Made by a program: the position numbers and the translations under genes. Source: a virus. Taken from it: a stretch of DNA of 49,786 bases. The first letter of the stretch is position 1. The number at the start of each line of letters is the position of its first letter. The stretch lies in the IMG/VR virus record IMGVR_UViG_3300029951_000040, positions 1 to 49,786 of that record. One strand, 5' to 3'. This document shows positions 1 through 49,786 of the stretch, one piece after another. The notes beneath the pieces were generated by a model. The model was not told the DNA's origin, made no database searches, and saw only the letters and a list, made by a program, of their open reading frames with translations.

Positions 1-531
1 CCGGTGTCTCTGGTGGCGCCGCTGTCGTTCCGCTACGTGTCCGGCGTGACCCCGTACAGCGCACTGACCGGGCCGCAGATTACCGCAGCTACCACGGCCG
101 GCCTGAATTGGATTGGCACGGGTGCCGAGGGCGGGATCAGCAACACGCTGATCGTCAATGGTCAGTACGGCGATCTGAACCCTTTCAACTACTGGTACGC
201 CGTCGATTGGACGCAAGTCCAGTGCGACCTGAACCTGTCGAACTACATCATCAACGGCTCGAACAGCCCGACGAATCCGGTGTACTTCGATCAGCCTGGC
301 ATCAACGGCGGTCAGAAGGTTCTGCAGCAAACGATCAATAACGGCATCGCGTTCGGCATGATCAACGCGGGTGCGACGGTCACTGCGGTTCCGTTCTCGA
401 CCTACGTGGCCGCCAATCCGGGCGACTACAGCATTGGTCGATATGCCGGCTATGCCGTCACCATCGTGCCGAAGCGCGGGTTCAAAAAGATCGTGTTCTA
501 CATCACGGCCTCGAATCTGCCGACGGCATAA
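1..531 (+). CDS. Tail sheath protein, C-terminal part (gene continues from 48880 across the contig join)
   Basis: This is the 3' part (176 residues) of the contractile tail sheath gene that starts at 48880. Base 1 equals base 49660, and the frames agree, so the joined protein has 436 residues. The family is DUF3383, the sheath-like protein of many small myoviruses; sheath subunits stack around the tail tube and contract to drive it into the cell. The visible part ends in a conserved-looking segment with a GRYAGY stretch and a hydrophobic C-terminus, as expected for the conserved sheath core. It is followed after 9 bases by the tail tube gene, the usual sheath-tube order. The GTG at position 4 is not the real start. 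Family assignment is by recognition, not by a search. Confidence 0.85.
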   Translation, partial: PVSLVAPLSFRYVSGVTPYSALTGPQITAATTAGLNWIGTGAEGGISNTLIVNGQYGDLNPFNYWYAVDWTQVQCDLNLSNYIINGSNSPTNPVYFDQPGINGGQKVLQQTINNGIAFGMINAGATVTAVPFSTYVAANPGDYSIGRYAGYAVTIVPKRGFKKIVFYITASNLPTA

Positions 532-540
532 GGAATCGAA

Positions 541-981
541 ATGGTTGCACCTGTCAGTCTCGCCCCGCTCAACCGGCTACGCGCTTCCGTCGTCTTCGCG
601 GACTTCCCGGAACTCCAGATCATTTCCACCGGCCTGACTCGCGAGGGCGTGAACCTCGCATTCCAGGGCGATGCCTCGCAGAACTTGCCGACGATGACTG
701 GCCTCGTGGGCTCGCCCGAACCGTACCAAGTGGCGACGATCACCGTCCACTGCGTGCGATCCCAGGCGATCTCGGCCGCGTTCAAGAACCAGATCGAGCA
801 GAACACCACGCTGGGCTCCGTGAACGTCATCACCGACGCATCGAACCTCCCGGATTACGCCATCGAAAACGTCGTTCTCCTGGGCGTCGATCCGCTGGCC
901 TTCGATGGCAACCAGCCGGCGTTCGTGATCCGGATGAGTGGATCGTATATGACGAACGCGGAGCTGTGGGCATCGAGCTGA
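541..981 (+). CDS. Tail tube protein
   Basis: A 146-residue protein beginning MVAPVSLAPLNRL, with an AAGGA ribosome binding site seven bases before the ATG. Position directly after the sheath gene, length, and beta-rich composition without a signal peptide or membrane segment fit the tail tube subunit, which polymerises on the baseplate and forms the DNA channel inside the sheath. In the DUF3383 group of myoviruses the tube follows the sheath in just this way. The gene is followed by a hairpin terminator (1005-1030), common after highly expressed tail genes. The function rests mainly on synteny. Confidence 0.75.
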   Translation: MVAPVSLAPLNRLRASVVFADFPELQIISTGLTREGVNLAFQGDASQNLPTMTGLVGSPEPYQVATITVHCVRSQAISAAFKNQIEQNTTLGSVNVITDASNLPDYAIENVVLLGVDPLAFDGNQPAFVIRMSGSYMTNAELWASS

Positions 982-1004
982 AGCCCGGCAGCGAGCTACA
1001 CTAG

Positions 1005-1030
1005 ACGCCTCACGCCCGTGGGGCGTTTCT
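1005..1030 (+). terminator. Hairpin terminator after the tail tube gene
   Basis: An 8-bp stem (1005-1012 with 1019-1026, one G-T wobble) and a 6-base loop is followed by TTCT. The T-run is short, so partial termination is likely; this would give more sheath and tube message than message for the chaperone and tape measure. Confidence 0.6.
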
Positions 1031-1043
1031 ACTTCTGGACGCC

Positions 1044-1634
1044 ATGAAGACCGATCTCAAGCTCACTCGCGACCTGCGCATCACCTTCTCAGTGGATACG
1101 CCCGATCATGGGCGAGTCCACGTCCATAGCCTTCCGCTCGCGCGATCTATCTTCGAGACGTTCGTGCTTGAACTCGGCGAGACGTACAGCAAGGTCTTCG
1201 GATCATACGATCCGAAGCATGTCGCCATGACAGCGCCTCAAATGGCATTGCCGGCCCTGCGCGCGGTCGCCAAGCGCATGGGCACATGGGATGGCGCGGG
1301 TGGCCTGGAGGTGGGCCTCATCAACGAGTTGGCGCGCCTCACGAACGTGGCGCATGCCGGCCCTGGTGGTTGGGAGCAGCTTCCGATCCACCTCGCGCAC
1401 CAACGCGGAATCCTCGACGACGACACGCATGCGGAGGTGCTGTCGTCGCTCGTTTTTTTCTTCTTGACATTGCGAGTCGGGCCGGATGTTCTGCGGGAGG
1501 ACACCCTTCGGATGGCGAGTTCTGCCAGGGGCTGGCAGTACACCTCCTTGGGCTTTACGGAGTACCTCGCTTCGCTGCCGACATCGACGCCGGTCGCCAG
1601 TACGACGAAGAAACGATCCTCGGTCATTGGCTAA
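1044..1634 (+). CDS. Tail assembly chaperone, short (unshifted) form
   Basis: A 196-residue protein between the tail tube and tape measure genes, the classical place of the lambda gpG/gpT pair and its myovirus equivalents. Such chaperones coat the tape measure while the tube assembles and are absent from the virion. The gene carries a canonical -1 slippery heptamer at 1454-1460, so part of the ribosomes should move into an overlapping frame ending at 1759. The C-terminus beyond the slip site (residues 140-196) looks low in information, with a Ser/Thr/Lys-rich end, as is often seen for unshifted tails. Only a weak ribosome binding site precedes the ATG at 1044. Confidence 0.7.
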   Translation: MKTDLKLTRDLRITFSVDTPDHGRVHVHSLPLARSIFETFVLELGETYSKVFGSYDPKHVAMTAPQMALPALRAVAKRMGTWDGAGGLEVGLINELARLTNVAHAGPGGWEQLPIHLAHQRGILDDDTHAEVLSSLVFFFLTLRVGPDVLREDTLRMASSARGWQYTSLGFTEYLASLPTSTPVASTTKKRSSVIG

Positions 1635-1759
1635 TGCTTTGCGCCGGCCCGTGGTTTCGCGAGATCATGAGCCTTCACGGTCCGTCTCAATTCTCGGATG
1701 CTCAGGAGTTCCGGCAGCGGCACATCATCAAGGCCCTGTTGCGCAAGGCTAACCCATAG
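1044..1759 (+). CDS. Tail assembly chaperone, long form made by -1 frameshift at 1454-1460
   Basis: Reading frame 0 up to 1460 and then slipping back one base gives a fusion of 139 upstream residues and 99 downstream residues (238 in total). The downstream frame runs LLDIASRAG... to RKANP and is open to 1759, only 11 bases before the tape measure start. It has no good start of its own after the slip site. In the lambda gpG/gpGT system both forms are needed in a fixed ratio and the T domain binds the tube protein; the same role is inferred here. Confidence 0.7.
1454..1460 (+). promoter_or_regulatory. -1 programmed ribosomal frameshift site (T TTT TTC)
   Basis: In the frame of the 1044 gene the codons are GTT TTT TTC TTC. 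T TTT TTC matches the X XXY YYZ rule, and re-pairing gives TTT TTT, fully matched for tRNA-Phe in the P site. The overlap with the -1 frame and the position between tube and tape measure genes match known tail chaperone frameshift sites. Confidence 0.8.
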
Positions 1760-1770
1760 GACAATGGCCC

Positions 1771-3492
1771 ATGGCAAATCGCAAGGTCATCGAGATCGAC
1801 GTAGAGGACGGGAGCTTCAAGAAGTTCGCCGCCGCATTCGCCAAATTCAGCGATGCCGTGAAGGCTACCGTTGGCGACATGAACGAGCTGGACAAGGCCC
1901 AGCGCGGAGCCGCTAAGGCCGGCGAGAAGGCCGCCAAGACCGAGGCCGCGGCCATCGTTGGCAAGCGCGCGAGCAGGAAGCAGCAGATCCGCGATGACGA
2001 GGAGGCGCGCAAGCGCGAGGCGGCCGAGCAGAAGAAGAAGGACGACGCCGAGCGCAAGTCTGAGCTTCAACGCAAGAAAGACCGCACAGACGCCATCAAG
2101 TCGCACAAGGAACTCGCCAAGTGGACAGCCGATGTCGCATGGAACACGGGCAAGGCGGCGCTGAACGTCGCAAAGTGGGCCACCATCGGTGGCTTGGCGG
2201 GTGGCTTCGGGCTGGGCGCTCTGGCGTCCTCTGCATCGAGCGCACGCCGGCAGTCCCAGGGCTTGGGCATCGATTCTGGCGAGCTGCGTTCAGCCAATGT
2301 GAATTTCGGCAAGTACATCGATCCCGACAGCATGCTTGGGAAGATCGCAGATGCTCAATCGAGCTATGGGCAGCAATTCCGATTTGGGCAAGTCGGCGTC
2401 GATCCGACAAACAAGAATCCAGCCGAATTGATGGTCGAGATGCTCCCAAAACTGGTTGAGCGATTTCGTGCGGTCGGCGGCAAGCAAGAAGGCGCAGACG
2501 CCATGGGGCTGACTCAATTCGCCACCATGGATGAACTGCGGCGCCTGAGCAGGCTCGGCGCCGACGAGATGACCCGCACCATTGAAGCCTACCAAGAGGA
2601 TCGCGAGAAGCTCAAGGTTGATGATTCCGTGAACCGTGACTGGCAGTCGTTCATGGTGTCGATCCAGCGCGCCGGACAGATCATCGAAACTTCGCTGGTC
2701 AAGCACCTGGGCGCCCTGGCGCCTCAACTTGAGAAGTTCGCGAAGTCGGTGGCAACCGGAATTGACACATTCCTGGGCAACAAAGATTTGGGAAAGTGGG
2801 TCGATTCTTTTGCAAGCGCTATCGGGCGCGCGGCGAAGTATCTCGGTAGCGAGGAATTCCAGAACGACGTGACGACGTTCCTGCATGCAATCCACTCCAT
2901 GGCGAAGTGGCTCGCGAAGTGGTTTGGTGCTGACGATCCGGACGCCAAGGGGGCAGCAAGCACAGCCAACGCCGTCTCGACGGCCGAATATGGGACATCG
3001 AACGATGATCTCGCACGCCTACTGGCTCAGCCGCAGGGCTCCAAGTCCAACCGAGTGAACGCGCTGGAGGGGCAGTACAAGTTACCAGCCGGTATGCTCG
3101 ATACCGTATGGAATATCGAAAGCCATCGCGGCAAGAATGCGGGTGTTTCGTCAGCGGGTGCTGCCGGCGATTTCCAGATCATGCCAGGCGTCGCTTCTGG
3201 CTATGGCGTGAAGGATAGATACAACTTCGAGCAGGCATCCGATGCTGCCGCGCGTATGCTGCGCGACCTGCTCAAGCACTATGGTGGCGACATACAGAAG
3301 GCGCTTGCGGGCTACAACTGGGGCATGGGCAACGTGGACAAAGACGTTGCCACGCACGGCGACGACTGGCGAAAGTATGTTCCACGCGAAACGTCGAACT
3401 ACCTCGCCCAGGCGGCCGGCGCGAAGATCGTCATCGAGAACAACACGGGCGGTAACGCGAACACGACCATTGCCGCGCTGGGCGGGGGCTGA
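1771..3492 (+). CDS. Tape measure protein with C-terminal lytic transglycosylase domain
   Basis: A 573-residue protein. Residues about 50-120 are a highly charged Lys/Glu/Arg coiled coil, about 125-165 are hydrophobic with Gly/Ala stretches (likely membrane-active), and about 430-540 form a soluble lytic transglycosylase (SLT) domain with the catalytic Glu450 in NIES, followed by GDFQIMP and AGYNWG motifs. Tape measure proteins set tail length and leave the virion at infection; the SLT domain would open peptidoglycan locally. At 573 residues it predicts a short tail. It follows the chaperone gene closely and precedes the baseplate genes, as expected. It ends in a Gly/Asn-rich tail. Confidence 0.85.
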   Translation: MANRKVIEIDVEDGSFKKFAAAFAKFSDAVKATVGDMNELDKAQRGAAKAGEKAAKTEAAAIVGKRASRKQQIRDDEEARKREAAEQKKKDDAERKSELQRKKDRTDAIKSHKELAKWTADVAWNTGKAALNVAKWATIGGLAGGFGLGALASSASSARRQSQGLGIDSGELRSANVNFGKYIDPDSMLGKIADAQSSYGQQFRFGQVGVDPTNKNPAELMVEMLPKLVERFRAVGGKQEGADAMGLTQFATMDELRRLSRLGADEMTRTIEAYQEDREKLKVDDSVNRDWQSFMVSIQRAGQIIETSLVKHLGALAPQLEKFAKSVATGIDTFLGNKDLGKWVDSFASAIGRAAKYLGSEEFQNDVTTFLHAIHSMAKWLAKWFGADDPDAKGAASTANAVSTAEYGTSNDDLARLLAQPQGSKSNRVNALEGQYKLPAGMLDTVWNIESHRGKNAGVSSAGAAGDFQIMPGVASGYGVKDRYNFEQASDAAARMLRDLLKHYGGDIQKALAGYNWGMGNVDKDVATHGDDWRKYVPRETSNYLAQAAGAKIVIENNTGGNANTTIAALGGG

Positions 3493-3494
3493 CC

Positions 3495-4169
3495 ATGTCC
3501 ATCGAAGACTTCCGCCGCAGCTACCAGCTCGCGCCCATCCTTTTGCTGGGCGGCATTGCCGCGAACGCGCCGAACGGACAACAAACCATCCTCTCGATCA
3601 CAGAGGGTTCCGACACCGTCAACTATGGCAACAACCTGTCGGCCTACTTCGCGCACTTCGAGCCGGTTCCTGGTGGCACGCTGGTGGACTTCGAGATTGC
3701 CAAGTACCCGTTCGCATCGATGGCGATGGCGGCAAACGCCATGCTCCAGCAGCCTCTGAAAATCAGCCTGAAGATGCTCTGTCCGGCGCGCACTGACCAG
3801 AACAACTACGAGGCCATGCAGTCGACGATTTCTGGCCTTCAGCAGCTCCTCACGGCCCACAATCTGGCCGGTGGGACGTTCACGGTCGCCACGCCCGCGA
3901 CGATCTACGATAACTGTCTGTTCAAGACCATGCGTGACGTGACGAACGCGGGCGACAAGAAGGTGCAGCAGGTCTTCCAATTGGACTTCGAGCAGCCGCT
4001 GATCGCAACGGATCAGGCTGAGGCGGTGTACAACAACCTGTATTCGAAGATCAATGGTGGCCTGCCGGTGCCGAACCCGCCGACCAACAGCGGGCCGGGC
4101 GCCGCTATCGGCAGCGCCACGAACACGCAGCCGGTGAAGACGCCGGCCAGCGGAACGGGGCCAGCATGA
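3495..4169 (+). CDS. Baseplate-proximal tail protein, function unassigned
   Basis: A 224-residue protein without signal peptide or membrane segment, directly after the tape measure gene and overlapping the next gene by four bases. Its position matches the tape-measure-adjacent baseplate or tube-initiator proteins (DUF6046-like or LysM-type) of other small myoviruses, but I do not see a LysM domain. The C-terminal 35 residues are Pro/Gly/Ser/Thr-rich and probably disordered. A structural role at the distal end of the tube is inferred from context only. Confidence 0.6.
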   Translation: MSIEDFRRSYQLAPILLLGGIAANAPNGQQTILSITEGSDTVNYGNNLSAYFAHFEPVPGGTLVDFEIAKYPFASMAMAANAMLQQPLKISLKMLCPARTDQNNYEAMQSTISGLQQLLTAHNLAGGTFTVATPATIYDNCLFKTMRDVTNAGDKKVQQVFQLDFEQPLIATDQAEAVYNNLYSKINGGLPVPNPPTNSGPGAAIGSATNTQPVKTPASGTGPA

Positions 4170-4438
4170 CCGCGCAAGTCACACCCTTCGCGCCATCGAG
4201 CAGTGCGAATTTTCAGTTCTCGGCCACGCTGGACGGCAACCCTTATACGGTGATCTGCTGGTTCAATGTATCCGGGCAGCGCTATTTCTTCAATCTGTAC
4301 GACAGCACGAACACGCGCGCGCTGACCCGGCCTGTGGTTCCATCACCCGACGAGTACGACATCTCTCTGACGCTCGGATTCTTCACGACCAAGATCGTTT
4401 ATCGCGCCTCTACCAGCAGCTTTGAGGTGGGTGGGTGA
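4166..4438 (+). CDS. Baseplate plug-like protein
   Basis: A 90-residue protein beginning MTAQVTPFAPS that overlaps both neighbours by four bases. Length, the beta-rich pattern with a QRYFFNLYD motif, and position between the tape-measure-adjacent gene and the hub gene match the small OB-fold 'baseplate plug' proteins (DUF6983 type) that close the tail tube in short-tailed myoviruses. Assignment is by recognition of the motif and synteny. Confidence 0.6.
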   Translation: MTAQVTPFAPSSSANFQFSATLDGNPYTVICWFNVSGQRYFFNLYDSTNTRALTRPVVPSPDEYDISLTLGFFTTKIVYRASTSSFEVGG

Positions 4439-5427
4439 GGTATTACGACCTGATTTTGAGCAAGGACGACGGAACCGTCCTGAAGCGCTATCGCAGCCAG
4501 AAGTCTGACGGCTCGCCCGATGGCGGCGCGCTGAAAGTCGAGTTCGACATTCCTGTCTACGCTTATGGCATCCCGGCCGGCGGCGCGCACATCAAGGTCT
4601 CAGGCGTCAACTTCGCCGACATCCAACAGTCCAGCGACTTTGCCACGAGCAACAGCACGCCCGGCAATCCACGGGGCGCGAACATCACGTTCATGGGAGG
4701 CATGGATAAGGGCCTGCCACTGGCGAACCCGGCCCAGGCCGGCCTCCTGTTGTCGGGCCAGGTGCAGCAGTGCTGGGGCAACTGGCAGGGCACGGAAACG
4801 TCACTCGAACTCGTGTCGTTCGCTAAGCCCTACACGCGCACTCAGCCGGCAAACCTGTCGTTCAACTGGCAGAAAGGGCAGACGCTCCAGGACGCCGTGA
4901 CGGCTACGCTGACGACCGCCTACCCGGGCTCGACCATCACGGGAGGCTTCACCTCGACGCTGGTCTATACCGAGGATCAGCCGGGCTTCTACCAGACGCT
5001 GGAGCAGTTCTCTGCCTACGTCCTGGCGGCATCGCAATCGATCATCCAGACGGATGGCTACATCGGCGCACAGATCCGCCCGACGCCGGCCGGTTTCGAG
5101 CTATTTGACGGCTCGACGCTGAAGGCTCCGAAGGCGATCAGCTTCCTTGACTTGATGGGGCAGCCCACATGGATCGACGTTGCCACGCTTCAGGTGCGCC
5201 TAGTGCTGCGCGCTGACCTCAACGTGAACGACATCATCACGCTGCCGACCGGTACGAACGCGGTCAACACGCAGAACAACTACGCGCAGAACCGCAACCG
5301 CTCATCGTTCCAGGGCACGTTCATGGTGAAGAACATCCGTCACCTGGGCGACAGCCGGCAACCTTCAGGCGACTCGTGGCTGACCATCATTGAGTGCGTG
5401 ACGCAACTCCCGCCGATCACGCCATGA
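4435..5427 (+). CDS. Baseplate hub protein
   Basis: A 330-residue protein with a GTG start overlapping the stop of the plug gene (GTGA). It begins with RYYDLILSK and is beta-rich throughout, typical of gp27/gpD-like hub proteins that connect the tail tube to the central spike. It is followed by the spike gene with a four-base overlap. No enzymatic motif is seen. Role inferred from order plug-hub-spike, which is constant in this phage group. Confidence 0.65.
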   Translation: MRYYDLILSKDDGTVLKRYRSQKSDGSPDGGALKVEFDIPVYAYGIPAGGAHIKVSGVNFADIQQSSDFATSNSTPGNPRGANITFMGGMDKGLPLANPAQAGLLLSGQVQQCWGNWQGTETSLELVSFAKPYTRTQPANLSFNWQKGQTLQDAVTATLTTAYPGSTITGGFTSTLVYTEDQPGFYQTLEQFSAYVLAASQSIIQTDGYIGAQIRPTPAGFELFDGSTLKAPKAISFLDLMGQPTWIDVATLQVRLVLRADLNVNDIITLPTGTNAVNTQNNYAQNRNRSSFQGTFMVKNIRHLGDSRQPSGDSWLTIIECVTQLPPITP

Positions 5428-6212
5428 GCAACCCTGCACAGAAGCAGCAGCTCTCGAAGAACCTGCCGGGCGTCATTGGCGGCGCGGTTGCGGATGGCAA
5501 TCAGCTTGCCGGTCAGGGCCTCCCATGCTCGGTCGTCACGGTTGCGGGCGCCATCGTCACGGTGGCCTTCGAGGTGGATTCCGACGTGTTCACGCTGCCT
5601 CAGGTGACATGCCCGGTCGCCGAATCGGAGTACGCGATTCTGCCGATTCAGGTGGGAGACAAGGGGTATGTGACATCGGCCTCCGCGCGCCTGGGCGGCG
5701 TGTCCGGTCTGGGTTCCGGCTTGGCGCCGCTGGTTGCGCCGTCGAACCTAGGCGGCCTCGTCTTCGTGCCAGTCGGAAACACGGCTTGGACGCAGGTCGA
5801 TGCGAACGCCATCCAGCTACAAGGCCCGAACGGCGCCATCATCCAGACCATGGACGGCGCCGCCCGCGTGACGATCAACAGTGCCGGAATCGAGGCCAAC
5901 TGGAACGGCAAGACCGTCATCATCAACGCCAGCGGGATCACGCTCACGGCCAGTCAAAATACCGTGCAAGGCGATCTTACGGTCAACGGCGACACGACCA
6001 TGAACGGCGCGCTGGGGGTGCTCGGAAACTTCTCCGCGACCGGATCGACGTTCACGGTCGCAGCCCCGACAATGACGATCACGGCGGCAGTGGCGATCAC
6101 TGGCTCGCTGACGATCAACGGCAAGGACTTCACGACCCATGAGCATGCAGCTCAGGGTTCGCTCAGAGCGGGTAGTACGGTCATCACCGGAAACACGGGG
6201 ACACTGATATGA
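5424..6212 (+). CDS. Baseplate central spike (gpV / Gp138-like)
   Basis: A 262-residue protein; the ATG at 5424 overlaps the hub stop. Residues about 30-110 look like the OB-fold N-terminal domain of Gp138/gpV spikes. Residues about 130-230 are a run of short Thr/Val/Ile/Gly beta repeats (GDLTVNGDT, GSLTINGKD) as in trimeric beta-helical spikes. Near the C-terminus THEHAAQ provides an HxH motif like that used to bind iron at the tip of phage spikes. The protein pierces the outer membrane during contraction. Confidence 0.8.
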   Translation: MSNPAQKQQLSKNLPGVIGGAVADGNQLAGQGLPCSVVTVAGAIVTVAFEVDSDVFTLPQVTCPVAESEYAILPIQVGDKGYVTSASARLGGVSGLGSGLAPLVAPSNLGGLVFVPVGNTAWTQVDANAIQLQGPNGAIIQTMDGAARVTINSAGIEANWNGKTVIINASGITLTASQNTVQGDLTVNGDTTMNGALGVLGNFSATGSTFTVAAPTMTITAAVAITGSLTINGKDFTTHEHAAQGSLRAGSTVITGNTGTLI

Positions 6213-6529
6213 GAATTTGGGGGAGAAATTCAGCGGGGCAATGGGTCGCAGTCACCGACCCGAGCTATGCGCGCCTGTTGCAGCTTGAGCAGACCCTGCG
6301 TCTCAACCAGGGGGAGAGTCCGCTCAATGGCTCGACCGGCATCCCCGCCCAGCAATCCGTCAACACGCAGATCGCGCCGGATGCCGCCGTCGCACGCACG
6401 GTCGTCGCTTTCCAACCGTACTTTGCCAGCCTGACCGTGAAACGCGACAATACGCAAGCAAACCCGACATACAACCTGAGGGCGGCCTTCCTCTCCGGGA
6501 CTGTCGTTGAAGCACTGATTGCGACCTGA
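6209..6529 (+). CDS. Small baseplate protein
   Basis: A 106-residue protein starting MRIWGRNSAG, overlapping the spike gene by four bases and the gpJ-like gene by one. It sits where T4 gp25/Mu gp46-type wedge proteins are found, but I do not see the EPR motif of gp25, so the assignment is only 'baseplate-region protein'. Soluble, with no signal peptide. Confidence 0.55.
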   Translation: MRIWGRNSAGQWVAVTDPSYARLLQLEQTLRLNQGESPLNGSTGIPAQQSVNTQIAPDAAVARTVVAFQPYFASLTVKRDNTQANPTYNLRAAFLSGTVVEALIAT

Positions 6530-7716
6530 TGCCAACCATTTCCGCCAACGGCGCCACGCCGACCAGCCTGTCCGACCTGAATGCCGCACTGATCGCGGTG
6601 GCGACGAGCATCGTCCCGGACTTGACGGCCAACCTGCCGGCGACGTTGATCGAGGACGTGTCAAGCACCGATACCGGTGCCTGCTCGATCATGGATCAGG
6701 CGGCTGTCGATCTGGTGAATTCGATCTCGCCGCTGACAGCGAATCCGTTCATCGTGGTGCAGCTTGGCGCGGTCTATGGTGTGCAGCAGGGTGTTGGATC
6801 GAACACGAGTGTCCTCGTCGCATTCACCGGAACGCCCGGGTTCGTCATCAACATCGGTTTCCTTGTTGGGGATGGCACGTACCAGTACGCGGTTCAAGAT
6901 CCTGTCATCATCCCTTCGGGCGGCACGACAGCGGCGGTCTTTTGTCTAGCGACCGTTTCTGGATCCTGGGCTGTGCCGTCGAGCACCGTGACCCAGCGCG
7001 TCACCAGCGTTCCGTCCACCATCGCGCTGACGTTTACGAACCCATCGACCGGAATTCCGGGTGCGGCGGCGCAATCGATCCAGTCTTACCAGGCGCAGGT
7101 CATCCAGGCTGGGCAGGCAGTGTGCACTGGATCGCCCCAGGCTGTGAAGACGCAACTTGAGAATGTCTCAGGCGTGCAGTCACGACTGATCTCGTTCCGG
7201 CAGACTGGCGGCGGCTGGCAGGCCATCGTTGGCGGCGGCGATCCGTACTCTGTCGCGGGTGCGCTCTACCTGTCGATTCCCGATATCAACGTCCTCCAGC
7301 CGGCTGCAACGATGGGTACGACGGAGACCGTCGCCATCAACGATTTCCCGGACACGTACAACGTCACGTATGTGATCCCCGATCAAGAGGCTGTGGGCAT
7401 CTCAATCACCTGGAACACCATCGCGAGCGCGAATTTCGTTGCGCCGGCCATCGTCACGGCAGCGGTGCAGCCGGCGATGGTGGCGTATATCAACAGCATC
7501 ACCGTGGGTCAGGCCATCAGCCTCCTGCAGCTTCAGGACGCGTTCATCACGGCGGTGGCCGGATTCATCCCGGAACAGAGCCTATCAAAGCTCCAGTTCG
7601 TCGTCACGATCAACGGCACCATTGTGGCGCCCGCAACCGGTAGCATCCTGATCCCCGGAGACCCGGAGAGCTTCTTCTTCACCTCGACTGCGAACATCGC
7701 GGTTAACCAGGGCTAG
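6529..7716 (+). CDS. Baseplate wedge protein, gpJ-like
   Basis: A 395-residue protein. Its N-terminus (DLNAALIAVATSIVPDLTANLP... QAAVDLVNSI) matches the pattern of Baseplate_J/gp47-family wedge proteins, and the downstream gene has the character of gpI, reproducing the J-I order of P2- and Mu-like baseplates. The middle part is beta-rich and ends in a domain preceding GSILIPGDPESFF. It would build the wedge ring around the hub and carry the fibre network. Confidence 0.7.
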   Translation: MPTISANGATPTSLSDLNAALIAVATSIVPDLTANLPATLIEDVSSTDTGACSIMDQAAVDLVNSISPLTANPFIVVQLGAVYGVQQGVGSNTSVLVAFTGTPGFVINIGFLVGDGTYQYAVQDPVIIPSGGTTAAVFCLATVSGSWAVPSSTVTQRVTSVPSTIALTFTNPSTGIPGAAAQSIQSYQAQVIQAGQAVCTGSPQAVKTQLENVSGVQSRLISFRQTGGGWQAIVGGGDPYSVAGALYLSIPDINVLQPAATMGTTETVAINDFPDTYNVTYVIPDQEAVGISITWNTIASANFVAPAIVTAAVQPAMVAYINSITVGQAISLLQLQDAFITAVAGFIPEQSLSKLQFVVTINGTIVAPATGSILIPGDPESFFFTSTANIAVNQG

Positions 7717-7719
7717 ACC

Positions 7720-8439
7720 GTGAACGTCGATGACGTCGGAACGAGCTACGTCCAAACCACGTTGGGTTCCTACCTGTACATCCAGTACGGCGACGATCCG
7801 AATTTGCAAGCCCTGTTCACGGCGCAGAACACGCTCGCGCAGCAGTTCCTCGACGACATCAATGGCTACCAGCTCCCGATTTTCCTGAACCAGTCGGGTG
7901 CGCTGCTGGATTGGGCGGCGACGAGCATCTATGGGATCGTGCGTCAGAACCTGTCATCGGGTGGCCCGCGCCCTGTCGGGCCGCTGAATTCGGCGCCACT
8001 GAACAGCGAGCCTCTGAATGGATTCAGCGAGATCAACAGTTCCACAACCTACCTCGCGACCGACCAGATTTACCAGCGAATCCTTCAGTGGAACACGTTC
8101 AAGGGTGACGGGTTCCAGTTCACGCCACGATGGCTCAAGCGCCGCGTGCAGCGTTTCCTGACGGGCGACCTGTTTCCCGATCAGACGTATCAGGTCAGCG
8201 TCCATTTCGTGACGCCGACGCATGTGGTCATCACAGTCAATTCCGCCGTGCGGTTCCTGACAGGCGGCGCCTTCTTCAACGAGAATGACTTCAACGCGGA
8301 CGGCATATCGCTGAATGAGGCTGACACGGAGGCTGTTGTCTACACATCGACGGCGCTCGCTGGTGCGCTCCGGGCGGCCATCATTTCGGGGCTACTGACC
8401 CTGCCATTTCAGTACGAATTCACGGTGAATATCGCATGA
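7720..8439 (+). CDS. Baseplate protein, gpI/DUF2612-like
   Basis: A 239-residue protein with a GTG start three bases after the gpJ stop. The N-terminal region (QQFLDDINGYQLPIFLNQSG, then LLDWAATSIYG) is typical of DUF2612/gpI-like proteins that join wedges to the tail fibres. The C-terminal segment is hydrophobic and beta-rich. It overlaps the next gene by four bases. Role from position before the fibre genes. Confidence 0.65.
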   Translation: MNVDDVGTSYVQTTLGSYLYIQYGDDPNLQALFTAQNTLAQQFLDDINGYQLPIFLNQSGALLDWAATSIYGIVRQNLSSGGPRPVGPLNSAPLNSEPLNGFSEINSSTTYLATDQIYQRILQWNTFKGDGFQFTPRWLKRRVQRFLTGDLFPDQTYQVSVHFVTPTHVVITVNSAVRFLTGGAFFNENDFNADGISLNEADTEAVVYTSTALAGALRAAIISGLLTLPFQYEFTVNIA

Positions 8440-8903
8440 TCTTCGTCTTCAGCAACAACGCGAAATCGACGCTGGCTGCGCCTGTCGCGCCTGGCGATAC
8501 CACGGTGACGCTGTTCACCGGGACGGGTGCACTGTACCCGGCGCCGGCCGCCGGGCAAGCCTTCCCGCTATCGATGCTCGATCAGTCCACGGGGACGCAA
8601 CGCGAGATCATGTACTGCACATCGCGCACAGGCGACGTGTGCACCGTGATGCGCGCCCAGGAGGGAACGTCAGCCGGAACATGGGTCATCGGTGACTTCG
8701 CCAATTTGTTCATCACCAAAGGCGTTGCAGCAGCCTTTGCGCAGACTGCAGCCATCGGGCCCCAGGGGGGCGCCACCTCGGCACGCCCCGTCTCGCCGAC
8801 GCTCTATCAACCGTACTTCGACACGACGCTGGGTCTGCCCCTGACGTGCTCGCAGATCACTCCGACCGTCATTTGGGTCACTGCCTCGGGCGTCTCCGTA
8901 TGA
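8436..8903 (+). CDS. Short fibre-like protein, first copy of a duplicated adaptor domain
   Basis: A 155-residue protein whose first about 100 residues (MIFVFSNNAKSTL..., LFTGTGALYP, REIMYCTSRTGD, VMRAQEGTSA) clearly match the N-terminus of the next gene (MIFLYENLAVSTL..., ATGTGSLFP, NEIVLCTARAGD, VRAQQGTTA). The two genes are a tandem duplication. This copy stops about 55 residues after the shared domain in a segment with PTLYQPYFDTTLG, a pattern seen at the ends of fibre attachment modules. It probably docks fibre parts on the baseplate. Confidence 0.6.
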   Translation: MIFVFSNNAKSTLAAPVAPGDTTVTLFTGTGALYPAPAAGQAFPLSMLDQSTGTQREIMYCTSRTGDVCTVMRAQEGTSAGTWVIGDFANLFITKGVAAAFAQTAAIGPQGGATSARPVSPTLYQPYFDTTLGLPLTCSQITPTVIWVTASGVSV

Positions 8904-10048
8904 TTTTCCTTTACGAAAACCTCGCCGTCTCGACGCTGAATAGCGGCATTCCCGCCTCGGCATTGACGGTTATTTTGGCGACCGGTACGGGATCGTTGTT
9001 TCCCCAGCCGGTGCCGGGGCAATCCGCTTTCTACATGACGTTCCTCGATGCTGCCACCAAGCAGGTGAATGAGATCGTACTGTGCACGGCACGCGCCGGG
9101 GATGCGCTCACCATCGTTCGCGCGCAGCAGGGGACTACGGCGCTGACCTGGGGGGCAGCCGACATCGCCACGCAACTCTGGACGATGGGCGATGCTGACG
9201 CGATGCTCCAGCCAGATGCGCTACAAGAGAACAACTACGGTTCCGCCCAGGCGGTTGGAACGAATAGCCTCACGGCCTCGATCCCGTCGAATCTGGCGGC
9301 GCCGTCTGCGCCCCCCGATCTGTTCCAGTGTGTGCTGGAGGCTCAGCATGCCAATACGGGCGCCGTGACGCTCACGCTCACGCTTGGATCGACGGTGCTG
9401 CCCGCCTTCCCTATTCACAAGGCCGGCGGTTCAGCCTTGAATGCGGGTGACATTGCCGCGCCTGGCGCCGTCATCGAGCTTACGTGGTCAGCCACGCTCG
9501 GCGCCTACATCATGACGAATCCCGGCAGCGGGACGGCAGGCAGCATTGCGGGTGGGGCGGCCAATGAAGTTTTGTATCAGACCGCAGTCGGCACGACGGG
9601 GTTTGTTACGCCGCCGACCATCGCCGGTCAAGTCCTGGCCTGGACGGGTTCGGCGTTGGCGTGGCTTGCGGCAGCCGTTACTAGCTTCAATGGTCGCTCC
9701 GGTGCAGTCATGCCGCAGACCAACGATTACACGGCAGCGCAAGTTGGCGCCATTGCCGCATCTCTGTTCTCGACCCCGAATGTGCAGTTCAACAACCCGC
9801 TGTACTTCATTCTTCCGTTTAGCGACGGTAGCGGAAAGCGGATAATCGTCCAGGCCGGGAATCAAAGCGTGGTCCCTAACTACCCAACGCCGGTCACTTA
9901 CCCGCATTCATTCACGGCGTGTATCGCATTGGTGGCAGTCGGAAACAACGCATCAGCGGCGATAAACGTCACGAATTCGAGCCCGTCTTACGGCACAGTG
10001 ACCGGCAATGTTAGCCAGATCAACTGGATTGCTGTCGGCTATGGCTGA
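8900..10048 (+). CDS. Tail fibre protein with duplicated N-terminal adaptor domain
   Basis: A 382-residue protein; the ATG at 8900 overlaps the upstream stop. Residues 1-105 repeat the domain of the upstream gene. The middle contains FNGRSGAVMPQTNDYTAAQVGA, cut here as the known fibre motif FNGRxGxV...DY, frequent in short fibres and receptor-binding proteins. The C-terminal third (about 280-382) is likely the receptor-binding head. No chaperone gene of the tfa type follows; the next genes are two more fibre-like proteins. Confidence 0.7.
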   Translation: MIFLYENLAVSTLNSGIPASALTVILATGTGSLFPQPVPGQSAFYMTFLDAATKQVNEIVLCTARAGDALTIVRAQQGTTALTWGAADIATQLWTMGDADAMLQPDALQENNYGSAQAVGTNSLTASIPSNLAAPSAPPDLFQCVLEAQHANTGAVTLTLTLGSTVLPAFPIHKAGGSALNAGDIAAPGAVIELTWSATLGAYIMTNPGSGTAGSIAGGAANEVLYQTAVGTTGFVTPPTIAGQVLAWTGSALAWLAAAVTSFNGRSGAVMPQTNDYTAAQVGAIAASLFSTPNVQFNNPLYFILPFSDGSGKRIIVQAGNQSVVPNYPTPVTYPHSFTACIALVAVGNNASAAINVTNSSPSYGTVTGNVSQINWIAVGYG

Positions 10049-10092
10049 TATTCATAGGCTGAACGACAATCCAATGAACTAAAAGGACGAGC

Positions 10093-10344
10093 ATGGCAAA
10101 CCCACCTACCCAGCAGATTCTCGGCGCTGGCGCGATCCCGACCTACGATGCGGGCGCGATGCTGGCGTCCGATGGCGTGGTTGTCCCGACCGGGCAGCTT
10201 TCGCCAACGTTCGGGTATGACGGTTCTTCGCCGCCGAACTTGATCACGATCACGTATACCTATCTGACGCATACCTATGTCCAGACGCTGACCTACAGTG
10301 GCTCCAACGTGACCAACATCAGCACGCTGGTGAAGACGTCATGA
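10093..10344 (+). CDS. Small protein between fibre genes
   Basis: An 83-residue protein starting MANPPTQQIL, with an AAAGGACGA ribosome binding site. It is rich in Thr, Tyr and Ser and has the pattern TITYTYLTHTYVQTLTYSG, a beta hairpin composition. Small proteins of this kind occur beside the fibre genes of Burkholderia and Pseudomonas phages. It overlaps the next gene by four bases. Function unknown; a fibre-associated structural protein is likely. Confidence 0.55.
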   Translation: MANPPTQQILGAGAIPTYDAGAMLASDGVVVPTGQLSPTFGYDGSSPPNLITITYTYLTHTYVQTLTYSGSNVTNISTLVKTS

Positions 10345-11495
10345 ACTTCGGTCAATTTCTTGCGATGGCGCTTGCGCTTGGGTTCAAGCGCGGCAGCGGT
10401 TCGAGTGGTGGCGGCGTTTGGGGTGCCATTACTGGAACGCTCGGCTCTCAGACCGACCTGAATACAGCGCTTTCCCTCAAGACGGCTGCCCTGGGCACGT
10501 GGAACCTCACGACGAATGTTGCGACCGCGCCCAATGGCACGACGACATTTACACCAGCCAATGGGGTATATCCGGTTAGTCAAGCCAATTTTCTTTTGGC
10601 GACCGGAACCGGAACGCGCGTGCTCGATGGGAATACCTATAACCCTGGTGACTACGCAGTAATGAGTCCTGCTGCGGGAGTCTGGGAGCAGGTGTCGGGT
10701 ACGGCGGGGAGCATTGCAAGTACGACAAAACCTCTCAAAGGGGGCGGGTCTGGCAATGCCGTGGCGGCCACGGTGGGCGTGGATGTAGGCGCCCCATCTG
10801 TTCTTTGCATCGGCGTCGGCATCTTCATCATGCAGGCCGGGACAGTCGGTTCCAATGGGGCATTGACAATTACCGGGACTGCCTTCATCGCAGGATTTAC
10901 CAGCGGATTCTGGGGGTATTTCCCGGCGAATTCGCTCACCGGGTCAAACGCAGCAGGGTTTTACTGGGTGGTGATGTCCAGCACGACGGCTGGAATTGTG
11001 TACAACACAACCTATACGCCGGGAACGACTTCAGCAACCGTCCCTGCATCGCCGGTGGCCTTCTCCGGGACGACTGGCGCCGCCTATACGAATACCATTT
11101 CTACTCAGATCATCGCTGCCCAGGTTTCGCTTGGAACCAACCAGGTTGGGCCAAATGGGTATATCCGTAGTCGAATAATCTGCCTCGCCAATACGGGCTC
11201 GACTGCCCACAATGTTCGCTATCTGTTGAACGCGACCAATGTAGGTCAGCCAGCTCTGAACGGCACCAACGTTTCATATACTGCTATTGTGACAATTCAG
11301 AATCGTGGGGTTGTCAACCAGCAGATCATTCCCCCAGTCCAGACAGGGGATACCGCTGTATCTACGTCTAATCCTACCTTTACCTCCGTTGATACTTCGG
11401 GTGCTACAACCTGGGGATTCGCGTTACAGACTGGCGCCACCAGTGATTGGGTGGGGTTGGTTGCATGTGATGTCACCATGAACTATGCGCCCTGA
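10341..11495 (+). CDS. Putative tail fibre protein
   Basis: A 384-residue protein starting MNFGQFLAMALALGF followed by Gly/Ser-rich sequence and the module GVWGAITGTLGSQTDLNTAL, which is a widespread repeat at the base of phage fibres. The rest is Thr/Gly/Ser/Asn-rich beta structure without an enzymatic motif. The codon usage here and in the next gene is less GC-rich at third positions than the baseplate genes, in keeping with exchange of host-range genes. It abuts the next gene with a two-base gap. Confidence 0.65.
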   Translation: MNFGQFLAMALALGFKRGSGSSGGGVWGAITGTLGSQTDLNTALSLKTAALGTWNLTTNVATAPNGTTTFTPANGVYPVSQANFLLATGTGTRVLDGNTYNPGDYAVMSPAAGVWEQVSGTAGSIASTTKPLKGGGSGNAVAATVGVDVGAPSVLCIGVGIFIMQAGTVGSNGALTITGTAFIAGFTSGFWGYFPANSLTGSNAAGFYWVVMSSTTAGIVYNTTYTPGTTSATVPASPVAFSGTTGAAYTNTISTQIIAAQVSLGTNQVGPNGYIRSRIICLANTGSTAHNVRYLLNATNVGQPALNGTNVSYTAIVTIQNRGVVNQQIIPPVQTGDTAVSTSNPTFTSVDTSGATTWGFALQTGATSDWVGLVACDVTMNYAP

Positions 11496-11497
11496 CC

Positions 11498-14400
11498 ATG
11501 GCGACCAATAGCAGACTTCAGTTCATCACCGCACTGGCTAAGACGGGTCAGTTTGTCGCGCCTATCTGGGTAACGGCGCCGACGATCAATGTCCTTCAAG
11601 TTGGCGCGATCATTACCGTCAACCCCGGGACTGTGGTTAGCATCCCCACAGCAGCGATTTCGTATTCAGCTACGGTAGGGGGATCATCTGTTTCATGGCC
11701 CTATACGCCTATAGCGGGGGATGAAGGGAAGGCTGTTGTTATTACGCCAGTCGCCACAAACCTAGGGGCTAGTGTTACGGGCACAACGTTTGGCGGTACG
11801 GTTCCCGCTGCTGCTACGTTCGGCCAACTCGGGCGCATTGGCGGGAATATTCAACAGTCCATTGAGTATGCGCAAAGTAATATATTTTTCAACGCAGCGT
11901 TCTCGGGGCGCCCCTTTTCAGACACCTCAGCAGGGCCAATTGCGCTTGATTCCAATGGCTATCCTGCTGTTGGCGGATGGCAGTGGGTTCCCTCCGCCTC
12001 GAACAGTGGGACGAACACGGCCAATCAGCCGAATTTGCGCACCGGTCAACTTACACTACCCACGTACACGAACTGTCAATTCACAACCCCGACTGCGGCA
12101 CCCTGCGTTCTAAGTTGCGCAGCTGCGACTATTACTGCGCTTACTTTGATTAGTAGTGTCGGAGGAGTGAATACATACACCTTTACATTCAGCCCTTCCG
12201 CCAACTCCAACATCACGATGACTGGAACTCAATCCATCCAGTCGATGTATATCCCTGCGGATGGCAGCACGCCATTCTCTGGCAGCAATCCTGAGTTCAC
12301 GACTCAGGCCATAACTTATTACTCGCAGTTCTCTACCATCCGAACAATGGATTTCACTGATACGCTGGACACGACCGGTGGTCTTAGTGGTTCAGGGAAG
12401 AGCGGCGAGACGATGTGGAGCGACCCAGTGTATGGCCGCGTACCGAATGGCGCATTTAAAGCTCGACCCTATGCCTGGGAAACGACGCTGAGTTTTGCCG
12501 CCGCTGTCAGTGCTGCATCAGGTGGCTATACCCAATTCCAGATTCAGCTCCCCGGCTATGTCAATGCGAACTATGCGACACAGCTTGCAACGCTGTGCAA
12601 TACGCTTTCTGTTCCGCAGGTTCGAGTTGGCTTGGCAAATGAGGCCTGGAATCCAGCGTACAATTTCCAGCAAGGGTATCAATATCGCGGTCGAGCGGAG
12701 TGCCAGATAATCGGGGACTACGGCGGTGGAACTCTGGTTGTGGGGGTTTCGGGAAGCAATACTGCGGCGAAGGTAACTTCGATGGTCACGGATGCTTCGA
12801 GCAATATTACGGTGACGCTGAATGTTCCGGTTGCAAACTATCCGCAAATAGTTGCCGGTAATATATTCAGCTTGTACCCAAGCAGCCCCAACAATACGGG
12901 GTCTGTTTGGAATACAAGTAACGCGACGATTGCGTCGGTGACGACGTACAGCTTCACCTACCCCTCTTCCGCGCCGGTCAGTTCGTCATTGACAGAGATT
13001 ACCAGCATCGAGATGACGTTTACGGAACCGAACCGCATCACATCAATTGTGAGCGATGGCGCCAGTCCGCCGAATGTGACCGTGACACTGAACGTTCCGC
13101 TGTCGTTCTACCCATTCACCATTACGGCCGGCACTACCCAGATGGTGGCCAGCGGCTATTACGCCACTGCTTGGAATTCAGGCACTCTCGCTTCACCGGT
13201 CACGGTCAGTGCGGTGACGACAAATAGTTTCACTTACCCTTCGGCGAGCGCCCCACCTAGTTCTTCTCTAGCCCCTGGCGCAGGATTCGATTTCTCTTGT
13301 TGGATTGGGGCTGTGGCTAATTCCGGGGTTGGCCTTGACTCCGCTCTGATCAAGTACAGCAATGACTGGAATGTCTTTGACCTTAACATCTACTACTACA
13401 CTCGCCAACTGAAGTTGATGAGTGATGCATGGTATGCCGTTCGCCCGAACGACCAGTTCGTGCTTGAGTTGCAGACCTTTGGCGCAGCCAATCCGGGGAA
13501 TGGATATACCCCACCAAAGCATTTCGCCTATGGGCAAACGCTCGGAAATGCTAGCGGAACCAGGCCAGGACTGACTTGGCTGTATGGGGCAGAAACGGCG
13601 CCGTACAACGCACTGACTGGCCCTGCCGCCACTCCTGCCGCTGCCTTCACCTCGTTTGCGGCCTCGTTGCCTGCGGTGGGCAACAAGATCGATTCGTTCG
13701 TTTACTGGTCGCGTTTCTATGGCCTCGTTCCGATAGCTTACGAGTGGGGGCCGGACATCTCGTTGTCGCCTGCCAACCAGATTGAAATCAGCAGCGACCC
13801 AGGCATGACGACGATGGTGAAAGCCCTTGGTGATCGCATTCTTCAAGCAGGCTACCAGTCCACGAATTACTTCATGGTATCTCCCGGCACCTTTGTCGAT
13901 GGCAGCGCTGCGGGTGGTTGGACTTCCCAACAGACCTTTGTGGATACCTTCACGAATCAAAAGACTCTTGCTCTGCAGCAGCTCCAAGCCGAGACAGAGA
14001 ACTATGCGAACTTGAATGGGACTGCTCCCTGTACTTTCTTGGTGGATAACTCCAAGATGTCAAACCTCACAGGCTGGAACAGGCCTGGGGTATGCCTAAC
14101 GTTTGGTTCGATTGTTGGGGGGTCAGGATACACGGACGGCACCTATCAAGCTGTGGCGTTGACGGGTGGCCCATGGAACTCTGCGGGCAGTGCAGCCGTA
14201 CTTATCGGATCAGTCCAAGCCAAGGCGAAGATTGTCGTTCTTGGCGGGACAGTCATTTCCGTTGACCTCACAGGCACAGGAGATACCGGAGGCACGGGCT
14301 ATACAGTTGGCATGACGTTGTCGGCATTGGCCTCAGTTCTGGGTGCCGGTGGTTCAGGCTTCTCGGTCAACGTCGCGACCACTTACAGCAATTCCGCTCT

Positions 14401-14722
14401 GGGAGCGGGTGTAGCCTACTTCGGAAGCTCTGGCACCCGAAACATGAGTTGGCTCTGCTCTTCCAATGGCGCGGGCACTTTCACCCTCACCGCTACCGGG
14501 ACAGATTCCAATGTCGCAGGGACTGTCATGGACGTTTACGTGGACACGGTTCATCAGGGCACAGTAACCCTCGCGGTAGGAGGGGCGGCGTCGAGTGGGA
14601 CGTGTACTCCCGCAGTCTCAACAACGCTCCCCGTGCTAGTCCCTAAGGGATCCTCTATCATAATGGTAGCCTTCACAGGCGCCGCCACCGCTCCCGGCTT
14701 CTCGCAAATTTCCCTGAGTTAA
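11498..14722 (+). CDS. Large tail fibre/spike with a glycoside hydrolase-like domain
   Basis: A 1074-residue protein, the largest of the genome. The region about 270-800 resembles a TIM-barrel glycoside hydrolase: RVGLANEAWNPAYN places Glu382 in the NE context of the acid/base of clan GH-A enzymes, and IAYEWGPD places Glu749 in a nucleophile-like context. Between them about residues 425-600 hold two copies of an about 80-residue beta domain (ITSIV/VTSMV...VTVTLNVP...SFTYP). The C-terminal 200 residues are Gly/Thr-rich. It probably depolymerises a capsule or O-antigen on the host surface. Catalysis is inferred from motif context; it could be a non-catalytic binding protein. Confidence 0.6.
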   Translation: MATNSRLQFITALAKTGQFVAPIWVTAPTINVLQVGAIITVNPGTVVSIPTAAISYSATVGGSSVSWPYTPIAGDEGKAVVITPVATNLGASVTGTTFGGTVPAAATFGQLGRIGGNIQQSIEYAQSNIFFNAAFSGRPFSDTSAGPIALDSNGYPAVGGWQWVPSASNSGTNTANQPNLRTGQLTLPTYTNCQFTTPTAAPCVLSCAAATITALTLISSVGGVNTYTFTFSPSANSNITMTGTQSIQSMYIPADGSTPFSGSNPEFTTQAITYYSQFSTIRTMDFTDTLDTTGGLSGSGKSGETMWSDPVYGRVPNGAFKARPYAWETTLSFAAAVSAASGGYTQFQIQLPGYVNANYATQLATLCNTLSVPQVRVGLANEAWNPAYNFQQGYQYRGRAECQIIGDYGGGTLVVGVSGSNTAAKVTSMVTDASSNITVTLNVPVANYPQIVAGNIFSLYPSSPNNTGSVWNTSNATIASVTTYSFTYPSSAPVSSSLTEITSIEMTFTEPNRITSIVSDGASPPNVTVTLNVPLSFYPFTITAGTTQMVASGYYATAWNSGTLASPVTVSAVTTNSFTYPSASAPPSSSLAPGAGFDFSCWIGAVANSGVGLDSALIKYSNDWNVFDLNIYYYTRQLKLMSDAWYAVRPNDQFVLELQTFGAANPGNGYTPPKHFAYGQTLGNASGTRPGLTWLYGAETAPYNALTGPAATPAAAFTSFAASLPAVGNKIDSFVYWSRFYGLVPIAYEWGPDISLSPANQIEISSDPGMTTMVKALGDRILQAGYQSTNYFMVSPGTFVDGSAAGGWTSQQTFVDTFTNQKTLALQQLQAETENYANLNGTAPCTFLVDNSKMSNLTGWNRPGVCLTFGSIVGGSGYTDGTYQAVALTGGPWNSAGSAAVLIGSVQAKAKIVVLGGTVISVDLTGTGDTGGTGYTVGMTLSALASVLGAGGSGFSVNVATTYSNSALGAGVAYFGSSGTRNMSWLCSSNGAGTFTLTATGTDSNVAGTVMDVYVDTVHQGTVTLAVGGAASSGTCTPAVSTTLPVLVPKGSSIIMVAFTGAATAPGFSQISLS

Positions 14723-14743
14723 ACCGAGGCATAGGATTACCCC

Positions 14744-16540
14744 ATGAAAAAGTACCTAACCCTGCTTCTCGCTTTCTTTTGCGCTATTTCTGGCGCGCAG
14801 ACGTTCCCCGTCCAGAACCTCCAGGTCAATGGAACCTCCTCGCTCGGCGGCACGATCTCGGGCGCCGGGCTGAAGGGCCTCAAGGCCAGCGTGACCAACT
14901 TGGCGGCCCTGCGTTCGCTGAATCACCTGTATTACAGCCAAGCGTCCACGCAAGGCTACTCCACGCCTAGCGACAACGGCGGCGCGAGTTACTACCTCCT
15001 GGCGAATTCAACGGGCTCGTATGTGGACGACGGCGGCTCCATCATCGTCGCCAATGACGGCGCGGTGTGGGGATTGGTCAATGCGGGCTACGTCACGCCG
15101 GAGCAGTTCGGCGCCGACAATACCGGGACTGCGCCGGCCGCAAATGCCATCAACGGGGCGATCCAGTTCCTGGCCCTCGGTTCATGCTGCGGATCGAGCG
15201 GCAACAATGGCGGGACGGTGAACTTCGGGTACGGGACGTTCAACGTGGGCAGCGGCACCGTTCTGCTTCCATCGAACATCACGCTCAATCTCCAGGGTGC
15301 TTATCTGAATGGCAATGGCTCGAACACGCTGATCGCCTCGGCGGCCATCATCGGCGGCGTCCTGACGAACATCGTTCCGCAGTATGGCACCGGCCCTCAG
15401 GGGGCGGGGACGCAGTTCGTGGGCAACGCCCAGGTGATCGGCGGGCACCTCGGGAATGCTGCGATCTGCCTGCGTGGACACCGGCTCAATTATGGAGCGA
15501 ACATCCAGGGCGTGACGTTCAATCCGACGTGCGCTCAGGCCTGGCTGACGACCCATTCATGGGGATTGTCGCTATACGAAAATACGGTGTATGCGCCCGC
15601 CGTGATGCAAGACTTTGTCGACTGGACGAGCATCCAATCGAACAGTTTCGAAGGCCCCGGCAGCACGACGGCCGGCGCTGCGGGCATCGGCTTGACGATC
15701 ACGACAGGCGGCTATGGCGGTTCGTACTCGGCCGCGATTCGCAGCAATGGTTTTCATCACTGGCGCGTCGCGCTGACGTTCACCTCGCAGGGTGATGACA
15801 CGATCATCGAAGGCAACCACTTCGAAGACAACGCGAATTTGATCGTCGGAGATGCGAACACGCGTGACTCATTCCGCATCAAAAACAATTGGTTGAAAGC
15901 CAATCTCGCGACTGCCGCTGCCGTCACGGCCATCAATTTCGCCGCAATCAACAATTCTGAAATCGGCCCGAACTTTTTCAGCACGGATGGTGCGTCCACC
16001 TGGGCGTCCGAAATGACGCTCAACACGACAAGCACCTACGGAAATTTGATCTATGTTCCGTACTCGCTGACAAGCACCGTCGACACGTCGCTTTACGCCA
16101 TCAGTGACAACAATACCCTGAACTTCTACGGTGGTTCGAACAATGCGACGACCGTTCAACCGACTGTCGTTCCGGTGTCTGGTTCATCGGGTTACACGGT
16201 TGAAAAGTACATCGCGACGTATCATCGCATCGCGAACACGATTCCGAATTGCGTGGTGACGTACACCGGAACAACGGCGACCATTGACACGCAGATTCCG
16301 TCCGACGCGGACGGGGTCGAACAAATGGTGATGTTCCAATTCAAAGCGGTCGGGACTACTACCTACATCATTTCTGGATTCTTCAACCGCCTCAATGTGT
16401 CTTCCTTGATCAGCTTCGACAAGATCGCCGGCACTGCCGGGCCGACTCCGACGATCTCGAACAACGGGGGATTTGCAAGAATTACCATCACTGGATTGGC
16501 TTCGGGCGGAAATATCGTCGGAGAAGTCAAGGCAATGTAA
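14744..16540 (+). CDS. Tailspike-like beta-helix protein with a signal-peptide-like N-terminus
   Basis: A 598-residue protein. Residues 1-19 (MKKYLTLLLAFFCAISGAQ) look exactly like a Sec signal peptide with an AxA-like end. After it come residues 20-100 that read like a fibre-attachment module (LKASVTNLAALRSLN, DNGGASYYLL, DDGGSIIVANDG, VTPEQFGAD), the common head-binding entry of pectate-lyase-type tailspikes, then a long right-handed beta-helix (repeated G-N-N-x-I/V-x pattern) to about 430 and a beta-rich end. Tailspikes of this type bind and often cleave surface polysaccharide. The hydrophobic leader is odd for a virion protein made in the cytoplasm. Confidence 0.7.
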   Translation: MKKYLTLLLAFFCAISGAQTFPVQNLQVNGTSSLGGTISGAGLKGLKASVTNLAALRSLNHLYYSQASTQGYSTPSDNGGASYYLLANSTGSYVDDGGSIIVANDGAVWGLVNAGYVTPEQFGADNTGTAPAANAINGAIQFLALGSCCGSSGNNGGTVNFGYGTFNVGSGTVLLPSNITLNLQGAYLNGNGSNTLIASAAIIGGVLTNIVPQYGTGPQGAGTQFVGNAQVIGGHLGNAAICLRGHRLNYGANIQGVTFNPTCAQAWLTTHSWGLSLYENTVYAPAVMQDFVDWTSIQSNSFEGPGSTTAGAAGIGLTITTGGYGGSYSAAIRSNGFHHWRVALTFTSQGDDTIIEGNHFEDNANLIVGDANTRDSFRIKNNWLKANLATAAAVTAINFAAINNSEIGPNFFSTDGASTWASEMTLNTTSTYGNLIYVPYSLTSTVDTSLYAISDNNTLNFYGGSNNATTVQPTVVPVSGSSGYTVEKYIATYHRIANTIPNCVVTYTGTTATIDTQIPSDADGVEQMVMFQFKAVGTTTYIISGFFNRLNVSSLISFDKIAGTAGPTPTISNNGGFARITITGLASGGNIVGEVKAM

Positions 16541-16553
16541 TGGAGGGTTGACT

Positions 16554-16790
16554 ATGAGCATCACCGACCGCGAGAATGAAGGAAATGCCCAATCAGGCAT
16601 TTCAGAACGCAAAATGCCCATCGATCCGAACAGCAAGGCCGTCAAGGATGCGCTGAAAGAGGGGCTTCAGGAGTGGCTGGACGGCATGTTCGCGGAGTTC
16701 GGGAGGTGGACGATGCGCGGCCTTGCCGCCATGGCAATTGCCGGGGTCGTCTACCTGGCTCTTCTAGCGAACGGCTGGAAGCACTCCTAG
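16554..16790 (+). CDS. Small membrane protein before the endolysin
   Basis: A 78-residue protein with a strong TGGAGGG ribosome binding site. The N-terminal 50 residues are polar and charged, and one transmembrane helix follows at about 55-73 (GLAAMAIAGVVYLALLANG). Position at the head of the lysis cassette suggests a holin, antiholin or pinholin-like role, but one helix after a long polar head does not match a specific holin class. Function is not established. Confidence 0.6.
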   Translation: MSITDRENEGNAQSGISERKMPIDPNSKAVKDALKEGLQEWLDGMFAEFGRWTMRGLAAMAIAGVVYLALLANGWKHS

Positions 16791-16804
16791 CAATCGAGCT
16801 AATC

Positions 16805-16966
16805 ATGCGAAGCACCGATCCGACCGAGCCTCCTCCGTGGAAACCGCTTGGGGAGAAGGTGGAGCGCAAGACGCCGGAACCTGAGAAGCCAAAGCCACGC
16901 GGCGAATACGGCGTCGTCACCGGCCCGAACGGCAAGCTGAAGACAACCAAGAATCCGAATCCATGA
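16805..16966 (+). CDS. Small Pro/Lys-rich hypothetical protein
   Basis: A 53-residue protein starting MRSTDPTEPPPW, rich in Pro, Lys and Glu and probably disordered. It overlaps the endolysin start by four bases (ATGA), so it is likely translated in coupling with it. No recognisable domain. Confidence 0.5.
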   Translation: MRSTDPTEPPPWKPLGEKVERKTPEPEKPKPRGEYGVVTGPNGKLKTTKNPNP

Positions 16967-17400
16967 TCTACGATGCCGAAACCCTACTGACTGCCGAGGA
17001 AGGCCGGCGTAACGTCGTCTACCCGGATCAGTTTGGCTATCCGACGTGCGGGATCGGGCACAAGGATTCTTCCATGCGCATTGGTGACGTGGTGTCGGAT
17101 GAGCAGGTTGACGCATGGTTTGCTGCTGACTTCACCAATGCAGCCGGCGCCATCTCGGCGCGCTGGCCGGCATTCTCGACGCTCGACGTGGTGCGGCAAT
17201 CCTATGTGATTTCGCTTGCATTTCAGCTTGGCACAGATGGCGCGCTGGCGTTCCACCATACCCTGGACTGCTTGGCGGCCGGAGATTGGCAAGGCGCGCA
17301 TGATGGCGCCTTGGCGTCAAAGTGGCATCAGCAGACGCCGGCCCGGTGTGAGCGCGCAGCAATGGCATTTCTGACTGGTGCGTTCCAGCAGATTCCGTGA
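16963..17400 (+). CDS. Endolysin, T4-lysozyme type (GH24)
   Basis: A 145-residue muramidase that cuts the N-acetylmuramic acid to N-acetylglucosamine bond of peptidoglycan. The start shows LLTAEEGRRNVVYPDQFGYP followed by TCGIGH; Glu13, Asp22 and Thr28 form the Glu-8aa-Asp-5aa-Thr catalytic triad of GH24 enzymes. There is no signal peptide or SAR segment, so it needs a holin for release; the holin-like gene follows at 17404. Length is usual for single-domain phage lysozymes. Confidence 0.88.
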   Translation: MIYDAETLLTAEEGRRNVVYPDQFGYPTCGIGHKDSSMRIGDVVSDEQVDAWFAADFTNAAGAISARWPAFSTLDVVRQSYVISLAFQLGTDGALAFHHTLDCLAAGDWQGAHDGALASKWHQQTPARCERAAMAFLTGAFQQIP

Positions 17401-17403
17401 CGC

Positions 17404-17673
17404 ATGGAAGAATCCGAAGTCACAAAGCCGGATACCCCGGCGCCTGATTCGACTGTCGACCACTGGCCTAGCTACTGGTGGCGCCCGCTGGTCGGGTTTT
17501 CGTTCGCCCTGACGTTCTTCGGAAACTACTTCATTTTGCCGCTGATGAAAATCGCGCCCGCCATCATTCCGGCTGAGGCGTGGTTTGCAATCGGGGGTAT
17601 CCTTGGGGTTGCATCGTTCTTCCGTGGCAAAGGCCAGGCAGACCCGAATCTCAATTCAGACCCAAGAGGCTAA
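17404..17673 (+). CDS. Holin, 3TM GTA-type
   Basis: An 89-residue protein with the pattern HWPSYWWRPLVGFSFALTFF near residues 20-40, then a second hydrophobic segment (YFILPLMKIAPAII) and a third (AWFAIGGILGVASFF), ending in a charged tail. The WRP motif and spacing match the 3TM_holin family (PF11351 type) found beside endolysins in gene transfer agents and phages. It would open the inner membrane at lysis time. Three bases separate it from the endolysin stop. Confidence 0.75.
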   Translation: MEESEVTKPDTPAPDSTVDHWPSYWWRPLVGFSFALTFFGNYFILPLMKIAPAIIPAEAWFAIGGILGVASFFRGKGQADPNLNSDPRG

Positions 17674-17676
17674 ACC

Positions 17677-18030
17677 ATGTCTTCGATCAATCCGTTTCTG
17701 CTCGTCGCTCTCGCAATCGCTGTCCTGGCCGTGATCGTCTTCCTGATCCATCGTGCCTTCCCATCGCTGACGCTGAAGGCTGCCGTTGCCGACGCAAAGG
17801 CCGACGTGACCAAGGCCGAGACCACGCTGTCGGCGCTGGGCTCCAACCTCGAAGCCTACTCGCATGCCGAGCTGGTCAAACTGGTGGGTCTCATCATGGA
17901 TCACATCGCCGACACGTCGAGTGCGCAGGCCATGGTCAAGAACGGTCAGACTGCCATGGCGACTCAGGCGCAGTTTCTGGCCGCCGTCCAGGCCCGCGTG
18001 GCGTCGGCCCATATCAGTGCGGCCGGCTGA
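17677..18030 (+). CDS. Membrane-anchored protein in the lysis cassette
   Basis: A 117-residue protein with one N-terminal transmembrane helix (residues about 6-27) and an Ala-rich helical periplasmic or cytoplasmic domain. It lies between holin and spanin genes, three bases after the holin, and overlaps the Rz start by one base (TGATG). It may be an antiholin or accessory lysis protein. I do not recognise the family. Confidence 0.6.
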   Translation: MSSINPFLLVALAIAVLAVIVFLIHRAFPSLTLKAAVADAKADVTKAETTLSALGSNLEAYSHAELVKLVGLIMDHIADTSSAQAMVKNGQTAMATQAQFLAAVQARVASAHISAAG

Positions 18031-18512
18031 TGGATCGCCTGGAGCTTGAGGCCATCGTCGCGGTGATCCTCGCGATTGCCGCCTGCATCGGGCTGTACTT
18101 CTACGACAGCCACGAGCAGGCGCTCGGAGCCCAGGGAATCCAACTCGCTGCTGAGCGGCAGCATACTCAGGACGTGGCCGAGGCTTCCGCCAAGGAAGCC
18201 AAGATCACCATCGATCAGAAGGCGGCCGACCATGAAGCAGACGTTTTCAACTTGGCGACGAAGCTGGATGCTTTTGCCGCTAGTGGCGCTGGCGACCGCC
18301 TGCAGTACCGTTTCGCCGCCATCAACGCCGGATGTGTGCCCGGCAATCCCGCCGCTTCCGCCCCAGGCGCGCCAGCCAGCGATGCCGCCGGAATGCGTTC
18401 CGACGTGCTCCGCCGGATTGTCGCGGCTGCTCGACTCGCTGCTTCCGCTGCCGACGCCGCCCATGGCGCCGGCCTCAACGCCGAACGCGATTACGACGCG
18501 TTGAAACCATGA
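18030..18512 (+). CDS. Rz: Inner-membrane spanin (Rz-like)
   Basis: A 160-residue protein with an N-terminal signal anchor (about 8-25, IVAVILAIAACIGLYFY) followed by a long Ala/Glu/Lys helix, the form of an i-spanin. It contains a complete o-spanin gene embedded in another frame (18232-18504), the classical Rz/Rz1 arrangement. Spanins bridge the periplasm and fuse inner and outer membranes at the last step of lysis. The start overlaps the upstream stop. Confidence 0.85.
   Translation: MDRLELEAIVAVILAIAACIGLYFYDSHEQALGAQGIQLAAERQHTQDVAEASAKEAKITIDQKAADHEADVFNLATKLDAFAASGAGDRLQYRFAAINAGCVPGNPAASAPGAPASDAAGMRSDVLRRIVAAARLAASAADAAHGAGLNAERDYDALKP
18232..18504 (+). CDS. Rz1: Outer-membrane spanin lipoprotein (Rz1-like), embedded in Rz
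   Basis: A 90-residue protein fully inside the Rz gene in the +1 frame. It starts MKQTFSTWRRSW, has a hydrophobic core, and the lipobox LATAC with the lipidated Cys24. The mature part is Pro-rich (TVSPPSTPDVCPAIPPLPPQ) as in lambda Rz1. The nested architecture is strong support for both spanins. Confidence 0.88.
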   Translation: MKQTFSTWRRSWMLLPLVALATACSTVSPPSTPDVCPAIPPLPPQARQPAMPPECVPTCSAGLSRLLDSLLPLPTPPMAPASTPNAITTR

Positions 18513-18922
18513 GTATCCACCCCGATGACCTCCAGCAAATCGAGCGTATCATGGCCGCTCAAGCCGGCCGCGTGATGCGGTTCGTCTCTGACGCCATCCA
18601 AACCTCTCAGGAGAACATTTTGTCCGCTCTCGACGATGCCACCACCGCCGCTGCCACCCAGGTCGCCGCCCTTGCCACCGAAGTCGCCAACGCCAATGCG
18701 AAGACCGACGCCGCTCTGGCTGCGCTCGCTGCCTCCGTCACCTCGGGCCAGCCGGCCACGCAAGCGCAGATCGACGCCATCACGGCTATCGGCACCAGTG
18801 CTGCCGCCGCGACCGCTGCACTCCAGGTCGAAGAAGCCAAGGTAACTGCCGACCTTGCGCCGGCTGCCTCGCCTGCCGAGGCCCCTGCGCCGGCCGCGGA
18901 TGGCTCTGCGCCGGCCGCCTGA
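18509..18922 (+). CDS. Ala-rich coiled-coil protein at the end of the late operon
   Basis: A 137-residue protein (start ATG 18509 overlaps the Rz stop). Residues 1-60 contain two amphipathic helices with VMRFVSDAIQTSQENIL, and the C-terminal half is an Ala/Thr/Pro/Glu-rich stretch, likely disordered at the end. Similar small Ala-rich proteins of unknown role are common in Burkholderia phages. It is the last gene before the bidirectional terminator. Confidence 0.55.
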   Translation: MSIHPDDLQQIERIMAAQAGRVMRFVSDAIQTSQENILSALDDATTAAATQVAALATEVANANAKTDAALAALAASVTSGQPATQAQIDAITAIGTSAAAATAALQVEEAKVTADLAPAASPAEAPAPAADGSAPAA

Positions 18923-18943
18923 TACCTAACCAGCGTCAGGCAA

Positions 18944-18972
18944 GAAAAAGCCCCGGAAACGCGGGGATTTTC
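18944..18972. terminator. Bidirectional terminator between the late and the leftward early genes
   Basis: Stem CCCCG (18951-18955) with CGGGG (18962-18966). On the + strand it is followed by ATTTTC, on the - strand by CTTTTTC (18950-18944). It lies in the gap between converging operons, so it can end transcription from both sides. Confidence 0.8.
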
Positions 18973-19003
18973 TCATTGCGCGCTCCGGATCGCCCCGGGC
19001 CGG

Positions 19004-19348
19004 TCAGCGGAACAGTCTCGGGTTCGACCCCTTCGCATCAAGCGGATTGAGCTTCAGGAGATTCGTGATCTCATCCGAGCTGGGCCAGGGTCGCAGCTGT
19101 CCGTATGGCGTATTCAATACGGCGATCAGATTCGCGAATGCTTCTTTCGGGGTATCGCCGGCACCGTAGACGTTGCAATCTCGTTCGGGAATGTAGAGGT
19201 GGGCCTGCCACGGCAAATCGAACGTGTCGCCCTTGAATATCAAGACGCGCGCGCCGCCCATCCGCGACGTGTTGCCGCCGTTTCTGCGATCCAGATCCCT
19301 CAGTGCGCTGACAACCCATGGATTCCGACGCTGACGATTCGGAGACAT
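19004..19348 (-). CDS. Hypothetical protein, last gene of the leftward region
   Basis: A 114-residue protein; the ATG at 19348 (MSPNRQRRNPW) lies two bases after the stop of the immunity-like gene. Central part RVLIFKGDTFDLPWQAHLYIPERDCNVYG with a following short helical domain (TPKEAFANLIAVL) could be a small alpha/beta fold of HicB-like type (type II-like phage 'HicB' proteins have NVYGxGDTPxEA), but no DNA-binding region follows. No HicA partner gene is visible beside it. Function unknown. Confidence 0.55.
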   Translation of the reverse strand: MSPNRQRRNPWVVSALRDLDRRNGGNTSRMGGARVLIFKGDTFDLPWQAHLYIPERDCNVYGAGDTPKEAFANLIAVLNTPYGQLRPWPSSDEITNLLKLNPLDAKGSNPRLFR

Positions 19349-19350
19349 GA

Positions 19351-19545
19351 TCAGCCCCTCACCCGAACAGTAAGCGTGCACGCCCAAACAAGCGAGGCAA
19401 TCCAGCCCAGCATCGTCCAACCCAGCAACAGGTTCAACAGGAAGATCGGGCCAGCGTTGTGGTGGCTGCGCGCGCATGCGATGCTGGTTGGCAGCATGTA
19501 CAGCGCAAGCAGGATGAGTCCGATGGTGAAGATGATGATCATCAT
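19351..19545 (-). CDS. Superinfection immunity-like membrane protein (Imm family)
   Basis: A 64-residue protein starting MMIIIFTIG. It has two transmembrane helices (about 3-20 and 33-55) joined by a loop with LPTSIACARSHHNAG, and the LLNLLLGWTMLGWIASLVWA segment that is the hallmark of the 'superinfection immunity protein' family (PF14373 type), named after T4 Imm, which blocks DNA entry of superinfecting phage. Homologues are also found in bacterial genomes without phage context, so the role is plausible but not proven. It overlaps the upstream 41-residue gene by three bases (TAATG). Confidence 0.7.
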   Translation of the reverse strand: MMIIIFTIGLILLALYMLPTSIACARSHHNAGPIFLLNLLLGWTMLGWIASLVWACTLTVRVRG

Positions 19546-19670
19546 TAATCTCGCGTGCTGATTTCGTGTCCGCCATCGGCGGCGCGGCTGAAGGTGTACG
19601 GGCGGCCCGCGTTGATCAGTGCCTTGGCGCAGTCCAGGGCGCCCTCCAGGTGTTCGAACGTGATGGTCAT
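19545..19670 (-). CDS. 41-residue hypothetical protein
   Basis: A small gene starting MTITFEHLEGALDCAKAL, with its TAA overlapping the next ATG. The sequence reads as a helix plus short strand, with AGRPYTFSRAADGGHEIS at the C-terminus. It lies between the 83-residue gene and the immunity-like gene in one operon. Coding status is supported by tight packing and conserved-looking start, not by a known family. Confidence 0.5.
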   Translation of the reverse strand: MTITFEHLEGALDCAKALINAGRPYTFSRAADGGHEISTRD

Positions 19671-19684
19671 GGTGGGCTCCAGGA

Positions 19685-19936
19685 TTACAGGGAAACGCCG
19701 GTGTAGTGCGCGAACTTCTCGCCGTCCACGTCCACCATCCCGACGAACTTGGCGCATTCGCGAACACCAGCGCAGCGGACGTGCACCGTATCGCCGTCGT
19801 CGGGCTTGATCACGTAGGCGTTTTGCGTACCAACGATGGTTTCGCCAGTGATGGTGCCGAACCCGGAGATCAGCTCGCCGCCCAGCAGGTGGTGCGTGCG
19901 GTATTGGAAAGAGACTCGGGTTCCGGCTGCGATCAT
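19685..19936 (-). CDS. Hypothetical protein, first gene of the O1 operon
   Basis: An 83-residue protein with a GGAGAA ribosome binding site before the ATG at 19936 (MIAAGTRVSFQYR). It is small and beta-rich with a KOW/SH3-like look (GTRVSFQYRTHHLLGGELISG, then VHVRCAG). It is the first gene behind the predicted promoter at 19974-20002, whose -10 box lies inside an operator dyad, so it should be controlled by the phage regulator. No known function. Confidence 0.55.
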   Translation of the reverse strand: MIAAGTRVSFQYRTHHLLGGELISGFGTITGETIVGTQNAYVIKPDDGDTVHVRCAGVRECAKFVGMVDVDGEKFAHYTGVSL

Positions 19937-19973
19937 GGTGTTCTCCGTTTGGTTGGTTCTCTTCAGTGCCCTC

Positions 19974-20002
19974 AGTATCGTGCAGACGATACGGTGCGTC
20001 AA
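19974..20002 (-). promoter_or_regulatory. Sigma-70 promoter with operator O1
   Basis: On the - strand TTGACG (20002-19997), 17-base spacer, GATACT (19979-19974). An 18-base perfect dyad GTATCGT-GCAG-ACGATAC (19975-19992) covers the -10 box and half of the spacer. Core ATCGT-N4-ACGAT is shared with four other promoters of this genome. Confidence 0.75.
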
Positions 20003-20041
20003 GCGGAACCTCGAAATCTTTACAATCAGAAATCGACGGGA

Positions 20042-20467
20042 TCATCCTCGTAGTGCACCACCGGCCCGCGCGCGAGATCTCGCCGGGTACTGGCGCTCCT
20101 TACTCGCAGATATGTTCTCCGACTGCGTAAGCGGCTGCAAATGACTCGGCCGGATGCGTGCCGTGTTTTCGCAGTGATGATCTAAAACCAGGCCGCTCGC
20201 TCTTAGCTCACAGTACGCCAGGAATAGCTCATCGCGTTTGAGCGGCCCCAGGTGATCCAGGAGCCATGTCAGCAGATGCGCCGTCAGCGGAACCTGGCGG
20301 CCCAGGCCGGCGATCCAGTACCAATGTCTTTTATATCCGTACCGACAAGCCCCGCCATCGCCCTCCTGGCATGGCCCCAGCGCTAAATCGGGGCCGTACC
20401 AAGGATTCCCTGGCTTGGTACGCGCCAGAAGGGATTCCAGCGTATCTGGTGCGCGGCTTACGCTCAT
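20042..20467 (-). CDS. HNH endonuclease-like protein
   Basis: A 141-residue protein. The C-terminal half contains VPLTAHLLTWLLDHLGP, an LAYCELRASGLVLDHHC stretch and IRPSHLQPLTQSEN, which is the pattern of phage HNH_3-type nucleases (Cys/His-His-metal finger with a conserved NP/RPxHL and EN). Such genes act as free-standing homing endonucleases or as nicking enzymes. It overlaps the upstream gene by four bases. The first 40 residues are unassigned. Confidence 0.65.
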   Translation of the reverse strand: MSVSRAPDTLESLLARTKPGNPWYGPDLALGPCQEGDGGACRYGYKRHWYWIAGLGRQVPLTAHLLTWLLDHLGPLKRDELFLAYCELRASGLVLDHHCENTARIRPSHLQPLTQSENISASKERQYPARSRARAGGALRG

Positions 20468-20844
20468 GCCTTTTTCGGCTCACCGGCAGCAGGCACTGAG
20501 GCGCGAGCTGAGTCGATGGCATCGCGCCACGTTGCGCTGTAGCCCGGGCCGACGAATACACGATCCGCTCCGTTGTTCCAGGAGATTCGCAGGGTGCGGG
20601 CAGAGTCACCCAGGCGATCGACGTTGCACACGTTGCGCTCGATCCAATCCAACCGCGCCGTATCCTCGCTCGCCAGCACGGGCTCAGGTGCCGCAGGCGA
20701 GGAAGCGATGGCGGGATCGTCCACGAAAAATTCAGTCACGCGCCAGTTCCATGATGCGTCAGCGCTGGAGAGTGAGCCGATGCGAACGGCCTTATAGGTG
20801 CCGTCTTCGCGCTCGTGCAGTCGGCCCCAGAGTTTTCGGCTCAT
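20464..20844 (-). CDS. Hypothetical protein
   Basis: A 126-residue protein; start MSRKLWGRLHERE at 20844, with the ATG overlapping the stop of the next upstream gene. It has alternating beta and helical stretches and contains WNWRVTEFFVD and DWIERNVCNVDRLG. A DWIERN-type segment recurs in many small early phage proteins of unknown role. No catalytic motif. Confidence 0.5.
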   Translation of the reverse strand: MSRKLWGRLHEREDGTYKAVRIGSLSSADASWNWRVTEFFVDDPAIASSPAAPEPVLASEDTARLDWIERNVCNVDRLGDSARTLRISWNNGADRVFVGPGYSATWRDAIDSARASVPAAGEPKKA

Positions 20845-21587
20845 GATTTCTTCCCTTCGGCGGCATCGTTGAAGGCCGAGCGCAAAGCGGCGTCCGGGGT
20901 TGCACGGTTGCGCGATGTGATTGGCCCCACCGTCACCTCGTAGGCGTAGCGCGGGATGAAGACGCGTGGCGCGGTCATGCACTCGTACGTCATCTCGACG
21001 CGCTTGTGCACACCCAGGGCCAGCATCAGCAATCGCCAGCTCGCGGCATCGCGCTCCATCTTCTGGCGTTCCGGGTCGGCCTTATCATCCGGGCTGTTGT
21101 CCTCGCTCGGCGACGGATGCGAGGCCGCAACAGGCACTGCCTGCGAGGTGACGGGCGCAGCGGCAACCAAGTCATAGACGCCGGGCTCAGCGGCATACCC
21201 ACCCGGCAGCATGTCCCATCGAGCGCCGTTCTTTCCGTGCCCTTCGCGCGTGATTGTTAAGCGGGCAAGCGGCACCATGTCGCTGTCCACTGCGGCCTGA
21301 GACATCGGCGCAGGCTCGGCGGCCTGAGACATCGGCGCAGGCTCGGCGGCCTGAGACATCGGCGCAGGCTCGGCGGCCTGATGCACGGGGGTGGCGATAG
21401 CGTCAATCGCTGCCAGACAAGCAAGCAATGCATCGTCCTGACGCTTTGCGGTCAAATCCTGCCGGCGCTCGGACTCCCAGCCATCTGCATAGCCTGCATT
21501 CCATGCGGCTTGGCTCAACTGGCGCGCCAGAATTTTGGCTTCCGCCACCAAGGGCGACGAGGCAGCGGGGTTTGGTTGGGTGGTCAT
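20841..21587 (-). CDS. Hypothetical protein with three nine-residue repeats
   Basis: A 248-residue protein. Residues about 20-65 form a helical region with NAGYADGWESER, then three identical AAEPAPMSQ repeats (encoded by 27-base repeats at 21374-21294), a middle domain with GYAAEPGVYDL, and a C-terminal domain (ASWRLLMLALGVHK... ATPDAALRSAFNDA). The C-terminal end resembles short tail segments of phage proteins fused to variable linkers. Role unknown; the repeat acts as a Pro/Ala linker. Confidence 0.55.
   Translation of the reverse strand: MTTQPNPAASSPLVAEAKILARQLSQAAWNAGYADGWESERRQDLTAKRQDDALLACLAAIDAIATPVHQAAEPAPMSQAAEPAPMSQAAEPAPMSQAAVDSDMVPLARLTITREGHGKNGARWDMLPGGYAAEPGVYDLVAAAPVTSQAVPVAASHPSPSEDNSPDDKADPERQKMERDAASWRLLMLALGVHKRVEMTYECMTAPRVFIPRYAYEVTVGPITSRNRATPDAALRSAFNDAAEGKKS
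21294..21374. repeat. Three perfect 27-bp tandem repeats inside a gene
   Basis: The unit begins GGCCTGAGACATCGG on the + strand and occurs three times with no mismatch, followed by a partial fourth copy. It encodes AAEPAPMSQ on the - strand. Exact identity suggests recent slippage or a site prone to copy number change. Confidence 0.85.
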
Positions 21588-21802
21588 GCATGCTCCAAAA
21601 ACTTGACGTTGACGACGGCATCGAATGGCTTCCCGCGCCCATCACGCTTGCCAACCATGAGTCGGACAGACCCCGGGGAGTAGGTAAGGAAGCCAAGAAC
21701 CAAAGCGGTTCGGCCTTCGAAGCGGCGGACGAATTCCTTGGTGAAGCCGCCGTCGTCCACAATGCGAACCGTGTCACCAACACAGCATTCCGCGATGTTC
21801 AC
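21584..21802 (-). CDS. Small KOW-like hypothetical protein
   Basis: A 72-residue protein starting MNIAECCVGDTVRIVDDGG. The opening strand pattern (GDTVRI, RTALVLGFL, GSVRLMV) resembles a small SH3/KOW barrel. It overlaps neighbours on both sides by four bases. No further function can be given. Confidence 0.55.
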   Translation of the reverse strand: MNIAECCVGDTVRIVDDGGFTKEFVRRFEGRTALVLGFLTYSPGSVRLMVGKRDGRGKPFDAVVNVKFLEHA

Positions 21803-22194
21803 GACTCCACCTCCGACGCTTCTGGTGGCTCGGACTCAGCAGCCCTCGCCTGGGTTGCGGTAGCGCGCCCTCGAACAATCATCACTGCGTTGCCCAATCT
21901 CTCAGCGAGCGCCTTGCATTGGCTGCCGTTTCGAACGAGGCCCGCAGCTGTCATGACATCGGCCAGGAATCCATTCGGCCACGCCACAGGAACACTGCTC
22001 GCCCCTACTGCAGGCCAGTCAGCCCAAGCCCCATGCTTGTAGCCGGCCTTCCAGCCATCGGCCCAGCGTTCGTTCATCTGGTCGGCGGTGTACACATCGA
22101 GGCCAGGACGAACCCAGCCCATAGGGATGGTGACTTCGGCTTTCGGCAACGGGGGCAACGCCAGCGCTTCGCTGTTCTGGGGTGTGGTGGTCAT
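21799..22194 (-). CDS. Hypothetical protein
   Basis: A 131-residue protein if MTTTPQN at 22194 is used; an ATG at 22203 (MIDMTT) is also possible and overlaps the upstream stop. The N-terminal part has PMGWVRPGLDVYTADQMNERW, followed by a helical region with ADGWKAGYKHGA. The ADGWxxGY motif is shared with the 20841-21587 protein, so the two may belong to one family. No catalytic residues recognised. Confidence 0.55.
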   Translation of the reverse strand: MTTTPQNSEALALPPLPKAEVTIPMGWVRPGLDVYTADQMNERWADGWKAGYKHGAWADWPAVGASSVPVAWPNGFLADVMTAAGLVRNGSQCKALAERLGNAVMIVRGRATATQARAAESEPPEASEVES

Positions 22195-22195
22195 G

Positions 22196-22381
22196 TCAAT
22201 CATTCGACGGTGTTAGAGCTGGCTGCGCAGCGCTCCCGCTGATGCAGCGGATGCGGGTGTCGTCCTCGCTGCCGGTGGGGATCAGGAAAACGAGCGCGAC
22301 AAGGATGGCGATCAGCAGTTCGGCGCGCACGTCGCGCCAGAACTCGCCAATGTCGTCATCTTCAGATGCGGGGTTGGTCAT
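22196..22381 (-). CDS. Small membrane protein
   Basis: A 61-residue protein with one transmembrane helix at about 21-36 (ELLIAILVALVFLIP), an acidic N-terminus (EDDDIGEF) and a short tail. It overlaps the upstream gene by 20 bases and the downstream start. No known family. Confidence 0.5.
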   Translation of the reverse strand: MTNPASEDDDIGEFWRDVRAELLIAILVALVFLIPTGSEDDTRIRCISGSAAQPALTPSND

Positions 22382-22562
22382 AGTCCATCACCTCGGGAAC
22401 AGCTTGCCAGAAGGCGGCTCCGGTGTCGGTGTTCAGGTATGCCTGCTGAAGCGTCCGACTGTGCTCCAGAGGCATGTCTTTCACCTTGCCATCGTGCATC
22501 GTCTGAACCAGCGCGGTATGAATAAGCCATCGAAAGGTTTGGGTGGGAACGAGACAGGCCAT
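22362..22562 (-). CDS. 66-residue hypothetical protein
   Basis: Starts MACLVPTQTFRW; its ATG overlaps the stop of the upstream 50-residue gene (TAATG). The sequence has two short helices and the acidic end MDYDQPRI. It is the second gene behind operator O2. Function unknown. Confidence 0.45.
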   Translation of the reverse strand: MACLVPTQTFRWLIHTALVQTMHDGKVKDMPLEHSRTLQQAYLNTDTGAAFWQAVPEVMDYDQPRI

Positions 22563-22714
22563 TACTGCACCGTCTCCGGCGCCAGGACTTCCTCAATGGC
22601 CTCGGGCGACAAGCAGAGTTCACGCGAAACAGCCGCCACAGCGGCCTCGTGCGTCGGGTAGAGCTTCATGGCCGTGTCGTAGGCGACCTTGACGGCGTGG
22701 CGAGGATAGATCAT
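22562..22714 (-). CDS. 50-residue hypothetical protein, first gene behind operator O2
   Basis: Starts MIYPRHAVKVAYDTA at 22714, about 25 bases after the predicted transcription start. It contains a short helical domain with THEAAVAAVSRELCLSPEAIEEVL, which looks like a three-helix or HTH-like unit. No strong ribosome binding site. A regulatory role is possible because of its small helical fold and position but cannot be shown. Confidence 0.5.
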   Translation of the reverse strand: MIYPRHAVKVAYDTAMKLYPTHEAAVAAVSRELCLSPEAIEEVLAPETVQ

Positions 22715-22744
22715 GGTGGAGTCCGGTTTGAGAGTCGATACGCG

Positions 22745-22773
22745 ATGGTATCGCAAACGCGATTACTGTGCAA
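22745..22773 (-). promoter_or_regulatory. Sigma-70-like promoter with operator O2
   Basis: On the - strand TTGCAC (22773-22768), 17-base spacer, TACCAT (22750-22745). The dyad ATCGC-AAAC-GCGAT (22750-22763) fills the spacer and touches the -10 box. It matches operator O4 at 27887 in 13 of 14 core bases. A second imperfect dyad (CGATAC-N6-GTATCG, 22736-22753) overlaps it. Confidence 0.65.
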
Positions 22774-23398
22774 GCGGCGCGGCCATCATTTGGCACATCG
22801 ACCGATCTTTGAGGCGCTGGGTTCTGCCGGCCCAATATCGCTGGTTGTGCTCACGCTTCGTAGGCGGCTTCGGGCGCGGTTTGTCGCGCATCGTGAGGCC
22901 CATTCGGTAGACCGGAAGCGGCAGCCCGAATCGCGTGCTTTCCCAGGCTGCGATATGGATCACTTGGAGCGCCTTCATGTGCTTGATCACCAGGGAGGTG
23001 GAATCGCGGCCGAGGCCGATCAACTCAACCAGCGAGGGCGCGCTTTGTCCCTCTTCGAGCGCCTGGACGAGCAGGCTGAAGTGGTGGAGTTCCGCCCGGA
23101 ACGTATGAGGCGCGCGCCGACTTCCAACGACGCGGCCTCGAAATCCGAGCGGCCTCGGCACGTCGTCGCTAGGCCCTGCACTCCAAACCTCGCGCCAGTG
23201 GCCGCCGTGATGGCCCGGCTTGAACCAGTCGGAGACATGGATCATCCCGTGATGGTGAAGGCCGCGAACGATATCCATCATGTTCTGTCGGTTGACGCCA
23301 AAGCGCTCCGATAGCTGGTGAATGCTCAAGGGATCGAACGACAGGGCGGCCAGGACGGAGGCGTATCCTCGAATGCCCCGATGGAACAGCGAATTCAC
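22763..23398 (-). CDS. Winged-helix-like protein
   Basis: A 211-residue protein; the GTG at 23398 overlaps the upstream TGA (GTGA). Residues about 15-55 read as a DNA-binding helix-turn-helix (LSIHQLSERFGVNRQNMMDIV), and a second one is likely at about 120-150 (APSLVELIGLGRDSTSLVIKHM). Between them lies a HHHGMIHVSDWF wing-like segment. The C-terminus is basic. Two winged helices suggest a MarR/replication-initiator-like fold. Its gene ends inside the O2 promoter, so it belongs to the operon upstream of O2. Confidence 0.55.
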   Translation of the reverse strand: MNSLFHRGIRGYASVLAALSFDPLSIHQLSERFGVNRQNMMDIVRGLHHHGMIHVSDWFKPGHHGGHWREVWSAGPSDDVPRPLGFRGRVVGSRRAPHTFRAELHHFSLLVQALEEGQSAPSLVELIGLGRDSTSLVIKHMKALQVIHIAAWESTRFGLPLPVYRMGLTMRDKPRPKPPTKREHNQRYWAGRTQRLKDRSMCQMMAAPLAQ

Positions 23399-23706
23399 GC
23401 CGAGTCCCCTGGCGCAGGGTCGGCCGGGAACTTCTTGAACGCGAGCGGTTTGATCACCTTTCCGAAGTGGCCTCCCGCGCTGTCGGCCACCAGGAACGCG
23501 GCCCACTGCTCGGGAGTGAAGCCGGGGTAGCAGTAGATCGCGCCATTGCCGCGCGTGAACGTCAGCGCGAGAGTCTGGGTTGCGGGATCGTAGCCGCGCG
23601 TTGCGATCTGGTTGCTTGGCTTCTCCAGCGGCGCCAGAACGATGAGCGGGCGGGGCATCGTCTCGAACGCTTGGGGCGGGGTATAGGGTTTCATGAGTGC
23701 GGGCAT
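23395..23706 (-). CDS. KTSC-domain protein
   Basis: A 103-residue protein with the sequence pattern SNQIATRGYDPATQTLALTF, then YCYPGFTPEQW and LVADSAGGHFGKVI, which is the KTSC domain (PF13619), named for a lysyl-tRNA synthetase C-terminal-like fold and common in phage early regions. Function of the family is unknown; an RNA- or nucleotide-binding role has been guessed. Start at MPALMKPY. Confidence 0.65.
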   Translation of the reverse strand: MPALMKPYTPPQAFETMPRPLIVLAPLEKPSNQIATRGYDPATQTLALTFTRGNGAIYCYPGFTPEQWAAFLVADSAGGHFGKVIKPLAFKKFPADPAPGDSA

Positions 23707-23718
23707 GGTGGATCCTGG

Positions 23719-23985
23719 TCAGAAGGGTTGATCGTCGTCCGCTCGCGGCAGCGATGGCGCGGCCTCGACGACTTCGGGCTGAGCATGGCGGCGGATTGGC
23801 GGCGCCTCCGCGACAAGCTCGGGATCGGTGGTGTACGTCACGACCAAGCCGGTGGGCCAGGACTTCGTCGCGATCTTCGTGATGCGCGCGTCAGGATCTC
23901 CGAACAGGACGGGCGCTTGGGACTTCAGGAGTTCGCGAATCGCGCCCTCCGTCAGGTGAATTTCATTGTCGCCGGGGAACTTCAT
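23719..23985 (-). CDS. Hypothetical protein
   Basis: An 88-residue protein starting MKFPGDNEIHLTEGA with a GAGATCATC leader. The first half is a small helical-beta domain with ELLKSQAPVLFGDPD; the second half is Pro/Ala-rich and acidic with DDDQPF at the end, like the C-terminal tips of single-strand DNA-binding proteins, but no OB fold is seen. Located next to the recombination genes; role unknown. Confidence 0.5.
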   Translation of the reverse strand: MKFPGDNEIHLTEGAIRELLKSQAPVLFGDPDARITKIATKSWPTGLVVTYTTDPELVAEAPPIRRHAQPEVVEAAPSLPRADDDQPF

Positions 23986-24095
23986 GATGATCTCTCGTGG
24001 TGGTGGAAATGGTGGGGCGGGACGACGCGCTAACGTCTACCCGGGGTGCAATTCGACCCGAAATGGATTGAACCGAGACTCCCGCCCCGTTGGCA

Positions 24096-25316
24096 TCAAA
24101 ATGGGAGGGCGGTCGCGTCGAGTACGTGAGCCGCAAGCTTGCGCTTGATCGCCTCGAACTGCGTCGGCGTCCAGAACTTCGCAGCCTTCTCGGTGCGAGT
24201 CCACTGGAAGCCCAGGGTATTGACGATGAAGTCAGCCGTGACGGCGAAGCCGAACGCCTCGGTCATCTTGCCGATATTGATCCAGGCGTGTTCAGGATCG
24301 ATATCAGCGATTGGGCCGATTACCTCCAGTGGATAGGTTCCGATATTGGTGGCGATCCGGCCATCAGGTTGTCGCCATGATCCACCCGGCGGGATCTTCA
24401 CACGCTCGAAAACCTCCAGGCTGGATGACACGATGGACTCGGCGACAGCAGACGCCACGGGCGCACCGGTCTGGCCGAGCTTATGTAGGTCGGCCTCGGC
24501 CTGAACGCGCTCGCGCTGGCTGGCCTCGTCCTGGTTGCGGCGCTCGGCTGCCGCAGCCTCGTCGGCGCGCTTCTTCTCGGCAGCGGCCTCGCGGTCGCGT
24601 GCATCCTGTTCGGCGCGCAGTCGTTGCAGCTCGGCGCGCTCCTTTGCCAGCGCTTCCGCTTCAGCCTTGCGCGCCGCATCTTCGGCTTCGCGCTCGATTG
24701 CAGCCTGGTGCATGTCGCGCAACTTCTCGCGTGTTTCGTCAACAGCGATCTTGCCCAGGGCGGAGTAGTCGCGATCCAGCCCAAACCCTTCGGCCTCATC
24801 GGTATGCAGCGTCACGATTGCGCCGCTGATCACGTTGGCGGACTTGCCCTGCACGGCGAACGCGCGATTGCGGATAGCGGCAAGCGCGAGGCTCTGCGAC
24901 TCGCGGCGCTTCACTTCGGCAAGGCGCTTTTCTTCGGCCTCGGCGGCTTTGCGGAATTCCTCGACCTTGATCTGCTCGTGATAGTTTGCTTCGCCGGCTT
25001 CCAGACGCTCCGTGATTGCGGCGGCGCGCGCATCGATGTCCTTGCCGAGCGCCAGAACAGGCGCCTTGCCGGCCTTGCGTGCCTTCTCCGTGGCAATACG
25101 GGGCTCACGCCATGCGGCGCGGCCGGCGATGGCTTCTTTCATGCCCTTCGTGGTCGTCACATCACACGCGAGATTCGACGGGTGCGCCGCCTCCAGGTCA
25201 GCGAAGCCTGCTTCGATCTTTTCGAATTCAACAAGTGCGCCGTCGATCTGTTCGAGGCTCTTACGGATCGCGACCGCCGTAGCATTCGGTGCTTGGTGTT
25301 CGATAGCTTCAGTCAT
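24096..25316 (-). CDS. Coiled-coil protein next to RecT, DUF1351-like
   Basis: A 406-residue protein. Residues about 15-95 read like the start of DUF1351-type proteins (KSLEQIDGALVEFEKI, then ARAAAITERLEAGEA), 110-275 is a long charged Ala/Glu/Arg/Lys coiled coil, and the last about 100 residues form a compact domain (GSWRQPDGRI, HAWINIGKMTEAFGFAVTADF, FWTPTQFEAIKRKL). It overlaps recT by four bases; DUF1351 genes often accompany RecT-type annealing systems, so it is likely an accessory recombination protein. Confidence 0.65.
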   Translation of the reverse strand: MTEAIEHQAPNATAVAIRKSLEQIDGALVEFEKIEAGFADLEAAHPSNLACDVTTTKGMKEAIAGRAAWREPRIATEKARKAGKAPVLALGKDIDARAAAITERLEAGEANYHEQIKVEEFRKAAEAEEKRLAEVKRRESQSLALAAIRNRAFAVQGKSANVISGAIVTLHTDEAEGFGLDRDYSALGKIAVDETREKLRDMHQAAIEREAEDAARKAEAEALAKERAELQRLRAEQDARDREAAAEKKRADEAAAAERRNQDEASQRERVQAEADLHKLGQTGAPVASAVAESIVSSSLEVFERVKIPPGGSWRQPDGRIATNIGTYPLEVIGPIADIDPEHAWINIGKMTEAFGFAVTADFIVNTLGFQWTRTEKAAKFWTPTQFEAIKRKLAAHVLDATALPF

Positions 25317-26305
25317 TTCGTGCCGCCCTTCTTCAGTTGTTGTTCCTTGGCGCGCGCCTCTTCGGCGAGCCGCTTCAGGGTGTTTCGGAGTTTGGATCGG
25401 GCCTTACCGAAGATGCCCCACAGCAGCATCTTCTCGTCGCTGTCGGTGATCCATTCAACTTCCTCGTATGCGCCCATTTCGTCGCCGGACTCGAACTTCT
25501 GGATGCAGGCCATCGCAGCGTTGTGGATGACCTGTTCGCGAGGGATTTCCTTCGGCTCGCCATCGATCACCTGGGGCGCGGCGAGCGCAGCCGGCGACTC
25601 GAATGTGATTCCCTCGCCAGCCGTGGTGTTGAGGTGGTGTACGGCGGTGTCCAGGCGTTCGGTCTTGGGCCAAGTTTTGTAGCCACGCTTGATGACCGTT
25701 TTCTTGATCATCTCGCCTTCGTCCGTGTTCCATGGGCAGCGTTTCGTGTTGTCCTTCACGAACGCCTGCCAGCCGTCCGAACGCTCGCGCACGTCCCACA
25801 CTTCGCTGGCGGTCATCGTCGTCGTCAGATAGTCTCCATCACGCGTCTTGACCACGACGTAGACCCCGACAATTTCCCCGCGTTCTTTCGAGAACGGATT
25901 GCGCCCATGCTTCGGGGGCTGGTCAAATCCGCTCAACTCGAACGAATCGTTCAGGTAGACGATTTCAGCCTGTCCCCAAAGGATCGATCCCGACTGGATC
26001 GCAATGTCCAGCAGGCCCATGTAGCTGATGACCAGCGTGATTCCGCCCTTGCGCGGCACGAGGTATGCCTGCTTGCGCGCCGGGTTCAGGCTGACGCCAA
26101 TCGCTGCGATGTTGGTCACAGCATCGCGCACGCTCTGCGGGTTCTGCTTCGCGATCTTGAGGCAGTAGTCCGAATTCGTGATGATCTGGATGGCAAATTC
26201 AGCTTCCCGCGCGAAGACAATGGACTTGTCCACGCAGACCCGCTCGAAAGCCGGCGCGAGGTCGAGAATCGTCTTCTCGGCGAATTGGATGAGATCGCCG
26301 CTCAT
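25313..26305 (-). CDS. recT: RecT-type single-strand annealing recombinase
   Basis: A 330-residue protein with the RecT family pattern: an N-terminal segment (IQFAEKTILDLAPAF), then DAVTNIAAIGVSLNPARKQAYLVPR, YMGLLDIAIQSGSI, a QAEIVY(LN)DSFE stretch and GYKTWPKTERL. It anneals complementary single strands for recombination-dependent replication, genome circularisation or repair. No dedicated exonuclease partner of the RecE/YqaJ type is obvious in the window. The C-terminus is a Lys/Glu-rich helix. Confidence 0.85.
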   Translation of the reverse strand: MSGDLIQFAEKTILDLAPAFERVCVDKSIVFAREAEFAIQIITNSDYCLKIAKQNPQSVRDAVTNIAAIGVSLNPARKQAYLVPRKGGITLVISYMGLLDIAIQSGSILWGQAEIVYLNDSFELSGFDQPPKHGRNPFSKERGEIVGVYVVVKTRDGDYLTTTMTASEVWDVRERSDGWQAFVKDNTKRCPWNTDEGEMIKKTVIKRGYKTWPKTERLDTAVHHLNTTAGEGITFESPAALAAPQVIDGEPKEIPREQVIHNAAMACIQKFESGDEMGAYEEVEWITDSDEKMLLWGIFGKARSKLRNTLKRLAEEARAKEQQLKKGGTK

Positions 26306-26586
26306 GCGTCATCCCCATTGACCCAGGCCGTCGCAACAACCCAGCCTGCCTCATGCGTGGCGATGGCTTTGCTCGAATGCTGCGCGTGTTCGAACGTCAC
26401 CGTGACATCATCGCGAACTTGTCGGTCATGGAAATGCGGATTGCCAACGCAGGCCGATTCGATGATCTGGCGGGCGGCTGTCGGGCCGTACATGGGGGCA
26501 TAGGTTAGGGATCGCATAGGAGTATTTTCCGTTGTTTGATGCTTGATCTGGAGCAAGGTCTTGGATCGTATCGATGGGGAATTCAC
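26302..26586 (-). CDS. Hypothetical protein upstream of recT
   Basis: A 94-residue protein from a GTG at 26586, chosen because a GGGGAGG ribosome binding site lies eight bases before it. An internal ATG at 26517 (MRSLTYAPMYG) has no such site. It overlaps recT by four bases. Contents include DDVTVTFEHAQHSSKAIATHEAGWVV. The ribosome binding site itself can pair with CCTTCC in the structured RNA just upstream (26624-26619), which would hide it. Function unknown. Confidence 0.55.
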   Translation of the reverse strand: MNSPSIRSKTLLQIKHQTTENTPMRSLTYAPMYGPTAARQIIESACVGNPHFHDRQVRDDVTVTFEHAQHSSKAIATHEAGWVVATAWVNGDDA

Positions 26587-26597
26587 CCAAAGGCCTC

Positions 26598-26970
26598 CCC
26601 TACCCGTTCTTAGGGCAAGGAAGGATTCACCCCACCGAAGTGGACAGACATGCTAAGGATCGAGTCAACTCCCTTAGTCCCGGACGTGTCTGTGCGGCCA
26701 GTCCCACGGATTCATCGGTGTTGCACCGGCCACAAGTTCTGGCTACCGTGTCGCGGCTTTCAGCCTTCCGCTCCATCTGGTCTACTTTCCGGCGCCCGGA
26801 TTGCTGGGGCATTGACTCGTCACTGACTGCACGACCGGATGCGAGAACGAAAAAGAGCCAAGGGCTCGATGCTCTCTCAGGGCGGGAACTCTGAGTGGAT
26901 TTTCATCCGTAGAACATCGAGCCCTTGGCTCTCTGCTTGACACTCTCAGGTTCCCGCCCTGTGTCAGTAC
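26598..26970 (-). ncRNA. Structured RNA 1: nested double pseudoknot RNA, paralogue of the 32971-33345 RNA
   Basis: No plausible gene fits this gap. On the - strand, P1 (26961-26950) pairs with 26889-26878 (12 bp), and P2 (26931-26915) pairs with 26871-26855 (17 bp, perfect). The order P1-P2-P1'-P2' is a pseudoknot, with hairpin P3 GGAT-GAAA-ATCC (26908-26897, GNRA loop) in between. Further on are a GCGG/CCGC stem around AGGCTGAAAGC (26771-26752), an 8-bp long-range pair (26819-26812 with 26668-26661), an ACAGACA/TGTCTGT stem, CCAC-TTCG-GTGG, and a last hairpin that includes the ribosome binding site of the 26586 gene. A T5 run follows P2'. Helix order, P3 and several motifs match the + strand RNA at 32971. 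Confidence 0.7.
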
Positions 26971-26974
26971 GAAT

Positions 26975-27004
26975 AGGATATCAGAAGCCGCATACCCAAA
27001 TCAA
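26975..27004 (-). promoter_or_regulatory. Predicted promoter of structured RNA 1
   Basis: On the - strand TTGATT (27004-26999), 18-base spacer, TATCCT (26980-26975). The start would be near 26968, a few bases before P1 begins. No ATCGY-N4-RCGAT operator is present. The -35 box and spacer lie in the last codons of the upstream 45-residue gene. Confidence 0.5.
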
Positions 27005-27118
27005 GAGCCGACGAAACCAGCCCTCACGGAACGACACCGGATGGCTGAGCCAGCGCTGCTCGGTCGAGCGCGGGAATCTCCCCGTCCAGGCGGAAGAATT
27101 CTTGAATCGATAGCTCAT
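26981..27118 (-). CDS. 45-residue basic protein
   Basis: Starts MSYRFKNSSAWTGRF at 27118 with a GAGGAAG ribosome binding site; its ATG overlaps the stop of the upstream gene (TGATG). It is rich in Arg, Trp and Phe and ends in a hydrophobic LLIWVCGF. No known family. It is the last gene before structured RNA 1. Confidence 0.5.
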   Translation of the reverse strand: MSYRFKNSSAWTGRFPRSTEQRWLSHPVSFREGWFRRLLIWVCGF

Positions 27119-27336
27119 CACTTCCTCGCCACGATGTAGAAGACCGAACCAAGCACCCAGCCGACGAGAACCAGACCGACGACCAGGATCGTGGGCCACA
27201 AGCTCACAGGGCGATCTACCGGCCGGAAGTTTCCTTGCGAGTGGTGCGGGATTTCGTTCGCGGCTTCCGTTTCTCGCAGAGGGCAGCGCCGGCCCTGGCC
27301 GCACGTCATGGCGGATTGGTTGCAGAGGCAACTCAT
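27118..27336 (-). CDS. Small Cys-rich membrane protein
   Basis: A 72-residue protein starting MSCLCNQSAMTCGQG, with Cys residues at positions 3, 5, 12 and 18 that could bind a metal, and a transmembrane helix near the C-terminus (TILVVGLVLVGWVLGSVFYIV). The ATG overlaps the upstream stop (ATGA). Small proteins with an N-terminal CxC...C..C and a C-terminal helix are common in early regions of Burkholderia and Pseudomonas phages; their role is unknown. Confidence 0.6.
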   Translation of the reverse strand: MSCLCNQSAMTCGQGRRCPLRETEAANEIPHHSQGNFRPVDRPVSLWPTILVVGLVLVGWVLGSVFYIVARK

Positions 27337-27617
27337 CGCGTCACCCCGTCGCCCAGGTCGATCCACAACGCCGAGGGTGTAAGCCTGCCGGTGATCTCCA
27401 CGTCTCCGGTGATCTCAATCTGGCCGGTCAGGTTCGGCTGTGCAGCCATGAGCGAAGCTTCTGCCAGCGCCAGCTCGGTTGCCAGCGTTTCGGCCAGTTG
27501 CCGAATGTGCGAGCCAGCATCAGCGCGCTTCGCCAGAAAAGCGGAGAGCTGATCCGATGCATGTTGCGCGCTGCGGACGGCCAGGGCGGCGCGGCCGAGT
27601 GGGGTGATTGCGGTCAT
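27333..27617 (-). CDS. Hypothetical protein
   Basis: A 94-residue protein starting MTAITPLGRAALAVR. The first 60 residues are Ala/Leu-rich amphipathic helix, and the C-terminus has a strand repeat (QIEITGDVEITGRL). It overlaps the genes on both sides by a few bases. Function unknown. Confidence 0.5.
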   Translation of the reverse strand: MTAITPLGRAALAVRSAQHASDQLSAFLAKRADAGSHIRQLAETLATELALAEASLMAAQPNLTGQIEITGDVEITGRLTPSALWIDLGDGVTR

Positions 27618-27757
27618 TGGTTCCTCGTTGGTTGATCGTCGTCAATCGGATGCGCGGCCCGATACGCTTCGGCGTTCTGCGTGATCCATTCTTCCGGCTC
27701 CATGCCGCTTCGTTCGATTTCCTTGACTTGCTCCGTCATGAATTCTGCGAAGGACAC
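27614..27757 (-). CDS. 47-residue protein, first gene of the leftward operon
   Basis: Starts at a GTG (27757, VSFAEFMTEQVKE) with GGAG seven bases before; an ATG at 27739 is an alternative. It is acidic (ERSGMEPEEWITQNAEAY, DDDQPT). Its TGA overlaps the next ATG. It is the first gene behind the O3 promoter, where phages often place small host-takeover proteins. No homologue recognised. Confidence 0.55.
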   Translation of the reverse strand: MSFAEFMTEQVKEIERSGMEPEEWITQNAEAYRAAHPIDDDQPTRNQ

Positions 27758-27782
27758 TTGGCGGCTCCGGTTGAGTGCACCA

Positions 27783-27812
27783 AGTATCGCCCGAACGATG
27801 GCCTTACGTCAA
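27783..27812 (-). promoter_or_regulatory. Leftward early promoter with operator O3
   Basis: On the - strand TTGACG (27812-27807), 18-base spacer, GATACT (27788-27783). The dyad ATCGC-CCGA-ACGAT (27786-27799) overlaps the -10 box. It faces away from the rightward promoter 65 bases away, forming a divergent control region. Confidence 0.75.
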
Positions 27813-27876
27813 GGGGTCTTCAAAATAAATCAGTGGGGATGGCAAAGCGTGTTGAGCGGGCAGCGATCACCAGGTG

Positions 27877-27905
27877 TTGACGATGAATCGCAAAGGCGAT
27901 AACAT
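27877..27905 (+). promoter_or_regulatory. Rightward early promoter with operator O4
   Basis: TTGACG (27877-27882), 17-base spacer, TAACAT (27900-27905). The dyad ATCGC-AAAG-GCGAT (27887-27900) lies in the spacer. The expected start near 27912 is directly before the ATG of the Cro-like gene at 27913, so that message would be leaderless or nearly so. Confidence 0.7.
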
Positions 27906-27912
27906 CGACCAC

Positions 27913-28179
27913 ATGACGAAAACTCAGGCCCTCGCCCACTTCAACAACAACGTCAGCGCCCTCACTCGTGCGCTGGGGTTGAAACAAAACGCCCTGTACT
28001 CATGGGAGGGCGACTCCATGCCGCCGATCCAGCAAATCAGGCTGGAGGCGATCACGAACGGCGTGCTGCGGGCGGATAACGAAGCCTGGAGCCCCGCCGA
28101 TCCGCGCTATTCCCAAGACCGACTCAAGAACGGGCGTCACGCACTCGCGCCCATCCGCGCGAAGGAAAGACTCGAATGA
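27913..28179 (+). CDS. Cro/YdaS-like DNA-binding regulator
   Basis: An 88-residue protein starting MTKTQALAHFNNNVSAL. Residues 5-50 follow the YdaS/Cro pattern (helix, then LTRALGLKQNALYSWEGD as the HTH turn and recognition helix, and PPIQQIRLEAITNGVLR), so it should bind an inverted repeat as a dimer. The C-terminal 40 residues are polar and basic. It is the first rightward gene, predicted to be transcribed from the O4 promoter without a leader, and is the best candidate to bind all five ATCGY-N4-RCGAT operators. The alternative upstream ATG at 27874 lies before the promoter and is rejected. Confidence 0.75.
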   Translation: MTKTQALAHFNNNVSALTRALGLKQNALYSWEGDSMPPIQQIRLEAITNGVLRADNEAWSPADPRYSQDRLKNGRHALAPIRAKERLE

Positions 28180-28709
28180 TCCCCTACGAAACCGATGCAG
28201 CTCTGGCTCGCCTGCATGCCATGACTTCTACGAACCCGGATGCAAGCCTGGACTGGCTGATCATTCGCGTAGCTATTTCCGAAGCGAAGCGCCTAGACGC
28301 GCTGGTGAACAACCCGCAGACGGCGGAATTCCTGATGGCAGTCAATCTTGAAGCTGCGTACCAGATCGAGAAGTGGGGCGAAGCTCACGACCGCGGTAAG
28401 TCGGCGGAAAACTGGTTCTGGCTTGTCGGCTACTTGGCCGGGAAGTGCCTTCGCGCCGCCATCACGGGCGACCGAGAGAAGGCTCTGCATCACACAATCT
28501 CGACGGCCGCTGCATGCGCGAACTGGCACAAGGCGATTTCGCGCGATGAAACCGGGAGCGGTATCGGCAAGGATCTCGACATTGCACCCATTGAGATCCG
28601 CCGGTTCGAGGGCGTCAACATCGACGCCGTGCACCACACCCCGCAAGCCCGCGAGCACGTCCATTACCTGGGCGGAAGCGGCCATTCCAATTCGGTACCT
28701 ACGCCGTGA
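28176..28709 (+). CDS. MazG-like helical NTP pyrophosphohydrolase-like protein
   Basis: A 177-residue all-helical protein. The segment FLMAVNLEAAYQIEKWGEAHD, shortened here to its key AYQIEKWGEAHD, followed by NWFWLVGYLAGKCLRAAITGD and ALHHTISTAAACANWH, is a pattern found in phage MazG-like/dATP-dGTP diphosphohydrolase-like proteins, with Glu and His residues that could bind magnesium. Such enzymes adjust nucleotide pools or remove alarmones. The C-terminus (about 130-177) is low complexity. It overlaps both neighbours by four bases. Confidence 0.55.
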   Translation: MIPYETDAALARLHAMTSTNPDASLDWLIIRVAISEAKRLDALVNNPQTAEFLMAVNLEAAYQIEKWGEAHDRGKSAENWFWLVGYLAGKCLRAAITGDREKALHHTISTAAACANWHKAISRDETGSGIGKDLDIAPIEIRRFEGVNIDAVHHTPQAREHVHYLGGSGHSNSVPTP

Positions 28710-28918
28710 AGGGAATCGAAGTGAACTTCCACACCAAGGAAGAAATGGACGCCATCGTGGCGGAAGCCATCGCGTCCCAGATCGCCGATCAAGCGAACAC
28801 GCTTCAATCCATTGCCCGCGATGCGGGTTTTGTGCTTGAAGTCACGAGCGTTGCCGGACTCTTCGGGGTCGTGACGGTTCGGCCTCGGGTCGCGCTTGAT
28901 CTGGCTGTTCCGGCATAA
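28706..28918 (+). CDS. 70-residue hypothetical protein
   Basis: GTG start overlapping the upstream TGA (GTGA). The sequence KGIEVNFHTKEEMDAIV... suggests a small alpha/beta unit ending in VVTVRPRVALDLAVPA. It is preceded by GAAGGGAAT-type purine sequence only inside the upstream gene. No known family. Confidence 0.5.
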   Translation: MKGIEVNFHTKEEMDAIVAEAIASQIADQANTLQSIARDAGFVLEVTSVAGLFGVVTVRPRVALDLAVPA

Positions 28919-28929
28919 GGGGTCGATTC

Positions 28930-29337
28930 ATGAGCGAAGACAAATTCGTAAACGCTTTCGGGCAACCGATCAATCCGTTCCATACGCCATCGGCTCTCGC
29001 GGCAAAGCCAAAGGCGAAGCGTCAATCGAAGGTTACAGGCGTCGATCATCAGGACACTGAATCACTTGGATTCACCGTCGAAGGATGGGTCGCTGACGCC
29101 ATGATCGAGGCGAAGCGAGTCCGCATGGATGAATTGGCCGCATTCGCCGCCAATCCAGTCGGAAAGCAGCCACTCGAATGGGACGAAGAAGCCTATTTCC
29201 AGAAGGTCAAGCCGAAGCGAATCTGCGCGCGCCCATACGAGATCGCATCATCGGCTGATGCATGCGCGGAGATCGCAACCAAAGCCGGATTTCTGAGGGT
29301 TCGCGTCCGCGAAGTTCGACGCCCTCGCAAGGGCTAA
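28930..29337 (+). CDS. Hypothetical protein
   Basis: A 135-residue protein starting MSEDKFVNAFGQPIN, with an AAGGGG ribosome binding site. It has a basic linker (KPKAKRQSK), a helical region (VADAMIEAKRVRMDELAAF) and a basic C-terminus (RVRVREVRRPRKG), so nucleic acid binding is possible. It lies directly before the helicase gene. Function unknown. Confidence 0.55.
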   Translation: MSEDKFVNAFGQPINPFHTPSALAAKPKAKRQSKVTGVDHQDTESLGFTVEGWVADAMIEAKRVRMDELAAFAANPVGKQPLEWDEEAYFQKVKPKRICARPYEIASSADACAEIATKAGFLRVRVREVRRPRKG

Positions 29338-29348
29338 ATCCCGCCCCA

Positions 29349-29366
29349 GTCGCCCGATTGGGCGAC
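29349..29366 (+). promoter_or_regulatory. Perfect 7-bp hairpin in the leader of the helicase gene
   Basis: GTCGCCC-GATT-GGGCGAC lies 13 bases before the helicase ATG (29380) and 11 bases after the previous stop, with no T-run after it. It may set mRNA stability or translation of the helicase, or act as a protein-binding site. Confidence 0.5.
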
Positions 29367-29379
29367 CAACAAGCACAAC

Positions 29380-30780
29380 ATGAAAGAACCCATGGGCGCT
29401 AGCTATGAGCAATTCCTTGCAAACAAGGTCAAAACCGATCCAAGTACCGGTTTAGCCGATCCGCTTCCCGCGCTTCCCGCGCAGCTTTTCCCGCACCAGC
29501 GCGACATTGTGCGATGGGCGCTCAAGCGCGGCCGCGCTGCCATCTTCGCGCAAACGGGGCTTGGAAAGTCGTTCATGGAACTGGCCTGGGGATCGGCCAT
29601 CCATACAGCGACTGCTGGCAATGTCCTGCTCCTGACGCCGCTGGCGGTAGCCGGCCAGATGGTGCGCGAGGCTGAGAAGTTTGGACTCGCCGCCAAGCAA
29701 TGCGCGACTCAGGCTGACGTCGAGCCAGGCCTGACGGTGACGAACTACGAGAAATTGCACCACTTTGACCGCACGCAGTTCACGGCCGTAATTCTGGACG
29801 AGAGCAGCATCCTCAAGGCATTCGACGGCAAGACCCGGACGATGTTGATCGAGTGGTGCAAGGACATTCCGTACCGACTCTGCGCTACAGCAACGCCCGC
29901 CCCGAACGACTTCACGGAGCTTGGCAATCACGCCGAATTCCTGGGGGTCATGAGCGTTACCGGGATGCAGGCGACTTTCTTCACGCACGACGGTGGCGAC
30001 ACCAGCATCTGGCGCCTGAAGGGTCATGCGGAAGAAATCTTTTGGGAATGGATGTGCTCATGGTCGGTTCTCCTGCGCCGTCCGTCTGATCTCGGATACC
30101 CCGACGATGGCTATGACTTGGAGCCGCTGCACCAAGTCGAGCACATTGTCACGGTCGATGGCGCGCCCGCGCTCACGCTTGGGGAGAGATTGACTGCGCG
30201 CCGTGAAAGCATCGGCCCGCGCGTAGACAAGGCCATCAGCATCATCGCCGAAGAGGACGCAGCCGGCCGCAGTAAGCCATGGGTCATCTGGTGTAATCTC
30301 AACACCGAGCAGGACACGCTGGCGGAGATTTTCGGCGACCGATGCATATCCATCTTCGGAAGCCTGAAGGACGAGGAAAAAGAGAAGCGCCTCAAGCGTT
30401 GGCTGGCCGGCGAGGCCCCGATCCTCCTGAGTAAGCCGCGCATCATCGGGTTCGGCCTGAATCTGCAGCTGTGCGCAGACACCATTTTTGTGGGCCTGAA
30501 CGACAGCTTCGAGCAGGTCTATCAGGCGGTTCGCAGATTCTGGCGATTCGGGCAAACCAGGCCTGTGACAGCCCACTTCATCGCCGCATCAACCGAAGGC
30601 GCCGTACTCGCCAATCTGCGCCGCAAAGAAGCCGAGGCCGAACGCATGGGCGCGGCCATGGTGGCTCAAATGGCCGATCTGTCCAGCGACCTCGTGCATG
30701 GCTCAACGCGCCAGAGCGAAGTCTATTCCCCGAACGTCCCCATGAACCTGCCCGACTGGCTGAAAGAAACCAATGAATGA
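29380..30780 (+). CDS. SNF2-type DEAD/DEAH helicase
   Basis: A 466-residue protein with all core helicase motifs: Walker A AQTGLGKS (57-64), motif II LDESS (139-143), motif III ATATPAPND (169-177), and motif VI QAVRRFWRFGQTRPV (382-396), which is the SNF2 Q..gR..R.GQ..pV form. The middle (180-290) holds a family-specific insertion. It is followed, with an eight-base overlap, by a DNA methyltransferase; this helicase-methylase pair is common in phages and recalls the fused DarB of phage P1, which protects phage DNA from type I restriction. A replication or fork-remodelling role is the alternative. Confidence 0.85.
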   Translation: MKEPMGASYEQFLANKVKTDPSTGLADPLPALPAQLFPHQRDIVRWALKRGRAAIFAQTGLGKSFMELAWGSAIHTATAGNVLLLTPLAVAGQMVREAEKFGLAAKQCATQADVEPGLTVTNYEKLHHFDRTQFTAVILDESSILKAFDGKTRTMLIEWCKDIPYRLCATATPAPNDFTELGNHAEFLGVMSVTGMQATFFTHDGGDTSIWRLKGHAEEIFWEWMCSWSVLLRRPSDLGYPDDGYDLEPLHQVEHIVTVDGAPALTLGERLTARRESIGPRVDKAISIIAEEDAAGRSKPWVIWCNLNTEQDTLAEIFGDRCISIFGSLKDEEKEKRLKRWLAGEAPILLSKPRIIGFGLNLQLCADTIFVGLNDSFEQVYQAVRRFWRFGQTRPVTAHFIAASTEGAVLANLRRKEAEAERMGAAMVAQMADLSSDLVHGSTRQSEVYSPNVPMNLPDWLKETNE

Positions 30781-31825
30781 AATCGCAACCAACCTCAAGA
30801 CCATCGATCAAGTTATCTCCGAGGACTACGCCATCTATAACGGCGACTCCTGCGAACTGATCCGTGCAATCCCGGACAACAGCATTCATTACGGCATCCA
30901 CTCGCCGCCGTTCGAGGGGCTCTACAAGTTCACGAACAGCGACCGCGACGTGAGCAACAACGAAGGCCCCTCGTTTTGGGAGCATTACGCTTTCCTGATC
31001 CGTGAGCTTCTGCGCGTATCAATGCCAGGTCGCCTGCACAGCGTGCATGTCATGCAGCTGCCGGCCACGAAGACGCGCGAGGGATTCATCGGGATGCGAG
31101 ATTTCCGGGGCGATGTGATTCGCGCCTACCAAGCCGCTGGATGGATCTTGCACAGCGAGATTTGCATCTGGAAAGACCCGGTTGTCGCGCAGCAGCGAAC
31201 GAAGTCGATCCGCCTGCTTCACAAGCAATTGTGCAAGGACTCTGCGCTCAGCGGCCAGGGATTGGCCGACTACATCGTGAGCTTCAGAAAGCCTGGTATC
31301 AACGAAACGGCAATCAGCGGCGGATTCGAGCAGTACATCGGAGACGGCGTGGACGTCTCGCGCGAGGCATACAAGGCTCAGGCAGACGTCCTGGTGGCCG
31401 AAGGAAAGACTGTGTGGCCCTACAGTCAATGGGTATCGATCATGACGTGGCAGCGCTACGCCTCGCCAGTGTGGAGCGACATTCGGCAGACGCGAACGCT
31501 TCAGTACCGGAGCGCCCGCGAGGAAAAGGATGAGCTTCACATCTCACCTCTTCAGCTCGACGTGATCGAGCGATGCGTTGATATGTGGAGCAATCCCGGC
31601 GAGACGGTTTTGACACCGTTTTTGGGCATCGGCTCCGAAGTATGGTGCGCGGTCAACCAGGGCCGGCGCGGGGTTGGTTTTGAACTGAAGGCCAGCTACT
31701 TCCGCCAAGCCGTCATCAACATCGAAAAACTGATGGCAGAGCGCCGACCCCCGGTTCATATCGATGCCGATACGGATGACGAAGTGGTGCGCCATGCCGA
31801 TGAGCGGCAACTGAGCATTTTCTAG
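30773..31825 (+). CDS. DNA methyltransferase (N4-cytosine/N6-adenine type)
   Basis: A 350-residue protein. The catalytic motif IV is HSPPF (residues 43-47), of the (D/S)PP(Y/F) type, near the N-terminus, and the AdoMet-binding motif I is TPFLGIGS (281-288) near the C-terminus, giving the beta-class order. After it comes VGFELKASYFRQA. SPP(Y/F) is usual for N4-cytosine methylases but is also seen in N6-adenine enzymes. It would protect phage DNA from host restriction or alter gene control; no cognate nuclease gene is visible. The ATG overlaps the helicase end. Confidence 0.85.
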   Translation: MNEIATNLKTIDQVISEDYAIYNGDSCELIRAIPDNSIHYGIHSPPFEGLYKFTNSDRDVSNNEGPSFWEHYAFLIRELLRVSMPGRLHSVHVMQLPATKTREGFIGMRDFRGDVIRAYQAAGWILHSEICIWKDPVVAQQRTKSIRLLHKQLCKDSALSGQGLADYIVSFRKPGINETAISGGFEQYIGDGVDVSREAYKAQADVLVAEGKTVWPYSQWVSIMTWQRYASPVWSDIRQTRTLQYRSAREEKDELHISPLQLDVIERCVDMWSNPGETVLTPFLGIGSEVWCAVNQGRRGVGFELKASYFRQAVINIEKLMAERRPPVHIDADTDDEVVRHADERQLSIF

Positions 31826-31857
31826 AACCCTAATCCTCCCTCCCGGCTCGCCGGTTT

Positions 31858-31890
31858 GCCGCCACGCGACTCGCCCGCCTGGCGGCTTTT
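31858..31890 (+). terminator. Rho-independent terminator after the methyltransferase
   Basis: Stem GCCGCCA (31858-31864) with TGGCGGC (31880-31886), 15-base loop, then TTTTCTTT. It closes the helicase-methylase operon just before the next promoter. Confidence 0.75.
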
Positions 31891-31900
31891 CTTTGGCCTG

Positions 31901-31930
31901 TTGACAATGGTTAATCGCGTGAGCGATACT
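31901..31930 (+). promoter_or_regulatory. Strong promoter with operator O5, for the pentapeptide-repeat gene
   Basis: TTGACA (31901-31906), 18-base spacer, GATACT (31925-31930). The dyad ATCGC-GTGA-GCGAT (31914-31927) covers the spacer and -10 box in the same register as O1 and O3. The ATG of the gene is 26 bases after the -10 box. Confidence 0.8.
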
Positions 31931-31955
31931 AAACCCCTCACAACCAGGAACCACC

Positions 31956-32786
31956 ATGCTCCACCAAATCAAACACCGCTTCTCGGGCGCCGTTCTTTTC
32001 GAGTGCGAAGTCCCGGACGAAATCGCCAGCGGTCTGCGGACGCGACATGCACTGGAGAGGGCGGATGAAACGGGCGCTGACCTCAGGGGCGCTGTCCTCA
32101 CGGGCGCTGACCTCACGGGCGCTGACCTCACGGGCGCTGTCCTCACGGACGCTGTCATCAGGGGCGCTGACCTCATGGGCGCTGACCTCACGGGCGCTGA
32201 CCTCAGGGGCGCTGACCTCACGGGCGCTGTCCTCACGGACGCTGTCCTCAGGGGCGCTGTCCTCACGGGCGCTGTCCTCACGGACGCTGACCTCAGGGGC
32301 GCTGACCTCAGGGGCGCTGACCTCACGGGCGCTGACATCACGGGCGCTGTCCTCAGGGGCGCTGACCTCACGGGCGCTGTCCTCACGGGCGCTGACGCTG
32401 GCAGGCGGGCGAAAAACGAACAGTCCATCGAGAGCCTGGACAAGGTGAGGGCCATCATCATAGATGACCGCACGCGTCTGGAAATGAGACATTGGCACGG
32501 AGATAATGAATGGAAGGCCCGTACCTGCGCCGAGGAAACGCTCTGCGGCACAACGCACTGCATGGCCGGCTGGCTGCAAGTCTGCTCGACCGACCCTGAA
32601 ATTCGCGCCATGGATACGCTGACGGCTGGCGTTCTGGCTGCGCCGGTCGCCGCCAAGATGTTTTTCCGGGATGGTGAGGCGGCCTTCAAGTGGCTGGAAT
32701 CGCGCCAGTACGTGGCAGACATTGCGGAACAAGAGCGCCGTTCGGCGGAACGCAAGGCGCGGAAGGCTGCAGAGGGCCAATCCTGA
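31956..32786 (+). CDS. Pentapeptide-repeat protein with a unique C-terminal domain
   Basis: A 276-residue protein. Residues 1-38 form a short N-terminal domain (MLHQIKHRFSGAVLFECEV), 39-145 hold 21 perfect five-residue units of the form GA(D/V)L(T/R), which should build a right-handed square beta-helix, and 146-276 form a helical domain with two CxxxxC-like segments (ARTCAEETLCGTTHCMAGWL), an AAPVAAKMFF helix and a charged tail. Some pentapeptide proteins (Qnr, MfpA) mimic DNA and protect gyrase; others are scaffolds. The gene has its own promoter, operator and terminator and is flanked by 100 and 590 bases of non-coding sequence. The ORF on the other strand is a shadow of the repeat. Confidence 0.8.
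   Translation: MLHQIKHRFSGAVLFECEVPDEIASGLRTRHALERADETGADLRGAVLTGADLTGADLTGAVLTDAVIRGADLMGADLTGADLRGADLTGAVLTDAVLRGAVLTGAVLTDADLRGADLRGADLTGADITGAVLRGADLTGAVLTGADAGRRAKNEQSIESLDKVRAIIIDDRTRLEMRHWHGDNEWKARTCAEETLCGTTHCMAGWLQVCSTDPEIRAMDTLTAGVLAAPVAAKMFFRDGEAAFKWLESRQYVADIAEQERRSAERKARKAAEGQS
32071..32397. repeat. 15-bp tandem repeat array encoding the pentapeptides
   Basis: About 21.8 units of the type GGCGCTGACCTCACG or GGCGCTGTCCTCAGG. Many units are identical at DNA level, which indicates recent expansion by slippage or unequal recombination. Copy number is likely variable, and assembly of this part may be unreliable. Confidence 0.9.
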
Positions 32787-32819
32787 GCCGATCCGGGCCG
32801 AAGCCATCCAACCCCAGCC

Positions 32820-32842
32820 AGGCCGCTTCGCGCGGCCTTTTT
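32820..32842 (+). terminator. Rho-independent terminator after the pentapeptide-repeat gene
   Basis: Stem AGGCCGC (32820-32826) with GCGGCCT (32832-32838), 5-base loop, followed by TTTT. It makes the pentapeptide gene a one-gene transcription unit and insulates the next promoter. Confidence 0.85.
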
Positions 32843-32934
32843 CACGTCCGCTCGCCGATTCCTTGTGTGGGCTGCCGAACGGAAAGTTCCACTGGACTAG
32901 CGGCAAATATTTCCGCCGATTTGTGCCGATTGCA

Positions 32935-32964
32935 TTGACATGCCCCGGCAGTAGGCGCAAGAAT
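32935..32964 (+). promoter_or_regulatory. Predicted promoter of structured RNA 2
   Basis: TTGACA (32935-32940), 18-base spacer, AAGAAT (32959-32964). The start would be near 32971, six bases before P1 of the structured RNA. No operator dyad is present, unlike at the protein-coding early promoters. Confidence 0.65.
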
Positions 32965-32970
32965 ACAGGC

Positions 32971-33345
32971 ATCCGAGGGTGCCTCCAAGGATGAGCATCG
33001 AGCCCAGACTCATGCATTCAGCCATCGCAAGATGGAAACAGGGGAGGCACCCCCTGGAATGCAGCAGTCTGGGCTTTCTGCGTTCTGGATTGGCTTGGTG
33101 CCTCAAGCGTCGTTACACACGATCCGGGCCTTAGCGAGAGCGGGAGGATGAAAGCTCAGACCGCGAGCGCGCCGAAGACTCCAGCGCGAGTTAGACCCTG
33201 ATGCAAGGGGTTGTGGAGTCAAGTCCTGCGCGGCATCGCGCGTAGGGCCGAAGCTGTGTGTCCTGTTCGACGGAACTAGCTGGATCGGGCCTCGACTCAC
33301 CTCTCTTGGTGGGTAGGGCCTTCCTTCGCACAGGAGCCTTTCTCT
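32971..33345 (+). ncRNA. Structured RNA 2: nested double pseudoknot RNA
   Basis: This gap holds no convincing gene. P1 32977-32986 pairs with 33043-33052 (10 bp); P2 33001-33019 pairs with 33057-33075 (17 pairs around a 2x2 internal loop); P3 is CCATC-GCAA-GATGG (33022-33035, GNRA loop). The order P1-P2-P3-P1'-P2' is a nested pseudoknot. Further elements are GCTTG/CAAGC (33093-33108), ACACAC and CGATCC pairing at distance with 33256-33261 and 33282-33287, GCGG...AGGATGAAAGC...CCGC (33140-33164), GACTCCA/TGGAGTC (33177-33220), GCGCG-GCAT-CGCGC (33228-33241), CACC/GGTG (33299-33312), and a final hairpin (GGC...TCCT/AGGA...GCC) followed by TTTCTC. Promoter before and terminator-like end suggest a free RNA of about 370 nt. 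Confidence 0.75.
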
Positions 33346-33374
33346 AGAAATCAATTCACAACCAAAGGATTACT

Positions 33375-33776
33375 GTGAAGATTTGGACGGATGGGGGGTG
33401 TTTAAACAACGGCACCCCAGAAGCAATAGGCGCGTGGGCCTTCGTTACGGAAGATGGCTTCGAGAGTTCAGGGCAACTGTTCGGATCAACGAACAACCGG
33501 GCTGAACTTCAAGCTGTCATCGAGGCCCTTCGCTATGCGCGAAGCCTCGGGAAGTTTGCTGGCGTGGAAATCTACACCGACAGCCAGTTGACTCAGTTCT
33601 GTGCGCAGGGAAAGTGGCGGCGCAGGGCGAATCTTGATCTTTGGGCCAACTTCGATGCTGCCGCTCGCGGGATGCGTGCTCAGTTTCATTGGGTCAAGGC
33701 GCATTCCGGCATCCCTGAGAACGAGCGCGCCGACCAGCTTTGCACCATGGAAATTCATCGGGGGATCGAGGCATGA
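33375..33776 (+). CDS. Ribonuclease HI
   Basis: A 133-residue protein from a GTG at 33375 with an AAAGGA ribosome binding site. The four acidic active-site residues are Asp6 (WTDGG), Glu44 (NNRAELQA), Asp69 (YTDSQ) and Asp120 (NERADQL), with His110 in VKAHSG. It removes RNA from RNA-DNA hybrids, for example primers or R-loops used in replication start. It is shorter than E. coli RNase HI and lacks its basic protrusion. The gene starts about 30 bases after structured RNA 2. Confidence 0.9.
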   Translation: MKIWTDGGCLNNGTPEAIGAWAFVTEDGFESSGQLFGSTNNRAELQAVIEALRYARSLGKFAGVEIYTDSQLTQFCAQGKWRRRANLDLWANFDAAARGMRAQFHWVKAHSGIPENERADQLCTMEIHRGIEA

Positions 33777-34144
33777 TCGCGCCACCTGACTGGCTCGACG
33801 CCGAAACCTGGGCCGAATTCCTCTGTGCCCGAAAGCTTCTCAAAAAGCCAATGACGGACTTCGCTCAGAAGCTCGCATTCAAGCGCCTGGACGCGATCCG
33901 CAAGGCAGGCCACAACCCGAATACGAGCGTCGAGCAGAGCATCCTCCATGGCTGGCAAGGTCTGTTCGAGCCGCGTGACGACGCGATCAAGTCGGCCACG
34001 CAATCGGACTATGAGCGCACGCAAGCCCGCGACCACGCCGAAATCAAGCGCGCTCAGGGCATCGACAAGGGCGAGCTTGCCGACAACGCCCGCCAAGCCC
34101 GCGACCGCGCCCTCCAGATCAAGCGCGACCGCCTGACGCACTGA
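33773..34144 (+). CDS. Hypothetical protein with a replication-protein-like C-terminal motif
   Basis: A 123-residue protein; its ATG (33773, MIAPPDWLDAETW) overlaps the RNase H stop (ATGA). Residues about 45-62 contain SVEQSILHGWQGLFEP; a 'GWxGLF' end after SVEQSI is typical of phage replication O/DnaC-loader-like proteins. The rest is charged helix. A role as a small replication accessory protein is inferred from this motif and the neighbours. Confidence 0.6.
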   Translation: MIAPPDWLDAETWAEFLCARKLLKKPMTDFAQKLAFKRLDAIRKAGHNPNTSVEQSILHGWQGLFEPRDDAIKSATQSDYERTQARDHAEIKRAQGIDKGELADNARQARDRALQIKRDRLTH

Positions 34145-34153
34145 GGCGCGATC

Positions 34154-34540
34154 ATGAAATCCAAACTCCAAATGCGCCACTGGTGCGAGCACTGCAAGAA
34201 GTCCGGATCACGAGCGCCCGCGATTCTCAAGCACGAACGTGGTTGCACCAACAATTGGCAGCGGACGTGCGGGATGTGTGAGCGAGCTGGCAACGTCCAG
34301 GAATCGAGTGACGCGCTGTGGGCGGCCTTCATGAGTGGCGGCTTCCCAGCGATGCGTCAGCTTTGCGCTGAATGCCCGGCATGCACGCTGATGATTCTTC
34401 GCCGCAAAGCCAAGCTCCGCGAGCCTGATGATTGGGCGAGCGGCCCAAACCCAGACGATGGCCGTGGAGCTTTCGACTTCAAGGCTGAATGCAAAGCATT
34501 CTGGGCGGATATCAACGATTCAGGCGCGAGCTACTACTGA
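34154..34540 (+). CDS. Zinc-binding-like hypothetical protein
   Basis: A 128-residue protein with three Cys pairs: WCEHCKK, TCGMCER and LCAECPAC, plus His residues between them, which suggests one or two zinc sites. The last 40 residues are acidic. No catalytic signature; the neighbours (RNase H, NinB, YbcO-like nuclease) suggest DNA or RNA metabolism. Confidence 0.55.
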   Translation: MKSKLQMRHWCEHCKKSGSRAPAILKHERGCTNNWQRTCGMCERAGNVQESSDALWAAFMSGGFPAMRQLCAECPACTLMILRRKAKLREPDDWASGPNPDDGRGAFDFKAECKAFWADINDSGASYY

Positions 34541-34542
34541 TC

Positions 34543-34737
34543 ATGCCGCGCCTGACCAACGCCGAGAAAGAAGCCGCGCGACTGTGCGGCGTCCCGGGCT
34601 GTGGCAGGCCCTGGACTTCAGTATGGAGCAACGGGACGGGTAAGCGGTGCGCACTCCACAACGCACCGCCCGCGCCGCTGCCAAGTATCCCAACAACCCC
34701 GCCCGTGAAGTCCTGGGCTGATCCTGAGAAAGATTGA
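34543..34737 (+). CDS. 64-residue Cys/His-rich hypothetical protein
   Basis: The ATG at 34543 is three bases after the upstream stop. Residues 14-45 contain LCGVPGCGRPW and RCALHN, a C-x4-C...C-x2-H set that could hold one zinc. The C-terminus is Pro-rich. Small proteins with this set are common between nin-region genes of Burkholderia phages. Function unknown. Confidence 0.55.
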   Translation: MPRLTNAEKEAARLCGVPGCGRPWTSVWSNGTGKRCALHNAPPAPLPSIPTTPPVKSWADPEKD

Positions 34738-34738
34738 C

Positions 34739-34966
34739 ATGCCTTCAGCACGAGACAACGTATCCGAGATCATTGCGAGCCTGATGAAGGCGGATCGAAC
34801 GGCGCCCGAGGTGGCCGCCATGACGGGTTGCCACGTCAGGACGGTTTCGGAGTGGCTTCGTGCGTTCCGCCAGTCCGGGCTTGTTCGCGAAGTGAAGACC
34901 GATGGGGTATCGGCTCGCTGGGCATGGCAGCGTACCCCGTTTGAGCTGGAGGACTCTGCGCAATGA
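34739..34966 (+). CDS. Small winged-helix DNA-binding protein
   Basis: A 75-residue protein starting MPSARDNVSEIIA. Residues 10-45 form an HTH (MKADRTAPEVAAMTGCHVRTVSEWLRAF), and residues 46-70 form a wing (GLVREVKTDGVSARWAW). It overlaps the next gene by four bases. It may regulate the nin-like genes or late transcription; its targets are unknown. Confidence 0.7.
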   Translation: MPSARDNVSEIIASLMKADRTAPEVAAMTGCHVRTVSEWLRAFRQSGLVREVKTDGVSARWAWQRTPFELEDSAQ

Positions 34967-35214
34967 CAGGTGGCAACCGCACCAAGGTAACGCTGCTGAG
35001 CGGCATCATTACCGATACCTGGGATGATGCCTGGAAGCTGGAATGCCTTCATCGAAATGAGCACGTCCAGGCGATCTTGCGCATGGTCGGCAAGCAGTAT
35101 CGCGGCGCGCGCGAAGCCTACTGCGCTGATGTCGGAATCCGCGAGGGCGCAGAGGCTGAGCGCCGTCTGCGCGAGCGCGTGAAGGTGGTTTGGCCGAAGG
35201 GGATCGACAAGTGA
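34963..35214 (+). CDS. Hypothetical protein
   Basis: An 83-residue protein starting MTGGNRTKVTLLSG, mostly helical with many charged residues (REAYCADVGIREGAEAERRLRER). It overlaps the HTH gene and the NinB gene by four bases. No known domain. Confidence 0.5.
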   Translation: MTGGNRTKVTLLSGIITDTWDDAWKLECLHRNEHVQAILRMVGKQYRGAREAYCADVGIREGAEAERRLRERVKVVWPKGIDK

Positions 35215-35630
35215 GGCGCAAGCGGACATTCATCCTGGCGCACGCTGAAGCTCGCCGCCGAGCCGCTGAATTCATCATGAGCGAGGCGCGCGAAGGTGAT
35301 GCCGTCACGGTAGGCGAGCCGAACCGGACTCTCGACCAGAATTCGGCGATGTGGCCCTACCTCGCTGGCTTCTCGCAACAGCGCAAGCTCGCGATTAATG
35401 GTGAGCTTGTCACGGCCGACGAGGACGACTGGAAGGACATTCTGACCGGCGCATTCCACGGTGAGACGCAGCGACTCGCGGTCTTTCAAGGGAAAATCTT
35501 CATGCTCGGCCGGCGCACCAGCAAGTTCGGAAAAGAGGAGTTCTCCGAGTTCCTGGAGTTTCTGATCGCCTCCGCTGCGATGGAGGGAGTCACGCCCATA
35601 TACAAGAACCCGCCGAGGGCAGACCGATGA
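35211..35630 (+). CDS. ninB: NinB/Orf-like recombination mediator
   Basis: A 139-residue protein starting at a GTG that overlaps the previous stop (GTGA). The NinB pattern is clear: an N-terminal strand (RRKRTFILAHAEARRRAA), PNRTLDQNSAMWPYLAGFS, EDDWKDILTGAF, then MLGRRTSKFGKEEFSEFLEFL. Lambda Orf (NinB) binds SSB-covered single-strand DNA and loads the annealing protein, here probably RecT. Confidence 0.85.
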   Translation: MRRKRTFILAHAEARRRAAEFIMSEAREGDAVTVGEPNRTLDQNSAMWPYLAGFSQQRKLAINGELVTADEDDWKDILTGAFHGETQRLAVFQGKIFMLGRRTSKFGKEEFSEFLEFLIASAAMEGVTPIYKNPPRADR

Positions 35631-36097
35631 CATTCAAAGGCAAGTTCGAGCCGCGTCCGCAACGCGTTATCACTGGAACCATCGGCCCGCGCGCGACGGC
35701 GCCCTCTATCGGAATCGCGGCAGCGCTGGCTGTTCTAAATGAGCCGTCGCGCTCGACCATGGCGCGTGTCCCATCGTCTCCGCACGCCGATGATGCCAAG
35801 GGCCGGCGCATCCGCGAGAGCGCGCGCGGCGAGGACTGCGACATTCGCATCCCGGGCGCGTGCAACTTCGATGCGGCCACCACGATCTGGTCGCACTACC
35901 CTGGCTTGGCGGGCGGGCGCGGTATGGGCTACAAGAGCCTCGACCTGTGTGGCGTCTACTCGTGCTCGAAGTGCCATGACGTGGTGGACATGCGCGCCCC
36001 ACTGCCGCCAGGCGAAACACGGCAATCCGTCATGCTCGCCTGGCACGAAGGGCACCTCCGATCCCTCGTGAAACTGCGCACGAAAAGCCTCGTCTAG
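35627..36097 (+). CDS. YbcO-like nuclease (DUF1364)
   Basis: A 156-residue protein. After a 60-residue variable N-terminus comes the DUF1364 core: RRIRESARGEDCDIRIPGACNF, given here as ESARGEDCDIRIPGACN, then TIWSHYP, DLCGVYSCSKCHDVVD, matching E. coli prophage YbcO (RxPGxC, H, CSxCHD). The Cys and His residues form an HNH-like metal site. It is likely a nuclease acting on recombination intermediates with NinB, the same pairing as in lambdoid nin regions. Confidence 0.8.
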   Translation: MTFKGKFEPRPQRVITGTIGPRATAPSIGIAAALAVLNEPSRSTMARVPSSPHADDAKGRRIRESARGEDCDIRIPGACNFDAATTIWSHYPGLAGGRGMGYKSLDLCGVYSCSKCHDVVDMRAPLPPGETRQSVMLAWHEGHLRSLVKLRTKSLV

Positions 36098-36130
36098 GCC
36101 ACAATCAAACGCTCACCAGGAGAGCTATCC

Positions 36131-36394
36131 ATGAACTACTCATTCCCCATCCGCGCCGCCACGAAGGACGAGGCGAAGACCGCCATTGCAGCGGAATTCG
36201 ACGAGATCACGGCCACCTCGGCGCCGGCCGATTGGAGCGCGCCCCAGGCGGCAGCCGATGCGCTGATCGACGCGCTCGCGGACAACGCGAACCTGGACGT
36301 AGTGGCGACCGTCTCAGGTGAGATCATCTTCCTCGGCGATACGGTTCATCACGTCACCTTCGCATTCTCCGGAATCCTGACGGATCGCGATTAA
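36131..36394 (+). CDS. 87-residue hypothetical protein
   Basis: Starts MNYSFPIRAATKDEAKTAI with an AGGAGAG ribosome binding site. It alternates strand and helix with AAADALIDALADNANLD and VHHVTFAFSGIL, suggesting a small alpha/beta fold that recurs as an uncharacterised phage family. Last gene before the predicted promoter at 36399. Confidence 0.55.
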   Translation: MNYSFPIRAATKDEAKTAIAAEFDEITATSAPADWSAPQAAADALIDALADNANLDVVATVSGEIIFLGDTVHHVTFAFSGILTDRD

Positions 36395-36398
36395 AGCC

Positions 36399-36428
36399 TT
36401 GACGAGGCGAGTGGTGTACGCCTAAACT
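36399..36428 (+). promoter_or_regulatory. Predicted sigma-70 promoter
   Basis: TTGACG (36399-36404), 18-base spacer, TAAACT (36423-36428). It is followed by two hairpins and the HTH-like gene at 36533. It lacks the ATCGY-N4-RCGAT dyad of the early promoters. Confidence 0.55.
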
Positions 36429-36433
36429 ACGCC

Positions 36434-36501
36434 CAGGCCATTGCGAAACGGCCTGCGTGGCGGAAAGCGAGAAGCCGAAGCGCAGGAAACTCGCCTTCCG
36501 C
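36434..36501 (+). promoter_or_regulatory. Two leader hairpins before the HTH-like gene
   Basis: The first hairpin is CAGGCC (36434-36439) with GGCCTG (36450-36455). The second pairs GCGGAAAGCGAG (36460-36471) with CTCGCCTTCCGC (36490-36501), 11 of 12 bases. No T-run follows, so a terminator is unlikely; a structured leader that affects translation is possible. Confidence 0.5.
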
Positions 36502-36532
36502 AAGCGATGGCTACCACCACCAATTGGACGCC

Positions 36533-36745
36533 ATGAAAAGCTCAAATATCCCTGAGATCAAACCGAAGCGAGGCTGCGGATTGGTCAGGACTTCGACGCC
36601 CACAACCGAGTGGCAATTGCGCGCATGGGCCAATGAAGGCCTGACTGGAATGCAAATCGCCGAGAAACTCGGCTACACCTCTCCGTCGAACGTCTATAAA
36701 GCGCTCTCGGTTCTCGGGATCGTTCTTAATCCCGCGCGCGGATAG
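36533..36745 (+). CDS. Small HTH-like protein
   Basis: A 70-residue protein starting MKSSNIPEIKPKRG (a TTG nine bases upstream is possible). The C-terminal 45 residues form a helix-turn-helix: WQLRAWANEGLTGMQIAEKLGY, here GMQIAEKLGYTSPSNVYKAL, as in small homeodomain-like or sigma-like regulators. It could regulate late genes. No clear ribosome binding site. Confidence 0.6.
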   Translation: MKSSNIPEIKPKRGCGLVRTSTPTTEWQLRAWANEGLTGMQIAEKLGYTSPSNVYKALSVLGIVLNPARG

Positions 36746-37036
36746 GATTTGAAATACCACGCATGAGCTAGACTCAACCACAGGCGCCAGGGCGGGCCGT
36801 AACCCCGAGAAGTCCCAGGGCTTTGCTGGGTGTGGGAGGGGGCAAGCTCCTGCATGTTTCATGCGTGCACTTGGATCGCACGACAAGGCAAGATCCGATT
36901 CAGGCAGGCCGCCAGGCACCCGGAAGACCCCGAAAGGGAGGGCGCTAAGGGCGAGAGTCAAGCAAGCGGGCACAGCAGCGCGGTTCCTCATGGTGGCCGC
37001 TTTACCGATCAACCACCCAGCAACCAGCGAGCCCAC
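36746..37036 (+). other. 291-base non-coding gap with several possible hairpins
   Basis: I see no gene here; the long frame entering it from 36830 belongs to the next gene and lacks typical protein character. Possible stems are CCCAG/CTGGG (around 36814-36830), GCATG-TTT-CATGC (36852-36864), GGATC/GATCC (36873-36896), CCC-GAAA-GGG (near 36929-36938) and GACTC/GAGTC (36771-36775 with 36955-36959). They could form a multi-branched RNA closed by the last pair. No strong promoter precedes it. It shows no convincing match to structured RNAs 1 and 2. Confidence 0.4.
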
Positions 37037-37294
37037 ATGAGCGCAAACCAGATCAATCCAATCCACCGGCACCTCGCAATCACGATCTGCGCGGACGCGG
37101 ACGACGCCATCAAACAAGGCTTCAACTGGGCGGAGCAGCCCGACGTGAAGCCCATCGAGGTGGAAAAGGTCATCGTGGTTCGCGGCGGCATGGAGTCCGG
37201 CCGCGCCTCCGTGGACTTCGTCCTCAAGGACGAGAACGGCCAGCGCTACGTCTTCATGGTGACACGCGCGCTTCTGGCGACGATTCCGGGCTGA
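37037..37294 (+). CDS. 85-residue hypothetical protein
   Basis: Starts MSANQINPIHRHLAITI at 37037. The sequence has an alpha/beta layout (ITICADADDAIKQGFNWAE, ASVDFVLKDENGQRYVFMV) and recurs as a family of unknown function in phages of this type. The frame is open upstream to 36830, but that part is the structured gap. Weak ribosome binding site. Confidence 0.5.
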   Translation: MSANQINPIHRHLAITICADADDAIKQGFNWAEQPDVKPIEVEKVIVVRGGMESGRASVDFVLKDENGQRYVFMVTRALLATIPG

Positions 37295-37296
37295 CC

Positions 37297-37554
37297 ATGA
37301 GCCGCTGGGGAGAAGGCCGCAAGCCAAAGGAAGACCCGCTACACGCCCGCATCTTCGCGAGGCTCACCAGCCGCCAGCATGACCGCTATCTGGCGCTCGG
37401 CGGCGAGAAATGGCTCCGCGACCAGCTCGACATCGCCGAGGGCCGCCAGCGCGCCCAGCCTGAGCCTACCGCGCACAACCCGTTCCCGACCGGCCCGGAG
37501 CGCTTCACGCAGAACCAGTGCCTGATGACATTTCCACCACCGCAACAGGATTGA
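37297..37554 (+). CDS. 85-residue hypothetical protein
   Basis: Starts MSRWGEGRKPKEDPLH two bases after the upstream stop. The core HARIFARLTSRQHDRYLALGGEKWLRDQL resembles small ribbon-helix-helix-like phage proteins, cut to the key motif RYLALGGEKWLRDQL. The C-terminus is Pro-rich. It may bind DNA; function unknown. Confidence 0.55.
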   Translation: MSRWGEGRKPKEDPLHARIFARLTSRQHDRYLALGGEKWLRDQLDIAEGRQRAQPEPTAHNPFPTGPERFTQNQCLMTFPPPQQD

Positions 37555-37556
37555 CC

Positions 37557-37934
37557 ATGAAAATCGGCGAAATCAAGAAAGACGGCAGCATCGTCAGTGT
37601 TGAGCTTACCTTTCATTCGGAGGCCGAATGGCTGGAACTCTGGCCTAGAGTAGTGGCGACCTACGAAGGCGAGGGCGCGAAGATCCGCGAGTTCACCCTG
37701 AGAATCCGTTGCTCCTCGGAAGAGCGAGAAGACTTCGAGGCATGCGGCGGCGTTCTCCCCGAGGGCGCGACCGATGACGATGGTTCCCGGGAAATCACCG
37801 CCGTTGTGCCGTGCGGGGTGGACGACATCACCACGGAATTTCAGTCCGCAGCGCTTCGGGATCAAATCATCAAAAATGGCGCAAGCGAGGAAGTCGCCGA
37901 CCGCGTTCTCTCGAAAGTCAAGTGGCTGTCATGA
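37557..37934 (+). CDS. 125-residue hypothetical protein
   Basis: Starts MKIGEIKKDGSIVSVEL at 37557. It alternates strands and helices with RIRCSSEEREDFEACGGV and a helical C-terminus. Overlaps the next ATG by four bases. No family recognised. Confidence 0.5.
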   Translation: MKIGEIKKDGSIVSVELTFHSEAEWLELWPRVVATYEGEGAKIREFTLRIRCSSEEREDFEACGGVLPEGATDDDGSREITAVVPCGVDDITTEFQSAALRDQIIKNGASEEVADRVLSKVKWLS

Positions 37935-38128
37935 ACCTCCGCACCCACAAACGTCGCGCCTATGTCGGATGGCTAATCCGCTACATCGAAGCCCCGAAGT
38001 ACCCGACATTCACTGTTTCGCCATGCTGGAGCGTCAAGCGAGACGCCAAAGGCCGCCGGAATTGGATCATGGGCTCCATGGTGCGCCCCAAGGGCTGGCA
38101 CCCGACCAGGGGCTGGGCGAAGCCATGA
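37931..38128 (+). CDS. 65-residue basic protein, first copy of a duplicated pair
   Basis: Starts MNLRTHKRRAYVGWLIRY. It is basic and Trp-rich (WLIRYIEAPKYPTF, RNWIMGSMVRPKGW). Its first 45 bases recur at 38125 with substitutions and one missing base. It overlaps neighbours by four bases at each end. Role unknown; RTHKxRAY proteins occur before the terminase genes of related phages. Confidence 0.55.
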   Translation: MNLRTHKRRAYVGWLIRYIEAPKYPTFTVSPCWSVKRDAKGRRNWIMGSMVRPKGWHPTRGWAKP

Positions 38129-38333
38129 ACCCCGCACCCACAAGCACCGCGCCTACGCCGGCATGGCTCTCAGACTTGCCGCAAGCCGTCGCTGCCTGGA
38201 TCAGTGGGATGCCCTCAATTCATGGGGCGCCACACTCGGCTGGTGGGTCATGCGCCAGGATTGGGAGCGAAATCGCCGAGGTATGTTCCGCGTGTCCATG
38301 GGCCATCAGCCCGGGTTCTATCGGCGCCCATGA
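38125..38333 (+). pseudogene. Second copy of the 37931 gene, frameshifted by one base near its start
   Basis: The ATG at 38125 overlaps the upstream TGA. The bases after it match the start of the 37931 gene, but one C is missing in the CCCC run (38130-38133 region), so the ATG leads into another frame. With that base restored it reads MNPRTHKHRAYAGMAL... to GHQPGFYRRP and stops at 38333 (about 69 residues). An internal ATG at 38163 gives 56 residues. The one-base change in a homopolymer may be a sequencing error rather than real decay. Confidence 0.55.
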
Positions 38334-38368
38334 TCGCCACCCGGGCCGCTCGGCCATAGAATCAGGCC

Positions 38369-38887
38369 ATGGGCCGACCAAGCAAGCTTACCCCCCAGCA
38401 ATGGGAGCAGATCGACGAGCGACTACTTCGCGGAGACACGCCCGCGAACATCGCAAAGGACTTCCGGGGCGCCACGCGCCAGATGATCGAGCAGCGTGGC
38501 AAGAAAAAGATTGATGGCATAAAAGACGTTGCCAAACAAATAGTTAGCACCGAGCGCAATCTTCATAGATTGCCCCCGCACCAACAACTGCAGGCCCAAA
38601 CGCTCGCCCAAAGGTGGATGCGCATCAGCGACAACCTGACCGAGGGCGCCGACAGGCTTGCCGGTAATTTCTTCCGACTGAGCGTTATGGCATCGACGCA
38701 GCTCGACAAGGTGGACGAGATCGACCCGGAGGAATCCGACAGGTACTTGAAGTCCGCCAGGCGAATGACGCAGATGGCGGCCGAGTCGGCTGAGCCGGCT
38801 CTGAGAATGATGGCTGTGATGAAAGCGTCCGTGACGGACGGTAATGGATCCGACGTAGTGACCATCGCTGGCGGAATGCCGGACTAA
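38369..38887 (+). CDS. Terminase small subunit
   Basis: A 172-residue protein starting MGRPSKLTPQQWEQIDERLL. The first 60 residues form an HTH (GDTPANIAKDFRGATRQMIEQ), the middle is a helical oligomerisation region (LAQRWMRISDNLTEGADRL), and the end is short and hydrophobic. Small terminase subunits recognise the packaging start on the concatemer and load the large subunit, whose gene follows after 10 bases. Length and order are typical. Confidence 0.75.
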   Translation: MGRPSKLTPQQWEQIDERLLRGDTPANIAKDFRGATRQMIEQRGKKKIDGIKDVAKQIVSTERNLHRLPPHQQLQAQTLAQRWMRISDNLTEGADRLAGNFFRLSVMASTQLDKVDEIDPEESDRYLKSARRMTQMAAESAEPALRMMAVMKASVTDGNGSDVVTIAGGMPD

Positions 38888-38897
38888 GGGAAAACCA

Positions 38898-40185
38898 GTG
38901 CCAACGATCATCCTTCCGACCCTCCATCCTGGACAGGTCAAAATTTACGAAGGGAGAGCGCAGCTGAACGTAGTCTGTTGCGGACGCAGGTTTCGGAAAA
39001 ACAAAACTGATGTCTGCCATTGCAGGCAATGCCGCAGCCAAGGGCCGCAAAGCCGCCATCTTTACGCCTGAGCACAAGCAGTGGTCGGAGCCTTATGACG
39101 AGCTGCTGGAGATCCTTCAGCCCATCAAGCGCAAGGCGAACAAGAACGAGGCCACCATCCGCACAACAACGGATGGATTGATCGACTTCTGGGCGACCAC
39201 TGACAACCCGCTGGCTGGGCGTGGTCGGGAGTACCACGTTGGATGCATGGATGAGGCCGCATTCTCGAAGAACATCCAGATGACGCAAATTTGGACGCGC
39301 GCCATCAAGCCTACCCTGCTGACGACGCGCGGAAGTTTCTGGCTGTTCTCGACGCCGAACGGGATTGACCCGGACAATTTCTTCTACCAAGCGTGGCACG
39401 ACCCTGAAATGGGGTTCAAGCAATTCCACGCGCCGACTGCGAACAACCCCTATGTTCCGCCGGATGAGCTTGAAAAGGAGAGGCTGAAGCACCACCCGCT
39501 GACATGGAAGCAGGAATTCCTTGCCGAATTTGTGTCCTGGGATTCGTCAACTTTCTTCAAGCTGGACTATTTCATGGGCGCCGATGGCTTGCCGGTGAAC
39601 TATCCGAACAAGTGCGACTATGTATTTGCAGTGCTTGACTGTGCCGCAAAATCGGGCACGGAGCATGATGGCACGGGGGTTCTGTATTGCGCCTTCAGTC
39701 AATACCACGGAGACAAGCTCGTCTGGCTGGATTACGAACTCCACAGCGTAGACGCGGCGATGTTGGAATATCTGGCGCCCAGCATCATGAAGCGATGCGA
39801 TGAATTGGCTGCTCAGTGTGGCGCGCGCCGGGGCTCCATTGGACTATTCGTCGAGGATGCGGCTGGTGGGACGGTACTCATTCAGCAGGGGCAGGCCAAA
39901 GGCTGGCCGGTGACGCCGATCCCATCAAAGCTCATGGCGAAAGGGAAGGATGAGCGAGCCATGATCGCGGGCGGCCCAGCCTATCGAGGGGAGTGCAAAA
40001 TTAGCCGCCACGCCTTCGACAAGGTGATCCCATGGAAGGGCCGAAACTTGAACCATCTAGTGCACCAGGTTGTGACATTCAGGATTGGCGACAAGGATGC
40101 CAGCAAGCGGGCGGACGACCTGTTGGACACGGCCTGTTATTCAATCGCGCTCACACTTGTGAGCGAAGATGCTGTGGGCGACTAG
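38898..40185 (+). CDS. Terminase large subunit, frameshifted inside the Walker A motif
   Basis: The reading frame starts at a GTG (38898, PTIILPTLHPGQ). At 38991-38993 the codon TTT is followed by CGG; moving +1 (TTC GGA AAA ACA AAA CTG ATG) restores GRRFGKTKLM, the ATPase Walker A motif. The joined protein has 428 residues. Walker B is VGCMDEAAF, the coupling motif is LFSTPNG, and the RuvC-like nuclease has VLDCAAKSG, FVEDAAGG and DDLLDTA. Without the shift only a truncated form from 39010 lacking the motif would be made. Either one base is wrong, or TTT C is a true +1 shift site, or the gene is damaged. Confidence 0.85.
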
Positions 40186-40221
40186 TTTCGCTGCCCAGCC
40201 ATTCCTGAGAGAATCGCCGCC

Positions 40222-41643
40222 ATGGCATCCATCGAAATCACCGGCTCTGGCCTGACATCCCCGCTCCAGCAGATCATGGGCTGCGACGAGATCGAGCCTG
40301 GCTCACCGGCTGGATACTCGATGTGCAAGGCGCTGTGGGCAAATCTCGGCATCGCGGCCAAGCTTGTCGAGAAGCCGGTGGCGCTGGCCCTGAGCCAGAA
40401 GCGGCTGATCAATGTGCCGTGCGCCATCGAGGAGAAATTCGTGGAGGCGTTCAACCAGGAGTGGGAACGCCTGGAATGCACGAATCACATCCGAGACCTG
40501 CACCACATCGCGCGCGCATATGGCGCCTCGGCGCTGATCGTGGGCTGGCCGGAAGTGGCAACTACGGAGCCCATCGACCTCACGTCCATTGCCGTGACGG
40601 AGGGTCTGTACTTCAACACGTATGACCCGCTTAACCTGTCGGGTTCCATCGTCACGAACCAGAACCCGAACGCGCCCGATTTCCAGAAGCCGCGGCGCAA
40701 CATCACGGCGGCCGGGCAGCCCTACCATCCGAGTCGGGCTGTCGTCGTGTTCAATGGCACGCCGATATATCTGGATTATCAGGCGTCCTCGTTCAGCTTC
40801 TCTGGCCGATCCGTTTTCCTGCGCGCCCTCTTTCCCCTGAAGTCATACATCCAGACCATGCTGGTCGATGACATGATCAGCATCAAAGCCGGCCTCATCG
40901 TCGCCAAGATCAAGCAGGGCAGTTCGATTGCCAACAAGATCGCTGAGGCGGTGTCGGGCCTGAAGCGCGCCATGATCAAGATCGCTGGCGCCGGCAACGT
41001 GTTGACCATCGACCCCTCCGAAGACATCGAGTCGATTAACCTCACGAATTTGGATGGGCCGTACAAACTGGCGCGTGACAACATCATTGCCAACATCGCC
41101 ACGGGCGGTGACGTGCCTGCAATCCTGATCAAGGACGAGTCCTACGCCGAAGGCTTCAGCGACGGCGATGTCGATATGATGGCGGTCGTCCAGTACATCG
41201 ACGGCATTCGAGAGCAGATGCAGTCAGCCTGCGCGTTCTTCGACAAGATCGTGATGGCCCGCGCGTGGAACAAGGGATTTTACGAGGCAGTGAAGGGCGA
41301 ATATCCGGACGAAGTGGAGGCGACCTACGAGCTGTTCTACTCGAACGCCAAGCATCGATTCAAGGCCAAGTGGCCTACGTTGATCAAGGAAAAGGAATCC
41401 GAGACTGTCAAGCGCAACGCCGAGAAACTGAAAGCCATGTCGGATGTCATGAAGGTTCTTCTGCCGTCTCTGGATCCGGAGAACAAGGCCCGTTTGGTGG
41501 CCTGGTTCGTGGCGGCACTCAACGACATGAAGGACGTTTTCTCGGGCGAAATGGAATTCGACGAGCAGGCGCTTGCCGACTACGAGCCACCTGCGCCGAC
41601 GATGGGTGGCGCCCCAGGTGAGGGCGGCGGCGGTGGCGAGTAA
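40222..41643 (+). CDS. Portal protein (DUF1073 type)
   Basis: A 473-residue protein. The DUF1073 pattern is visible: KPVALALSQKRL, HHIARAYGASALIVG, PSRAVVVFNGTPIYLDYQ, DIESINLTNLDG, and AILIKDESYAEGFSDGD. The portal forms the dodecameric ring at one capsid vertex, serves as the DNA entry channel and joins the tail. The C-terminus is Pro/Gly-rich (APTMGGAPGEGGGGGE). It is followed in the same operon by the MuF-like gene with an overlap. Confidence 0.85.
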   Translation: MASIEITGSGLTSPLQQIMGCDEIEPGSPAGYSMCKALWANLGIAAKLVEKPVALALSQKRLINVPCAIEEKFVEAFNQEWERLECTNHIRDLHHIARAYGASALIVGWPEVATTEPIDLTSIAVTEGLYFNTYDPLNLSGSIVTNQNPNAPDFQKPRRNITAAGQPYHPSRAVVVFNGTPIYLDYQASSFSFSGRSVFLRALFPLKSYIQTMLVDDMISIKAGLIVAKIKQGSSIANKIAEAVSGLKRAMIKIAGAGNVLTIDPSEDIESINLTNLDGPYKLARDNIIANIATGGDVPAILIKDESYAEGFSDGDVDMMAVVQYIDGIREQMQSACAFFDKIVMARAWNKGFYEAVKGEYPDEVEATYELFYSNAKHRFKAKWPTLIKEKESETVKRNAEKLKAMSDVMKVLLPSLDPENKARLVAWFVAALNDMKDVFSGEMEFDEQALADYEPPAPTMGGAPGEGGGGGE

Positions 41644-42466
41644 GGCGCCAACGTTCTACGAGGAAATCACGGCGGCAACGCAGCATTTCCGAGAGTTTGG
41701 GTTTCGCTCGCAGAACCAATTGGACGAATGGGTGGCGCGTATCCGCCGAGCGGCCCTGTTGCAACTGAAGACACCGGCCGAGACAGAACGGGCTCTGAAG
41801 CGCGCGCTGACCGAACGGTATTCCAATCTCATCACGAAGGCCGGTGTACTGAAGACCATGCCGGAGGTGTCGCGATTCACTCTGGACAAGCTCAAACCGC
41901 AGCTTCGCAAGGAATTGGATCGGCGAATTCTGGCAAGCGCAAATCTAATCAAGCTGAACCGCGCGAAGGCCATCGACACGACGCTGAGCCGATTCCAGGG
42001 CTGGGCGACGGCAATCCCCGCGGGCGGTTCTAATGCTCCAGAAGCGCGCGCTGACAAGGAATTGATGCGCAAGGCTTTGGCAAGAATGCCATTCGAGGAG
42101 CGGCGCGTCATCATTGATCAGTCGCACAAGATGATCGCAGCCCTGCGTGATACGGTCGCAGTCGGAGGCGGCGCGCTGGCGGGTATCTGGAACTCGCCCT
42201 GGCGCAGGCAAGGCTACAACTACAGGGAAGACCATAAGGAACGTGATGAGCAGTGGTATGCCATCCGCGACAATTGGGCCATCGAAAAGGGCCTCATGAA
42301 GCCTGGGCCGAATGGTTATCTCGACTCCATCGACGGCCCGGGATTCCTGCCGTTTTGTTCATGCAGCCTGCAATACGTTTTTTCGCTGAACAAGCTCCCG
42401 CCCGACATGCTGACGAAAGCCGGCATGTATGGCGTGACGTTGAAATCGACGGCACCGCAGAGCTAG
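41633..42466 (+). CDS. MuF-like minor head protein
   Basis: A 277-residue protein; the GTG at 41633 (VASKAPTFYEE) lies inside the end of the portal gene. The helical N-terminus (WVARIRRAALLQLKTPAETERALKRAL) and a C-terminal segment with REDHKERDEQWYAIRDNWAIEKG and FLPFCSCSLQYVF match the ending of MuF/SPP1 gp7 family proteins (here H-x-x-R-D...C-x-C). Such proteins sit near the portal and are injected or used in head assembly. Slightly short for the family. Confidence 0.7.
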   Translation: MASKAPTFYEEITAATQHFREFGFRSQNQLDEWVARIRRAALLQLKTPAETERALKRALTERYSNLITKAGVLKTMPEVSRFTLDKLKPQLRKELDRRILASANLIKLNRAKAIDTTLSRFQGWATAIPAGGSNAPEARADKELMRKALARMPFEERRVIIDQSHKMIAALRDTVAVGGGALAGIWNSPWRRQGYNYREDHKERDEQWYAIRDNWAIEKGLMKPGPNGYLDSIDGPGFLPFCSCSLQYVFSLNKLPPDMLTKAGMYGVTLKSTAPQS

Positions 42467-42482
42467 GACATAATCGCTACCT

Positions 42483-44198
42483 ATGGACGAACTCCCGATT
42501 GCACCGCACGCAGGCCCGATGGGTCGCGCGGCCGGGATCATGTTCATCACGCCCGATGGGGAGACGCTGCTCCTGCGTCGTGGCGATGGCGGCGATTTCC
42601 CGCGCACGTTCGGATTCCCGGGCGGCCATCTCGAAGAGGGTGAAGATGACGAACAAGCCGCTCGACGAGAAACGCTGGAGGAAACTGGCTACGCCTACGA
42701 AGGCCCCCTCACGCGCCTTTGCAGCGATCCGCAGTTCACTACTTTCGTTGCCAGAGACGTGGAAAAGTTTGAGGTCACAATCTGCGACGAAAGTACCGGA
42801 TTCGCCTGGTGCAAGCCCGACCAAGCGCCGAGTCCGCTCCACCCCGGCTGTGAGCGAGCATTCCGAATCGCTGCCGCTGAAACTGAACTCGATGTTGCCC
42901 GACTGATTCGCGACGGCGACCTGCCCAGCCCTCAGGTCTTCCGTAACTCGATGCTGTTCGCGCTGAGAATCACGGGCACCGGCCACGCATACCGATCCAG
43001 CGCTGAAGAACACGTTTGGCGCGACCCATCCATTGTCCTGACCCCTGAATTTCTGGAGCGCTGCAACGGCCTGTTCGTGACGGCGCGCCATCCGGTCAAG
43101 GACACGATTGATACTGAGACTTTCTCGCAATCGGTCATCGGCGCGATCATGCTGCCCTATATCCAGGGCGAAGACGTGATGGGTATCGCGCGCATTATTG
43201 ACCTGCATGCGGGCGCCGCCATGGGCCGGGTAGGCGCGAAATGGAGTACGTCGCCAGGCGTCGTATTTGCGAAATCGAGCGGCAATGTTAAAGTCTCGCT
43301 CAACGATGATAAACCCCTCCTAATCGAGGGCAATCCAGTGCTGATCGACCATCTCGCAATCTGCGATTTGGGAGTCTGGGACAAGGAAGGCCCCCCGGAG
43401 GGGGTGCAAGTTGACCAACCAATCGAGGTGAATATGGCAGGCGAAACGAGCGGCGAAACCAAGGTGGATTCCACCATCCCTTCGCTCAATGACGTCATGC
43501 AGGCGGTGAAGGCGATTGCCGAAGGGCAAGGCAAGATTCACGCGCGCATGGATGCGTTCGAGAAGGACAAGCCGGCTGAGCCACTGGAGACCGCTGCCGA
43601 CAAGGCCAAGAAGGACGCCGAGGCGAAGGCCGAGGAAGAGAAGAAGGCGGACAAGGCGAAGAAGGACGCGGACGAGGCGATGATGGCCGACAAGGCCAAA
43701 AAGGACGCCGCCGAGGAAGCCGCCAAGAAGGACGCCTTCGAGAAGGAAGAGCAGGCCAAGAAGGATGCTGCGCTGGCCGCTCGCTGCGATGCTGACGAGA
43801 CCGCCTACGCCGATGCCCAGGCCCGCGCCGATGGCGTGTACGCGATGTTCGGCAAGTCGGCTCCGCGCCGCATGGATGGCGAAAAGCTGATGGACTACCG
43901 CCGCCGCCTCGCGCGACCGCATCAGACGCACAGCGCGGCCTACAAGGACGCCAAGCTGGACACCGTCACCGATGCCGCGGTGTTCAAGGCCGTCGAGGAC
44001 GCGATCTACCACGACGCAGCCGCCGCATCCCGCACCCCGGGCGTTTACGGCGCCGGTCAACTGATCGCGATGACCTCGCGTGACGCCGCTGGCCGCACGA
44101 TCACCAAGTTCGGCGGCGACGTGGAAGCCTTCCTCGGCGACTTCAAGATTCCCGAGCAGCGCGTGACCGAGTTCCACACCCCGCAAGCCCGCCGCTAA
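42483..44198 (+). CDS. Nudix hydrolase domain fused to prohead protease (DUF2213) and scaffold-like region
   Basis: A 571-residue protein with three parts. Residues 10-130 are a Nudix domain with the full Nudix box G-x5-E-x7-RE-T-x-EE-x-G at 48-70 (GHLEEGE...RETLEETGY). Residues about 150-315 read like DUF2213 prohead protease (IARIIDLHAGAAMG, VLIDHLAICDLGV). Residues 318-460 are a Lys/Ala/Glu/Asp coiled coil typical of scaffolds, then a compact helical C-terminus. Protease-scaffold fusion is known; the N-terminal Nudix domain is unusual and could hydrolyse nucleotides inside the prohead or be a structural leftover. Confidence 0.75.
   Translation: MDELPIAPHAGPMGRAAGIMFITPDGETLLLRRGDGGDFPRTFGFPGGHLEEGEDDEQAARRETLEETGYAYEGPLTRLCSDPQFTTFVARDVEKFEVTICDESTGFAWCKPDQAPSPLHPGCERAFRIAAAETELDVARLIRDGDLPSPQVFRNSMLFALRITGTGHAYRSSAEEHVWRDPSIVLTPEFLERCNGLFVTARHPVKDTIDTETFSQSVIGAIMLPYIQGEDVMGIARIIDLHAGAAMGRVGAKWSTSPGVVFAKSSGNVKVSLNDDKPLLIEGNPVLIDHLAICDLGVWDKEGPPEGVQVDQPIEVNMAGETSGETKVDSTIPSLNDVMQAVKAIAEGQGKIHARMDAFEKDKPAEPLETAADKAKKDAEAKAEEEKKADKAKKDADEAMMADKAKKDAAEEAAKKDAFEKEEQAKKDAALAARCDADETAYADAQARADGVYAMFGKSAPRRMDGEKLMDYRRRLARPHQTHSAAYKDAKLDTVTDAAVFKAVEDAIYHDAAAASRTPGVYGAGQLIAMTSRDAAGRTITKFGGDVEAFLGDFKIPEQRVTEFHTPQARR
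43434..44198 (+). CDS. Possible internal in-frame scaffold protein
   Basis: The ATG at 43434 (MAGETSGETKVDSTIP, residue 318 of the parent) has GAGGTG five bases before it and stands exactly at the end of the protease region. A 254-residue product would be the charged coiled coil plus C-terminal domain, analogous to lambda Nu3 made from an internal start within gene C. Proposed from the ribosome binding site and domain boundary only. Confidence 0.5.
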   Translation: MAGETSGETKVDSTIPSLNDVMQAVKAIAEGQGKIHARMDAFEKDKPAEPLETAADKAKKDAEAKAEEEKKADKAKKDADEAMMADKAKKDAAEEAAKKDAFEKEEQAKKDAALAARCDADETAYADAQARADGVYAMFGKSAPRRMDGEKLMDYRRRLARPHQTHSAAYKDAKLDTVTDAAVFKAVEDAIYHDAAAASRTPGVYGAGQLIAMTSRDAAGRTITKFGGDVEAFLGDFKIPEQRVTEFHTPQARR

Positions 44199-44210
44199 GG
44201 AGAGACATCA

Positions 44211-44822
44211 GTGTCCAATATCTCGATTGCCCCGTTCGCGACGACCAACGCCGCGGGCCTGTTCAACGTCAACAGCGCAGGCTTCACGCAGGGTGACGCG
44301 CAAGACGATCCGGCGGTGAAGTTCAAGCTGTCTGGTGGCGTTCTGCTGGCTTCGGCCTCGGCGCCGATGTGGGGTGGCATTCCCCTTACGGAGCTGATCC
44401 CCGCCGCCGTGACCACGCCGGGTTCCGATGTGCTCGGACCCACCGTCCAGATTGCTACCGCGCTGGCGAATGTGACCGGTATCTGCGTGTTCAACCAGGC
44501 TTTCCACGGCGTCACCTCGCCGCAAAGTCCGGTTCCGCTGTACGCCCCTGGTTCGTCGGTCAACTTCTACCGCACCGGCTCCGGCGCGCGCATCCCGTTG
44601 CGCCTGAACCCTGCTCTGGTGTCCATCGACGGCTCCATCATCTCGACGCAGCTCAGCTGGGACTTCACGAACCAGTGGCTGACGACCTACGACGGCACGA
44701 ACGCTTTCCCGGTCAAGGTGCTGAAGGTGAGCGCCACGGGCAACAAGACGGTTTCGTACAACTCTGGCACCGGCCTCGCAACGTACCTCACGACCGAAGT
44801 CGTGGCGCTCTGCCTGCTCTGA
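44211..44822 (+). CDS. Head decoration or stabilisation protein
   Basis: A 203-residue protein from a GTG with an AAGGAGAG ribosome binding site. It is beta-rich with no signal peptide and has an IPLTELIPAAVTTPG segment. Position between scaffold/protease and major capsid genes is where decoration proteins are found in this group. A fibrous or receptor role is less likely. Confidence 0.65.
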   Translation: MSNISIAPFATTNAAGLFNVNSAGFTQGDAQDDPAVKFKLSGGVLLASASAPMWGGIPLTELIPAAVTTPGSDVLGPTVQIATALANVTGICVFNQAFHGVTSPQSPVPLYAPGSSVNFYRTGSGARIPLRLNPALVSIDGSIISTQLSWDFTNQWLTTYDGTNAFPVKVLKVSATGNKTVSYNSGTGLATYLTTEVVALCLL

Positions 44823-44854
44823 TCGACTGACGCACAGGAACATAAGGAAAAACC

Positions 44855-45880
44855 ATGAGCGGTTTCGCACCCTCCTACGTACTGGTTCACCCGAGCCACA
44901 TGATGCCCGAGATCATCATGCAGTACAGCATGGCGTCCGGCGCATTCGACATGCTGGCAACCCGCAATCCGATGGCTCGCCTCGGCGAGGGCGATCTCGT
45001 CGTCTACGCCAAGAAGATGCAGCTCACCACGCAGGTCTCGGCCAACCAATCGACGGCCAACCAGCTTCCGAGCGCCACGGTGATCCCGTCGATGATCTCG
45101 ACGCCGACCTACCGGCTCCAGACGCTCTCGCAGTACGACGGCTTCGACCAGTCGGCCGCATCGAACTGGGGCTACGCCCTGCCTGAAGCCATGCGCCTGG
45201 CTGCCCGCCAGGGCATCGCCCAGCAGCTCCGCAACGCGCTGCTGTATGGCTACAACCCGGCGAACGGCGAGGGCATGCTGAACACGGCCGGCGCCACCAC
45301 GCTGAACCTCGGTTCGGACACGAACGGCAACACCGGCTACAGCACCTGGGACAGCGGCCAGCTCGCGCAATTCCTGCTGAACATGATCGGCGCGCTGAAG
45401 ACCAAGACCTTGTTGATCGGGACGCCCCTGCGCTTGGTCTTCACGGCCCCGCAGCGGTTCATCTCGCAGATCAGCTATGGCGGCGTCGTCAGTCTCACGC
45501 AGTTCCAGCGCATCGGCGCTGGCGTCGAGACGGTGGCCGGCATGGTCGAGACGGTTGCCAAGTGGGCCGGCGGCGACGATATCGTCTTCATGGCGGACGA
45601 CACGCTGATCGGCCAGGGCGCGGGCGGCACGGACGCAATCCTGCTGAATGCCCCGGAGCTGAAGATCCCGCGCGCCAAGTCGCAGATCAACACGAACGAC
45701 TTCGCCACGCTGACGCCGAATCAGCAAGCCACCGCGCTGATGCTGATCGATGTCCCGGCTCCGACCGAGATCCCGACGCCCATCGCGGACGGCGGCATCA
45801 CCACGCTGTACACCCTGCGCTCTTCGAGCGGCTGGGGCATCCGCCCCGAGGCCCTGACGATCCTCAGCGCCGGCTTCTGA
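44855..45880 (+). CDS. Major capsid protein (DUF2184 type)
   Basis: A 341-residue protein with an AAGGAAAAACC leader. The pattern SGAFDMLATRNPMARLGEGDLVVYAKKM and LALR-like LAARQGIAQQLRNALLYG, shortened here to AARQGIAQQLRNALLYG, matches DUF2184 HK97-fold capsid proteins. The C-terminus has TALMLIDVPAPTEIP and ends SSGWGIRPEALTILSAGF. High expression is supported by a strong terminator 35 bases after the stop. Confidence 0.85.
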   Translation: MSGFAPSYVLVHPSHMMPEIIMQYSMASGAFDMLATRNPMARLGEGDLVVYAKKMQLTTQVSANQSTANQLPSATVIPSMISTPTYRLQTLSQYDGFDQSAASNWGYALPEAMRLAARQGIAQQLRNALLYGYNPANGEGMLNTAGATTLNLGSDTNGNTGYSTWDSGQLAQFLLNMIGALKTKTLLIGTPLRLVFTAPQRFISQISYGGVVSLTQFQRIGAGVETVAGMVETVAKWAGGDDIVFMADDTLIGQGAGGTDAILLNAPELKIPRAKSQINTNDFATLTPNQQATALMLIDVPAPTEIPTPIADGGITTLYTLRSSSGWGIRPEALTILSAGF

Positions 45881-45914
45881 GTTCTGGTTGTTTCCGCGCT
45901 CCTGACACGAGCTT

Positions 45915-45942
45915 GCCCTCGGCCAAAAGCCGGGGGCTTTTT
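45915..45942 (+). terminator. Strong Rho-independent terminator after the capsid gene
   Basis: Stem GCCCTCGGC (45915-45923) with GCCGGGGGC (45929-45937), one G-T pair, loop CAAAA, then TTTTT. Typical placement to boost capsid message relative to the following connector genes. Confidence 0.85.
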
Positions 45943-45998
45943 CATTTATGGCGTGATACGATTTGTGGGCCAATAAACCCCCAACATCGGGAACCAAA

Positions 45999-46502
45999 AT
46001 GCCTGCCCTGTACATTGCCAATTGCTCCAAGATGGAGCATCTGTTTTGCTTCTCTCTGAAGGGCGCGGCTCGCCCGTTCGCGCTTCCGATCAAGGCCGGT
46101 GGCCAGATCAAGCTGGACTACTACGACAGCGATTTGCAGCAGGTCATTGACCAGCATGAGCAGTATGGTTTCCGAGACGTGAACCAGATCGGAAAGGGTT
46201 TCGGCGGCCTGTGCTATCGGCACGTCATGCCGATCAACGTCGAGGCCATCGAGGCCGGCATCACGCAGACCGAGCAAGATCAGATTGACCGCGCGCTGGA
46301 GGTGCGAAAGCTCACTGCCGCGGCGACGGATCACGTCATGCAGGAAGAGGCTCAGAAGCTCGGCGTCACGCAGACGGGAACGACGGAAATCGAGGTGATC
46401 GAAGAAACGCGCGGTGTGGGCGACTCGAAGACCGGCAAGTTCAACGAGACGATCGAAGTCGCAAAACAAGGCGTGAAACTGCGCCGCAATCGAGGCGCCT
46501 GA
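45999..46502 (+). CDS. Head protein of unknown function
   Basis: A 167-residue protein; the ATG at 45999 (MPALYIANCSKMEHLF) follows the capsid terminator by 57 bases. N-terminal part is beta-rich (FCFSLKGAARPFALPIKAGGQ), middle has DQHEQYGFRDVNQIGKG, and the C-terminal half is charged helix. Its place after the capsid gene fits a head completion or connector-associated protein. Confidence 0.55.
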   Translation: MPALYIANCSKMEHLFCFSLKGAARPFALPIKAGGQIKLDYYDSDLQQVIDQHEQYGFRDVNQIGKGFGGLCYRHVMPINVEAIEAGITQTEQDQIDRALEVRKLTAAATDHVMQEEAQKLGVTQTGTTEIEVIEETRGVGDSKTGKFNETIEVAKQGVKLRRNRGA

Positions 46503-46503
46503 C

Positions 46504-46959
46504 ATGCCGGACACTGCGCCCACTCTTGCCGGCCTGATCGCATTCGGCCGAGGCGCGCCGGCGATTCCAACCGAGGCACTCCCTGACGACAGCCCGGACT
46601 GGCAGACGGCGCTGACGTTCGCGCAAGAGTGGGTGCCGTGCATCCTGAATCAGCTCTCGCCCACGATGTACACCGCCTGCGTATACAACTGGTCGATTTC
46701 CAGCATCGTGCAATGGGCGACTGACCAGCCGGGGCAGACGTACTTCGCGACCCTTCAGGGTATCGATGGGTTCAAGACCGCCAATTTCGTGCCTGGCGTC
46801 GTCACCACAACGTCGGACGAGTCCACGTCCACGGGTCTGACCATCGGTGACGCGTTGTCGAATCTGAGCCTGATCGACTTGCAGCGGGTCAAAGATCCAT
46901 ATGGGCGGGCCGCGCTCGCCATCATGGCTGCGCTCGGCACCGTCTGGGGACTTAGCTGA
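46504..46959 (+). CDS. Head-tail connector, adaptor-like
   Basis: A 151-residue helical protein with QEWVPCILNQLSPTMYTACVYNWSIS, shortened to its helical core, and a C-terminal DPYGRAALAIMAALGT. Length and position resemble head-tail adaptor proteins (gp6/gp15-like) of small myoviruses. Overlaps the next gene by one base. Confidence 0.55.
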   Translation: MPDTAPTLAGLIAFGRGAPAIPTEALPDDSPDWQTALTFAQEWVPCILNQLSPTMYTACVYNWSISSIVQWATDQPGQTYFATLQGIDGFKTANFVPGVVTTTSDESTSTGLTIGDALSNLSLIDLQRVKDPYGRAALAIMAALGTVWGLS

Positions 46960-47468
46960 TGCCGACCTTAAATGTGGGTGTTGTTGATTTGCCCCATGGT
47001 GACGATGACCTGACGACGGGAGATCTCGCCGAAATCCTGGAGGCGAAGTACGACCTGTTTCGAGGCTTCGTCGAGGACAACCTCGACAAGATCGCCGATC
47101 AAATGGCAGATGCGCTCGATGGGGCGCTGAACAACATGCTCAATGGCGCCGCCGTGCCAGAGAACCCGTATGCCGAAGCCATGGAGTGGGTGGGCGCCAG
47201 GTTCCGCGAGTTCATCAATTCGGGTGAGGTGGAACGCCTAGGCCTCATCGGCGTGCCCACTGAGGCTGCGCTGAAGGGCGTGAACCATCGCCTGAAGATC
47301 AAGAGGGGGGGGCGACGGCAGTCGTTCGTAGACACCGGATTGCTCGTGGCCTCGTTCATTGCCTGGATGGACTTCGACGGCAAGGACTATGGGCAAGGCC
47401 CCCAGGCGAACACTGCCCAAGGCAAGACCATCGAAGGAATCCAGAACGACCTGAAGGCGGCTGACTGA
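46959..47468 (+). CDS. Tail or neck completion protein
   Basis: A 169-residue protein starting MPTLNVGVVDLPHGDDD. Helical N-terminal half and a segment RGGRRQSFVDTGLLVASFIAWMD; 'FxDTGxL..S' is typical of minor tail/neck proteins of the HK97 gp10 type. It overlaps its neighbours by one base each. Structural role at the neck is likely. Confidence 0.55.
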   Translation: MPTLNVGVVDLPHGDDDLTTGDLAEILEAKYDLFRGFVEDNLDKIADQMADALDGALNNMLNGAAVPENPYAEAMEWVGARFREFINSGEVERLGLIGVPTEAALKGVNHRLKIKRGGRRQSFVDTGLLVASFIAWMDFDGKDYGQGPQANTAQGKTIEGIQNDLKAAD

Positions 47469-48415
47469 TGGCCTCGCTCGCTTCGGCCGCAAGCTCATCC
47501 AGCGCCGGCAAGGCTGCCGTTCTGGCGGCTGGCGTTGACCAGATTTCTGAGCAGCAGCAATTCACGTTCACGCTGTACAAGCGCCTGATCTTGCCGGCGG
47601 ACGGATACGTTTTCCATTGCCTCGCCAGCGCGATCTCACCGCCCATTACGGACAAGTCGCTCACGTTCACGGCGCCAGGCAGCCTGCACCTATCCCAGCG
47701 CGTCGAGCAGAACCCGGACAGCACCATCGCTCGGCAAACCGTGATCTTCACGGCCGAGCAACAGATCCTCGAATTCTCCGATATGGCGGACACCGAGCTG
47801 TATTTCATGACGCTGCCGAACGGGTCGCTTGCGGCCTTTTCGTCGCAGAACATGCGATATGACACGTCCGGCCTATGGCATTACGCTGGCGTGGCTGTGC
47901 TGCCCTATGAGGCCAGCCAGATCATTGCCTCGGCTGCTGATGTGACGACAGGCGGCACCATCGTCTCAAACTCGCTGCCGATCTGGCTGGCGATGTCCAC
48001 GGGGCCTCTGCCGGTCTATCCGGCCGACTTGTCGCCGATGAACCTGACGCCGCCGTACATCACGGCCGACATCCAGAACACGCAGGCGATGACGATGGCG
48101 CCGCTGTATGACTCCACCAGCGGCCAGCAGCAGCTATGCCGCGAAACGGTCATCTTCACGTTGTGGGGTTGCCGGAACGTGGACGCCCTGAATTTCCAGA
48201 ATGCGATCCTCGACAACTCGATGCCGGACGACGCAGCCTACGGAACAATGACGCCGCTCGTCCCGGTTGACCTGAAGAAACCTCAGCCGGAATTCGCGAT
48301 CCTGGCGCAAGCCAAATCCATGACCGTGGACGTGAACTACCTTCAGGGCGTCACTCGCAACATTGCGCGCCAACTCATCGAATCCACGTTCATCACAGTA
48401 ACCGTGGGCGATTGA
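47468..48415 (+). CDS. Structural protein upstream of the sheath
   Basis: A 315-residue protein. After an Ala/Ser-rich start (ASLASAASSSSAGKAAV) comes a beta-rich body with QFTFTLYKRLILPADGYVF and STIARQTVIFTAEQQILEFSDM. Similar proteins stand before DUF3383 sheath genes in related phages and are counted as tail completion or neck proteins. No enzymatic motif. Confidence 0.55.
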   Translation: MASLASAASSSSAGKAAVLAAGVDQISEQQQFTFTLYKRLILPADGYVFHCLASAISPPITDKSLTFTAPGSLHLSQRVEQNPDSTIARQTVIFTAEQQILEFSDMADTELYFMTLPNGSLAAFSSQNMRYDTSGLWHYAGVAVLPYEASQIIASAADVTTGGTIVSNSLPIWLAMSTGPLPVYPADLSPMNLTPPYITADIQNTQAMTMAPLYDSTSGQQQLCRETVIFTLWGCRNVDALNFQNAILDNSMPDDAAYGTMTPLVPVDLKKPQPEFAILAQAKSMTVDVNYLQGVTRNIARQLIESTFITVTVGD

Positions 48416-48482
48416 ATTGCCGCGCAGCCCTGCGCGCTCTAGAATGCCCTACACCCGAAGCAAGACTTCAAAAGGATAGACC

Positions 48483-48863
48483 ATGCCCCAAGGCAATCAA
48501 GGCGTAAACCCCGGCAGCCGCCCGACTTCCTCGGCGTACTCCGCGTTCAAAAACGCACCACAGGTGCAAGACGTGGTCGGCGCCACCATGGTCGGCAAGG
48601 GAACGCTGTCCGCGCTGAACAAGACCGTGACGGCGGGCGTTCTCGTCAAGGCAACCCCGGGCCGAATCTGCAAAGTCATCGTGAATACGGCGGCCAGCAC
48701 GGCGGGCGGCGTCTATGATAGCAACGTCGCTGGCATCGCCGCTGGAACGCTGATCTTCGCCATCCCGCAGACGGTCGGTATCTATGATGTCGATTTCCCC
48801 TGCGAAACCGCCATTTCGCTTGTCGTCGGCACGGCCGGCGTGGTGTCCCTGAGCTACCAATAA
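48483..48863 (+). CDS. Small virion-type protein
   Basis: A 126-residue protein with an AAAAGGATAG ribosome binding site. Gly/Thr/Val-rich with one strand-rich core (KVIVNTAASTAGGVYDSN). Resembles small decoration or tail-decoration proteins. Located directly before the sheath gene. Confidence 0.5.
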   Translation: MPQGNQGVNPGSRPTSSAYSAFKNAPQVQDVVGATMVGKGTLSALNKTVTAGVLVKATPGRICKVIVNTAASTAGGVYDSNVAGIAAGTLIFAIPQTVGIYDVDFPCETAISLVVGTAGVVSLSYQ

Positions 48864-48879
48864 GCGAGGGGCCTAGCCC

Positions 48880-49786
48880 ATGAGTAACGCAATCGTTGAC
48901 TGCGAAGTATTTGAGGAAGTCGCTCCGACGCCAAGCCTGCTGATGCAGACTGGCGCGCTCGTCTCCCAGGGTGGAACCACGCTGACGGCGGGGACGTATT
49001 CGTTTCTGACGCAGTTGGCTGACCTGACGGCCATCACCAAGTCGCCACTTACGATCACTTCGATTGTTTGGGCTTCCAATGTCGTGACTGTTGTCACGGC
49101 AGCGGCACACGGCATTCCGTCCGGCGATACCGTTCAGGGTGTCATCTCGGGTTCCGTCCCGAGTGGCTACGACGGAACGTTCCCTTGCACCTATGTGTCG
49201 AGTACGAGCTTCACGTATCCGCTGGCCTCGAATCCAGGCACTGAGACGACTGCGGGATTCTTCGAGCTGAACGCCGTGCCCGAGCTGACGGCCATGGGGA
49301 ACACGTTCTTCGGCCAGGGGGCCGTGCAGGGCGTGTACGTCTACGAACTAGGCCCCGGCACGCCGGCCCAGGGTGTCGCGCTTCTGTCCACGTACATTGC
49401 GAGCCCGACACTGCAGTTCTATCGCTATCTGTGGCCCATGGAGTGGGATACCGAGCCCACTGCGGTGACGCTGGCGAAGCAGTACGAAAGCACGACCTCG
49501 AAGGTCTACTTCCACCAGACGACCACGCTCGCGACCTACTCGACCTGGACGACGCTGCCAATCAAGTCGATGTATCTCACGATGCAGAGCCCGAGCGCGC
49601 CGAGCGCCGAGTTCAGCGCGGCGGCAGATTTCTACCAGATGCTTGCCACGTCGCCTGGCCCGGTGTCTCTGGTGGCGCCGCTGTCGTTCCGCTACGTGTC
49701 CGGCGTGACCCCGTACAGCGCACTGACCGGGCCGCAGATTACCGCAGCTACCACGGCCGGCCTGAATTGGATTGGCACGGGTGCCA
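48880..49786 (+). CDS. Tail sheath protein (DUF3383), N-terminal part, continuing at position 1
   Basis: ATG at 48880 (MSNAIVDCEVFEE). The first 260 codons to 49659 join base 1 and end at 531, giving 436 residues. The core is DUF3383. Residues about 58-126 (ITSIV...VTVVTAAAHGIPSG, SSTSFTYP) look like an inserted Ig-like decoration domain similar to the two repeats in the 11498-14722 fibre. The sheath contracts to inject the tube. Confidence 0.85.
   Translation, partial: MSNAIVDCEVFEEVAPTPSLLMQTGALVSQGGTTLTAGTYSFLTQLADLTAITKSPLTITSIVWASNVVTVVTAAAHGIPSGDTVQGVISGSVPSGYDGTFPCTYVSSTSFTYPLASNPGTETTAGFFELNAVPELTAMGNTFFGQGAVQGVYVYELGPGTPAQGVALLSTYIASPTLQFYRYLWPMEWDTEPTAVTLAKQYESTTSKVYFHQTTTLATYSTWTTLPIKSMYLTMQSPSAPSAEFSAAADFYQMLATSPGPVSLVAPLSFRYVSGVTPYSALTGPQITAATTAGLNWIGTGA
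49660..49786 (+). repeat. Terminal direct repeat of positions 1-127 (assembly overlap)
   Basis: Bases 49660-49785 are identical to 1-126; the last base (A) differs from base 127 (G). Length 127 equals a common assembler k-mer, so this is most likely the overlap of a circular assembly graph and not a biological terminal repeat. It implies a unit of 49,659 bp. Confidence 0.9.

Follow-up and report, generated by a model that had tools for sequence, protein, structure and literature searches.

Lambda-like phages use the pR'-tR' leader switch to hold back groups of genes. Phage HK620 illustrates the arrangement, with annotated pR' and tQ and, directly after tR', the leader sequence GGGGCTTTTTCATTTCTGCAATCCGGTC...GAGCCAGATTG. 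Several RNAs have been described from such settings: StxS, a processed pR'-tR' RNA of Stx phages, is a useful by-product of termination (PMC7873438); STnc100 and PasD are prophage sRNAs encoded near Q (PMC13192938); and the put RNA of HK022 is ~70 nt long with two stem-loops, putL and putR being placed in two operons (PMC9378689). Here, we describe two structured elements, copies A and B, in a viral DNA of 49,786 nucleotides (IMG/VR record IMGVR_UViG_3300029951_000040, analysed over its whole length and termed the window). On balance, we favour the view that each copy serves a phage operon as its 5' leader and has the build of a lambdoid pR'-tR' late leader.

The helix order P1-P2-P3-P1'-P2' is present in both copy A (32977-33078, + strand) and copy B (26961-26854, - strand), as a preliminary description of this DNA had proposed from the sequence, and the junction lengths that it gave agree with ours within 1-2 nt. 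In copy A, the 5' strand of P1 (GGGTGCCTCC, 32977-32986) forms 10 bp with the 3' strand (GGAGGCACCC, 33043-33052), which has an alternative pairing in a CAGGGG/CCCCTG hairpin (33039-33056). The 5' strand of P2, the putative terminator stem, consists of GAGCCCAGACT plus GCATTC (33000-33019), P3 is the hairpin CCATC-GCAA-GATGG (33022-33035), and the 3' strand of P2 (33056-33078) extends with the T-rich tract TTTCTGCGTTCT to 33084, together resembling a weak tR'-like terminator. The minus-strand copy B has its P1 strands at 26961-26945 and 26895-26878 (12 bp in the earlier version, 17 bp if one bulge is allowed) and its P3 hairpin GGAT-GAAA-ATCC at 26908-26897; the 18-bp P2 stem joins 26932-26915 to 26871-26854, followed by the T tract CTCTTTTTCGTTCTC to 26843 as a tR'-like candidate intrinsic terminator in an arrangement that matches the tR' of HK620. 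Folding z-scores against shuffles are -3.4 for copy A and -5.3 for copy B. There are no sense-strand ORFs of at least 60 aa inside copy A, and the one of 61 aa in copy B (26812-26627) has no counterpart there. The helix order recalls HDV-like ribozymes, a resemblance that had been remarked on before, but the layout differs: P1 is 10-17 bp rather than ~7, P3 is GNRA-closed, no P4 or P1.1 was seen, and there is no Rfam match.

Indeed, the Rfam scan that had been suggested as a check returned nothing credible for either copy (at the gathering cut-off and at E<=10, HDV, GOLLD and ROOL models included), the STnc100 covariance model (RF02076) had no match in the window, and blastn of both copies against phages and of copy B against plasmids likewise gave no matches. 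Homologues were sought by pattern scans of IMG/VR with the block GCGG-N-AGG-N-TGAAAGC, which occurs in both copies together with CCTTCCTT, as the preliminary description had stated. Three distinct homologues were recovered, namely L129/L149 (B-type, from the same contig), L120 (A-type, with L126 identical to it in the leader region) and L022 (A-type). A loose pattern scan gave two true matches, the rest being mostly chance; 17 matches from a genome scan with the pattern were all judged chance on inspection, the pattern had no match in 398 genomes, and a search for RNase H neighbours found none. The comparison thus covers five distinct leaders (A, B, L129, L120 and L022), three of them from partial contigs, with B and L129 being close downstream of P2'.

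Promoter-like sites lie just upstream of both copies, in keeping with the promoter predicted earlier. That of copy A is a sigma70-like TTGACA-18-AAGAAT (32935-32964, +; 10/12 matches; shuffles, mean 0.1), from which a start site is predicted at ~32971; that of copy B, TTGATT-18-TATCCT (27004-26975, -), is weak and falls below the scan cut-off. Across the five leaders, a sigma70-like promoter directly upstream is clear in A, L129, L120 and L022 and weak in B. P2' is then followed by CTTTCTGCGTTCT (A), CTCTTTTTCGTTCT (B), CTTTGTTCGTTT (L129), GTTTTGCTTTT (L120) or GTTTTCCTTTT (L022), such that in all five a T tract is positioned ~110-170 nt from a sigma70-like promoter with 17-18 nt spacing. Stem and T tract are thus found in 5/5 leaders, strong in B and weak in A, and at this distance past the promoter the pair looks, as a sequence, like an intrinsic terminator. 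The terminator-like end that had been placed at ~33345 was not called by the + strand scan, and the T-tract element is P2' itself. In copy B, the scan called a short hairpin that folds locally within P2' (GAGCC-CTT-GGCTC, followed by TTTTTCGTTC), the long P2 stem going uncalled because its loop is too large for the scan; the local hairpin could be the terminator in place of the long-range stem, to which it is an alternative.

We read P1 as pairing of the 5' end of the predicted transcript with the large terminator loop. For each leader, the best duplex that the segment preceding P2 can form with the loop of P2 was set against 1000 dinucleotide shuffles, which gave P values of 0.003 (A), <0.001 (B), <0.001 (L120), 0.06 (L022) and 0.10 (L129)—i.e., P<=0.003 in three of the five leaders and weak pairing in L022 and L129—these values being only indicative because the segment boundaries were set by hand. 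The best natural test of whether P1 and P2 are retained comes from L149, which shares 98.6% identity with the window from P2' onwards and has no detectable similarity to it over ~300 nt upstream; though dissimilar there, it keeps a 20-bp P2 and a 7-bp P1. Two candidates were discarded: the first P1 of L120 (CTGGGGCGTG/CACGCCCCAG) was nested in the terminator loop, with its leader strand pairing elsewhere, and the first P1/P2 reading in L022 belonged to a separate element.

Past the terminator-like stem, copy A has a first domain (33093-33135) in which helix H1 (33093-33099/33129-33135) encloses CACGATCCGGG, then a conserved hairpin GAGCGGGAGGATGAAAGCTCAGACCGCGA (33138-33166), helix H3 (33177-33183/33214-33220) with an inner hairpin (33177-33220), and a distal leader (33221-33345) with a CACC/GGTG hairpin and CCTTCCTT at 33319-33326. 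A, L022 and L120 are alignable over the first ~130 nt past the terminator, and in this alignment of few (three) sequences 97.1% of the cells of the 3' core are paired, with seven pairs changed on both sides (four in H1 and three in H3). None of 500 shuffles gave as good a covariation score, and slid controls had 33-46% paired. The earlier proposal of a structured RNA that Rfam lacks, and whose homologues in other phage contigs covary, is supported. A covariance model of the A-type (R2) matched only the short hairpin of copy B; its second match in the window (6462-6338, -; E=4e-4) lies antisense in an operon whose genes overlap and was judged chance, as were two weak matches in 369 genomes. In copy B, the helix after the putative terminator (CATCCGGTC/GACCAGATG, 26774-26841, -) has a C.A mismatch at its centre, like its counterpart in the late leaders of enterophages, and is followed by a conserved hairpin GAGCGGAAGGCTGAAAGCCGCGA (26751-26773, -). 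A terminal hairpin CCTTCCTTGCCC/GGGTAGGGGAGG (26594-26624, -) hides the Shine-Dalgarno of the ORF that comes next (94 aa), and may thereby add a second control at the level of translation.

The resemblance to lambdoid pR'-tR' leaders (HK620, the Klebsiella phages RothC and Mulock, and others) lies in a promoter, a nearby terminator and then a T tract, followed by a GC(A)ATCCGGTC...ACCAGAT helix and more structured RNA ahead of an operon; HK620 has the same order as the window leaders. Copy B carries this motif directly after its T tract, repeats the HK620 leader sequence given above as GGCTCTTTTTCGTTCTCGCATCCGGTC...GACCAGATG, and with ACCAGAT closes the same C.A-mismatched helix as the enterophage post-terminator element. 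The alignment CTTTTTCGT.TCT.GC.ATCCGGTC of copy B is better than shuffles at P=0.003 (against L217) and 0.014 (against HK620). As a covariance model of 11 enterophage elements (R1) has no significant match at copy A or B, our claim extends to a common architecture and a common motif but not to membership of one family, and from the sequences any homology of copy B with lambdoid leaders would be only motif-level. The enterophage element was found in 42 INPHARED records and, on inspection, accounts for most of the matches listed from a further IMG/VR scan; in the annotated records inspected it usually comes after Q and before tRNA or lysis genes, whereas in Lastavirus records (L215, L222) it comes after lysis genes instead. 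There are also differences: enterophage terminators have short loops without the P1 pseudoknot, the read-through element has another interior, the tRNA or sRNA cargo is not the same, and the modules of the window belong to middle and leftward early operons, unlike the classical late leader. No Q antiterminator was found in the window with the PF03589 and PF06530 profiles. In the L149 record (G003 914-1069, -), a 174-aa frame has a weak, below-cut-off match to Phage_antitermQ (PF06530, 12.5 bits) and is a candidate antiterminator.

Some further noncoding elements of these records deserve mention in their own right. An L022-leader search gave matches in 102 phage records, mostly to a second element in L022, GTGGTGAATGCGCAGGCTGATG...ATCAGCRCCGGCCACCAC, which in HK620 lies between the annotated pR' and tQ. 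A separate RNA element, GTGGTGAATGCGCAGGCTGATG...GCCGGAGATCAGCRCCGGCCACCAC, occurs in L022 (6354-6190, -), L211 (3500-3590), L021, L182, L200, L209 and L212 and in many INPHARED phages; it has a likely GCTGAT/ATCAGC kissing pair and no Rfam report where scanned, and its outline resembles STnc100. Many of 971 phage records match another noncoding stretch of the HK620 leader (15816-15996; L211 3220-3400), virulent Salmonella phages of the Felixounavirus type and others among them; the matches are mostly unannotated, and parts of the stretch look tRNA-like.

Copy A is upstream of an RNase H gene, the first to follow it (33375-33776, +; PF00075, E=4e-24; PHROG 531), and nin-like genes with NinB at 35190, and not directly before lysis genes; the terminase is at 39010 and the portal at 40222. 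Copy B heads a leftward early operon of the 94-aa ORF (26302-26586, -) and then recT (25313-26305). Between the copies are helicase and methyltransferase genes (29380-31825) and a pentapeptide protein gene (31956-32786). Only the L022 and L120 leaders come just before terminase genes, and control of a lysis or late operon is not seen for copies A and B. What recurs in A, B, L129, L120 and L022 is the order of promoter, long hairpin with T tract, structured RNA and same-strand operon; the free-standing nested-pseudoknot class of the preliminary description is not supported, since P2 has a tR'-like T tract and all located homologues are upstream of same-strand genes. A related record (L150) is without copy B at the syntenic place, and the L149 record, colinear with the window up to 32913, is without copy A and the RNase H gene. 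Each copy is most likely a promoter-attenuator-leader module that controls its operon and is exchanged as a cassette, one or other of the two being absent from related phages, and the copies behave as exchangeable modules starting near the promoter. Two incidental features may be noted: the 50-kb L150 record has three CRISPR-DR4 repeats (RF01317) at 16416-16563, forming a mini-CRISPR array, and an ARAGORN tRNA-Pro (cgg) at 7221-7314 (-) of the window, antisense within a + strand gene region, is probably false, as Rfam makes no call there.

Read most simply, the elements would bring about conditional termination in the leader of an operon, where we infer transcription, termination, and the regulation of termination with its direction. 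The promoter would start the transcript at or just before P1; ~110 nt further on, P2 and its T tract would form an intrinsic terminator stopping most transcripts. The 5' end would pair through P1 with the unusually large terminator loop, and the terminator would therefore be a pseudoknot. Since P1 is able to form while P2' is still to be transcribed, it may either set up or delay the terminator and is the likely point of control. A polymerase that passes the terminator would transcribe the conserved 3' domain as a read-through leader ahead of the operon. Among the roles suggested earlier, a regulatory RNA fits best, while packaging, decoy and structural roles are without evidence. The 5' arms of the two terminator stems, GAGCATCGAGCCC in A (32993-33005) and GGGCTCGATGTTC in B (26924-26912), are complementary and can form a 13-bp helix; only 0.7% of shuffles give a longer one. 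That pairing between the two transcripts opens both terminators at once, as an RNA-only mutual antitermination switch that needs no protein to couple the leftward operon to the rightward one, is however a long shot.

Other explanations bear on the same evidence. The transcript terminated after ~110 nt (P1-P2-P3) might act in trans as an sRNA on phage or host mRNAs in the manner of StxS, or a fragment processed from the leader might do so. StxS has the same genetic position, between promoter and first terminator, and a P1 pseudoknot is not described for it in the part of the source available (PMC7873438). STnc100 too, a match to which (82.6 bits) lies in the L217 leader ~58 nt after the enterophage element, shares with PasD a location in lambdoid leaders or near Q, although neither window copy has an Rfam match and the domain structure differs. 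A 5' end sealed by a pseudoknot and a 3' terminator would give a stable RNA, and this reading is compatible with a leader-terminator; yet the conserved sequence is downstream of the terminator and the 110-nt piece is not conserved in sequence, and we regard the sRNA role as unlikely, if worth keeping in view. We give still less weight to a cis-acting antiterminator in which the conserved 3' domain would bind RNA polymerase and resist later terminators without a phage protein. The presence of two leader copies, one in a leftward and one in a rightward operon, does parallel putL and putR of HK022 (PMC9378689), and the absence from the window of a Q of PF03589 or PF06530 would suit it. However, put is ~70 nt with two stem-loops and no internal terminator, whereas the window copies are ~375 nt with another layout, their 3' domains being ~300 nt, located after the first terminator-like site and only partly shared between A and B.

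That the copies are densely structured and belong to no Rfam family could also be taken to indicate an independent structured RNA—a ribozyme, an ornate GOLLD/ROOL-like RNA or a packaging RNA—with P2 merely terminator-like. This is improbable given the lack of matches to the HDV, GOLLD and ROOL models among others, the T tract after P2' in 5/5 leaders, and a 5' domain not conserved in sequence, unlike a catalytic core. Hardly credible is a leader-peptide gene in which ATGAAAGCTCAR of the A-type core encodes a peptide of 13-17 residues: all three A-type leaders (A, L022 and L120) have a short open frame starting MKAQ, but there is no space for a Shine-Dalgarno, B and L129 have CTG rather than ATG, and the H3 changes are compensatory at the RNA level.

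If the favoured reading of conditional termination in an operon leader is true, lambda-style attenuated leaders would not be tied to the late operon but would serve as exchangeable cassettes before early, middle and late operons, and some of these cassettes would carry a knotted terminator. The findings also indicate that enterobacterial prophages carry, after tR', a large RNA element that is absent from Rfam.
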